A stretch of 42,913 nt of DNA from Lutibacter flavus. GTDB taxonomy: Bacteria; Bacteroidota; Bacteroidia; Flavobacteriales; Flavobacteriaceae. The translations under genes were made by a program, and so were the position numbers. Positions 1 to 42,913 of the stretch are shown here, piece after piece; positions within the stretch are counted from its first letter, which is position 1, and each line of letters begins with the position of its first letter. Under the pieces are notes generated by a model, which ran no database searches, was not told where the DNA came from, and saw only the letters and a list, made by a program, of their open reading frames with translations. The DNA is taken from assembly GCA_945903795.1 (NCBI GenBank), contig CAMDPE010000002.1, forward strand, positions 1 to 42,913, given 5' to 3'.

Positions 1-518
1 TTACACTTGTTATTTTTTAAAAAATCGGCAACATTTATATAAATTGTAGGATAGGAAATATGGCTGATTTCAAGTACTTTATTAGCCTCTGCAAGATCAA
101 TTTTGAAATAACCATTGCTGTTTGATTCTTTATTTATGTTGGTATTTAAAACTGAAATAAAAGCCCCTTCAACTGGTTGCATGCTATTAAAATCAAGTAA
201 ATATCCACAAATTATCCCTGCTTCATTTTGGCTGCTGATTAAAATATTTGTTTTTGTTGAAAAGGTAAAAGTTAAAGGCGTGTTTTTTTCTAAATAATTG
301 AGGGTTTCCTCTAAGTTTAAATTTTCAGGATAAGGAGCGATTTTTACACCTTCAATCACTTTATTTGCATACGTAAAAGTAATTTTGAACTGTTTTTCAG
401 CAACTGCCAAAATTTCAAAAAGAGGTTTTGCTTCTTTATTAAACTGTTGGGAATAGTTAAAAGTTGTATAAAGAAAGCAAGTTAAAATCAATAAAAATTT
501 TGGTCCGTTGATTTTCAT
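1..518 (-). CDS. TonB-dependent receptor with N-terminal STN domain, partial
   Basis: This frame is absent from the ORF track because it runs off the left edge; about 172 residues are visible. It starts with ATG at 518 and has a hydrophobic signal peptide (FLLILTCFLYTTF, ending near YSQ). A short STN-like region follows (about residues 30-85, ITFTYANKVIEG). Next comes a carboxypeptidase-like regulatory beta-sandwich (about 95-165, starting near IICGYLLDF and containing SNGYFKIDL). In this family the plug and outer-membrane barrel follow, here outside the window. The start lies 2 nt after the FecR stop, so the two genes are almost certainly co-transcribed. The STN domain is the part that passes a ligand signal to FecR. 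The substrate cannot be told from this piece. Confidence 0.8.
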   Translation of the reverse strand, partial: MKINGPKFLLILTCFLYTTFNYSQQFNKEAKPLFEILAVAEKQFKITFTYANKVIEGVKIAPYPENLNLEETLNYLEKNTPLTFTFSTKTNILISSQNEAGIICGYLLDFNSMQPVEGAFISVLNTNINKESNSNGYFKIDLAEANKVLEISHISYPTIYINVADFLKNNKC

Positions 519-520
519 TT

Positions 521-1420
521 TTATTGTAAACGTACTTTTTTATCACTTATTTTATTGTATTTTAAATTAAGGGGAATACTAATGGCTTGCAAGGCCGTAT
601 CTAAATTTGTATGTGTAAAATTTCCTGTAAATAAACTTTCTGCATTTTTGGTATCATACACAACGGTAATGTTATATTGCCTTTCAATTTCCTGAACAAC
701 ATATTTGAAGGGCATGCTTTTAAAGCTGCTGCTATTTTCAATCCAAGAAGGATTTGTTTCGGTAATTTGTTCTAATTTGCTGGCAGAATTTAACACTTTA
801 AATGAACTTCCTGCCGGTACTTTTATGGTTTGTTTTTGGTAATTTGTGCTTACAATGCCTTCATAGCAATTAACTTCAAAATAATTTTCCCGAACAATTA
901 CATTAAATTTAGTTCCTAAAACTGTAACGGTTCCTAAGGCCGTATTTACAGTAAATTTAGCGCCTTTAAATACACTAAAATAAGCTTCACCTTTAAGATT
1001 TAAAATTTTGTTATTTTTCCAATTTTTTGGTTTAAAGGTAATTTCAGAATCGGCATTTAAGTGAACATTTGAATTGTCGGGCAAATCAAAACTAATTTTT
1101 TCTGCAAATTGGGTTGAATAATTTTCTTCTTTGTTTGAAATAAAATAGTAAGAAACAACAATAATTGCCAACACAGCGGCAACTTTGAAAAAGGAATTTA
1201 TAATATAAAGTTTTCCTCCTTTTGGCTTGTTGCGCTTTAATTTAATTTTTTCAAGACCTTGCTCAGCATTAAATTCGGGTATTTCAAGTTGATTTGTTGC
1301 TGAAATTATTTTCTTATAGGCAGTTATTTCTTCGCTACTTAAATGGTTTTTAAGTTCTTCCTCAGTAATTTCATGGTTAAGCCATTTAGATAAAAAATAA
1401 TTTTGTTCCATAGTTTTCAT
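521..1420 (-). CDS. FecR-family anti-sigma factor
   Basis: This is a membrane-anchored anti-sigma regulator that holds an ECF sigma factor until the partner TonB receptor signals. An N-terminal cytoplasmic region (about 1-75) precedes one membrane segment (about 78-96, VAAVLAIIVVSYYFI). A periplasmic FecR domain follows (about 105-210; ISFDLPDNSNVHLNADS and GEAYFSV are typical). The C-terminal module (about 225-299, FKYVVQEIERQYNI and LDTALQAI) matches the DUF4974 domain common in Bacteroidota FecR proteins. The length of 299 aa is usual. The gene sits 45 nt downstream of the sigma gene and 2 nt upstream of the receptor gene, the classical order of the trio. Confidence 0.92.
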   Translation of the reverse strand: MKTMEQNYFLSKWLNHEITEEELKNHLSSEEITAYKKIISATNQLEIPEFNAEQGLEKIKLKRNKPKGGKLYIINSFFKVAAVLAIIVVSYYFISNKEENYSTQFAEKISFDLPDNSNVHLNADSEITFKPKNWKNNKILNLKGEAYFSVFKGAKFTVNTALGTVTVLGTKFNVIVRENYFEVNCYEGIVSTNYQKQTIKVPAGSSFKVLNSASKLEQITETNPSWIENSSSFKSMPFKYVVQEIERQYNITVVYDTKNAESLFTGNFTHTNLDTALQAISIPLNLKYNKISDKKVRLQ

Positions 1421-1465
1421 TATAGCTTAGTAACAGTTAAAGAGTGTTTTACCCTACTAAATAAG

Positions 1466-1981
1466 TTATATATTATCAATCTCTTTTCTAAGGTTCAACA
1501 GCGCGTTGTGAATTCTTTTCTCTACAGCTTTTACCGTTATTCCCAAAATTTCCGCTATTTCCTTGTATTTTTTTCCATCAATTCTGTTCATTAAAAAGGC
1601 AATTCTTTGTGCTTCCGAAAGGTTTCCCAATGCGTTTTGTAATTTGGCGCTAAATTCTTTTTCTTCCATTAAAAACTCGGGCGATTCATTGGTGTAATTT
1701 TTAACAGGTATTTTTCTAAAATTTAAAACTACTTTATTTTTTGAGTATTCATTTAAAAATAAATTATTGGCAATAGTAAATAGATATGATTTGCCCTTCC
1801 CTGGAATTACTTTTTGACAATTTTCCCAAAATTTTAAAAAAGCTTCCTGAACAATATCTCCTGCCAATTCAAAATTTCCACATTTATAAAAAATATAATT
1901 GTTGAGCAGTTTAGAATGGTCAAGAAAAAAATCACTAAAATTTTTCTCGTTACAAAAGCCTGTTTTATTTTTAATATGCAT
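1466..1981 (-). CDS. ECF-family RNA polymerase sigma factor
   Basis: This is a sigma-70 family sigma factor of the extracytoplasmic-function group. Region 2 is visible at about residues 20-85 (AGDIVQEAFLKFWENC), and the helix-turn-helix region 4 at about 115-168 (LSEAQRIAFLMN, YKEIAEILGITVKAVEKRIH). At 171 aa it has the usual size. It is the first gene of a minus-strand trio with the FecR anti-sigma factor and TonB receptor, so it probably drives that operon on ligand sensing. No exact TAnnTTTG box was found ahead of it; the nearest resemblance, TATCTTTA, is weak. It is divergent from the lipoprotein gene at 2109. Confidence 0.93.
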   Translation of the reverse strand: MHIKNKTGFCNEKNFSDFFLDHSKLLNNYIFYKCGNFELAGDIVQEAFLKFWENCQKVIPGKGKSYLFTIANNLFLNEYSKNKVVLNFRKIPVKNYTNESPEFLMEEKEFSAKLQNALGNLSEAQRIAFLMNRIDGKKYKEIAEILGITVKAVEKRIHNALLNLRKEIDNI

Positions 1982-2042
1982 AAAATTTAAGGAGTCTTTT
2001 CAAATTTCTGGGTAAAGATAATTTTTTTTAAAATAAGTAGGG

Positions 2043-2050
2043 TATTTTTG
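2043..2050 (+). promoter_or_regulatory. Putative -7 box TATTTTTG
   Basis: The octamer matches the Bacteroidota TAnnTTTG -7 consensus and lies 58 nt before the ATG at 2109. No clear -33 TTG was seen. The intergenic region is shared with the divergent sigma-factor gene. Confidence 0.4.
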
Positions 2051-2108
2051 TTCTAAACTGTTACAACCATAGTATATAAAGTGGTAAAAAGATGAAAAAG
2101 TTAAATCC

Positions 2109-3515
2109 ATGATATTTAAAAGGACCTTTTTTTTATTGGTAATAATTTTAGTTGGTTTTATTTCTTGCCAACAAGAAATTTCTGAAATAATTCAGCCATC
2201 TCAAAGCGAAGTTTTAAAACCAAATACGGCAGAAACTTCTCTTATTAAAAATGTAGTAGCCAAAGACGGGTCAAAAGATAATATTATTGACAATGCAAGT
2301 TGCATCAGCATTCAGCTTCCGATTACTGTGGTGGTTAACGGAATAACGGTGGTGGCAACTTCTGAAGCTGATTATGATATTATAGAAGCGATTTTAGATA
2401 AGTTTGATGGCGATATTGACCAGCTTGAAATTGTATTTCCAATTGTCATTATTTTGAATGATTTTTCGCAAGTGGCGGTTAATAATTTTGCGGAACTGGC
2501 AGTTTTTGTAAATGTATGTGGCGTTGAAAATAAAATAGATGATGATATAGAATGTGTTGATTTTAAGTATCCTATTTCATTTTCAGTTTTTGACTCTGAC
2601 AATCAATTAGCCGAAACGATAACTATTGAAAACGATGAACAATTTTATAATTTAATTGACTTACTTGAGTCAAATCTTATTGTTGAAATTAATTTTCCTG
2701 TAACGATGCTTCTTTACGATGCATCAGAAAAAATAATCAATGATATGGGCACGTTAAAAATTGTCATTGAAGATGCTAAAAATTTGTGTGATGAAGACGA
2801 TAACAATGATTATAATGATGATGATATTAATTGCACAATCTGTTCCGAGCAACAAATTTCAAATATGCTGGTAACTTGCAGTTGGAGTGTTGATGAACTA
2901 AAAATTAATGATGAAGAACGCACGGAGCAATATTCCGACTATTTATTTACCTTTTTAAAAGATGGCACTGTTAAAGCCAATAATAATGGAAACATAAAAA
3001 ACGGTACTTGGATTATTGAGAGTGCTGCGAATGGCATTTTGGTGAAAATTAATTTTAGTGACTTGCCTGATTTCTCATTTAATTGGGTGCTCAACGAAAT
3101 TGAAGACGACTATGAAATTAATTTGGAATTTGGAGAAAACAAACTTGAGCTGAAGAAAAGATGCATTGATGGCGAATTGGAGCTTACCAGTATTTTAAAT
3201 GAAGGTTTTTGGCGTGTGTCCAGTTTTAATGATAAAGGAGTAAACAGAACGAACGATTATGCTGATTTTGTTTTAGACTTTAAAGACGATTTTTCACTAT
3301 CAGCAACCCAAGGAACCACTGTAATTTATGGAACTTGGAATCCGCAATATGATGGTGGAACTGTTGCGCTTGAATTAGAATTTGAAGAAATAATTCCTTT
3401 TAAAAAATTAAATGAAGATTGGAATATTATTGACCTTAAAAATAATAGGGTTGAAATTAAACATATTGACAGTGAAACTTTGGCCATAAGTATTTTGGTT
3501 TTTGAACGTATTTAA
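2109..3515 (+). CDS. Acidic lipoprotein built from two pairs of internal repeats
   Basis: I do not recognise a named family. The N-terminus is a lipoprotein signal (FFLLVIILVGFISC, lipid Cys at residue 20). Two related segments follow. One, at about 65-140, begins CISIQLPITVVVNG and contains LEIVFPIVIILND. The other, at about 148-228, begins CVDFKYPISFSVFD and contains IVEINFPVTMLLYD. A very acidic linker (DEDDNNDYNDDD, about 232-243) might bind calcium, but that is a guess. Two lipocalin-like modules end the protein: WSVDELKIN...NGTWIIE at about 257-350 and WRVSSFNDKG...GTWNPQ at about 368-465. Both have the pattern 'W.V..., Y.DF.F.F...G, GTW'. The ATG at 2109 is the start that gives a full signal peptide. 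The protein is probably anchored in the outer membrane or exposed on the surface. Confidence 0.75.
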   Translation: MIFKRTFFLLVIILVGFISCQQEISEIIQPSQSEVLKPNTAETSLIKNVVAKDGSKDNIIDNASCISIQLPITVVVNGITVVATSEADYDIIEAILDKFDGDIDQLEIVFPIVIILNDFSQVAVNNFAELAVFVNVCGVENKIDDDIECVDFKYPISFSVFDSDNQLAETITIENDEQFYNLIDLLESNLIVEINFPVTMLLYDASEKIINDMGTLKIVIEDAKNLCDEDDNNDYNDDDINCTICSEQQISNMLVTCSWSVDELKINDEERTEQYSDYLFTFLKDGTVKANNNGNIKNGTWIIESAANGILVKINFSDLPDFSFNWVLNEIEDDYEINLEFGENKLELKKRCIDGELELTSILNEGFWRVSSFNDKGVNRTNDYADFVLDFKDDFSLSATQGTTVIYGTWNPQYDGGTVALELEFEEIIPFKKLNEDWNIIDLKNNRVEIKHIDSETLAISILVFERI

Positions 3516-3545
3516 ATAAATCCCAATAAGTTAGCCCCAGAAAAG

Positions 3546-3576
3546 GCCGCACAAATATATTGTGCGGCTTTTTTAT
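3546..3576 (+). terminator. Intrinsic terminator
   Basis: A perfect 9 bp stem (GCCGCACAA / TTGTGCGGC) with a 5 nt loop is followed by TTTTTTATTT. It begins 31 nt after the stop of the lipoprotein gene ending at 3515. Confidence 0.88.
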
Positions 3577-3592
3577 TTAATGCCGATTTTAA

Positions 3593-3612
3593 CAAAATAC
3601 ACAGTATTTTGC
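3593..3612. other. Perfect 8 bp dyad in intergenic DNA
   Basis: CAAAATAC and GTATTTTG face each other across a CACA loop. There is no T-run, so it is not an obvious terminator. It could be an operator or chance. The rest of 3577-3780 holds a TATATTTG octamer at 3684-3691 that may serve the next gene, and nothing else recognisable. Confidence 0.3.
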
Positions 3613-3780
3613 TAATCAAAAACCAGTGATCTACAGGCGCTCTTGGCTCGCCAAACTTTAGGTAATATTTAGCCATAAAATATTATATTTGAAGAAATAA
3701 TATTTTTTCAGACAAATTGCTTTTTCTGAAATTAAATGTAAATTGTAACAGTTTTCCAAACTTAAAAATTTCTTCAAAAA

Positions 3781-4161
3781 ATGATCATTTTTAAAAAGTC
3801 TTACAGCCAAAATTTTAATAAAATTTTAGGATTATTTTTAGTTTTTTTGCTACTGCAAAGTTGCAATACTTACAAAAAATCGACTAATTTAGAGCAGGCT
3901 TCCCTGGCTGAGCAAAAAGGATATGTAAAAGTGACCATGGTAAATGGCGATGAATTCATTTATGAATCCATTGAGTTTACCAATGAGAATTACTACGGCA
4001 TAAAAACGGTAAACGGCGTAAAAACCAAAACGGTACTTTTAAAAGAGGACGTTTTGAAAGTGGAAAGGCAAAATAAAAAATCAGCAGGTTTTTTAAGTGT
4101 TGTTGGAGTTGCCGTAGGCGTTGTCTCAATTATATTGGCGGTTCTTATGTTTGGCGGCTAA
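3781..4161 (+). CDS. Small lipoprotein with C-terminal membrane segment
   Basis: The protein has 126 aa. It has an N-terminal signal with a lipobox (FLLLQSC, Cys about residue 28). The polar middle (about 48-92) looks like a small beta-rich domain (VKVTMVNGDEFIYESIEF, YYGIKTVNGVKTKTVLL). The C-terminus is a strongly hydrophobic glycine/valine segment (about 101-124, FLSVVGVAVGVVSIILAVLMFG). A lipid anchor plus a terminal membrane helix is uncommon. The middle resembles small Bacteroidota envelope proteins with a K/R-rich 'I.V.L.DG....' strand pattern, but I assign no function. It lies alone between a terminator and the kinase operon. Confidence 0.7.
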   Translation: MIIFKKSYSQNFNKILGLFLVFLLLQSCNTYKKSTNLEQASLAEQKGYVKVTMVNGDEFIYESIEFTNENYYGIKTVNGVKTKTVLLKEDVLKVERQNKKSAGFLSVVGVAVGVVSIILAVLMFGG

Positions 4162-4242
4162 GCTGAGGTTATTCGCAAAATTGTATTTGTATTTATTTTT
4201 TATTGAATGTTTTATTTAATTATATTTACAAGTGTTTATTAT

Positions 4243-4250
4243 TAATTTTG
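4243..4250 (+). promoter_or_regulatory. Putative -7 box TAATTTTG for the kinase-EPS operon
   Basis: An exact match to TAnnTTTG lies 43 nt before the TTG start at 4294. The same octamer precedes nuoA, the ferredoxin gene, the GH1 gene and dusB. No convincing -33 element was seen. Confidence 0.45.
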
Positions 4251-4293
4251 CTCTAACCAAAAATACAAAATACAGTTTCAAATAAAATACCTA

Positions 4294-6624
4294 TTGAAAA
4301 AAAATACAGAAATTGAAAAATTAAAACTTTCCGAATCATTGCTGAATGAAGTTAATTTAATAATTATTTCTTGCGATGAAAACGGCTGTATTACCTATGT
4401 TTCTCCAGCTACAGAACAAATAATTGGCTATAAAGTAGACCAGCTTTTAGGAGAAAATTGGTGGGATTTAACTTTTTTTTCAAAAGAAGAGTCTCAATTA
4501 TGTAAAGAAAAGGTTTTGGCATTAATCTCCGGTAAAATAAAGGTAAATCCTAAACCTTACGATCGGCAACTGCGCTGTGAGAATGGCAGGATGAAATGGA
4601 TTGAATGGCGCGATTCACTTGGCGCAAATGGTGTCTACGTTTCTGTTGGTGTTGACATTACAGAATGGAAAAAAACAGAGGAATTCAAAATTCAATCCGA
4701 AACCATTTTAAATAGCGTGGAATCTATGTTAATGGTTAGTGACAAAGAAGGAAATATAATCTACGCATCTCCTTCTGTTGAAAAAATGCTTGGCTATCCC
4801 GTAAAAGATATTTTGGGCGATAAATGGTGGAAACTAACCTATGAAAACCAGCAAGAAGCGCAACAAGTAAAAAACGCCATTTATAATTTTGTTTTCTTAA
4901 ATAAAAAGGACTTTACCGATATTACCAAGCGAAAAATAAAGACTGCAAATGGCGATTATAAATGGATTGAGTGGCAGTTGTCAAAAGGCGTTAACGGAAG
5001 CTATATCTCAATTGGAACGGATATAACCCAAAGAATTTCTACAGAGCTTGAATTAAAGAAAGCAAAGGACTTGGCTGAGGAATCTTTAAAAGTTAAAAAT
5101 GAATTTTTGGCAAATATGAGCCACGAAATTAGAACTCCCCTAAATGCAGTCATCGGATTTACGGATTTATTGCTAGAGACTCAACTAAATACCGAACAAA
5201 GATCGCATTTGGAAACAATGCGAAATTCAGGCGAAATTTTGCTTTCCTTGATTAATAATGTACTCGACCTTTCTAAGCTGGAATCTGAAAAGCTTAAAAT
5301 AGAAGAAATTCCATTCAACTTGCACAAGTCTTTTAATACGGTTTTAAAATTAATGAAGTTAAGAGCCGATGAAAAAGGGATTTTTTTAGATCTTAAAATT
5401 GAGCCAAATGTGCCAATTCACATTATTGGTGATCCAACCAGAGTAGAACAAATTTTGCTGAATTTAATAGGAAATGCCGTTAAATTCACCAATAAAGGAT
5501 CGGTGCAAGTTACACTAAAACAACTAAATGAAACAGATGACACTTCTGAAATTTATTTTGAAGTAAGGGATACGGGAATCGGAATTGTTTCCAACAAAAT
5601 TAATACAGTTTTTGGCGCATTTTCTCAAGCAAAGAGTGATACTTCAAGAATTTATGGTGGCACAGGATTGGGTCTTACCATTGTTAAAAAATTGGTTGGC
5701 TTGTTAAACGGATCAATCAAAGTTGAAAGTAAATTTGGAGAAGGTAGCGTGTTTAAAATAACTCTGCCATTAAAAAAAGATTTAGTAAATGCCAATACAG
5801 CTGAGGTTGAGCCAGAGTTTTTAATGAATGAACCTTTGGAACTTTCTATTTTATTGGTAGAAGACAATAAAACAAACCAATTGTTGGCGAAAACTAGGTT
5901 AGAAAGGTGGAAATGTAAAGTTGATATTGCGAATAATGGAATTGAAGGCGTTAAAAAAGTTCAAAAAAACATGTACGACCTTATTTTGATGGACATTCAA
6001 ATGCCAGTGATGGATGGCTATGAGGCTTCTAAAATTATTAAGAATGACATTTCTAAAAAAGCTGCCCAAATTCCAATTATTGCGATGACAGCTTACGCCA
6101 CCAATGCCGATATTAGCCGTGCCAAATCTTCAGGGATGGACGATTATATCTTTAAACCTTTTAAACCTAAGGAACTCTATAATATTTTGGAGAAATACGG
6201 GAAGCCTTCCAAAGAAAGGAATTTAAAGTATCTCAAGGATTCAAATGGCGATACTGAAACAAAATCAGATAAAAAATATATCGACCTTAAATTTTTACAC
6301 GAAGAAACACAAGAGGAAAGCTCTATATTAATATTGTTGATAGAATCATTTCTTAAAGATCTTGAAGATTTTTTTAAAGTCGTTAATAAAGAATATAAAA
6401 ATAAAAATTGGGTGGTGTTATATGAAGCAACCCATAAAATTAAACCAAGCATTACCATGTTTGGAATCTCAGAAATGGGACCAATTATACATTTATTGAC
6501 AAATAAATTTAGGGAAGAGAAAGATCTGGATGACGTTGGAGCACTTCTTAACTCCTGCAAAGAGATTTATAAGTTTGTAAAAGAAGAATTATTAGTTGAA
6601 TTAAAATTATTGAAAAATGAGTGA
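4294..6624 (+). CDS. Hybrid sensor histidine kinase: PAS-PAS-HisKA-HATPase-REC-Hpt
   Basis: This is a 776 aa phosphorelay kinase with no membrane segment, so it is probably cytosolic. Two PAS domains (about 12-125 and 132-250) are clear tandem duplicates: both carry a WW pair in helix context and end KWIEW...DIT. The HisKA box NMSHEIRTPLN gives phospho-acceptor His277. The ATPase N box (NAVKFT), D box (DTGIGI) and G box (GGTGLGLTI) all follow. The REC domain (about 520-635) has phospho-acceptor Asp567 in LMDIQMPVMDG. The Hpt domain (about 665-770) has His714 in ATHKIKPS. The start is TTG at 4294; the frame is open further upstream but no better start is visible. The gene overlaps the next by 8 nt. 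The protein therefore contains every station of a His-Asp-His relay and needs only a final receiver, which the next gene supplies. Confidence 0.93.
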   Translation: MKKNTEIEKLKLSESLLNEVNLIIISCDENGCITYVSPATEQIIGYKVDQLLGENWWDLTFFSKEESQLCKEKVLALISGKIKVNPKPYDRQLRCENGRMKWIEWRDSLGANGVYVSVGVDITEWKKTEEFKIQSETILNSVESMLMVSDKEGNIIYASPSVEKMLGYPVKDILGDKWWKLTYENQQEAQQVKNAIYNFVFLNKKDFTDITKRKIKTANGDYKWIEWQLSKGVNGSYISIGTDITQRISTELELKKAKDLAEESLKVKNEFLANMSHEIRTPLNAVIGFTDLLLETQLNTEQRSHLETMRNSGEILLSLINNVLDLSKLESEKLKIEEIPFNLHKSFNTVLKLMKLRADEKGIFLDLKIEPNVPIHIIGDPTRVEQILLNLIGNAVKFTNKGSVQVTLKQLNETDDTSEIYFEVRDTGIGIVSNKINTVFGAFSQAKSDTSRIYGGTGLGLTIVKKLVGLLNGSIKVESKFGEGSVFKITLPLKKDLVNANTAEVEPEFLMNEPLELSILLVEDNKTNQLLAKTRLERWKCKVDIANNGIEGVKKVQKNMYDLILMDIQMPVMDGYEASKIIKNDISKKAAQIPIIAMTAYATNADISRAKSSGMDDYIFKPFKPKELYNILEKYGKPSKERNLKYLKDSNGDTETKSDKKYIDLKFLHEETQEESSILILLIESFLKDLEDFFKVVNKEYKNKNWVVLYEATHKIKPSITMFGISEMGPIIHLLTNKFREEKDLDDVGALLNSCKEIYKFVKEELLVELKLLKNE

Positions 6625-6985
6625 TGTTAGAAAAATTGTTTTAGCAGAAGACAATTCTACACTTTCATTATTGTTGAAGTTTAGATTGGAAAAAGAAGGC
6701 TATAATCTACTTATTGCTGCAGATGGCAAACAGGCTATTGAATTGATAGAGCAACACGATCCCGAACTTATTTTGACTGACATTATGATGCCATTTATTA
6801 GTGGACTGGAAGTAATTAGCCATGTGCGCAACAAATTAAACAAGCAAACCCCAATTATTGTTTTTTCGGCAGCAGGTCAGGAAGAAATGGTACTCAAAGC
6901 CTTTAATTTAGGCGCTAACGATTTTATGGGAAAACCTTTTAGCCCCAATGAATTGGTGATTCGAGTGAAAAGATTGTTGCGTTAA
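6617..6985 (+). CDS. Single-domain response regulator (REC only)
   Basis: This is a 122 aa stand-alone receiver domain. The acidic pocket is Glu11/Asp12 (LAEDNS), the phospho-acceptor is Asp55 (LTDIMMP), and the conserved Ser/Thr and Lys appear in FSAAG and GKPFSP. No output domain is attached. It overlaps the kinase gene by 8 nt, which suggests translational coupling and partnership with the Hpt domain. With no DNA-binding part, it most likely acts by protein contact, as CheY or Spo0F do. The targets could be the HEAT-like protein or the synthase encoded just downstream (inference). Confidence 0.93.
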   Translation: MSDVRKIVLAEDNSTLSLLLKFRLEKEGYNLLIAADGKQAIELIEQHDPELILTDIMMPFISGLEVISHVRNKLNKQTPIIVFSAAGQEEMVLKAFNLGANDFMGKPFSPNELVIRVKRLLR

Positions 6986-7014
6986 TCGTTTAATTAAAAA
7001 CTGAGGCAACCACC

Positions 7015-8043
7015 ATGGAAATTTATCAAAACTTAATTGAATATTTTGAAAATACACCAACCATTATTCAAGTGGTTTGGATAATGAGTTGTGTTTTTTT
7101 TGCTTCCATAGTCATCTTAACAATTTACCTAAAATTTTTGAGAAGTCATTTAAGAAAAAATGAAATGACGGTGGCCGAATATCAAAAAGAATATGAATCA
7201 GATCTCATAGCTTACTTATATTCGGGCAATGAAGAAGAAGAAATTAGCACGGAACAACAAATAATTATTGATAAATTGAAAAATTGTTCTGCCGATAAAT
7301 TCAAAAGGAGAATTATCGTTTCTACATTATTAAGGTTAAGAAATGAAATATCAGGAGAAATGGCTGAGTCTATTCAAAAACTTTATTTTCAAACCAAACT
7401 TGTAGATTATGCATTGGCTCGATTAAAAAGTAAAAAATGGCACATAATAGCTACAGCAATTAGAGAACTTAGGCAATTACAAGTAAAGGAAGTTTATGAT
7501 GAGGTTATCGCTTTTGTAATTCATCCTAAAAAGGAAATACAAAAGGAAGTGCAGCTTTACCTTGTTACATTATTTAATTTTAAGGGGCTCGAGTTTTTGA
7601 ATATTATAGAAACACCACTTTCAGAGTGGAATCAGATTCAGTTGTTAGAAGTGCTTCAGCGGTTTGATGATCAGGAACTGCCAGAAATAACTCCTTGGTT
7701 GAGGTCAACAAATGATTCTGTTGTAATTTTTGCTTTAAAACTGGCTAAAATTTATAATCAGTTTGAAGTGAAAGACACTTTGTTGGAGTTGTTGTCACAT
7801 CAAAATAAAAATATAAGAATTGATGCAATTAATGTTCTAGCCCAGTTACAGGTTATTGAGGCGAAAAATATTTTAAAAAGTAAATTCAATGATCTAAGTA
7901 AGGAAGAGCAGTATGCCTTTTTAAAACTGCTTGAAAATTTATATGAAATAAGTGACGAAGCATTTTTGCTGGAGAATATAATTAATGAGGACTTCGAAAT
8001 AAAGTTTGCAACGCTTAAAATTTTAAAAACTCTTAGATGTTGA
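7015..8043 (+). CDS. Membrane-anchored HEAT-like repeat protein
   Basis: This is a 342 aa protein with one N-terminal membrane segment (about 20-42, VVWIMSCVFFASIVILTIYLKFL). A long alpha-helical region fills the rest. The cytoplasmic part shows repeating helix pairs of HEAT/ARM type, for example LARLKSKKWHIIATAIRELRQ (about 133-153) and LLELLSHQNKNIRIDAINVLAQL (about 256-278). Such repeats are scaffolds for protein contact. No catalytic motif is visible. It sits 29 nt after the receiver gene and 78 nt before the GT2 synthase, within one operon. I infer an adaptor that couples phosphorylated receiver to the membrane synthase. The family has no name that I can give. Confidence 0.75.
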   Translation: MEIYQNLIEYFENTPTIIQVVWIMSCVFFASIVILTIYLKFLRSHLRKNEMTVAEYQKEYESDLIAYLYSGNEEEEISTEQQIIIDKLKNCSADKFKRRIIVSTLLRLRNEISGEMAESIQKLYFQTKLVDYALARLKSKKWHIIATAIRELRQLQVKEVYDEVIAFVIHPKKEIQKEVQLYLVTLFNFKGLEFLNIIETPLSEWNQIQLLEVLQRFDDQELPEITPWLRSTNDSVVIFALKLAKIYNQFEVKDTLLELLSHQNKNIRIDAINVLAQLQVIEAKNILKSKFNDLSKEEQYAFLKLLENLYEISDEAFLLENIINEDFEIKFATLKILKTLRC

Positions 8044-8121
8044 AAAATTTAAAACGTTAAAAACTAAATCAGCAGATCCAGCATACGTTAAAATATTTAA
8101 TTTTTTAGAAATTGGCCAAGT

Positions 8122-9546
8122 ATGAATGCAAGTATTTTAGAAATTACAGTAATTATTTTTAATTCATTATTCTTTATTTTTACAATTTTTGCAATTGCCT
8201 CTTATACCATTTTGGCAATAATTTCTGCTTTTGAAACTGTTGAATACATGAAGAAAAACAGTTTTGTTAATTATAATGAAATTTTGTCTTCAATTATTTC
8301 TCCCTCAATTTCAATTATAGCACCGGCATTTAATGAAAGCCTAAGCATTATTGAAAATGTAAGATCATTATTGTCTAGCCATTACGCAAATTATGATGTA
8401 ATAATAGTAAATGATGGAAGCACCGATGATAGTTTGGAAAAACTAATTAATGCCTATAATCTTGTTAAAATAGACTTTTTAATTAATGAAAAGCTGCCAA
8501 CAAAACCAATTAGAAATGGAGTCTACAAATCAATAAATCCTGCATTTGAAAAATTAACCGTTGTTGATAAAGAAAATGGAGGAAAGGCAGACGCGTTAAA
8601 TATGGGCTTAAATATTAGTAAAAATAGCTACGTTTTATGCATAGACGTAGATTGTTTGTTGCTGGAAGATGCTTTACAAAAAATGATTAAACCATTTTTA
8701 GAAGTAAGTGATGAAAAAATTATTGCCACAGGAGGTGTACTTAGAGTTGCAAATTCTTGCAGTATTAAAGATGGAAAGTTATTGGATATAAATTTGCCTA
8801 AAAAAATGATTGAAAGGGCTCAAATTCTTGAATATTTAAGAGCATTTCTTCTAGGTAGAATGGCTTGGAGCAGACTTAATGGTTTGCTTGTAATTTCGGG
8901 AGCTTTTGGGATGTTTGACAAGAAAATTGTAATTGAAGTTGGGGGCTATGACACCAATACTGTTGGTGAAGATATGGAGCTTATTGTTAGAATGAGAAAG
9001 TATATGGAAGAGAAAAAAGAAAAATATAGGGTTGGCTATATACCAGATCCTTTATGTTGGACTGAAGCCCCAGACACTTATAAGACATTAATTTCCCAAA
9101 GGAACAGATGGACAAGAGGAACTATTGAAACCCTTAGAAAACACAGGAAAGTTGGGTTCAATCCAAAATATGGTGCACTTGGACTTTTAAGTTATCCATA
9201 TTGGTTTTTTTTCGAGAGATTGGCACCAGTCATTGAAGTTTTTGGTATTTTATATTTTATTTTTCTAATTGTTTTAGATGATGTTAGGTGGGATTATACT
9301 TTTGCATTTATTAGTGCAGCTTATTTATTTACAGTGCTTTTTACTATTCTGGCAATTTTTTCTGAAGAATTAACTTACCATCAATACAAAAAGAAAGGAA
9401 CAGGTATTAAACTACTCATAACAAGTTTTCTGGAGCCTTTTATTTCACATCCATTTATATTGTATGCTGCAATTACAGGAAATGTAGATTATTATTTAAA
9501 GAAAGAAAAAGGTTGGGGAAAAATGATAAGAAGAGGTTTTTTATAA
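8122..9546 (+). CDS. Processive-type family 2 glycosyltransferase (polysaccharide synthase)
   Basis: This is an inner-membrane GT2 synthase of the NodC/PgaC/BcsA kind, 474 aa. The catalytic signature is complete: VNDGSTDDS with Asp98, DVD at 175-177, the acid motif GED at 282-284, and QRNRW at 326-330. The last motif marks enzymes that extend and hold a growing chain. One membrane helix precedes the domain (about 8-33). About three to four follow it (around 345-378, 383-410 and 425-450). No PilZ domain is attached, so direct cyclic-di-GMP control is not indicated. The gene stands 10 nt before the LTA-synthase-like gene. The sugar donor and polymer cannot be deduced. Confidence 0.9.
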   Translation: MNASILEITVIIFNSLFFIFTIFAIASYTILAIISAFETVEYMKKNSFVNYNEILSSIISPSISIIAPAFNESLSIIENVRSLLSSHYANYDVIIVNDGSTDDSLEKLINAYNLVKIDFLINEKLPTKPIRNGVYKSINPAFEKLTVVDKENGGKADALNMGLNISKNSYVLCIDVDCLLLEDALQKMIKPFLEVSDEKIIATGGVLRVANSCSIKDGKLLDINLPKKMIERAQILEYLRAFLLGRMAWSRLNGLLVISGAFGMFDKKIVIEVGGYDTNTVGEDMELIVRMRKYMEEKKEKYRVGYIPDPLCWTEAPDTYKTLISQRNRWTRGTIETLRKHRKVGFNPKYGALGLLSYPYWFFFERLAPVIEVFGILYFIFLIVLDDVRWDYTFAFISAAYLFTVLFTILAIFSEELTYHQYKKKGTGIKLLITSFLEPFISHPFILYAAITGNVDYYLKKEKGWGKMIRRGFL

Positions 9547-9556
9547 ATGATATTTT

Positions 9557-11995
9557 ATGTACAAAATGAAATATAAAGATTTTATAAATTATAGCTATAA
9601 ATATGTTTGTTTATCATTCTCATTAGTCGCAACGTTTTGGGCAATAAGTTTATTTGAGTTTATTGTATCAGCTTCAAGAAGACTTGAACAAATAAATTTC
9701 CTTAAATTATTATCATATAGATTTATTAATGATTTATGGACTGGTTTTGGAATTGCGTTATTGTTTCTTCCATTATACCTTATGTTTTATTTCATTAAAA
9801 AACCGATTGGAAATATTGTAATTAAGGTGTTATTTTCATTAATTGTAATTGGCCAATTTGCATTGGCAAAATATTACCTTACCACGCTTATAAATCTTGG
9901 AGCAGATTTTTTAGGGTATTCTTTAGGTGATATGTACACTACAGTTATGGCTTCCGAATCTTTGTCGCTTTTGTATTTTTTGCCTTTCATCCTTTTTCCG
10001 CTGCTTTTTTTAGGAATTAATTATGCTTTTAATAAATATACAAATACGCGACATATTTTAATATCGGCAGGTATTTTGATTCTTGTTTTTGGTAGCTCAA
10101 AAATCATTTTTTCCGAAGCATCTGAAACTGTTTATCAAAATAAATTGTATTATTTTGGTGCTGATATTTTTAGGTTTCAACAAGAAAAAAATATAGCGGA
10201 TGCTTATGTTTTATCCAACAGAAATGATTATCCGCTATTAAAACCCTTCCAAAATTCAAAAGATGTATTAGGATCTTTTTTCAATATTAAGGAAGAAAAA
10301 CCGAATATTGTTATCATTATTGTAGAAGGTTTGGGAACTGAATTTGTTGGAGAAAACACCTATAGAGGATTTACGCCTTATTTGGATGCCTTAATTTCTA
10401 AATCGCTGTATTGGGAAAATTTTTTAAGCACAACCGGAAGAACATTTGGCGTATTACCAGCTTTATTGGGTTCTTTGCCTTATGGTGAAAACGGTTTTTT
10501 AGAATCAAATCCTTTGCCCTCACATTTATCACTTATCAGTATTTTAAAAGCGAATAATTATACCACCTCATTTTATACGGGTGATGATTCAAGTTTTGAT
10601 AAAAAAATAAGATTTCTGGAATACAATGATGTTGACCATATTATTGATGAAAATAAATTTGGTCCGGAATATATTAAAACAAAGGAAAATTCGGGCGGGT
10701 TTTCTTGGGGATATCCTGATGATCAAATTTTTAAAAAAATATTGTCAGAATTAGACGGTAAAAAACAGCCGAGATTGGATATTATTATGACGCTCACAAA
10801 TCATGAACCATTCAGTTTTCCATCAAAAAGCAGTTATTTATTAAAAGTTGACTCTATTTTAAATTCAAAACAGCTTTTTGGTGTCAAAAAAAGCGAAATA
10901 TTAGCCAACAAAGATATTTTCGCAAGCTTGCTTTATACGGATAATTCTTTAGAAAACTTTATGACAGAGTATGCTAAAAGACCCGAATATAGCAACACTA
11001 TTTTTATTATTACAGGAGATCACCGTCTTATTCCCATTGCTCAAAAAGATAAATTATGCCGTTTTCATGTACCATTTTTCATCTTTAGTCCAATGTTGAA
11101 ACAACCAGTAAAGTTTAAATCTATTTCCTCCCATTTGGATGTAACGCCAAGTTTACTTTCTTTTTTACTGAACAACTATAAATACAATAAATTAAATGAA
11201 ACCGCTTGGATTGGTAAGGGAATAGATACTGCAAAAGAATTTAGAAACATTCATCAGATTCCTTTAATGCGGAATAAAGGAACGATAACCGACTTTGTTT
11301 ATAAAGATTACTTTTTTGCAGATGGCACATTATTTAAAATAGACGAAAAGTTTGGGATGAACAAAGTGAAGGATGAAAAAATATTGAAAATTATTTCTGA
11401 TTCATTAATTGAGTTTAAAAAGTTAAATGCCTATTTAACTAAGAAAAATCGAATTTTCCCCGATTCTTTAAATATTTATGTAAAAATTATTGCTGAATTT
11501 TCAAAAGAAGAATTAGCAATTATTACTAAATTAATCAACGGGCTTGGTGGTGATGAAATATTCAATTTGGCAAGAGAAAAGGCCTTTGGTAAGGATTATA
11601 AAACAGCCATATTACTTTGTGACTATATTTTAAATGAACGCCCAAATCACGCCGATGCCAGAACATTGAATGGAAGAGTTTTAGCTTGGGATAATAAGTA
11701 CGAACAAGCTGAAGTGGAATTGTTAAGTGTGTTAAAGAGAAAACCTTATTATTCAGATTGTTATTTGGCACTTTTAGATTTGTATTGGTGGTCTAAACAG
11801 GATAAAAAAGCTATAAATATAGCTATGAAAGCTAAGGAAAATGGGATTGATAATGTGGAAATTAGTTTTAAATTGGCACAAGCATATAAAAGGATGAATA
11901 ATTTTCAGAGGGCAAATAAAGTAATAGACAGTATTTTGAAATTGCATCCGAAGAATGAAGCATATATAACTTTTAAAAAATCTTTAAAAAAATGA
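9557..11995 (+). CDS. LTA-synthase/sulfatase-superfamily membrane enzyme with C-terminal TPRs
   Basis: About five N-terminal membrane helices (residues 1-190) lead into a periplasmic alkaline-phosphatase-fold domain of the LtaS/MdoB type (about 245-530). Metal and catalytic positions are visible: Glu257 in IIIVEGLG, the candidate nucleophile Thr296 in TTGRTFG, NHEPF near 415, and Asp488-His489 in ITGDHR. Members transfer phosphoglycerol or phosphoethanolamine to glycans or lipids. The last 150 residues are TPR-like (GRVLAWDNKYEQAE, LAQAYKRMNNFQRANKV), which is not usual for LtaS. The start may be Met1 or Met4. The stop overlaps the YaiO gene by 4 nt (ATGA). I infer that it modifies the polymer made by the GT2 synthase in the periplasm. 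Confidence 0.87.
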   Translation: MYKMKYKDFINYSYKYVCLSFSLVATFWAISLFEFIVSASRRLEQINFLKLLSYRFINDLWTGFGIALLFLPLYLMFYFIKKPIGNIVIKVLFSLIVIGQFALAKYYLTTLINLGADFLGYSLGDMYTTVMASESLSLLYFLPFILFPLLFLGINYAFNKYTNTRHILISAGILILVFGSSKIIFSEASETVYQNKLYYFGADIFRFQQEKNIADAYVLSNRNDYPLLKPFQNSKDVLGSFFNIKEEKPNIVIIIVEGLGTEFVGENTYRGFTPYLDALISKSLYWENFLSTTGRTFGVLPALLGSLPYGENGFLESNPLPSHLSLISILKANNYTTSFYTGDDSSFDKKIRFLEYNDVDHIIDENKFGPEYIKTKENSGGFSWGYPDDQIFKKILSELDGKKQPRLDIIMTLTNHEPFSFPSKSSYLLKVDSILNSKQLFGVKKSEILANKDIFASLLYTDNSLENFMTEYAKRPEYSNTIFIITGDHRLIPIAQKDKLCRFHVPFFIFSPMLKQPVKFKSISSHLDVTPSLLSFLLNNYKYNKLNETAWIGKGIDTAKEFRNIHQIPLMRNKGTITDFVYKDYFFADGTLFKIDEKFGMNKVKDEKILKIISDSLIEFKKLNAYLTKKNRIFPDSLNIYVKIIAEFSKEELAIITKLINGLGGDEIFNLAREKAFGKDYKTAILLCDYILNERPNHADARTLNGRVLAWDNKYEQAEVELLSVLKRKPYYSDCYLALLDLYWWSKQDKKAINIAMKAKENGIDNVEISFKLAQAYKRMNNFQRANKVIDSILKLHPKNEAYITFKKSLKK

Positions 11996-13257
11996 TTTCT
12001 AAAATAGGATTTAAGTTGACTTTAATATTGACATTCTTGTCGATTTTTCAAATTTTTGGCCAGCAAAAAGTTTTTGTGGGAGATCCAGATACTGCATTTG
12101 AAAAGGCTCGCGAACTGGCTTTTAACAATCATAGAAAACAGGCGCAGGATAGCCTTGTTTTTATTTTAACCAAATATCCCGATTATCACGATATTCGTTC
12201 GTTTTTGGCAAGTACTTATTATTGGGATGGAGATTATAAAAATGCAAAAATTGAGTTTTCTTATATTTTAGAAAAGAATAAGCAAAGAAAAGGTGATTGG
12301 ATTGGTGCAATAAATAATGATTTGAGTGCAGATACGCCGTTTAGCGCACTTGATTTGGCTGAGAATGCTTTACAATATTTCCCTAATGATGCTGAAATAC
12401 TTTACTTGAAAGCAAAAGCTCAGGAAAACTCAAATAACCCTGAAGATGCGTTTAGTACTCTTGACCTTATTTTGGCCCAAAATCCCAACGATCAAAAAGC
12501 GATTGATTACAAAAAAAACCTGACCAATACTTTGAGCTATAATACTATAGGAATTAAATCGTCTGTCGATTTATATTCAGGAACTTTTGATCCAATGCAA
12601 TATTACACGTTAAATTATAGCCGAAAAACAAAATATGGCAGCATTACAGGGAAGCTGAATTTTAGTAGAAGATTTAATGATAATGGTGCTCAGTTTGAAG
12701 TAGATATGTACCCTAAAATTACAAAAGGACTTTACGCTTATGTAAATCTGGGATTTTCAAATTCTTATCTTTATCCGGATGTAAGATATGGTGGAGAATT
12801 GTATAAATCATTGCCTAAAAGTTTTGAGGCATCTTTAGGTTTTAGAGCACTTAAATACAATACCACCACTACTATTTACACGGGTTCTGTTGGTTGGTAC
12901 ACAGGGAATAGCTATTGGTCTTTTCGTCCATATTTGACTCCTGGAGATTCAGGAACCAGCAAATCTGGAGTTTTAAATTACAGAAAGTACAGAAGCGATG
13001 CCGATAATTATTTTAGCATTTCTGCAGGAATGGGTTTTTCTCCTGAATTTGAAAGATTTAGTTTGGCAGGGAATGAAGATGCTATAATAAAATTGAAGTC
13101 GCAAAAACTGAATGCTGGCTATTATTTTACTTCGTCAGATAAACAAAATGCTTGGGGGATTTTATTTGGAGTTGCACATCAGGAAATTAGTTTTAAGCCC
13201 GGAAGTTACTTTTGGATTTACTCTATTGGCCTTAATTGGGACCTAAAATTCAGATAA
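11992..13257 (+). CDS. TPR plus YaiO-type outer-membrane beta-barrel protein
   Basis: This is a 421 aa envelope protein. It has a signal peptide (LTLILTFLSIFQIFGQ, cleavage near residue 24). Periplasmic TPR repeats follow (about 30-175; ASTYYWDGDYKNAKIEF, YLKAKAQENSNNPEDAF). A C-terminal region of alternating aromatic strands (about 180-421) ends WDLKFR, as expected for an outer-membrane barrel. The layout fits the YaiO family, found in E. coli next to a GT2 gene. By analogy with PgaA and BcsC, it would carry the polymer across the outer membrane. The gene overlaps the preceding one by 4 nt and lies 1 nt before the CYTH gene. Confidence 0.85.
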   Translation: MISKIGFKLTLILTFLSIFQIFGQQKVFVGDPDTAFEKARELAFNNHRKQAQDSLVFILTKYPDYHDIRSFLASTYYWDGDYKNAKIEFSYILEKNKQRKGDWIGAINNDLSADTPFSALDLAENALQYFPNDAEILYLKAKAQENSNNPEDAFSTLDLILAQNPNDQKAIDYKKNLTNTLSYNTIGIKSSVDLYSGTFDPMQYYTLNYSRKTKYGSITGKLNFSRRFNDNGAQFEVDMYPKITKGLYAYVNLGFSNSYLYPDVRYGGELYKSLPKSFEASLGFRALKYNTTTTIYTGSVGWYTGNSYWSFRPYLTPGDSGTSKSGVLNYRKYRSDADNYFSISAGMGFSPEFERFSLAGNEDAIIKLKSQKLNAGYYFTSSDKQNAWGILFGVAHQEISFKPGSYFWIYSIGLNWDLKFR

Positions 13258-13258
13258 A

Positions 13259-13729
13259 ATGACCAAGGAAATTGAACGGAAATTTTTAGTGATTGGGGAC
13301 TTTAAAAAACACGCCATAAAAAGCCATAAAATATCGCAAGGCTATTTATCGACAGTGCCAGAAAGAACGGTGCGTGTCAGATTACGCGACCATCAAGGCT
13401 TTATCACCATAAAAGGAATAAGCAACGCCCTCGGAACTACACGTTTTGAATGGGAAAAGGAAATTCCCGTGAGTGAAGCTGAAAATTTATTGTTGCTTTG
13501 TGAACCAACAATCATAGAGAAAACAAGGTATATTGTTCCCACAAACGACAACCTGTATTTTGAAGTTGATGAATTTTTGGGAGAAAACAGCGGTTTGTTA
13601 ATTGCCGAAATTGAGCTTCCAAATGAAAATACAAAATTTATAAAACCAAGTTGGCTGGGTGAAGAGGTTACCGGGCAATTAAAATACTACAATGCGCTTT
13701 TGGCTAAAGAGCCATTTAGGGAATGGTAA
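13259..13729 (+). CDS. CYTH-domain (triphosphate tunnel) enzyme
   Basis: This is a 156 aa protein that is all one CYTH domain. The N-terminal ExExK signature is present (TKEIERKF, Glu4-Glu6-Lys8). Further basic and acidic tunnel residues are visible in RTVRVRLRD, FITIKG, FEWEKEIP and YFEVDEFLG. Members hydrolyse inorganic triphosphate or other triphosphates, and a few act as class IV adenylate cyclases. Sequence alone does not say which. It begins 1 nt after the YaiO stop and is the last gene of the operon, so it is co-transcribed with the polysaccharide genes. Its role there is not evident. No terminator hairpin was seen after it. Confidence 0.9.
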   Translation: MTKEIERKFLVIGDFKKHAIKSHKISQGYLSTVPERTVRVRLRDHQGFITIKGISNALGTTRFEWEKEIPVSEAENLLLLCEPTIIEKTRYIVPTNDNLYFEVDEFLGENSGLLIAEIELPNENTKFIKPSWLGEEVTGQLKYYNALLAKEPFREW

Positions 13730-13733
13730 TGTA

Positions 13734-14431
13734 ATAAATCAGGAAAAATTTATTTAATGTTTTATTGAATGTTTGTCGGTTTGTACTAAATCCGATTTGA
13801 GCATAAATTTTATAAATTGTTATGCGTTCGGCTTTTATTTTTTATAATATAAACTTCACCTTCTTGTCCTTCAAAGTCAAATGATTTTAGATAAATCAAT
13901 CCAATTTTTTCTAATACTCTAATTGAACCTAAATTTTCTTTCATTGCTCTTCCAACAATTTCAGTCATCTTATATTTACTAAATCCTAAATTAATACAAG
14001 CCTGGGCTGATTCTGTTGCATACCCTTTATTCCAATGTTTCTTAAAAAATCTAAATCCAATATCATATTCGTCAAGGTTCGGTGTGTATTTTAGTCCACA
14101 CCAACCTAAAAATTCATCATTTGTTTTATTTATCACAGCCCAACGTCCGAAGTCATATTTTTTATAATGGTTGTAATTTGCTAAGAACATCTTTGCATTA
14201 TCGACACTTTCAAAAGGTTCGTCTCCTGTATATTTTATTACGTCAGGATCGAGATTTAAAAGATACGCATTTTCAGCATCGTTAATAGTCATCTCTCTTA
14301 AATAAAGTCGATCTGTTTCTAATATTCTCACTTTATTAATTCCCTATTTTGTTTGTATCCGTTATTCTTTTTACGAGCATTTCCCTGAGTTCTGCTGACG
14401 CATAACACTTGATAAATCAGAATTTATTAAT
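13734..14431. repeat. Direct and inverted repeats bracketing the GNAT gene
   Basis: An imperfect direct repeat flanks this segment: 13734-13758 and 14412-14431 share ATAAATCAG, then AATTTATT and AAT, with small gaps. Inside it, TGTTATGCGT (13818-13827) and ACGCATAACA (14398-14407) form a perfect 10 bp inverted repeat around the GNAT gene. The last codons of that gene lie within the left inverted repeat. The arrangement resembles a single-gene cassette or excision unit, but no integrase or complete attC site is visible. Confidence 0.4.
13810..14331 (-). CDS. GNAT-family N-acetyltransferase
   Basis: This is a 173 aa acyl-CoA-dependent acetyltransferase of the RimJ/RimL-like group. It opens with the typical TDRLYLREM strand. 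The acyl-CoA loop region shows KKHWNKGYATESAQACI (about 113-129). A late RVLEKIGL helix follows (about 152-159). The start is GTG at 14331, needed to keep the conserved ETDRL segment. The substrate is unknown. The C-terminal KSRTHNNL is encoded by the inverted repeat that brackets the gene, so the tail may be acquired. It stands alone between convergent operons. Confidence 0.88.
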   Translation of the reverse strand: MRILETDRLYLREMTINDAENAYLLNLDPDVIKYTGDEPFESVDNAKMFLANYNHYKKYDFGRWAVINKTNDEFLGWCGLKYTPNLDEYDIGFRFFKKHWNKGYATESAQACINLGFSKYKMTEIVGRAMKENLGSIRVLEKIGLIYLKSFDFEGQEGEVYIIKNKSRTHNNL

Positions 14432-14447
14432 ATTCCACCCAAATTTT

Positions 14448-15560
14448 TTAATAATTGCTCATTATAAATTTCGAAACCGGATCAGTTGTAAAGAAACGAT
14501 GTAAAAGAATTGGTTTTTCCTTTGAATTGATCAAGGTTTTTAATGCTGTCAAATCTTTTTGGTCAAAAGATGATTCAATAGGGTAATGAACATAATCCAT
14601 TGGATAATCTGTGAAAAGCTTATTTTCCTTTTCAATCCACGATTTATTTTCAGGATCATCATTTCCAAGAAGAGAAATTACCGTTTTAAAATAATCATTA
14701 AGAACAAACATCATAAACTCATCATCTGTTGGGTAAGGCGTTAAATAAACCCCTTCTTCCAACTTAAAATAATCCCCTCTTGCCCAGGTTTTTTGGTCTT
14801 CCATTCTTCGGCTAAGAGTGGTTCCTTTTGAGTCGCTTTTAACTCCAAATTTTTTAGCTGCCGATTTAAAAATATTGATTCTGTCACGCCCTAAATAGCA
14901 ATGCACATAATAAAGTCCTTTCTCAGTTTCAATAAATTTCTTAGCGTCTTTTAGCGTTTTCTCATTGCCTGAAATCCAAGGCATCATTGGCATATTAATA
15001 ACCTTAATACCATATTTTTCAGCAAGTTTATTTTCATCTTTCATCAAAGCGGGTTCTGCCGGAATTACCATTTCGTGCAATAATGATATGATGCCGTCAT
15101 ATCCTTGTTCTTTTAGGCTTTTTATCATTTCTTCATTAGGATATGCGCCATAAACAAATTCTAAATTTTTGTATTGATCTTCTTTATTTTTAATATTTTT
15201 TGTTGAAATTCCACCTGAATAACTAATTAGCCATTGAGGATTGAAACTAAAAATATAGACAGAAGTGAGCAGAATTATCGTTAATATTCCCGGTATAAAC
15301 CATCTTACAGCCTTACTTTTTGAGCGTTTTATAAGCCAATGGAGGAGAAGGGCAAGTAAAAAAGCGACAATTACATAAACAACAATAATCAGTTTTCCTA
15401 AAATGTTTTCTTGGGACATTTCCATTTCTGTGGAACGGGCGTATTCAGCCAGCCATTTTGAAGGTCCCGCCAATAAAACCCATAATCCCAGTGGAAAACC
15501 AATGCACAACCAAAGATATAAGAATAAGATTATTGACTGAATTTTGTTGTTGTTTTTCAT
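14448..15560 (-). CDS. Membrane-anchored tyrosine-phosphatase-like (CX5R) phosphatase
   Basis: About three membrane helices (around 9-30, 57-78 and 86-106) precede a phosphatase domain. The signature HCYLGRDR gives the catalytic Cys221 and Arg227 of the HCX5R P-loop used by PTP, dual-specificity and PTPMT1-like lipid phosphatases. The MPMMPW stretch at about 193-198 lies where the general-acid loop would be. I saw no obvious Asp there, so the acid is uncertain. The total length is 370 aa. The gene lies 7 nt after the diacylglycerol kinase gene, in the same operon. Pairing with a lipid kinase favours a lipid-phosphate substrate over a protein one (inference). Confidence 0.72.
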   Translation of the reverse strand: MKNNNKIQSIILFLYLWLCIGFPLGLWVLLAGPSKWLAEYARSTEMEMSQENILGKLIIVVYVIVAFLLALLLHWLIKRSKSKAVRWFIPGILTIILLTSVYIFSFNPQWLISYSGGISTKNIKNKEDQYKNLEFVYGAYPNEEMIKSLKEQGYDGIISLLHEMVIPAEPALMKDENKLAEKYGIKVINMPMMPWISGNEKTLKDAKKFIETEKGLYYVHCYLGRDRINIFKSAAKKFGVKSDSKGTTLSRRMEDQKTWARGDYFKLEEGVYLTPYPTDDEFMMFVLNDYFKTVISLLGNDDPENKSWIEKENKLFTDYPMDYVHYPIESSFDQKDLTALKTLINSKEKPILLHRFFTTDPVSKFIMSNY

Positions 15561-15567
15561 CGTTATT

Positions 15568-15957
15568 TTAATTAAAAAGAGAGATTATTTTTGGTAGAAA
15601 TATGATTAAACCTACAATTGCGGCAGCAAAAGCGGCAATTAGCACGCCAGTAGCTGCAAGATCTTTTGATTTTCCTATTCTGTCGCGTTTTTCCATGGAA
15701 ACTTCATCCGCTAAAAATTCAATAGCAGAATTAAATGCTTCCGCAGAAAAAACAAATCCTGAAACAATAAATAGCAATGACCATTCTTCACTTGAAATTT
15801 GAAAGAAAAATCCTGCGATTATGGCAATAATTAAGGAAAAAAGATGGATTCTGGAATTATGTTCAAAACGAAATAACCAAACAAAGCCTTTAAAGGCATA
15901 ACCAAAACTTTCTATCCGTTTTTTAATTGAAAAAGCTTCTTCTTTTTTATTTTCCAT
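15568..15957 (-). CDS. dgkA: DgkA-type diacylglycerol/undecaprenol kinase
   Basis: This is a 129 aa integral membrane lipid kinase with three hydrophobic helices (about 38-58, 60-82 and 100-125). The family core is present: Glu28 region (FRFEHNSRIH), EAFNSAIE at about 73-80, and the late KDLAATGVL. It phosphorylates a lipid alcohol with ATP; in Gram-positive relatives the substrate is undecaprenol. It is the first gene of a two-gene unit with the CX5R phosphatase. A putative -7 box and a hairpin lie in the 86 nt upstream. Confidence 0.9.
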   Translation of the reverse strand: MENKKEEAFSIKKRIESFGYAFKGFVWLFRFEHNSRIHLFSLIIAIIAGFFFQISSEEWSLLFIVSGFVFSAEAFNSAIEFLADEVSMEKRDRIGKSKDLAATGVLIAAFAAAIVGLIIFLPKIISLFN

Positions 15958-15977
15958 AATTCAATATTAACCTTCAT

Positions 15978-15994
15978 AAAAAAGGGAACCTTTT
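15978..15994 (-). terminator. Weak hairpin with T-run (minus strand)
   Basis: On the minus strand AAAAGG and CCTTTT pair around TTC, followed by T residues. It lies about 50 nt beyond the GH16-like gene and between the dgkA -7 box and the dgkA start. It could end the upstream transcript or act in the dgkA leader. Confidence 0.35.
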
Positions 15995-16006
15995 AAAGAT
16001 CAAATT

Positions 16007-16014
16007 CAAATATA
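16007..16014 (-). promoter_or_regulatory. Putative -7 box TATATTTG for dgkA
   Basis: On the minus strand the octamer fits TAnnTTTG and lies 49 nt before the dgkA ATG at 15957. Confidence 0.4.
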
Positions 16015-16043
16015 CATAAATAAATGTATGGAAATAATTTTTT

Positions 16044-16799
16044 TTACCGCCTAAATTCAACATAATCAAATAAGGCATTGTTGTTTTGAGTTGGTATATG
16101 ATCGCCCATAAAAGTTAAATTTTCCAGACTGCAAAATATATAAAATGGAATTGATTCACCATACTCCAAATTTAATCTGTATAATTCAATATTGTTGATA
16201 TACCAAATAGCTTGATATTTATTATTTACAATAAGCAGTTCTATTTCTAAAGTGTACCATTGGTTTCTTTTTATTTTAAAAATCTCTGATTTAGATGGGT
16301 TACCTTGTGAATTTGTATATAAAAGCAAATCATCAACTTTAGCATTTAGTTTTTGGCGAACAATCGATTTTCCATAACCAACTTCAAAATCTAATTCATG
16401 AGAATCATCATAATAGAGAAATACGCCAATACTTGCCATATCTCCAACACCCATTTCCGGAACAAAAACTCGCCATGAATATTTTCCGTTAGTAAAAGTT
16501 TCAAGAGTCTTTATTTTAGGTCTATCCCAAGTGTTTGCTCTTGTGAAAATATTTAAAAGGCCGTCACTTGTAGTGTAATTAACAACGCCATTCATGTTTT
16601 GTGAGGCATTAACCCAACCATTAAGGCTGTCAAAATTTAAATGTATATCAAATGGATTTTCAATCTGGTCTTCCAATTCAGTAATGTTGTTATTGGATGA
16701 GCAGCCAAATAGTTGAAGTGCCAAAATACCAAGCCCAAAAGATTTGATTAAATATTTTATTTTAGATGTTGTGTTTTTAAACAGCTCAATATTTTTCAT
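16044..16799 (-). CDS. GH16-like (concanavalin-fold) lipoprotein
   Basis: This is a 251 aa lipoprotein (signal ending ALQLFGC, Cys33). One jelly-roll-like beta domain (about 50-250) follows. Segments such as GKYSWRVFVPEMGVG (near 101-115) and WYTLEIELLIVNNKYQAIWYIN (about 182-203) are typical of GH16/LamG folds. The stretch HELDFEV contains ExDxE (Glu135, Asp137, Glu139), the catalytic spacing of one class of GH16 enzymes. A hydrolase is therefore possible, though the rest diverges from well-known laminarinases. It stands alone with its own -7 box and is divergent from the antiporter gene. Confidence 0.68.
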   Translation of the reverse strand: MKNIELFKNTTSKIKYLIKSFGLGILALQLFGCSSNNNITELEDQIENPFDIHLNFDSLNGWVNASQNMNGVVNYTTSDGLLNIFTRANTWDRPKIKTLETFTNGKYSWRVFVPEMGVGDMASIGVFLYYDDSHELDFEVGYGKSIVRQKLNAKVDDLLLYTNSQGNPSKSEIFKIKRNQWYTLEIELLIVNNKYQAIWYINNIELYRLNLEYGESIPFYIFCSLENLTFMGDHIPTQNNNALFDYVEFRR

Positions 16800-16833
16800 T
16801 TCTAACCCAGCAGGTTGATTGTTGTTAACTTGA

Positions 16834-16841
16834 CAAAAATA
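16834..16841 (-). promoter_or_regulatory. Putative -7 box TATTTTTG for the GH16-like gene
   Basis: This minus-strand TAnnTTTG match lies 34 nt before the ATG at 16799. The remaining divergent region up to 17096 (297 nt in all) shows no other feature that I can name, and no TAnnTTTG box for the antiporter. Confidence 0.42.
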
Positions 16842-17096
16842 GTATATTTAATTTAATAATATAAAGACTTAGGGTTGTCCAGGTTAAGATATTTTTGAGC
16901 TTTATTATTAAATTTTTTGCTGCTTAAATGAAAATATTAAAGGCGTTTAATTTGCAATAATCTTACAATGGCTGGCATTGAAAATTAGATCAACTTTGTT
17001 AAATCAATAAATAATATACGATAAAGTGCCTTGGAGAATAAACCATTTTACAATTGGTAAATTATAACTATATTCGGCTTCAATTTTAAAAAGAAT

Positions 17097-18926
17097 ATGT
17101 TAGAGTTAGCAGGAATCATTGTTTTAGGAATTATTGCGCAATGGGTAGCCTGGAAATCAAAAACTCCTGCAATTTTGCCATTAATTTTAATCGGGCTATT
17201 TGTTGGACCAGTTTCTACCTTAATTTCTGCTGATGGCACAAAATGGCTGGAGCCTGTTTGGAATGGAACGGAAGGCTTATTTCCCGGTGAACGCTTATTT
17301 AATTTTGTGTCTTTGGCTATAAGCATTATACTTTTTGAAGGCGGTTTGACGTTAAAAAGAGAAGAAATTTTAAATGTGGGTCCAGCCATTCTTAAACTTA
17401 TTACATTAGGCTCAGTGGTTACTTTTTTTGGAGCAGGTTTGGCTGTTCATTTTATTTTTAATTTGAGCTGGGAAATTTCATTTTTGTTTTCCGCTTTAAT
17501 TATTGTAACAGGACCAACAGTTATTGCACCAATTTTGCGAAATATTCCCTTGAAAAAAGATGTTTCTACCGTATTAAAATGGGAAGGTATTTTAATTGAT
17601 CCAATTGGGGCGTTGGTTGCTGTATTAATTTTTGAATTTATTAGAGTTGGAGAAGGGTATAATTATACCACTGAAGCTTTAATTGAGTTTGGGAAAATAG
17701 TGGTTGTTGGATTTTCAATTGGTGTTGCAGCTGCTTATGCCTTATATTATTCCATCAAAAAAAAATTAATTCCGCATTATTTATTAAACGTTTCTTCTTT
17801 GGCTATGGTACTTGCCGTTTTTGTGCTGGCCGATTTGTTCGCCCATGAATCGGGTTTATTAACCGTAGTTATTATGGGTATGGTTCTTGGAAATATGAAA
17901 GTAGAAGGGTTAAAGGAAATTCTTTATTTCAAAGAATCTTTAAGTGTTTTGTTGGTTTCCATATTGTTTATATTGTTGTCAGCAAATATGAATATTGATG
18001 ATATGATGTTGCTTTACAGATGGGAAACTTTACTGTTATTTGGCATAGTGGTTTTTATTTTAAGGCCATTAGCTGTTTTTTTAAGCACATCACATTCCGG
18101 ATTAAGTTTCAATGAAAAATTATTTATAAGTTGGGTTGGCCCACGAGGTATTGTGGCTGCAGGGATTGCCTCATTATTTGGGTTGAAACTTTCTATGCAG
18201 GGAGAGCCAGATGCAGAATATATAACGCCATTGGTGTTTATGATTGTTTTGGGAACGGTTTTGTTAAATGCCACCACTGCTCGTTTGTTTGCTAAAATTA
18301 CCGGTGTATTTTTAAAATCTTCTGACGGAATTATCATCTTTGGAGCATCAAATTTTGCGCGCTTAATTGCTGGTTATCTAAAAGAAAACGAACGAAGAGT
18401 GGTTTTAATTGATAACAATGTCGAAAATATTGAAAGGGCAAAATTGTTGGGGCTGGAAGCAATTCAAGGCAATGTTTATTCAGATGAATTATTGGAAGAT
18501 GTTGAATTAAATGATATTGGATATTTACTTGCCTTAACTGGAAGTCCAGTCATTAATGAATATGCAATTAATAAATTTTCGGAAATGTTTGGAGAAAATG
18601 GTGCTTTTAGAATTGTTTCTACTGATGAAATGACAGAAGGAGCAAAAGAAGGTGACCAAATGACTAAAGCACACTTATTTACCCATAAAGATGATTATCT
18701 TAATTTGAGTGAAGTTGTGCGTGATTTTCCATTTGTGAATGAAGTGCCAATTACTTCAAAACAACAATACGATAATTTATTACTTGAAATAAATCACGAA
18801 ACACATGCAATTCCGCTATTTTTAAAAGACAATACCGATTTTATTCATATTATTTCTTCTTTACCTAAAACATTCAATATAGAAAAAGGAAATGTTTTAA
18901 TGTATGTTGGTAAAACTATTGTGTAA
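17097..18926 (+). CDS. Cation/proton antiporter with C-terminal TrkA-N (RCK) domain
   Basis: This is a 609 aa protein of the CPA1-like Na+(K+)/H+ exchanger family. About twelve membrane helices span residues 1-400. The transport core shows VTGPTVIAPILRN (about 138-150) and ILIDPIGALVAV (about 164-175), with an Asp in the usual ion-binding position. SWVGPRGIVAAGIASL appears near 345-360. A cytoplasmic nucleotide-binding domain follows (about 405-520), with a Rossmann-like start (GIIIFGASNFARLIAGYL) and VVLIDNN. This suggests gating by NAD(H) or another nucleotide. The last 80 residues are a further cytoplasmic module. The gene stands alone. Confidence 0.9.
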   Translation: MLELAGIIVLGIIAQWVAWKSKTPAILPLILIGLFVGPVSTLISADGTKWLEPVWNGTEGLFPGERLFNFVSLAISIILFEGGLTLKREEILNVGPAILKLITLGSVVTFFGAGLAVHFIFNLSWEISFLFSALIIVTGPTVIAPILRNIPLKKDVSTVLKWEGILIDPIGALVAVLIFEFIRVGEGYNYTTEALIEFGKIVVVGFSIGVAAAYALYYSIKKKLIPHYLLNVSSLAMVLAVFVLADLFAHESGLLTVVIMGMVLGNMKVEGLKEILYFKESLSVLLVSILFILLSANMNIDDMMLLYRWETLLLFGIVVFILRPLAVFLSTSHSGLSFNEKLFISWVGPRGIVAAGIASLFGLKLSMQGEPDAEYITPLVFMIVLGTVLLNATTARLFAKITGVFLKSSDGIIIFGASNFARLIAGYLKENERRVVLIDNNVENIERAKLLGLEAIQGNVYSDELLEDVELNDIGYLLALTGSPVINEYAINKFSEMFGENGAFRIVSTDEMTEGAKEGDQMTKAHLFTHKDDYLNLSEVVRDFPFVNEVPITSKQQYDNLLLEINHETHAIPLFLKDNTDFIHIISSLPKTFNIEKGNVLMYVGKTIV

Positions 18927-19025
18927 AATGGTAATGTATTTATAATATTAACAAAACCATTTAATAACAACAACTCACGTAATTGCACCTATAAATTATT
19001 CAATTTTGAATATAATTTCTGATAG

Positions 19026-19889
19026 GTGGATTCTAGCAAGAAGAAAAAAATTATAGAGGTTGTTGTTATTTCAGATATACATTTAGGAACTTACGGTTGT
19101 CACGCCAAAGAACTTTTAAAATACTTAAAAAGCATCAATCCACAAACGATTATTTTAAATGGCGACATTATTGATATTTGGCAATTCAGCAAACGCTATT
19201 GGCCAAAATCTCATATGAAAGTCTTGAAATATTTGATGGGCTGGATTTCTGAAGGAAAAGAAATTTACTACATTACTGGTAATCACGATGAAATGTTCCG
19301 AAAATTTGTTGATTTTAAAATGGGCAAATTCTCCATAAAAAACAAAGTTGTATTAGAGTTAGATGGACAAAAAGTCTGGTTTTTTCACGGCGATGTTTTT
19401 GATATTTCCATAAAACACTCTAAATGGCTTGCAAAATTGGGCGCTATTGGTTACGATTTTCTAATTCTTATCAACAGAGCCGTTAATAATATCAGTCATT
19501 TTTTTGGAAAAGAAAAAGTTTCCTTGTCAAAAAAAATTAAGGATAGTGTTAAATCAGCCATTAAGTTTATCAATAATTTTGAAGAAACGGTCACAACAAT
19601 TGCCATAGACAACCAATTTGATTATGTGGTTTGCGGTCACATTCACCAACCAATAATTAAAGATTTTACCACCAATAATGGAAGCGTTACTTATTTGAAT
19701 TCAGGCGATTGGGTAGAGAATTTAACAGCTTTGGAATATAACAACAAGCAGTGGAGCATCTATAAATATGAAGACTTTCATTACCAAAAAGAGGAAATTG
19801 AGGATGATTTAGCGGTGGTGGATTCCATTGACCAAACGGCAAAGGAATTGTTTGGCCAATTAATGGCGGACTTTAATTTTAAGTTTTAA
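19026..19889 (+). CDS. LpxH-like metallophosphoesterase
   Basis: This is a 287 aa calcineurin-type phosphoesterase with all metal motifs: SDIHLG (about 16-21), NGDIIDIW, TGNHDE, FHGDVFD and GHIHQP. The pattern and a helical insert fit the UDP-2,3-diacylglucosamine diphosphatase group, which makes lipid X for lipid A. The start is GTG at 19026. The stop TAA overlaps the ATG of a minicistron (TAATG) in the tandem repeats that follow. The glycosyltransferase downstream suggests that both genes act on an envelope lipid. LpxH itself cannot be separated from paralogues by eye. Confidence 0.82.
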   Translation: MDSSKKKKIIEVVVISDIHLGTYGCHAKELLKYLKSINPQTIILNGDIIDIWQFSKRYWPKSHMKVLKYLMGWISEGKEIYYITGNHDEMFRKFVDFKMGKFSIKNKVVLELDGQKVWFFHGDVFDISIKHSKWLAKLGAIGYDFLILINRAVNNISHFFGKEKVSLSKKIKDSVKSAIKFINNFEETVTTIAIDNQFDYVVCGHIHQPIIKDFTTNNGSVTYLNSGDWVENLTALEYNNKQWSIYKYEDFHYQKEEIEDDLAVVDSIDQTAKELFGQLMADFNFKF

Positions 19890-20151
19890 TGAAACGAGCA
19901 TAACAAATTTTGATGAATGAAGTATTGATTAATGGCGAACAGCAGCTGTTACCTCTAAAAAATAAAATTTAATCAGATGAAACGAGCATAACAAATTTTG
20001 ATACGCAGTAGAATGATTAATGGCAAACTGCATCTGTACCAATAAAAAATAAAATATAAACAGATGAAACGAGCATAACAAATTTTGATACACAGTAGAA
20101 TGATTAATGGCGAACTGCATCTGTACCAATAAAAAATAAAAATATAAACAG
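19889..20151 (+). repeat. Three 87-88 bp tandem repeats, each carrying a start-codon region
   Basis: Units begin at 19889, 19977 and 20064 (periods 88, 87 and 88 to the next ATG). The last two are nearly identical; the first is more diverged. Each opens with the minicistron ATG AAA CGA GCA TAA (MKRA). Copies two and three also encode a 10-codon frame (MINGxLHLYQ). Copy one encodes a 19-codon frame at 19913-19972 instead. Each unit ends in an A-rich stretch and CAG, the same context that precedes the glycosyltransferase ATG at 20152. The repeat thus multiplies the translation start region of the downstream gene. There are no spacers, so it is not a CRISPR array. Confidence 0.93.
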
Positions 20152-21171
20152 ATGAAAATATTATATGCCATTCAGGGAACCGGGAACGGACATTTAAGCA
20201 GGGCAAAAGACATAATTCCGGCACTCTTAAAACGTGCTCAGGTTGATATTTTAATCAGCGGTACGCAAGCCGAAATTGTTTTGCCTTACGACGTCGATTA
20301 TGTTTATAAAGGCCTGAGTTTTTATTTTGGCAAAAACGGCGGAATTGATTTTATGAAGACATTTAAAAGAAATTCTATCGTAAGCGTCATTAAAGAAATT
20401 ATCAGCTGTCCGGTTAAAGATTACGATTTGGTGATCAATGATTTTGAGCCAATAACTGCTTGGGCCTGTTATTTTAAAGGCGTAAAATGTATTTCTTTAA
20501 GCCACCAAAGTGCTTTATATACTGATAATGTTCCAAGGCCTTCGTTTACAGATTTAATAGGTAGTTTTATGATAAAAAACTACGCAAGGTGTGCGCTTAA
20601 TTATGGTTTTCATTTTAAAAAATATAATGATAAAGTCTATACGCCAATTATAAGAAGTGATATCAGGTTGTTAAAACGAACTGTAAAAGACCATTACACC
20701 GTTTATTTACCTGCTTATTCCGATGAAAAAATCATCGAAGTGCTGTCAAAAATCAAAGGTGTTAAATGGAAGGTGTTTTCTAAAGAAGCACAAATTTATT
20801 ATCAGAAAAAGAATGTTTATGTGAAGCCGATCAACGGCAAAAAATTCGAAAAAAGTTTGGCATCGTGCAAAGGAGTTTTGTGTGGCGCAGGATTTGAAAC
20901 GCCGGCTGAAGCCATTTTTTTAAAAAAGAAATTGATGGTCATTCCCATGAAAAATCAATACGAGCAACATTTTAACGCCACAGCTTTGTCGGATTTGGGG
21001 GTTCCTGTGTTGAGATCTTTAAAAAAGAAGCACATTCCCGAAATTGAAAATTGGATTAAAAGCACAAGTCTTGTTGAACTGCAATTTCCAAACGAAACAC
21101 AGCAAATCATTGACACTATTTTATTCGATTTTATTGCCGACGAAATTAGGCTGTTATCTAAAGTTATTTAG
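20152..21171 (+). CDS. MurG/GT28-like glycosyltransferase
   Basis: This is a 339 aa GT-B-type transferase. The N-terminal domain starts MKILYAIQGTGNGHLSRA, with the glycine-rich acceptor-side loop of MurG and diacylglycerol glycosyltransferases. The C-terminal donor domain shows CGAGFETPAEAIFLKKKLMV (about 244-263) and NQYEQHFNA. No membrane helix is present, so it probably works at the inner face of the inner membrane. It lies next to the LpxH-like gene, which suggests glycolipid synthesis. The start context is identical to that of the repeated minicistrons upstream. Its 3' end overlaps the convergent gene at 21164 by 8 nt. Confidence 0.85.
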   Translation: MKILYAIQGTGNGHLSRAKDIIPALLKRAQVDILISGTQAEIVLPYDVDYVYKGLSFYFGKNGGIDFMKTFKRNSIVSVIKEIISCPVKDYDLVINDFEPITAWACYFKGVKCISLSHQSALYTDNVPRPSFTDLIGSFMIKNYARCALNYGFHFKKYNDKVYTPIIRSDIRLLKRTVKDHYTVYLPAYSDEKIIEVLSKIKGVKWKVFSKEAQIYYQKKNVYVKPINGKKFEKSLASCKGVLCGAGFETPAEAIFLKKKLMVIPMKNQYEQHFNATALSDLGVPVLRSLKKKHIPEIENWIKSTSLVELQFPNETQQIIDTILFDFIADEIRLLSKVI

Positions 21172-21490
21172 CGTTTTTCCAGTATCTGGGATTGGTTTCT
21201 TCGGTTTTTTGGTTCCAATAATCATGGGTAACTTTTCTGCCATCAGCAGTTTTTAGTCTGCGTTGAAAAACCCAAACGGTCGGGTTAAAAGTCATATCGG
21301 TTACGCCAACCGTGTACAGTTGCGGATCGCCTTCCGTTTTTATTTTGTCTTCTTCAATAACAACTTCAAAGCCGTTTACTTCCATCAGATTTTTTAAAAA
21401 ATCCCTACGGTTTTCATCCACACCTTTTTCAACAAAAGTAACTCTTGTTTCGCCAATGCTTCCAAATAAATGATTTCCTCCAAGTCCCAT
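21164..21490 (-). CDS. Small unknown protein at the end of the complex I operon
   Basis: This is a 108 aa soluble protein, and I recognise no family. It has a glycine-rich start (MGLGGNHLFGSIGETRV), a central charged helix (DENRRDFLKNLMEVNGFEV), then beta-rich sequence (LYTVGVTDMTFNPTVWVFQRRL) and a polar tail (DYWNQKTEETNPRYW). There is no signal peptide, membrane helix or Fe-S cysteine. It starts 6 nt after the nuoN stop on the same strand, so it is probably co-transcribed with complex I. Its 3' end overlaps the convergent glycosyltransferase gene by 8 nt. It could be an accessory or assembly protein, by position only. Confidence 0.72.
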   Translation of the reverse strand: MGLGGNHLFGSIGETRVTFVEKGVDENRRDFLKNLMEVNGFEVVIEEDKIKTEGDPQLYTVGVTDMTFNPTVWVFQRRLKTADGRKVTHDYWNQKTEETNPRYWKNAK

Positions 21491-21496
21491 AGTATA

Positions 21497-22927
21497 TTAA
21501 TTTAAAAATGTATTGCTGATTGAAAATATATAATCATAAAGCGGGCTGTAAACCCCAGCCACTAAAATACCGATGGCAGCCAAAATCAATCCCAAGCGCA
21601 TATAAAACGGACTTTTGAAATAGGGAATTGCCTGATCGCTTTGTCTTAAAAACATAGCCCTCACCACCAATAAATAATAGTACAATGAAATGGTGGCATT
21701 TACTACCGCAATAAATACCAGGATGTAATAACCCTGACTCGCGGCCGCGGTATATAAAAAGAATTTACCGAAGAAACCCGCCAATGGCGGAATACCTGCC
21801 AATGAAAATAACGCCAGCATCATTAACAAACTTAATTTCGGATTGGTTCTGTAAAGGCCTTCATAATCGTTGATGTTTTCCTTGTCTGAAGCAGATGAAA
21901 CTGCCTGTACAACACCAAAAGCACCCAAGTTTGAGAAGATATAAACAGCCACAAAATAAACGATGGTAGTGGTTCCCAATTGGTCAACAGACATTAAGCC
22001 CAATAATATAAAACCAGCCTGTGCAATGGATGAATAGGCCAAGAATCGTTTCAAGTTTTGTTGTCTGATCGCAAATAAGTTACCAATAAACATGGTGGCA
22101 ATAATCACGATATAAATTATTTTGTTCCAAACCGGCATTAAAGGTTTAAATACCGTGAATAAAAGTATCATTAAAATAACAACAGCGGCTCCTTTTGAAA
22201 TAACCGACAAATAGGAAGCAACATTAATAGGTGCGCCTTCATAAACATCTGCAGTCCAAAAATGAAATGGCGCCAAAGAAATTTTAAATGCCAAGCCCGA
22301 AAAGAAAAAGATGAATCCTAAAATAGCCAAATTAGAGCTTGCTAAAATTTCAGCCATCGATTCAAAATAAATAGTTCCTGTAGTGGCATACAATAATGAA
22401 ATGCCAAATAACGCAGCGCCGGAAGCCAATGCCGATGATAAAATATATTTAACGGCACCTTCAGCAGAAATCCTTTTATAAGTATCGTAAGCAACCAAAG
22501 CGGCAACAGGAAGCGTTGTCAATTCCAGACCGATATAAAACATTAAAAAATCACCTGCGGAAATCATAAAATAAGTTCCGAGCAAGGATGAAATGATAAG
22601 TATAAAAAATTCCGTTGCTTTATTTTCGTCAACAACTTTTTCTTTAAGCCAGTCGGCCGATTGTAATAATAAAATTAAAACGCCCAAACTTAAGGTTGTT
22701 TTAAAGAAATACAACAGCGCATTTGTTCTAAACATGCCGCCAAATAATTCGCCCGATTCCAAAGGTAAAAAACCAAGAACGGTATTGATGGCCAATAAAA
22801 TGAGCGCAAATGGAATTACGGCTGCTTTTTGTTTTTTGTTAGAAAATATTTCTAATATGATTAGCAATAATAAAATGGCCAATAATCCTATTTCCGAGCG
22901 CATTAGTAGAAAACTTTCTAAATTCAT
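21497..22927 (-). CDS. nuoN: Complex I subunit N (antiporter-like)
   Basis: This is a 476 aa proton-pumping subunit with about fourteen membrane helices. It has the family core LVAYDTYKRISAEGAVKYILSS (about 142-163), a conserved Lys in the LAPFHFWTADVYEGAP region, and the late SLAGIPPLAGFFGKF. It is the last canonical nuo gene, 12 nt after nuoM. The start ATG at 22927 follows closely on that stop. Confidence 0.96.
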   Translation of the reverse strand: MNLESFLLMRSEIGLLAILLLLIILEIFSNKKQKAAVIPFALILLAINTVLGFLPLESGELFGGMFRTNALLYFFKTTLSLGVLILLLQSADWLKEKVVDENKATEFFILIISSLLGTYFMISAGDFLMFYIGLELTTLPVAALVAYDTYKRISAEGAVKYILSSALASGAALFGISLLYATTGTIYFESMAEILASSNLAILGFIFFFSGLAFKISLAPFHFWTADVYEGAPINVASYLSVISKGAAVVILMILLFTVFKPLMPVWNKIIYIVIIATMFIGNLFAIRQQNLKRFLAYSSIAQAGFILLGLMSVDQLGTTTIVYFVAVYIFSNLGAFGVVQAVSSASDKENINDYEGLYRTNPKLSLLMMLALFSLAGIPPLAGFFGKFFLYTAAASQGYYILVFIAVVNATISLYYYLLVVRAMFLRQSDQAIPYFKSPFYMRLGLILAAIGILVAGVYSPLYDYIFSISNTFLN

Positions 22928-22939
22928 CTTATTTAATTT

Positions 22940-24430
22940 TTATAATAATCGTTCAAGAAAAGGTTGAATACTTTCTTTTAACATTTCACTTAAGCCCAGT
23001 GGCAAAACACCAATCATAATAACTGGTATCAGCAACAAGATCAATCCGGTTTTTTCAAACCAGGTTGCTTTAGGCAAATCTTTATATTCCTCATTTGATA
23101 AAGGTCCCATCATAATTTTGCCAACCATTCTTAAAATATAAACAGACGTTACCACAATGGAAGAAACAACCACAATGGTCAGTATTCTGTGAAATAAATC
23201 GGGGTGTTGAAATGCGCCCACAAAAATGGTCATTTCAGCCACAAAACCGCTGAAGCCAGGCAATCCTAAATAAGCCAAACCGGTAATTACATAGATGGCG
23301 CCTATAAAAGGCAATATTTTCATAATACCGCCCAATTTTTCAATTTCCCGGGTATGGGTTCTTCCGTAAACCATTCCGATTAAAGCAAAGAACATGGCCG
23401 TTAACAATCCGTGTGACAAAGATTGGATGATAGCTCCTGTCCAAGCGGTTCTGTTAAACATTAATAAGGCGAATAGAACCAAAGATAAGTGGCTTACGGA
23501 TGCGTAAGCATTCACGTATTTTAAATCTTTTTGCATAATGGCAGCGAAAGCTCCGTAAATAACTCCGAAAGCGGACAACACCAAGAAAAAGTCGGACCAG
23601 TTTAAAGCGCCTACAGGTAATAAATACATCGCAATTCTAAATACACCATAACCTCCCAGTTTCATCAGCACACCTGCGTGTAACATGGAAACGGCAGTTG
23701 GCGCGGAAGCGTGACCCGAAGGTGACCAGGTATGAAATGGAAATAAGGCTCCGATTACCGCAAAACCTATAAATGTCAATGGATAAAATATGTTTTGTGC
23801 GGCTACAGGAATATTTACCTGCGCTATTTCAAAAATATTAAAAGTTAACGGACCGCCATCGGCATTTGAATTGAAATAAATTCCCAAAATTCCTACGGAT
23901 AAAACGGCAGAAGCTCCCATCAACATCAACGTCAATTTCATGGCCGAATTCTCTTTTGGTCCGGAACCCCAAATACCAATCAGCAGATACATTGGAATCA
24001 CGGCGATTTCATAAAACACGAACATGGTAAACAAGTCGGTTGAAATAAAGAATCCGAAAACACCGGATGACAACGCGATCAGCGATATAAAAAATTCCTT
24101 AGGCAAATCATCTATTTTCCAGGAAATAAACACACCGGCCAACAGCACAACTGCGGTTAAGGCAATCATCACTACCGAAATGGCATCGACACCAATGCTA
24201 TAATGAATATTAAAAGTTTCGTACCAAACAACATCTTTGGTAAAAACCATAATGTTGGTATTTACAGCACGCTCTTTTATATAAGCAAATATTAAGTTTA
24301 TGGACATGGCAAACTGAATTCCCATTCCCACTACCGATATCAATCTTGCTTGTTTTAAATCCTTAGCAAAAAATGTTAAAGCCAAAACAATTAAAATCGG
24401 TACTATTACAAAAAGTGATAAAATATCCAT
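22940..24430 (-). CDS. nuoM: Complex I subunit M (antiporter-like)
   Basis: This is a 496 aa membrane-arm subunit. Typical motifs are FYEIAVIPMYLLIGIWG (key Glu), GALFPFHTWSPSGHASAPTAVSMLHAG (key Lys/His region), and LGLPGFSGFVAEM. About fourteen helices are expected. It carries one of the three antiporter-like proton channels. It lies 9 nt downstream of nuoL and 12 nt upstream of nuoN. Confidence 0.96.
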   Translation of the reverse strand: MDILSLFVIVPILIVLALTFFAKDLKQARLISVVGMGIQFAMSINLIFAYIKERAVNTNIMVFTKDVVWYETFNIHYSIGVDAISVVMIALTAVVLLAGVFISWKIDDLPKEFFISLIALSSGVFGFFISTDLFTMFVFYEIAVIPMYLLIGIWGSGPKENSAMKLTLMLMGASAVLSVGILGIYFNSNADGGPLTFNIFEIAQVNIPVAAQNIFYPLTFIGFAVIGALFPFHTWSPSGHASAPTAVSMLHAGVLMKLGGYGVFRIAMYLLPVGALNWSDFFLVLSAFGVIYGAFAAIMQKDLKYVNAYASVSHLSLVLFALLMFNRTAWTGAIIQSLSHGLLTAMFFALIGMVYGRTHTREIEKLGGIMKILPFIGAIYVITGLAYLGLPGFSGFVAEMTIFVGAFQHPDLFHRILTIVVVSSIVVTSVYILRMVGKIMMGPLSNEEYKDLPKATWFEKTGLILLLIPVIMIGVLPLGLSEMLKESIQPFLERLL

Positions 24431-24439
24431 TGTATTAAA

Positions 24440-26359
24440 TTAATTTATCCATATATAAAAAACAACCATTGCAATCACAACAATACCGCCAACAAATGAC
24501 ATGGCATAATCCTGTAATTTACCCGATTGCATTCCCTTAATTTTATTAGAAACGGAAACAGTCACATTTCCGATGCCAATCATTGAACTGTCCACAACAT
24601 TTTTATCGAACCAAGAAGCAGAGAAAGCCACAACTCCAAAAAGTATTTTCTTGGTGACGAAGATGTACAATTCGTCGAAATAAAGTTTGTTGTAAATCCA
24701 CTTATAAATGAAGCCAAAAGCATTTGCAAATCTTTCAGGCAAATCACTTGGTTTTTTATAGAAAATAAACGCGATGATAATGCCGATAATTCCTACGGAT
24801 GATGCGATTGCGGCCAAAGGCAGATTTAAATGCGCTTCAAAAGGCATTAAGTCTGCAGTCACAAATTGGCTAAAAGGAATGTACCCGGCGAAAATACTCA
24901 TAAATGCTAAAAATACAAGCGGAATTGTCATTGAAAGCGGAGATTCATGCGGTGTGTGTTTGTATTTTCGGTCTTCACCCCAAAATATGTTAAAATACAA
25001 TCTGAACATATAAAATGCGGTCAACCCTGCCACTAAAACACTGCTGTAATAGATTAATTTATTGCTTTCAAAAGCGGCAACCAATATTTCATCTTTACTG
25101 AAGAACCCTGCAAATCCGGGGAATCCTGCAATCGAAAGTGCTGCAATTAAAAAAGTGATGTGCGTCACGGGCATATACTTTCGTAAGCCGCCCATATCTT
25201 GCATATAATTGCTGTGGACTGCGTGAATCACAGAACCGGCACCTAAGAACAACAAGGCTTTAAACATCGCGTGCGTAAACAAATGGAACATAGAAGCCAT
25301 ATAACCCAATCCTTCGTGTCCTTCGTATTTTGAAACGCCCAAAGCCAACATCATATAACCAATTTGTGACATGGTTGAAAATGCCAATACGCGTTTTATA
25401 TCTGTTTGGGTAACGGCAATCAATGCGGCAACCAAGGAAGAAATAGCACCTACATAAGCAACGACTTGCAGTGCAAATCCGTCTTCCACAAAATAGTAGG
25501 CAGGAAATAACCGAGCCACTAAATAAACACCGGCAACAACCATCGTTGCTGCGTGAATTAAGGCAGAAACAGGCGTTGGGCCTTCCATCGCATCCGGCAA
25601 CCAAATATGAAAAGGAAGCATCGCCGATTTACCGACACCACCCATATAAATTAAAATCAGGCCCCAAGTGAAAACCGACAATCCCATAAAGGAAGCGGAA
25701 GCTCCCCAGCCCGCAATTAACATTCCGTCTAAACTTGTTAAATCTTTAAAATCAAAAGTGCCAGTATAATAGCTGATCAAAAGGATTCCTATTAAAAAAC
25801 CTAAATCGGCAAAACGCGTTACAATAAATGCTTTTTTCGCGGCAGCCACTGCGGATGGTTTTGTGTAATAATAACCAATCAGCAAAAAAGAGGACGCCCC
25901 AACCAATTCCCAAAAAATATACATTTGGAACAAGTTTGTTGCCAGCACCAAACCAAGCATGGAAAAGCTGAACAAGGCTAAATAAGCAAAAAATCGGGTA
26001 TAACCGTCATCTCCGTGCATATAACCTCTGCTGTATAAATGAACCATAAAAGAAATGGTGGTCACCACAACCATCATCATTACGGAGATTGGGTCAATCA
26101 ATACGCCTAAATCAATGTGCAATTTATCGGTAAAGATGAGCCAGGTTTGTTTGTAAACAAAAGTTTGATAAACACCTTCTAATTTTCCGTCCATAAAATA
26201 ATGGTAAGCGGTATATAGCGACAATGCAATGGAGGTACCTAAACCCAACGACCCTAACCAACCCGAAATTGAAGCGGGTATTTTTTTGCTGAATAATCCT
26301 AAAATAACAAATAGTGCTAAAGGAATCAGAGGAATTAATATGGTGTAACTAAAATCCAT
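24440..26359 (-). CDS. nuoL: Complex I subunit L (antiporter-like)
   Basis: This is a 639 aa distal membrane-arm subunit. The core motifs are YIFWELVGASSFLLIGYYY, MLPFHIWLPDAMEGPTPVSALIHAATMV, and SIAGFPGFAGFFSKDE. The C-terminal 150 residues supply the long lateral helix and terminal helix of NuoL. It lies 27 nt after nuoK, the widest gap among the membrane-arm genes. Confidence 0.97.
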   Translation of the reverse strand: MDFSYTILIPLIPLALFVILGLFSKKIPASISGWLGSLGLGTSIALSLYTAYHYFMDGKLEGVYQTFVYKQTWLIFTDKLHIDLGVLIDPISVMMMVVVTTISFMVHLYSRGYMHGDDGYTRFFAYLALFSFSMLGLVLATNLFQMYIFWELVGASSFLLIGYYYTKPSAVAAAKKAFIVTRFADLGFLIGILLISYYTGTFDFKDLTSLDGMLIAGWGASASFMGLSVFTWGLILIYMGGVGKSAMLPFHIWLPDAMEGPTPVSALIHAATMVVAGVYLVARLFPAYYFVEDGFALQVVAYVGAISSLVAALIAVTQTDIKRVLAFSTMSQIGYMMLALGVSKYEGHEGLGYMASMFHLFTHAMFKALLFLGAGSVIHAVHSNYMQDMGGLRKYMPVTHITFLIAALSIAGFPGFAGFFSKDEILVAAFESNKLIYYSSVLVAGLTAFYMFRLYFNIFWGEDRKYKHTPHESPLSMTIPLVFLAFMSIFAGYIPFSQFVTADLMPFEAHLNLPLAAIASSVGIIGIIIAFIFYKKPSDLPERFANAFGFIYKWIYNKLYFDELYIFVTKKILFGVVAFSASWFDKNVVDSSMIGIGNVTVSVSNKIKGMQSGKLQDYAMSFVGGIVVIAMVVFYIWIN

Positions 26360-26386
26360 TTTTTATAATTTAAATTTTTTGTCTGT

Positions 26387-26704
26387 TTAATATTTCATTA
26401 TTTCTGTATCCTTCACTTCAACAGAGTAAATGATTCTGTACAAATTGATAATTATGGCAATGGCCAAAGCTGTTTCCGCAGCCGCTAAGGCAATAATAAA
26501 AATTGAAAACACAGCGCCTTGAAGTAAATCCGGGTACAAATAAGTGTTAATCAAAACAAAATTTACGGCTGAGGCGTTTAAAATCAATTCAACGGCCATC
26601 AATACTGTTATTAAGTTATCTCTTGTAAAAAACCCGTAAATTCCTATAAAAAACAAGATACTTGAAAGGGTTAAAATTTCGTAAATGCTAATTCCTGCAA
26701 TCAT
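26387..26704 (-). CDS. nuoK: Complex I subunit K
   Basis: This is a 105 aa three-helix membrane subunit. The conserved Glu residues of the central ion path are visible in VLMAVELILNA and in AAAETALAIAI. The N-terminal helix has the usual LSSILFFIGIYGFFTR pattern. The gene is 5 nt after nuoJ. Confidence 0.96.
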   Translation of the reverse strand: MIAGISIYEILTLSSILFFIGIYGFFTRDNLITVLMAVELILNASAVNFVLINTYLYPDLLQGAVFSIFIIALAAAETALAIAIIINLYRIIYSVEVKDTEIMKY

Positions 26705-26709
26705 CTTAA

Positions 26710-27273
26710 TTACTTATTTTCAGTTAATTTTTCACTTCCGTCTTCGGTCTTCGGACTTCCGTCTGCTACCAATTTTCTTCCTTTTGCAATGACTATAGAG
26801 CCAATCATAACGGCTACTAAAAGCACACTAATCACTTCAAACGGCAATATAAATCCGCCATCTTCATAACTCAATAAAATTCGGCCGATATCAGCCACTT
26901 CTATGGAAGAATAAGCAGTAGCGCTTGTTTCCGGGAATGGATAAGTTGAAATGGCCCAAAGGGTAACGGCCAAACCCGAAGCGCTTAAAGCGCCGGCAAT
27001 GAGTTTTTTCTTTAAAGCTGTTTTTTCCAATACTAATTCTACGTGATGAATAAGCATTACCGCGAAAATGAACAACACAATAATACCGCCTCCATAAACC
27101 GTGAGTTGAATAGCGGCTAAAAAGTTGTAATCAACTAAAAAATAAAGTCCGGCAATACCTATCAACACAAACAGCAAGTAAATAACTGCCCTTAAAATTT
27201 TTCTGCTGGTTACTGAAGCAACAGCGAATAAAATAATAACTGCTGCGAGTATATAAAATATAATTCTTTCCAT
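26710..27273 (-). CDS. nuoJ: Complex I subunit J
   Basis: This is a 187 aa subunit with five membrane helices. The YGGGIIVLFIFAVMLI segment contains the pi-bulge helix that is conserved in NuoJ. The C-terminus is a polar acidic tail (SPKTEDGSEKLTENK), somewhat longer than in many relatives. It lies 4 nt after nuoI. Confidence 0.95.
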   Translation of the reverse strand: MERIIFYILAAVIILFAVASVTSRKILRAVIYLLFVLIGIAGLYFLVDYNFLAAIQLTVYGGGIIVLFIFAVMLIHHVELVLEKTALKKKLIAGALSASGLAVTLWAISTYPFPETSATAYSSIEVADIGRILLSYEDGGFILPFEVISVLLVAVMIGSIVIAKGRKLVADGSPKTEDGSEKLTENK

Positions 27274-27277
27274 AATA

Positions 27278-27754
27278 TTAATCTTCTATTCCGTCCAAAA
27301 CCGAGGAACCTGGTTGGTTTAAAATTTTAGTTAATTTACTCCTGTCATACACAGAATTTTCAAAATTCTGAGCCCATACAATGGCGTCAGTCGGACAAGC
27401 TTCAATACACAAACCGCACATGGTGCACATGGATAAATGGTAAATGTGTTTGTCTATTTTTTTCTTCTTTTTACCTGTTTCCGGGTCAACAGCCCTGTCC
27501 CAAATAATTTCAATGGAACCGTTTGGACAAGCAATTTCGCAAGATTGGCAACCGGTACAACGGTGGCGATTGTCGGCAGTATGCGGCATAACCACTTCAC
27601 CTCTGAAACGATCAAACATTTTAAGCGTTTCTCGGTTGTCGGGGTATTCTTGTGTAAGAGCGCCTTTACGTGCGTGAATAAAATAACCTCCTGTAACCGA
27701 CATTCCTGTCAGCAAGGTTTTTATTCCTTTATATATATCTGAAAAATAACTCAT
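27278..27754 (-). CDS. nuoI: Complex I subunit I (2 x [4Fe-4S])
   Basis: This is a 158 aa peripheral-arm ferredoxin-like subunit that holds clusters N6a and N6b. Both motifs are intact: CTGCQSCEIACP and CTMCGLCIEACP, each ligated in the usual crosswise way. Because nuoE, F and G are absent from this operon, NuoI is the likely entry point for electrons from a ferredoxin (inference). It is 19 nt downstream of nuoH. Confidence 0.96.
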   Translation of the reverse strand: MSYFSDIYKGIKTLLTGMSVTGGYFIHARKGALTQEYPDNRETLKMFDRFRGEVVMPHTADNRHRCTGCQSCEIACPNGSIEIIWDRAVDPETGKKKKKIDKHIYHLSMCTMCGLCIEACPTDAIVWAQNFENSVYDRSKLTKILNQPGSSVLDGIED

Positions 27755-27773
27755 TTTAGTAGTATTTCTTTGA

Positions 27774-28853
27774 TTAAATTGTCCAGTTCAGCCATATGAT
27801 TATTGCCATCAGCATTAAATTCATCAAATTTAACGGCAATAAATATTTCCATTCGAGGGTTAATAATTGGTCTACTCTTAACCTTGGGAAGGTCCATCTG
27901 AACCACATCATCAAAAAGATGAGGCCCGCAACTTTAATGATGAACCAAATGACTTCAGGAAACCAGGTAATATTGTCTGTTATTCCGAAAGGAGACAGCC
28001 AGCCTCCAAAAAATAAGACCACAGCGATGGATGCAATGATAAACATGTTTATAAATTCAGCCAAAAAGAAATAGGCGAATTTCATTCCCGAGTATTCAGT
28101 ATGAAAACCTGCTCCCAATTCCGATTCAGCTTCCACCAAATCAAATGGTGCCCTGTTGGTTTCGGCAGTTCCTGCGATCATAAAAATCATAAAAGCAATT
28201 ACTGACGGAATATGGCCTTGTAAAATAAGCCATCCTCCGGTGCGTTGCGCTTCCACAATTTCTGAAAGTTGTAAAGAGCCTGTCAGCAATACCATGGTTA
28301 AAATGGAAAGTCCGACCGATAATTCATAACTGATGGTTTGCAAACCACTTCTCATAGCGCCAATTAAAGCGTATTTGTTATTGCTCGACCAGCCGGCCAA
28401 CAGAATTCCGATAACGCCAATAGACGAGATGGCAATCAGGAAAAAGACCCCAATATTAATGTCGAATGCTTGAAATTGCTTTGAAAACGGGAAAACGGCC
28501 ATGGCCATCAAGGCGGCAACAATCACAAAATACGGCGCTAAATTGTATAAAAATTTATCGATTTTTATGGTGCTTGTCAATTCCTTGGAAACCAGTTTTA
28601 AAGCATCTGCCATTGTTTGTAAAAGGCCCCAGGGCCCAACTCTGTTTGGTCCTATACGCAATTGAAACCAGGCGGCCACTTTACGTTCTAAAAGCACTAA
28701 ATACAAACCTGCTACAGCGAATAACAACAAGTAAGCAACAGCAATTACAACCATAATGGTATAACTGGCCGCTGTTTCAGGCATTATTGAATAAATCCAA
28801 TCTGAGATTGTTTTTGTGATGTTTAATGGAATAATCATTTGTATAAAATTCAT
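27774..28853 (-). CDS. nuoH: Complex I subunit H
   Basis: This is a 359 aa heel subunit that, with NuoB and NuoD, forms the quinone cavity. The signature ERKVAAWFQLRIGPNRVG is present near residue 55, and NRAPFDLVEAESELGAGFHTEYSG in the second half. About eight membrane helices are expected. It directly follows nuoD by 9 nt, in the place where nuoE, F and G sit in 14-gene operons. Confidence 0.96.
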   Translation of the reverse strand: MNFIQMIIPLNITKTISDWIYSIMPETAASYTIMVVIAVAYLLLFAVAGLYLVLLERKVAAWFQLRIGPNRVGPWGLLQTMADALKLVSKELTSTIKIDKFLYNLAPYFVIVAALMAMAVFPFSKQFQAFDINIGVFFLIAISSIGVIGILLAGWSSNNKYALIGAMRSGLQTISYELSVGLSILTMVLLTGSLQLSEIVEAQRTGGWLILQGHIPSVIAFMIFMIAGTAETNRAPFDLVEAESELGAGFHTEYSGMKFAYFFLAEFINMFIIASIAVVLFFGGWLSPFGITDNITWFPEVIWFIIKVAGLIFLMMWFRWTFPRLRVDQLLTLEWKYLLPLNLMNLMLMAIIIWLNWTI

Positions 28854-28862
28854 GGTCTTTGA

Positions 28863-29984
28863 TTAACGGTCTATATCAGGAATTACAAAATCGAAAGAGG
28901 CCATTGTAGCCACCAAATCGGCTATTTTTACGTCTTTTGAAATGTGATTTAAAACAGATAAATTAGAAAATCCTGGTGAGCGGAATTTTACACGATATGG
29001 ATTTTTGTTTCCGGTACTGTTTATGTAAACGCCAAGTTCACCTCTTGCTGTTTCAACGCGTTGGTAAAATTCACCTTTTGGCAATTTGATCACTGCTTTA
29101 GTGGCTGCTTTTGTTTCACCTTCAGGAATGTTGTCAATCAATTGTTCGATAATTGAAATAGATTCCCACAATTCCATCATTCTAACCTGATAACGTGCAA
29201 AAGTATCACCTTCAGTAAATAAAATTTCTTTAAAATCAACGCGGTCATACGCATTGTAAGGGTGGTGTTTTCTCACATCGCTTGAAAACCCTGAACCTCT
29301 TGCTGTTGGTCCTGAAACCCCAAAAGAAATAGCGTCTTCTCTGGTAAGGATACCAACGCCTTTTGTTCTTTTATGGAAAATCACATTGTCGGTCAGTAAA
29401 AGATTGTATTCCGGAATCTTGGTTTTAAATTCTGCAATAAAATCTTTGGTGCGTTTTACAAAATTAGGGTGAATATCGAACATCAATCCGCCCGGTACAT
29501 TGTAATTCATGGTTAAACGTGCACCACAGGTTTCTTCAAAAATATCATTGATCATTTCACGATCCCTGAATGCGTAAAAGTAGGAGGTTAACGCCCCTAA
29601 ATCCATTCCCATTACGCCCCACCATAAGCAGTGAGAAGCGATACGGGTTAACTCATCAATAATAGTTCTTATCACTTTAACCCTGTCAGAAACTTCAATT
29701 TCAAGTCCTTTTTCAACAGCCAGACAAACAGCTACGTTGTTGATGTGTGACGACAAATAATCCATTCGGTCTGTTAAATGAACTATTTGCTGGTAACTGT
29801 CGCGTTCGCACATTTTTTCGATAGAACGGTGTATGTAACCCAAATCCGGTTCCACATTTTTTATGATCTCGCCGTCAATGGTTAAAATTAATCTTAAAAC
29901 CCCATGAGCTGCCGGGTGTTGCGGTCCCATGTTAATAAAATACTCTTCAGTTTTTATTTTATTTTTTAGTTGTTGGTCAGTCAT
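28863..29984 (-). CDS. nuoD: Complex I subunit D (49 kDa)
   Basis: This is a 373 aa quinone-site subunit related to hydrogenase large subunits. The conserved start GPQHPAAHGVLRL gives the quinone-head His, and GYIHRSIEKM and LDRM-like TDRMDYLSSH follow. The C-terminal SFDFVIPDIDR is canonical. It is not fused to NuoC, unlike in many anaerobic Bacteroidota. It lies 7 nt after nuoC. Confidence 0.96.
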   Translation of the reverse strand: MTDQQLKNKIKTEEYFINMGPQHPAAHGVLRLILTIDGEIIKNVEPDLGYIHRSIEKMCERDSYQQIVHLTDRMDYLSSHINNVAVCLAVEKGLEIEVSDRVKVIRTIIDELTRIASHCLWWGVMGMDLGALTSYFYAFRDREMINDIFEETCGARLTMNYNVPGGLMFDIHPNFVKRTKDFIAEFKTKIPEYNLLLTDNVIFHKRTKGVGILTREDAISFGVSGPTARGSGFSSDVRKHHPYNAYDRVDFKEILFTEGDTFARYQVRMMELWESISIIEQLIDNIPEGETKAATKAVIKLPKGEFYQRVETARGELGVYINSTGNKNPYRVKFRSPGFSNLSVLNHISKDVKIADLVATMASFDFVIPDIDR

Positions 29985-29991
29985 TATAAGG

Positions 29992-30453
29992 CTATTTAAT
30001 AATCATATTTGCTTCATCAACATAATCTTTTCGCAAAGGAAAACCTTCCCACTCAGGGGTTAAAAATAGGCGTCTTAATTTTGGATGGTTGTTGAATTTT
30101 ATGCCGAAAAAATCGAATATTTCCAATTCGTGAAAGTCTGCTGTTTGCCAAATGTCGTGAACTGAGTCCAGAACCGGATTTTCCCGGTCTTCAACCATAA
30201 CCTTTAAAACAATCTCATGTCTTAATTCGGTTGATTCCAAATGGTAAATAACACCCAAAGCAGGAACCCAATCCATACCTGTTATGCAAAATGCATAATC
30301 AAATTTTAATTCGGGATGCGATTTTAACTGGCTGCAAATACTGTGAAGTTGTTCTTTAGGAACAATGACATTTAAAAATTCAGACCCTTCAGTCGTAAAT
30401 TCTAAATCGGTTCCCAAGCCGGTAATTATATTTTGTAAATCTTCGTTTGTCAT
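29992..30453 (-). CDS. nuoC: Complex I subunit C (30 kDa)
   Basis: This is a 153 aa structural subunit of the peripheral arm. The family motif appears as EREIFDFFGI-like HELEIFDFFGIKFNNHP, then LRRLFLTPEWEGFPLRKDY. It starts 22 nt after nuoB and is separate from nuoD. Confidence 0.94.
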   Translation of the reverse strand: MTNEDLQNIITGLGTDLEFTTEGSEFLNVIVPKEQLHSICSQLKSHPELKFDYAFCITGMDWVPALGVIYHLESTELRHEIVLKVMVEDRENPVLDSVHDIWQTADFHELEIFDFFGIKFNNHPKLRRLFLTPEWEGFPLRKDYVDEANMIIK

Positions 30454-30475
30454 GGTCTTTATGATTTAATACAAA

Positions 30476-31072
30476 TTATTTTCCTTCATCAAAACCATCA
30501 ATAGGATTTACCTTTTTGGCCATGTTTTCAGTTTTAATTTTTTGTTGAAGCATAATCATTCCTTCCAATAAAGCTTCTGGTCTTGGAGGGCATCCAGGAA
30601 CATAAACGTCTACAGGAATTACATGGTCGGCACCTTTAATCACCGAATAAGAATTATAGTAAAACGGTCCGCCGGAAATAGCGCAGGCTCCCATGGCAAT
30701 CACATATTTTGGTTCGGCCATTTGATCGTACAAACGTCTTAATACAGGTCCCATTTTGTTAACAATGGTTCCGGCAATAATAATTAAATCTGCCTGGCGT
30801 GCCGAAGCTCTTGCAACTTCAAAACCAAATCTTGAATAATCGTGGCGTGCAGCACCTGTTTGCATCATTTCTATGGCGCAACAGCTTGTTCCAAAATACA
30901 AGGACCAAAGTGAATTTGCGCGTCCCCAATTGATAACGCTGTCTAAGGTGGTTACCACAATGTTACCGCCGTTGCCTCCTGGAATTATTTTTCCGGGAAA
31001 ATCTGCAGGAACAACTTGCTTTAATCCTTCTTCTTCAAGCTGGCTTAAATATCGTTTTTTATCTACTCCCAT
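30476..31072 (-). CDS. nuoB: Complex I subunit B (cluster N2)
   Basis: This is a 198 aa subunit that carries the terminal [4Fe-4S] cluster N2. The tandem cysteines Cys64-Cys65 (GTSCCAIE), GACAISGG and PGCPPRPE supply all four ligands. The ORF track begins at 31183, but residues 1-37 of that frame overlap nuoA and do not look like NuoB. I place the start at ATG 31072 (MGVDKKRYL), where the ORF overlaps the nuoA stop by 10 nt. Such an overlap suggests translational coupling. Confidence 0.95.
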
Positions 31073-31413
31073 TGTAAAGCTCGTTTTTTGTATGCGTATA
31101 ACAATCCCAATCCCAAGATGAAAAGGAAAACAATAATTTCTACCAAAGCAACAGTGCCTACTTCTTTGTAAACAACTGCCCAAGGCACTAAAAATGCTAC
31201 TTCGACATCAAAAATTAAGAAAAGAATTGCGAAAAGATAATACCCTACTTTAAATTGAATCCAGGTTGGACCGATGGTTGGTATACCGCATTCGTAAGGT
31301 TCTCTTTTTTGAAGGTTATCAGATTTAGGTGAGATTAAATTTGATAAAAAGTTTGCACCGGCAACCAACACAATGGCTGCAAGTAAAAATACAATGATGG
31401 CTTCTGAACCCAT
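31063..31413 (-). CDS. nuoA: Complex I subunit A
   Basis: This is a 116 aa three-helix membrane subunit with the hallmark [40 protein letters not shown]. The conserved cysteine lies in the loop that controls quinone-site access. It is the first gene of the nuo operon, 27 nt after a TAATTTTG box. The 3' end overlaps nuoB by 10 nt. Confidence 0.96.
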
Positions 31414-31439
31414 TTTTTATATACTTTTTAATTCGTGGA

Positions 31440-31447
31440 CAAAATTA
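31440..31447 (-). promoter_or_regulatory. Putative -7 box TAATTTTG for the nuo operon
   Basis: This minus-strand match lies 26 nt before the nuoA ATG and just downstream of the korB terminator. It indicates that nuo is transcribed on its own as well as, perhaps, by read-through. Confidence 0.5.
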
Positions 31448-31455
31448 TGGTTTTA

Positions 31456-31489
31456 TAAAAAAAAATAGCTGACATAAATCAGCTATTTT
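31456..31489 (-). terminator. Intrinsic terminator after korB
   Basis: An 11 bp stem (AAAATAGCTGA / TCAGCTATTTT) with a 6 nt loop is followed on the minus strand by a run of T. It lies 12 nt after the korB stop and separates korAB from nuoA. Confidence 0.8.
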
Positions 31490-31500
31490 CTATATTTTTA

Positions 31501-32517
31501 TTACTTAACCTCGTATGTTTCTCCTGAGAAGAAAAGGTCATCTGTTTTCTTGAATTTCGAATTTGCTTTCACCTGAGCGGTAAGCGCATCTTCTCTTTCT
31601 TCCAAGGTAACATCAGCAAAACTTCTGATAATACCTGTGGCTAAAGGATATTCCAGTCTCACAAGCATTTGATGAAGTGTTTTGTCTTCTTCTTTGGCAT
31701 TGTGAACCAAAATATCTTCTTGCGTGATGCCGTTTTCACCAATGGTGACCACTTCCAGTTTCAATTTGTTTAGCACCAAACCTTTGTCTTTGTTTTTGCC
31801 AAAAATCATAGGTTTTCCGTGTTCAAGAAAAATTTGCATTTCTTCTTTTACTTCTTTGTCGGTTACTTCGTCAAAACATCCGTCGTTGAAAATCACGCAG
31901 TTTTGAAGCACTTCAATTAAGGAAGTCCCTTTAAATTTGTGTGCATCAATAAAAATTTGCGTCATATCTTTCGGATTGTTCCCGCCAATTCTTGCAAAGA
32001 ATCGTGCATTGGCGCCCAATGCCAATTCACCTGGAGAAAAAGGAGGTTGTGTGTTTCCGTAAGGAGATGATTTTGTTTTTTGCCCTATCAATGAAGTAGG
32101 AGAAAATTGCCCTTTGGTCAACCCATAAATTTCATTGTTAAACATCACCATATTTAAGTCGATGTTTCTTCTTAATAAATGAATAAAATGATTTCCTCCA
32201 ATGGCCATTGAATCTCCGTCTCCGGTCATAATCCAAACACTTAAGTTAGGGTTTGCCAATTTTACGCCTGAAGCAATTCCGGGTGCTCTGCCGTGAATGG
32301 TGTGCATTCCGTAGGTGCTCATATAATAAGGAAAACGTGATGAGCATCCGATTCCTGAAATAAACACGACGTCTTCTTTTTTAACGCCCATTTCTGGAAG
32401 TGCTTTTTGCATAGATCGCAAAATCACGTAATCATCGCAACCAGGACACCACCTAACTTCTTGATCACTTGTAAAATCTTTGAATGTATATTTTTTTTCC
32501 GCTGTTGTAGTTTCCAT
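31501..32517 (-). CDS. korB: 2-oxoglutarate:ferredoxin oxidoreductase, beta subunit
   Basis: This is a 338 aa thiamine-diphosphate subunit of the 2-oxoacid:ferredoxin oxidoreductase family. The start VRWCPGCDDY, the GIGCSSR loop, the TPP/Mg motif GDGDSMAIGGNH and NNEIYGLTKGQ are all characteristic. With KorA it converts 2-oxoglutarate and CoA to succinyl-CoA and reduces ferredoxin. It lies 2 nt downstream of korA. A 2-oxoglutarate substrate is favoured over pyruvate by the two-gene layout and the overall pattern, but it is not proven. Confidence 0.93.
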   Translation of the reverse strand: METTTAEKKYTFKDFTSDQEVRWCPGCDDYVILRSMQKALPEMGVKKEDVVFISGIGCSSRFPYYMSTYGMHTIHGRAPGIASGVKLANPNLSVWIMTGDGDSMAIGGNHFIHLLRRNIDLNMVMFNNEIYGLTKGQFSPTSLIGQKTKSSPYGNTQPPFSPGELALGANARFFARIGGNNPKDMTQIFIDAHKFKGTSLIEVLQNCVIFNDGCFDEVTDKEVKEEMQIFLEHGKPMIFGKNKDKGLVLNKLKLEVVTIGENGITQEDILVHNAKEEDKTLHQMLVRLEYPLATGIIRSFADVTLEEREDALTAQVKANSKFKKTDDLFFSGETYEVK

Positions 32518-32519
32518 AA

Positions 32520-34373
32520 TTATACCAATAGTTTAAATTGTTGAATTAATTCGTCGTTAGAGAATGGCAATCCTTGAATTTTGTTGTGTTGAGAAAATTC
32601 AAATTTGCTGAATCTGGTTTTTAAGATAGAAACAAACTGACCGGCATTTAATTCACAAACAATTATTTTTTTGTATTTAGATAAAATTTCTTCTGTGTTT
32701 TTTGGCATTGGATTGATGTAATTGAAATGTGCAAATCCAATATTTTTGTAGCCTTCATCACTTATTTGTTTTACGGCAGAATGTAAAGAGCCATAAGTTC
32801 CTCCCCATCCAATCACCAATAAATCTCCTGAATCCGCAAATTCCGTTTTTAATTCAGGAATATTGTTTTCAACCAGTCTCACTTTTTCGGCTCTGATATG
32901 AGTCATTTTCTCGTGGTTTATTTGCTCATAAGAAATATTGCCTGTTACACTTTCTTTTTCCAATCCGCCAATTCTATGTTCCATTCCTGGTGTTCCGGGA
33001 ACTGGCCAATTACGCGCCAAAGTTTTTTCGTCTCTGTCATAAGGACTCCAATTTTCTTTGACTTTCGTAATCTTATGATTTTTGATTTCAGGCATATCAG
33101 CAATGGATCTAACTTTCCAAGGTGCCGAACCATTTGCAATGTATCCGTCTGTCAATAATATTACCGGAGTCATATGTTCCAAAGCAAGTCTGGCCGCTTC
33201 ATACGCAAAATTAAAACAGTTGGCTGGCGTACTTGCTGCAATCACAATTACCGGACTTTCACCGTTTCTTCCGTACATCGCCTGCAATAAATCCGATTGT
33301 TCTGTTTTTGTTGGCAATCCTGTTGATGGTCCGCCACGTTGTACATTGATAATCACCAAAGGCAATTCAACCATCATCGCCAAGCCTATTGCTTCGCCTT
33401 TTAATGCCAAACCTGGTCCTGAAGTTGTTGTAATCGCCAAATCACCTGCAAATGCAGCGCCAATGGCTGAAGTAACTCCAGCTATTTCGTCTTCTGCCTG
33501 AAAAGCTTTTACGCCAAAATGTTTGTGTTTTACCAATTCGTGTAAAATATCTGTTGCTGGGGTAATAGGGTAAGAACCTAAAAACAGTTCCAAGCCAGAT
33601 TTCTCTGAAGCCGCCAACAATCCCCAAGCAGTAGCGGTGTTTCCGCCGATAATTCTATAGGTTCCCGGTACCATTTTGGCAGGAGAAATTGTATAGGCAT
33701 TTGGAATCAATTCCAACGTTTCGGCAAAATAATAACCGGCATTCAATACTTTGGTATTTGCTTCAACTAAATGCGGTTTTCCTTTAAATTTTTTATTGAA
33801 AAAATCAACCGTATGCTCTAATGAACGATCGTACATCCAATAAACCATTCCTAAAGAAAACATATTTTTGCTTCGGGTAATCGATTTATTGTCCAATCCT
33901 TCCACATCTTTCAGGGCTTCTTTGGTCATTGTTGTCATATCAACCTGAATAACACGGTAGTTTTCTAAACTTCCGTCTTCCAACGGATTGGTTTTATATT
34001 CCGCTTTATCTAAGTTTTTCTTTGTAAAGGAATCCGTATCCACAATAATTGTGTGGCCCGGCTTTACGGCATATAAATTGGTTTTAAGAGCAGCAGGGTT
34101 CATTGCAACCAACAAATCCACATTGTCTCCAGGGGTGCTAACTTCTACGCTTCCTATATGTACCTGGAATCCTGAAACACCATATAAACTTCCTTGTGGT
34201 GCTCTAATTTCAGAAGGATAATTTGGAAAAGTTGCGATATCGTTCCCAAACATGGCCGAGGTATCAGTAAACTGAGTTCCTGTTAACTGCATTCCGTCTC
34301 CTGAATCCCCAACAAACCTGACAACTACTGCTTCCAGTACCTCAGGTTGAAGAATTGTTTTAGTTGTAATCAT
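32520..34373 (-). CDS. korA: 2-oxoglutarate:ferredoxin oxidoreductase, fused gamma-alpha subunit
   Basis: This is a 617 aa subunit that joins two domains. The gamma domain is at about 12-200 (VVRFVGDSGDGMQLTG at its start). The alpha domain is at about 235-617 (GLELFLGSYPITPATDILHELV, TTTSGPGLALKGEAIGLAMM, QRGGPSTGLPTKTEQSDL). The fusion is typical of the aerobic-type KorA of actinobacteria and Bacteroidota. The start ATG at 34373 follows a TACCTTTG box. It is divergent from the ferredoxin gene across 172 nt, and the product likely reduces that ferredoxin (inference). Confidence 0.93.
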   Translation of the reverse strand: MITTKTILQPEVLEAVVVRFVGDSGDGMQLTGTQFTDTSAMFGNDIATFPNYPSEIRAPQGSLYGVSGFQVHIGSVEVSTPGDNVDLLVAMNPAALKTNLYAVKPGHTIIVDTDSFTKKNLDKAEYKTNPLEDGSLENYRVIQVDMTTMTKEALKDVEGLDNKSITRSKNMFSLGMVYWMYDRSLEHTVDFFNKKFKGKPHLVEANTKVLNAGYYFAETLELIPNAYTISPAKMVPGTYRIIGGNTATAWGLLAASEKSGLELFLGSYPITPATDILHELVKHKHFGVKAFQAEDEIAGVTSAIGAAFAGDLAITTTSGPGLALKGEAIGLAMMVELPLVIINVQRGGPSTGLPTKTEQSDLLQAMYGRNGESPVIVIAASTPANCFNFAYEAARLALEHMTPVILLTDGYIANGSAPWKVRSIADMPEIKNHKITKVKENWSPYDRDEKTLARNWPVPGTPGMEHRIGGLEKESVTGNISYEQINHEKMTHIRAEKVRLVENNIPELKTEFADSGDLLVIGWGGTYGSLHSAVKQISDEGYKNIGFAHFNYINPMPKNTEEILSKYKKIIVCELNAGQFVSILKTRFSKFEFSQHNKIQGLPFSNDELIQQFKLLV

Positions 34374-34440
34374 AATTAATGTAAATTAAAAAAATTTGTT
34401 TAAATTTATTGAAAATTATTGTAAGTTCAACATAAAGTCC

Positions 34441-34448
34441 CAAAGGTA
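34441..34448 (-). promoter_or_regulatory. Putative -7 box TACCTTTG for korAB
   Basis: This minus-strand TAnnTTTG match lies 67 nt before the korA ATG, in the divergent region shared with the ferredoxin gene. Confidence 0.42.
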
Positions 34449-34506
34449 TATTTACTTTTTTAAAGAGGAAATGACTTTTATCACATAGACTTGCATAAAT
34501 TTTATA

Positions 34507-34514
34507 TAATTTTG
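34507..34514 (+). promoter_or_regulatory. Putative -7 box TAATTTTG for the ferredoxin gene
   Basis: This plus-strand match lies 31 nt before the ATG at 34546. A TTG occurs 13 nt upstream of it, closer than the usual spacing for a -33 element. Confidence 0.48.
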
Positions 34515-34545
34515 TTGAATAATTAAATATTAAAAATTACGAATC

Positions 34546-34899
34546 ATGGCTATTAGAATAACAGACGAATGCATCAATTGTGATGCATGTATTTCAGAAT
34601 GTCCAAATAATGCAATATACGAACCAGATGGAGATTGGGCATATTCAGACGGAAGTTCATTAAAAGGAATGGTAACTTTACCGGGAAGCGGAAAACAAGT
34701 TGACGCTGATAAAAGAAATGAACCATTATCTGATGAATTTTATTTTATTGTAACTGATAAATGTACAGAGTGTAAAGGTTTTCATGACGAACCACAGTGT
34801 GCATCAGTATGTCCAGTTGATTGTTGTATTTTAGACGAAGCTCACGTTGAGACTGAAGATCAATTGTTGGCTAAAAAAGATTGGATGCACGGAGAATAA
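34546..34899 (+). CDS. Dicluster [4Fe-4S] ferredoxin
   Basis: This is a 117 aa ferredoxin with two cluster motifs. The first is CINCDACISECP (Cys9, 12, 15, 19). The second is the extended CTEC-x8-CASVCP (Cys73, 76, 85, 89), as in the Allochromatium-type 2[4Fe-4S] ferredoxins. The pair is separated by an acidic insert of about 50 residues. The protein is soluble. It is divergent from korAB and near the nuo operon, so it is the natural electron carrier between them (inference). A strong terminator follows. Confidence 0.93.
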   Translation: MAIRITDECINCDACISECPNNAIYEPDGDWAYSDGSSLKGMVTLPGSGKQVDADKRNEPLSDEFYFIVTDKCTECKGFHDEPQCASVCPVDCCILDEAHVETEDQLLAKKDWMHGE

Positions 34900-34915
34900 T
34901 TTCTTCAAAATTCAT

Positions 34916-34945
34916 AAAAAAGCACCGTGAAAACGGTGCTTTTTT
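34916..34945. terminator. Bidirectional intrinsic terminator
   Basis: AGCACCGT and ACGGTGCT pair around a GAAA tetraloop. They are flanked by A5 on the left and T5 on the right, so the hairpin can end both the ferredoxin transcript and the convergent lepA transcript. Confidence 0.88.
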
Positions 34946-34973
34946 AGTTTATGGGCAATAATTTTTTAATGCA

Positions 34974-34997
34974 GCACGAGCGGGACGCTCGCGCCAG
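34974..34997. repeat. GC-rich hairpin element beside lepA 3' end
   Basis: GAGCG-GGA-CGCTC (34978-34990) is flanked by further G+C-rich sequence in otherwise A+T-rich DNA. The composition and shape suggest a dispersed intergenic repeat of the REP type. There is only one copy in this window. Confidence 0.4.
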
Positions 34998-35001
34998 AGA
35001 C

Positions 35002-36798
35002 TTAATCGTTCAATTTTAAAACGGCCATAAATGCTTCCTGCGGAATTTCAACATTTCCTACCTGACGCATGCGTTTTTTACCTTTCTTTTGTTTTTCCAA
35101 CAGTTTTCGTTTACGGGAAATATCACCGCCATAACATTTTGCGGTCACATCTTTTCTGAGCGCTTTTACGGTTTCACGCGAAATAATTTTAGCGCCAATG
35201 GCAGCCTGAATCGGAATGTCAAATTGCTGACGTGGAATTAACTGACGCAGTTTTTCACACATTTTTTTGCCGATATGATAGGCATTGTCTGTGTGAATTA
35301 AGGAAGAAAGCGCATCCACAACGGTACCGTTCAATAAAATATCAAGTCGCACCAATCTTGAAGTCCGCATTCCTATAGGGTGATAATCAAAAGAGGCATA
35401 TCCTTTAGAAACCGTTTTTAACCGGTCGTAAAAATCGAAAACTATTTCAGCCAAAGGCATTTCAAAAGTAAGTTCAACACGCTCAGGCGTTAAATAAGTC
35501 TGATTGGTGATTTGTCCGCGTTTTTCAATGCACAAACTCATCACTTGTCCAATAAAATCGGATTTTGTGATAATGCTGGCTTTTATATAAGGTTCTTCAA
35601 CCCTGTTTAATTTTGAAGGTTCGGGCAAATCGGTCGGATTATTCACTAAAATAGGAACCTCCGGATGTTTATTGCTAAAAGCGTGGTACGATACGTTTGG
35701 TACGGTGGTAATTACCGTCATATCAAACTCGCGCTCCAATCTTTCCTGTATAATTTCCAAATGCAGCATTCCCAAGAAACCGCAACGGAAACCAAATCCC
35801 AAGGCGGCAGAACTTTCCGGCACAAACACCAAAGAAGCATCATTTAACTGCAATTTCTCCATAGAAGAACGAAGTTCTTCATATTCATCAGTATCAACAG
35901 GATAAATTCCCGCAAATACCATCGGTTTTACATCTTCAAAACCATCAATTCGGCTGTCGGTCGGATTTAAGGCATCGGTACTGGTGTCACCAACTTTAAT
36001 TTCAATAGCTGTTTTAACGCCGGTAATCAAATAACCTACATCACCAGCTTTTACGCTTTGTTTTGCTACTTGCGTTAATTTTAAGGTGCCAACTTCATCG
36101 GCATTGTATTCGTTGCCGGTTGCCATAAATTTTATGCGCTGCCCTTTTTTAATTTCTCCGTTAAAAACCCTGAAATAAGTTTCCACACCTCGGTACGAAT
36201 TGTAAACCGAATCAAAAATTAATGCCTGCAACGGGGCATTCACATCGCCTTTTGGGGCAGGAATTTTTTCAATAATCGCTTTTAATATATTTTCAACGCC
36301 CAAACCTGTTTTTCCGCTTGCGTGAATCACGTCTTCATAATCACAACCCAGTAAATCAACAATATCATCGGTAACTTCTTCCGGATTCGCACTTGGCAAA
36401 TCGACTTTATTTAAAATTGGAATGATCTCTAAATCGTGTTCCAAAGCCAAATATAAATTGGAAATTGTTTGCGCCTGAATGCTTTGTGCGGCATCAACAA
36501 TTAACAAAGCGCCTTCACAGGCGGCAATAGATCGGGAAACTTCGTAAGAAAAATCTACGTGGCCCGGCGTGTCAATTAAATTTAAGATATAATTTTCGCC
36601 TTCATACATATATTCCATCTGAATGGCGTGGCTTTTTATGGTAATGCCGCGTTCGCGCTCCAAATCCATACTGTCCAGCAGCTGGGCTTGTTCTTCACGC
36701 GCTGTGGTGGTTCCGGTAAAACTTAACAGCCTGTCGGCCAGTGTGCTTTTTCCGTGGTCAATATGTGCGATGATGCAAAAATTTCTGATGTTTTTCAT
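35002..36798 (-). CDS. lepA: Elongation factor 4 (LepA), ribosomal back-translocase GTPase
   Basis: This is a 598 aa translational GTPase, full family length. The G motifs are [29 protein letters not shown] and NKVDLPSA. The LepA-specific C-terminal domain contains [25 protein letters not shown]. It acts on stalled or mistranslocated ribosomes. The gene is monocistronic, with a -7 box 31 nt upstream. Confidence 0.98.
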
Positions 36799-36829
36799 GC
36801 GTCGTATTCCTTTCTACTTTATAGTTGCG

Positions 36830-36837
36830 CAAATATA
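36830..36837 (-). promoter_or_regulatory. Putative -7 box TATATTTG for lepA
   Basis: This minus-strand TAnnTTTG match lies 31 nt before the lepA ATG at 36798. Confidence 0.5.
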
Positions 36838-36870
36838 ATGAAATAAGGGTTTAAAAATACGGCACAATTA

Positions 36871-36908
36871 AATGTTTGCCATGCGACCAAGCCGGCAATA
36901 AATAAATT
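36871..36908 (-). pseudogene. 38 bp copy of the 3' end of the PD40 gene
   Basis: This stretch matches 37200-37237 with 5 differences in 38 positions. The second stretch contains the last ten codons and stop of the PD40 lipoprotein gene. In the aligned frame the copy begins NLFIAG instead of NLFIAD and has lost the stop. It looks like the tail of a decayed duplicate. Confidence 0.6.
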
Positions 36909-36918
36909 TTAATTATTT

Positions 36919-37008
36919 GGGCGTTCCCTTTCAGGTCGCGCTTTTCGTTGCAATCTTTTTAGCGATGAAAAAATCGCTAAAAAGTATTTCCACTTCAATC
37001 GCTAACGC
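36919..37008. repeat. Structured intergenic repeat, copy 1
   Basis: This is an approximately 90 bp element that starts GGGCGTT and ends GCTAACGC, so the ends can pair. Its centre holds a perfect 12 bp hairpin (CTTTTTAGCGAT / ATCGCTAAAAAG, loop GAAAAA). TTTCCACTTC follows the stem. Copy 2 lies at 42690-42777. Both are followed by ATTTACGATTT-type short repeats. Together with 37009-37199, which holds degenerate CTTGCG/CTTTGCG runs, it fills the 369 nt gap between lepA and the PD40 gene; no gene is seen there. Confidence 0.75.
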
Positions 37009-37207
37009 AAATAGATTTACGATTTTAGATTTACGATTATTTTTATAACTTTCTTGCGATCTTTAAGTATTTTCTTTGCGCTCTTGGCGGTTAAATGAAA
37101 TTTTGTTTGAATTGTAATTTTATAATTTTTATTTGCTTTCTATCATAGAATACTCAAATCCAATCAACAAATAATCATATTAAATTTAACCAAAAACCCA
37201 ATGTTTG

Positions 37208-38314
37208 CTATTCCACCCAGTCGGCAATAAATAAATTCGTGTCGCGCGTTCCGTAATTATTTCTGTTAGATGAAAAAACGATTTTTTTCCCGTCGGGCGA
37301 AAACATAGGAAAAGCATCAAAAACAGTGTCCCAGGTAATTTGTTCCAAACCGGTTCCGTCAACATTGATCATAAATAAATTGAAACTCGATTTCGTTTTA
37401 TGGTTGGAAGAAAAGATCACTTTTTTTCCTGATGGGTGAAAAAACGGCGCCCAGTTGGCACTGCCCAAATTGGTGATTTTTGTTAAATTGCTGCCGTCAA
37501 CATTGCAGGTATACAATTCCATATTTGTGGGCTGCACAAGTCCCTCAGCCAATAAATCTTTGTATTCTTTTATAGCTTCTTCAGTTTTCGGACGTGAGGA
37601 ACGGAATATTAATTTGGTGCCGTCGGGAGAAAAGAAAGCACCGCCGTCATATCCCAATTCAAAAGTCACTTGTTTTGCGTCAGATCCGTCAATGTTCATA
37701 GTAAACAATTCTAAATCGCCGGTTCTTGTTGAGGTGAAAACAATTTTATCGCCTTTTGGCGAAACGGTTGGTTCGGCGTCATAACCAGGCTCAAAAGTGA
37801 GTTGTTTTAGCTGATTTCCTTTGGTGTCTGCCACAAAAATATCGAAACCTTTATAAACCGGCCAAATATATTTGTTGCCGTAATCTTCCTTTTTTGGAAC
37901 GGGCGGACAAGCTTTATCATCCAAATGTGTGGAAGAATAAATAATGGTTTCATTTCCCGGCAAAAAATAACTGCAGGTGGTTCTGCCTTCTCCGGTGCTG
38001 ATCATCTGTGGAATTTGCCCTTTGCTCAAATCATCGTCAATATTTATCGTGAAAATTTGGTCACATTCCAATCCCCAGACTTTCGTGTTGGCCTGAAAAG
38101 TTAGTTTTGTGTTGTCAAAACTCCAGTAAGCTTCCGCATTGTCGCCGCCAAAAGTAATTTGTTTTATGTTTTTTAAATGTTTTTCCTGCGGATAATGTAA
38201 GGTGTTCACAATTTTTGTGGCGCCCGATTTTCCGTCGTAAGCGGTTTTATTTTGGGAAGATTTACAGCCTAAAAAGATGATGGGTATAAGTAGAAACGAG
38301 AGTTTTAATTTCAT
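37208..38314 (-). CDS. TolB/PD40-type beta-propeller lipoprotein
   Basis: This is a 368 aa lipoprotein (signal LSFLLIPIIFLGC, Cys17) with a six-bladed propeller made of PD40 repeats. Repeats are easily seen: DAEPTVSPKGDKIVFTSTR, GAFFSPDGTKLIFRSSR, WAPFFHPSGKKVIFSSN and DAFPMFSPDGKKIVFSSN. Such proteins bind other proteins or glycans at the cell envelope. No catalytic site is evident. The GH1 gene lies 58 nt upstream on the same strand, but a -7 box in the gap suggests separate transcription. A decayed copy of its 3' end lies downstream. Confidence 0.88.
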   Translation of the reverse strand: MKLKLSFLLIPIIFLGCKSSQNKTAYDGKSGATKIVNTLHYPQEKHLKNIKQITFGGDNAEAYWSFDNTKLTFQANTKVWGLECDQIFTINIDDDLSKGQIPQMISTGEGRTTCSYFLPGNETIIYSSTHLDDKACPPVPKKEDYGNKYIWPVYKGFDIFVADTKGNQLKQLTFEPGYDAEPTVSPKGDKIVFTSTRTGDLELFTMNIDGSDAKQVTFELGYDGGAFFSPDGTKLIFRSSRPKTEEAIKEYKDLLAEGLVQPTNMELYTCNVDGSNLTKITNLGSANWAPFFHPSGKKVIFSSNHKTKSSFNLFMINVDGTGLEQITWDTVFDAFPMFSPDGKKIVFSSNRNNYGTRDTNLFIADWVE

Positions 38315-38333
38315 AATTGTATTTTTAATGATT

Positions 38334-38341
38334 CAAAAATA
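38334..38341 (-). promoter_or_regulatory. Putative -7 box TATTTTTG for the PD40 gene
   Basis: This minus-strand TAnnTTTG match lies 19 nt before the ATG at 38314, in the short gap after the GH1 gene. Confidence 0.42.
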
Positions 38342-38372
38342 CAATTTATTTTGAATTTTTTAAAAAAGGATA

Positions 38373-39713
38373 TTATTTCTTTAAAAAGGACTTTAACCAA
38401 TACCCCGATTTTTTTATTGTTCTTTTTTGGGTTTCAAAATCGTTGTAAACAATGCCAAATCTTGGTTTAAAACCATCTGCCCATTCAAAATTATCAACCA
38501 AAGTCCAAACAAAATAACCTTTTAGTTTGATTCCTCTTTTAATTGCTTTCGAACAAATGACAAATGTTTTTTTAAAATATTTTATCCGATTTTTGTCTTC
38601 TACTTCTCCGTTTATCAATTCATCATCAAAACAAACGCCAGATTCTGTAATGTAAATGTGTTTCACATTTTTGTACTTGCTAAATTTTTTAAGCATTTTA
38701 TACAATCCCTTAGGGTATATTTCCATTCCCATATTGTTTGTTTTTACATTTCTTTTTTTAGCGGGAATTTCATTTGCAAACAGCAAAGGAGGGAAGAAGC
38801 TGTATTGTGCCACTATTCTGAAATAATACTGAATTCCAATAAAATCAAAATCAAATTTCATGAATTCTTCATCGCCATCCTGAAAATATTTTTCTATGCG
38901 TTTTAAACCAGGAATATCTTTTGTGGGATAGCCTAATCCTAATGCAGGTTCAATAAAAAATCTGTTCAATAATGCGTCAAGTCGTTTTGCGGCTTTGCGA
39001 TGCCGTCTAAATAAATTTTTTGGGGTAACAACAGAACAAGAAAATGAAGTTCCAATAAAAGCGTCAGGAATATTTTTTCGAATAATTCTGCCTCCTTCAG
39101 CTTGACATAAAGTGGCATGATGGGCAGCAGGCAAAAAATTTTTGAGGCCTTTTTTCCCAGGAGCGTGAATTCCCATAAAATATCCTAAGCCAATAAAACT
39201 CATAGGTTCGTTGAGCACAATCCATTTTTTTATTTTTGAACTATATTCTTTTGTGCAAAAATCTGCATAATAGGAAAACCAGTCAATAATTTCCCTATTG
39301 GTCCAACCACCCAAATTTTCTAAAGCTTGCGGTAAATCCCAATGGTATAATGTAACCCAAGGTTCAATCCCGTTTTCTATGCAACAATCAATAATCGCGT
39401 GATAATAATCGATACCTTCTTGATTTGGTTCACCAATGCCCAGCGGGAAAATTCTTGACCAGGAAATTGAAAAGCGAAAAGCACTTAAATTCAATTCTTT
39501 TATTTTTTTGATATCATCTTCGTAATTGTGATAAAAATTTGTAGCGGTATTCCCGTTTCCATTTGGGAATTTTTTATCGTTGGTAAAAGTATCCCAAATA
39601 GAGTTTTCTTTACCGTCGGAATCCCAAGCGCCTTCAGTTTGATAGGCCGATGAAGCCACGCCCCAAATAAAATTTTTCGGAAAATCCTTACTGTTTATTT
39701 TGCTTGAATACAT
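38373..39713 (-). CDS. Glycoside hydrolase family 1 enzyme (beta-glucosidase type)
   Basis: This is a 446 aa GH1 retaining glycosidase. It opens FIWGVASSAYQTEGAW, and YHWDLPQAL appears near 125. The acid/base Glu169 lies in VLNEPMSF and the nucleophile Glu357 in YITESG. GH1 usually has TENG at the nucleophile, and the N-to-S change beside it is a mild oddity. VWTLVDNFEWADGF near the C-terminus binds substrate. There is no signal peptide, so it is cytosolic and probably splits imported disaccharides or glycosides. The exact sugar is unknown. Confidence 0.94.
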   Translation of the reverse strand: MYSSKINSKDFPKNFIWGVASSAYQTEGAWDSDGKENSIWDTFTNDKKFPNGNGNTATNFYHNYEDDIKKIKELNLSAFRFSISWSRIFPLGIGEPNQEGIDYYHAIIDCCIENGIEPWVTLYHWDLPQALENLGGWTNREIIDWFSYYADFCTKEYSSKIKKWIVLNEPMSFIGLGYFMGIHAPGKKGLKNFLPAAHHATLCQAEGGRIIRKNIPDAFIGTSFSCSVVTPKNLFRRHRKAAKRLDALLNRFFIEPALGLGYPTKDIPGLKRIEKYFQDGDEEFMKFDFDFIGIQYYFRIVAQYSFFPPLLFANEIPAKKRNVKTNNMGMEIYPKGLYKMLKKFSKYKNVKHIYITESGVCFDDELINGEVEDKNRIKYFKKTFVICSKAIKRGIKLKGYFVWTLVDNFEWADGFKPRFGIVYNDFETQKRTIKKSGYWLKSFLKK

Positions 39714-39731
39714 AATAGCTGAATAAATCTA

Positions 39732-39739
39732 CAAAATTA
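39732..39739 (-). promoter_or_regulatory. Putative -7 box TAATTTTG for the GH1 gene
   Basis: This minus-strand match lies 18 nt before the ATG at 39713. The region up to 39880 is shared with divergent dusB. Confidence 0.45.
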
Positions 39740-39853
39740 CACGTTGCAGCGTTCTTGAAAAAGTTTTCTATGCTATGAAAACATTAAGTTTTGTAGTGAA
39801 TAACGCACGTTTCATAAAAAATCACAATAATTTTATTCTTATTTAAAATTGCT

Positions 39854-39861
39854 TAATTTTG
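39854..39861 (+). promoter_or_regulatory. Putative -7 box TAATTTTG for dusB
   Basis: This plus-strand match lies 19 nt before the TTG start at 39881. Confidence 0.45.
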
Positions 39862-39880
39862 CGCACTTAAATTTTTTGAT

Positions 39881-40861
39881 TTGATAAAGATAGGAGACAT
39901 AAAATTGTGCGATTTTCCGCTGTTGTTGGCGCCGATGGAAGATGTGAGCGACCCGCCGTTTAGGGCTTTGTGCAAAGAACAGGGTGCTGATGTGGTGTAT
40001 ACGGAGTTTATTTCTTCGGAAGGACTAATTCGCGATGCGGCAAAAAGCAGAAAAAAACTGGACATTTATGAAAAAGAACGTCCGGTTGGCATTCAAATAT
40101 TTGGCGCTAACTTAGAATCTATGTTAAGGACGGTAGAGATTGTTGAACAATCGAATCCTGATATTATCGACATCAATTTTGGCTGTCCGGTAAAAAAAGT
40201 GGTTTGTAAAGGCGCTGGAGCCGGCATTTTAAAAGATATCGATTTAATGGTGAGCTTAACCGAAGCTATGGCAAAACACACCAATCTTCCAATCACCGTA
40301 AAAACCCGATTGGGCTGGGATGAGAATTCCATAAAAATTGTTGAAGTGGCCGAGCGTTTGCAGGATGTTGGCTGTAAAGCAATTTCAATCCACGGCCGCA
40401 CCCGCGCCCAAATGTATAAAGGCGAAGCCGACTGGAGCCATATTGCCGCGGTGAAAAACAATCCGAGAATGCACATTCCCATTTTTGGAAACGGTGATGT
40501 AAACTCCCCCGAACGCGCTATGGAAATGCGCGATAAATTTGGATTGGACGGCGCTATGATTGGCCGTGCAAGCATTGGAAATCCTTGGTTTTTTAAACAA
40601 GTGAAACACTTTTTTGAAACCGGCGAACATTTACCTGAAATTACTGTGGCCGATCGCGTGGAAATGGCGCGCCGACATTTACAAATGGAAATTGACTGGA
40701 AAGGTATTGAAATTGTGGGCGTTATGGAAACCCGTCGTCATTATACCAATTATTTCAAAGGCATCCCCGATTTTAAGGAATACCGTTTAAAAATGGTGAA
40801 GTCAGATTCTGCGCAGGATGTTTATGATGTTTTTGAGGAAGTGCTTCAGAAGTTTGCTTAA
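39881..40861 (+). CDS. dusB: tRNA-dihydrouridine synthase (DusB type)
   Basis: This is a 326 aa FMN-dependent enzyme that reduces uridines in the tRNA D-loop. LLLAPMEDVSDPPFRALC forms the first FMN-binding strand. INFGCPVKKV carries the catalytic Cys (about residue 103). VKTRLGWDE, ISIHGRTRAQMYKGEADW and IFGNGDVNSPERA follow in the family order. The start is TTG at 39881, chosen because the conserved IKIGDIKL segment lies immediately after it and the next ATG would remove it. Confidence 0.95.
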   Translation: MIKIGDIKLCDFPLLLAPMEDVSDPPFRALCKEQGADVVYTEFISSEGLIRDAAKSRKKLDIYEKERPVGIQIFGANLESMLRTVEIVEQSNPDIIDINFGCPVKKVVCKGAGAGILKDIDLMVSLTEAMAKHTNLPITVKTRLGWDENSIKIVEVAERLQDVGCKAISIHGRTRAQMYKGEADWSHIAAVKNNPRMHIPIFGNGDVNSPERAMEMRDKFGLDGAMIGRASIGNPWFFKQVKHFFETGEHLPEITVADRVEMARRHLQMEIDWKGIEIVGVMETRRHYTNYFKGIPDFKEYRLKMVKSDSAQDVYDVFEEVLQKFA

Positions 40862-40918
40862 GATGTTATCAAAGTCATAAAGTCGAAAATCTCAAAGTTC
40901 AAATTTTGTTCGATCAAA

Positions 40919-40948
40919 ATTCCCCTCTTGAGAGGGGTTAGGGGTGTG
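40919..40948. repeat. Hairpin repeat CCCCTCT-TG-AGAGGGG
   Basis: A 7 bp stem with almost no loop is followed by TTAGGGGTGTG, which can compete for the left arm. It lies between convergent dusB and the permease gene. The G+C-rich, low-complexity form suggests a dispersed element; it has no T-run on either strand, so it is a poor terminator. Confidence 0.5.
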
Positions 40949-40984
40949 TAATTGAATTTTAGAAAGCTCAACAGTAAAACAGAT

Positions 40985-42187
40985 TTACTCAATTATTTTT
41001 TTAGAAATTCTGCTGCTGGCAATTTTCGAGGCCAGCAATCCTAAAATTAGTATTGTCACAAGCACCGTTAATACATTTAAATAGGTAAATTCAACCGGAT
41101 AGGCCAAATGCTGGGTAATCATAAATAAGCTATATTTTTTCTGAAGCAACACCAACACGATTCCTGCAGATAATCCAACCGTAAGTCCGAAAAGCGTCAG
41201 TAAAAAGCCCTGAAAAATAAAAATACGTTTAATTTCTTTAATGGTGGCACCCAAACTGTATAAGGTTTTAAGATTGTCTCTTTTATCCAAAATCATCATA
41301 ATAATGGCGCCAATCACGTTGAACAACGCGATAATTAAAATCAGCGTAAATATTAAGTAGGAAGCCAAATTTTCTGTATTCAGCATTTTATAAAACACCG
41401 CATTTAACTGTTCTCGGGTTTCAACATTAAATCCCGGTCCCAAATTATTTTCGAGTTGTGTTATAATTTCCGCCCGTTCTTCGCTGTTCTTGACTTTTAA
41501 TTCAATGCCGGAAATTTGGGTTGGATTATAATTCAACAGTTCCTGGGCCAATTCCAAAGAAATAAACACGTATTTTTTATCGATATCGTCGGTCAGGGCA
41601 AAAACGCCTATGGGTGTGGTGTTAATCTTGGTAAAAGCATTGGCGGGATCGGTAATATAGCCGCTTCCCGGTTTTGGAACATAAATTTTTAAAGGTTCCA
41701 AAAAATCATAAACGCCAATCGATAATAAATTTGAAATTCCGTTGCCAACCACAGCACCCGAAGGAAAATCTTCATTTAACCAAGTGCCTGCATAAACAGT
41801 AGTATCCATTCGGTTCACTTTAGCATAATTAAGGTCGACACCTTTAATATAGGCAATATGGGTTTTTTCATTGAAATCGAAAAAAGCGCGTTCCTCTATC
41901 ACTTTTGAGAAAGAAGCAATGCCTTTTTCATGAGTAATCAGGTTTTCAATCTTGGCGTTGAAATCGAACGATTTTCCTTTTACGGCGGTAATTTTAATAT
42001 CGGGATCGGAAGTGTTTAAAAAACCAATGCTGAAAGTACGTAATCCGGAAAAGCCCGAAAGCACAATAAACAAAGCCAAAGTTCCAATAATTACGCCAAC
42101 AGCGGCAATAAAAGTGATAATATTGATGGTGTTATTGCTGCTTTTTGAAAATAAATACCGTTTGGCTATGTAAAGGGAAAAATTCAA
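40985..42187 (-). CDS. FtsX/LolC-like ABC transporter permease
   Basis: This is a 400 aa permease with the LolC/LolE/MacB layout. It has one N-terminal helix (about 20-46, INIITFIAAVGVIIGTLALFIVL) and a large periplasmic domain (about 50-270). Three C-terminal helices follow (about 275-300, 320-350 and 367-390), with the FtsX pattern IALFNVIGAIIMMILDKRDNLKTLYSLGA. It probably helps release lipoproteins or other envelope cargo, together with an ATPase encoded elsewhere. It begins 1 nt after rbfA and is surely co-transcribed with it. Confidence 0.88.
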   Translation of the reverse strand: MNFSLYIAKRYLFSKSSNNTINIITFIAAVGVIIGTLALFIVLSGFSGLRTFSIGFLNTSDPDIKITAVKGKSFDFNAKIENLITHEKGIASFSKVIEERAFFDFNEKTHIAYIKGVDLNYAKVNRMDTTVYAGTWLNEDFPSGAVVGNGISNLLSIGVYDFLEPLKIYVPKPGSGYITDPANAFTKINTTPIGVFALTDDIDKKYVFISLELAQELLNYNPTQISGIELKVKNSEERAEIITQLENNLGPGFNVETREQLNAVFYKMLNTENLASYLIFTLILIIALFNVIGAIIMMILDKRDNLKTLYSLGATIKEIKRIFIFQGFLLTLFGLTVGLSAGIVLVLLQKKYSLFMITQHLAYPVEFTYLNVLTVLVTILILGLLASKIASSRISKKIIE

Positions 42188-42188
42188 A

Positions 42189-42581
42189 TTATCGCTTTTT
42201 GCGTTCGTTTAAAATGTCAGGATTTGTAATCGGATTTTCCTGTTTGCCTTTTAAAGCATTGTCAATATCTTCAATATAATCCAAACTGTCATCCATATAA
42301 AAAAAGAGTTCGGGCATTCTTCTTAGCTGTTCCTTGGTACGTTTTGCCATTTCATAGCGAATGGTGGCCGTATTTTCGTGAAGCCCTTTAAGAATAAGGT
42401 CTCGTTTATCCTGCGGAAAAACACTGATATACACTTTCGCGTTCGATAAATCAGAAGTCACAAGCACTTTCGTAACAGATATAATAATCCCTTTCATTCC
42501 ATCCTGTGCAGCGTGTTGCAAAACATCGGCAAGATCCTTTTGTAAAACACCTGCAATTTTTTTTTGTCTGTTTGTTTCCAT
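42189..42581 (-). CDS. rbfA: Ribosome-binding factor A
   Basis: This is a 130 aa KH-like factor for maturation of the 30S subunit. It starts ETNRQKKIAGVLQKDLADVLQ, and VLVTSDLSNAKVYISVFP is the central strand pair. RRMPELFFYMDDSLDYIEDID is the conserved end. The start ATG at 42581 fits the conserved N-terminus exactly. A TAnnTTTG octamer ends 5 nt before it, so the mRNA may have almost no leader. Confidence 0.95.
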   Translation of the reverse strand: METNRQKKIAGVLQKDLADVLQHAAQDGMKGIIISVTKVLVTSDLSNAKVYISVFPQDKRDLILKGLHENTATIRYEMAKRTKEQLRRMPELFFYMDDSLDYIEDIDNALKGKQENPITNPDILNERKKR

Positions 42582-42585
42582 TCTG

Positions 42586-42593
42586 CAAAAATA
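42586..42593 (-). promoter_or_regulatory. Putative -7 box TATTTTTG abutting rbfA
   Basis: This minus-strand match ends 4 nt before the rbfA ATG. If used, transcription would begin at or next to the start codon. A TTG occurs 13 nt upstream of it. Confidence 0.35.
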
Positions 42594-42689
42594 GGATATA
42601 AATATACAATAATTCTGTTTTTGTATTTGATTGTTTTAGAGTCACTGGCTTAATTCTAATAGGTACAGCAATTTATAGCTAGTTATTTT

Positions 42690-42777
42690 GGGCGTTACCC
42701 TGCGGGTCGGGCTATTCACTCCAACCTTTTTTCGCTGAAAAAGCTCAAAAAGGTTTTCCACTTCTATCCCTAACGCA
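42690..42777. repeat. Structured intergenic repeat, copy 2
   Basis: This is an approximately 88 bp element of the same family as 36919-37008. It starts GGGCGTTACCC, has CCC-TGC-GGG, then a stem ACCTTTTT / AAAAAGGT, then TTTCCACTTC and an end TAACGCA that can pair with the start. The sequence of the stem differs from copy 1 but the pairing is kept. No gene is seen in 42582-42913. Confidence 0.75.
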
Positions 42778-42796
42778 CATCAATTTACGATTTACG

Positions 42797-42873
42797 ATTT
42801 TGGATTTACGACTTTAGAATTATAAAATGTCGACAAGGCAAAATTCGTAAATCGTCATTCGTAAATCCAAAAT
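42797..42873. repeat. 15 bp inverted repeat with TTTACGA motifs
   Basis: ATTTTGGATTTACGA (42797-42811) and TCGTAAATCCAAAAT (42859-42873) are perfect inverted arms with a 47 nt spacer. Extra TTTACGA and TCGTAAAT copies lie around them. Similar TTTACGATTT repeats follow copy 1 of the structured repeat near 37015-37035. Confidence 0.7.
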
Positions 42874-42913
42874 TAACTTTGTTCTGAACGGTTAAAATAG
42901 CAATTAGCCAATA

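Follow-up and report, generated by a model that had tools for sequence, protein, structure and literature searches.

A short repeat inserted before ATGAAA start codons in Lutibacter flavus, probably a non-autonomous mobile element of Flavobacteriaceae

One-sided target recognition, insertion without target duplication and guide-like pairing constitute the logic described for IS200/IS605 transposition (PMC8266576; PMC6006769), and these insertion sequences, together with their internally deleted derivatives, provide the first comparison for the repeat that we describe here. The repeat shares with them a short one-sided target, the lack of target duplication, an element end identical to the target motif, an internal guide complementary to the cleavage site and strand-specific folding. 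Its insertions lie 3' of a fixed short motif of one strand (TTTCAT| on the bottom strand) with no duplication, and its internal guide covaries at both junctions, the 5' covariation being weak in the Lutibacter subfamily. Unlike IS200/IS605 members, it is only about 90 nt long, its target is the start codon ATGAAA, a single central motif combines the guides for its two ends, and no tnpA/tnpB copy having its ends was found.

The REP/REPIN sequences associated with RAYT transposases are likewise short, non-coding, numerous, extragenic and candidates for mobilization in trans in genomes that carry RAYT genes. The present element, however, is not a compact GTAG-tagged palindrome, its units follow each other directly head to tail exactly at start codons, and no RAYT gene flanks it; membership in this family was rejected, as the 88–96 nt unit lacks a 20–50 nt palindrome of the GTAG type and the RAYT genes carry other palindromes. 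The HEARO and IscB–IsrB systems resemble it in that the element stands directly 5' of an NTGA motif, NTGA being the TAM of IsrB (PMC9581776), but it encodes no protein and has no long guide RNA; HEARO RNA gave no match in the region (Rfam) or in 38 Lutibacter genomes, in a search whose positive control was silent too. In general, no credible match to a known RNA family (Rfam) occurs in the region. Integron attC sites and cassette arrays offer a parallel in their tandem units and in a folded single strand that might offer the junction in duplex form with one base unpaired, but the element lacks cassette genes, attI and attC core boxes, and it is dispersed at start codons.

Two further comparisons come from repeats found in Bacteroidetes. 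TAACTGA heptamer repeats precede start codons in Beggiatoaceae and in some Bacteroidetes and Cyanobacteria (PMC4679880), and similarly to the element they are short and lie directly before start codons of unrelated genes, but they are simple 7-nt tandem units without defined ends, target or covarying structure. A Porphyromonas gingivalis MITE with a minisatellite (PMC4596501) is likewise a small, non-autonomous Bacteroidota element with tandem repeats; it is described as a MITE, that is, an inverted-repeat element, whereas the present element has neither terminal inverted repeats nor target duplication. A DDE-type MITE was discarded on the same grounds, the 5' end (ATGAAACGAGC) and the 3' end (...AAACAG) forming no terminal inverted repeats and no duplication extending beyond the shared ATGA(AA). 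By its form, the element is thus a small non-autonomous mobile repeat, which is a known kind, but none of the families against which it was tested shows start-codon targeting or a fused two-ended guide. A search of the open PMC literature found no earlier description of it.

The array at the glycosyltransferase locus

The window, that is, the whole stretch of 42,913 nucleotides of Lutibacter flavus DNA that was analyzed, contains the following features, all on the forward strand.

19026..19889, +, upstream host gene, calcineurin-like phosphoesterase (LpxH-like, under the NCBIfam cut-off)
19889..19976, +, element copy 1, 88 bp, CAGCTG-type center; its 5' ATG overlaps the stop codon of the upstream gene; closest relatives at other loci
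19943..19948, +, CAGCTG, center of copy 1, with one mismatch to its partner CAGATG at 19974–19979
19977..20063, +, element copy 2, 87 bp, CATCTG/CAGATG type, 95% to a copy at another locus (L036)
20031..20036, +, CATCTG, center of copy 2; partner CAGATG at 20061–20066, assigned by sequence and pairing rule
20064..20151, +, element copy 3, 88 bp, directly 5' of the glycosyltransferase start codon
20118..20124, +, CATCTGT, guide-like central motif of copy 3, predicted to pair with 20148–20154 from covariation over 260 units and the fold
20148..20154, +, ACAGATG, the 3' end of copy 3 plus the start codon ATG (20152–20154), partner of the central motif
20152..20157, +, target hexamer ATGAAA, at which the glycosyltransferase gene truly begins; L010, L011 and L012 have the empty site
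20152..21171, +, downstream host gene, family 1 glycosyltransferase (PF13528; MJ1255/VC2487-like, under the NCBIfam cut-off)

TRF recovered an 87-bp unit repeated 3.1 times at 19889–20157 with a score of 411, well above chance and by far the strongest tandem repeat of the window, which bears out the three 87–88 bp units that a preliminary description had placed at 19889–20151. As that description also held, the units duplicate the region of the start codon: all three have the form ATGAAACGAGCATAA...CAG and read ATG AAA CGA GCA TAA, each is closed by CAG followed by ATGAAA exactly as at the gene start at 20152, the ATG of the first overlaps the TAA of the phosphoesterase gene ending at 19889 (TAATG), and the peptide MINGxLHLYQ is encoded by units 2 and 3. 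Further upstream, an ordinary Na+/H+ exchanger gene with a TrkA-N domain (17097–18926) lies 5' of the phosphoesterase gene.

The proposal that the MKRA minicistron acts as a functional peptide or as a ribosome loader found no support in the conservation of its reading frame or peptide. Across 260 units, the frame opened by the 5' ATG spans 2–30 codons, with 4 codons in 84 units, 27 in 44, 14 in 27, 5 in 24, 22 in 20 and 2 in 8; since frame lengths vary to this extent and the minicistron of other variants reads MK*, MKRAC* or MKHP*, no peptide is conserved, and the MKRA minicistron is a by-product.

On the model drawn from the same description, local slippage multiplied the gene's own start region into minicistrons that would load ribosomes. 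The TAATG overlap is real and units 2 and 3 are 94% alike, as slippage would have it, but this origin is highly improbable: about 40 further loci carry the window unit, its peptide lacks conservation, and close relatives have zero units here. In the genome containing the window, 12 of the 26 tandem units find their nearest relative among units of other loci, so that neighbors are often not each other's closest relatives, and VNTR slippage was rejected on this basis together with the empty sites and the dispersed copies. Within the window, unit 1 and units 2/3 represent different variants, and no unit is closer to its neighbors than to some copy at another locus, so that the array arose mainly through successive insertions ahead of the ATGAAA of the element itself, with some possible help from tandem duplication. 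Tandem arrays follow from the fact that the element itself begins with ATGAAA, so that each insertion recreates the target.

Dispersal and precise insertion before start codons

The units are dispersed, inserted precisely with no additional target duplication, preferentially located at start codons, arranged head to tail and covarying in their center with both ends, and they are probably copies of a short (about 88–96 nt) non-autonomous mobile element of Flavobacteriaceae that inserts exactly before ATGAAA start codons. The genome containing the window (G000; 3.17 Mb in 306 contigs) is fragmented, 94.6% complete and 4.4% contaminated. A one-unit query produced 55 matches in it, each followed by [A/G]TGA and almost always then by a gene, and the addition of missed copies brought the total to about 60 units in about 44 arrays of 1–4 units. 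These copies differ by at least 3% and thus give no sign of recent movement within this genome. The element is present in 31 of 38 Lutibacter genomes; unit counts outside G000 are lower bounds, as only part of the candidates was scored. In several units of other Lutibacter genomes (L121, L177, L194, L138, L152 and L171), a second, palindromic insert (CCTGCCTGCCGGCAGGCAGG-like or CCCGAATTTTCGGG) lies at one and the same place, between GCGAAC and CAGCTG/CATCTG, which probably explains units of 104–114 bp.

On a broader scale, three consensus queries yielded 36, 72 and 83 of 301 sampled Flavobacteriaceae genomes with the element or a sister subfamily, their union amounting to 95 (about a third), and outside this family it was detected in four genomes of two other families. 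An exact-pattern search of eight genomes returned 51 matches versus 0 for the reversed-pattern control, and two pattern scans of IMG/VR detected no element in phages. The subfamilies have in common the 3' module CATNTGACC..TAAAAAACAATAAATATAAACAN'|ATGAAA and differ in their 5' arm (ATGAAACGAGC, ATGAAATGAGCC, ATGAAACATCCAT and others); matches to the 3' module only, for which the sequence near the match was read out of 2.5 kb upstream, were elements of ATGAAACATCC and related variants.

Comparison of occupied and empty sites revealed that insertion adds nothing beyond the unit, with no duplication except the shared ATGA(AA). At the window locus, L010, L011 and L012 (glycosyltransferase identity 86–87%) have 0 units and a bare site, ...TTTAATTTTAAATTTTA|ATG, with the same TAATG overlap. 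Exact empty sites were also observed for L227 (2 units) in L224, for L045 in L159, for L079/L124 in L175 (with an identical protein start), for L183 in L197, for L161 in L121/L122 and for L126/L141 in L267. The unit number at one site likewise differs among relatives, with 1 in L190 versus 3 in L039, 1 in L230 versus 2 in L041/L167, 3 in L178 versus 2 in L171/L152, and 1 in L120, 2 in L036 and 0 in L227. These comparisons used loci picked mostly for carrying elements and give no turnover rate. Thus, the suggestion that unit number varies holds, with 0 units at the window locus in three close relatives and differences of 1/2, 1/3 and 2/3 at other loci, and copy number is not constant among relatives.

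In G000, an ATG (once a GTG) lies directly 3' of every array, and an evident gene directly follows 38 of 41 arrays. Among the host genes, as read from translated gene starts, are phosphoglycerate kinase, CoaD, D-Ala-D-Ala ligase and PurN, and a special role at the two envelope genes, as put forward earlier, does not agree with an element that stands before about 40 unrelated genes. In 170 kb of G000, we counted ATGAAA 33 times at starts, 71 times in intergenic sequence and 224 times within genes; relative to the resulting null of 0.32 [33/(33+71)], which relies on a crude gene caller, the 38 of 41 arrays correspond to p = 4e-16. This preference may in part be due to selection against insertion elsewhere.

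The hexamers flanking the units indicate which side contributes the shared bases. The 5' end of the element is ATGAAACGAGC in 239 of 262 units regardless of what follows the ATG of the gene, and the hexamer 3' of the units is mostly ATGAAA but also ATGAAT, ATGAAG, ATGAAC, ATGAGA and GTGAAA (262 units). As only the right hexamer varies and the left ATGAAACGAGC stays constant, the left ATGAAA belongs to the element and is not a copied target, bases 4–6 of the hexamer being element-derived on the left and target-derived on the right; a target-site duplication was ruled out on the same basis. The target itself is ATGA in 97–100%, with A as the fifth base in 99% and as the sixth in 93%, and only 25% of nearby ATG starts are ATGAAA. 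The upstream flanks of the arrays resemble ordinary ATGAAA starts, being A-rich at −12 to −10, and G at −1 of the insertion point reaches 0.30 versus 0.14 at other ATGAAA starts (p = 0.0016; 143 Lutibacter sites).

Pairing of the central motif with both ends

At the 3' junction, the central CATNTG is complementary to CAN'|ATG, so that the CAT of the center faces the ATG of the gene. The variable pair N:N', formed by the fourth base of CATNTG and the last base of the element, is complementary in 251 of 260 units, exhibits all four Watson–Crick pairs and is the top column pair of the alignment (0.815 bits, the next being 0.34). In single copies of G000, rare matched pairs occur, namely CATTTG/CAAATG (L042, L065) and CATATG/CATATG (L064), which could reflect hairpin-templated correction or separate source variants.

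At the 5' junction, the sister subfamilies show pairing between the nine bases that follow ATGA in the element and the nine that precede the center; their arm/center pairs are the following.

AACATCCAT/ATGGATGTT
AACATTCAT/ATGAATGTT
AACAGCCAT/ATGGCTATT
AACGCCCAT/TAGGGCGTT
AATCAACCA/AAGTTGATT
AAT-GA-GCCA/TGGC-GA-ATT

For 43 distinct block sequences and both helices together, doubly changed cells numbered 62 versus 17.6 in shuffled and 7–13 in slid controls, the covariation score was 0.274 versus 0.10 shuffled and 0.02–0.06 slid, and 0 of 5000 arm swaps were as good as the real pairing. The rows were cut by a rule requiring the ATG, CAT-like and CAN-ATG anchors, so that information comes only from helix 1 and, in helix 2, from the variable base. 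Pairing of the 5' arm with the center is weak in the Lutibacter ATGAAACGAGC subfamily (GC plus tandem G.A), and the two-ended pairing therefore rests mainly on the sister subfamilies. Opposite A4, the pairing base T is nearly absent (1 of 260 and 0 of 52 units), which constitutes a conserved mismatch; apart from this position, the center is, judging by the alignments, the reverse complement of the joined ends, or of the unit-to-unit junction. With respect to the subterminal hairpins that TnpA binds at both ends of IS200/IS605 elements, RNAalifold predicted no compact hairpin, the conserved pairings being long-loop only, and the single-strand fold of the whole unit was no better than that of shuffled sequences (z about −0.2). 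A simple RNA fold, in turn, predicted the start codon to be paired with the center in a local hairpin of −6.2 kcal/mol (P about 1).

Covariation of this strength, next to a position that is always directly before start codons, is also what a cellular regulatory leader would exhibit, that is, a selected RNA switch controlling translation through alternative pairing of the central CAU, either with the 5' AUG or with that of the gene. The predicted start-codon pairing near 1 in the simple fold and the single copies of one genome changed on both sides (L042, L065, L064) are in line with such a switch. We nevertheless find it quite unlikely, as the host genes are unrelated, presence varies among close relatives, whose empty sites are clean, additional copies in tandem would be superfluous, and subfamilies pair different 5' sequences with their own center, a need that belongs to the ends of the element only.

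The complementarity of the center to the joined ends, broken by a single conserved unpaired position, together with the head-to-tail arrangement of the units, further recalls the integron integrase and its use of attC, in that a recombinase would act on a single strand in folded form, with the center:junction duplex serving as a pseudo-double-stranded site. This alternative is unlikely too, given that the junction motif lacks attC core boxes and that the targets are many start codons and not one attI.

A candidate enzyme and the proposed effect on the host gene

Under our preferred reading of the units as copies of a mobile element, the element would move as a folded single strand, its ends being recognized through the folding of one strand. 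An excised circle or a tandem junction would pair with the center, which is the reverse complement of the 3' end, the ATG and the 5' arm; a recombinase supplied in trans would recognize the paired center and junction, and strand exchange would take place at or inside the ATG common to element and target.

It is possible, without being probable, that this enzyme is a Y1 (HUH) transposase of the IS200/IS605/RAYT kind, for which the bottom-strand cleavage sites, at the target and at the element's end, would both be TTTCAT^ and the central motif would be the guide. The one-sided target, the lack of duplication, the same short motif at the target and the element end, and the pairing between cleavage site and internal guide all agree with such an enzyme. 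Moreover, a Y1 gene is present in 13 of 14 element-rich Lutibacter genomes versus 7 of 24 others (p = 1.7e-4), the association being weaker across Flavobacteriaceae (odds ratio 2.6, p = 2e-4), and the single Y1 gene of G000 (L108) belongs to the Bacteroidetes non-IS type. On the other hand, shared ancestry of the genomes inflates this association, and 43 of the 95 element-bearing genomes have no Y1 match, including complete ones and Lutibacter G042 with its well-preserved copies. The Lutibacter Y1 genes are flanked by other palindromes and not by the element, and a count of gene orientations, of little information and with the origin assumed at position 1, gave no head-on excess of the kind expected from lagging-strand insertion (21 head-on and 29 co-directional). 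With evidence this mixed, the Y1 transposases are a lead.

Among the Y1 loci fetched, no transposase was flanked by the element, and no autonomous copy combining tnpA with the same ends was detected among the Y1 loci or the G000 5' ends. The lone ATGAAACGAGC 5' ends of G000 considered as autonomous copies turned out to be ordinary copies (C4, C7, C84 and C306) or chance occurrences in coding sequence (C26 and C61).

As to the host gene, insertion would leave the element's ATG behind the native leader and place a new A-rich initiation region of the Bacteroidota type before the gene, so that the native leader would now drive the element's own ATG and the gene would rely on the A-rich end of the element. 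The supply of an ATG to the native leader together with a new initiation region is proposed to account for tolerance of the element before essential-type genes. The element brings this A-rich initiation region, yet its center can pair with the start codon in the simple fold, and this pairing may lower translation of the gene.

Taken further, and tentatively, at a confidence somewhat short of even, the element could represent an undescribed minimal class of mobile elements that targets start codons as such, in which one central motif guides both junctions, the start codon acts as the core of recombination, and each unit brings a substitute initiation region plus a hairpin covering the start codon, bacteria of a whole family thus sharing a module for translation initiation that is mobile and stackable. 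Whereas insertions commonly disrupt genes or alter promoters, this element sits exactly before the start codons of unrelated genes. Its presence in about a third of the sampled Flavobacteriaceae genomes alters how 5' regions and start codons are to be read there, as the upstream ATGAAACGAGC ATGs could be taken for starts by mistake. It also constitutes a natural test of start choice by Bacteroidota ribosomes, and its two-ended guide with a conserved mismatch beside the start-codon core makes the mechanism accessible to in vitro tests with oligonucleotides.

Some observations concern the Y1 genes themselves. Several distinct RAYT-like Y1 families occur in Lutibacter (L232–L251, L115), some with their own palindromes, and at L246 the palindrome CAAAGTCTCCGACTTTG precedes a RAYT-like Y1 gene. 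At L285 (G001:C10) a RAYT gene with a GTG start has the element immediately 5' of that codon, and the L246 paralogue starts with ATG and has no element. Subclass 1.2 of Quentin et al. is said to be generally devoid of typical terminal structures. The Y1 proteins of L103 and L106–L109 match this Bacteroidetes/Cyanobacteria subclass (PDHIH, WQ, YIxNQExHH), and several of the genes (L103, L106, L109) lie between palindromes, for instance GTGCCTTTAGGTAC.
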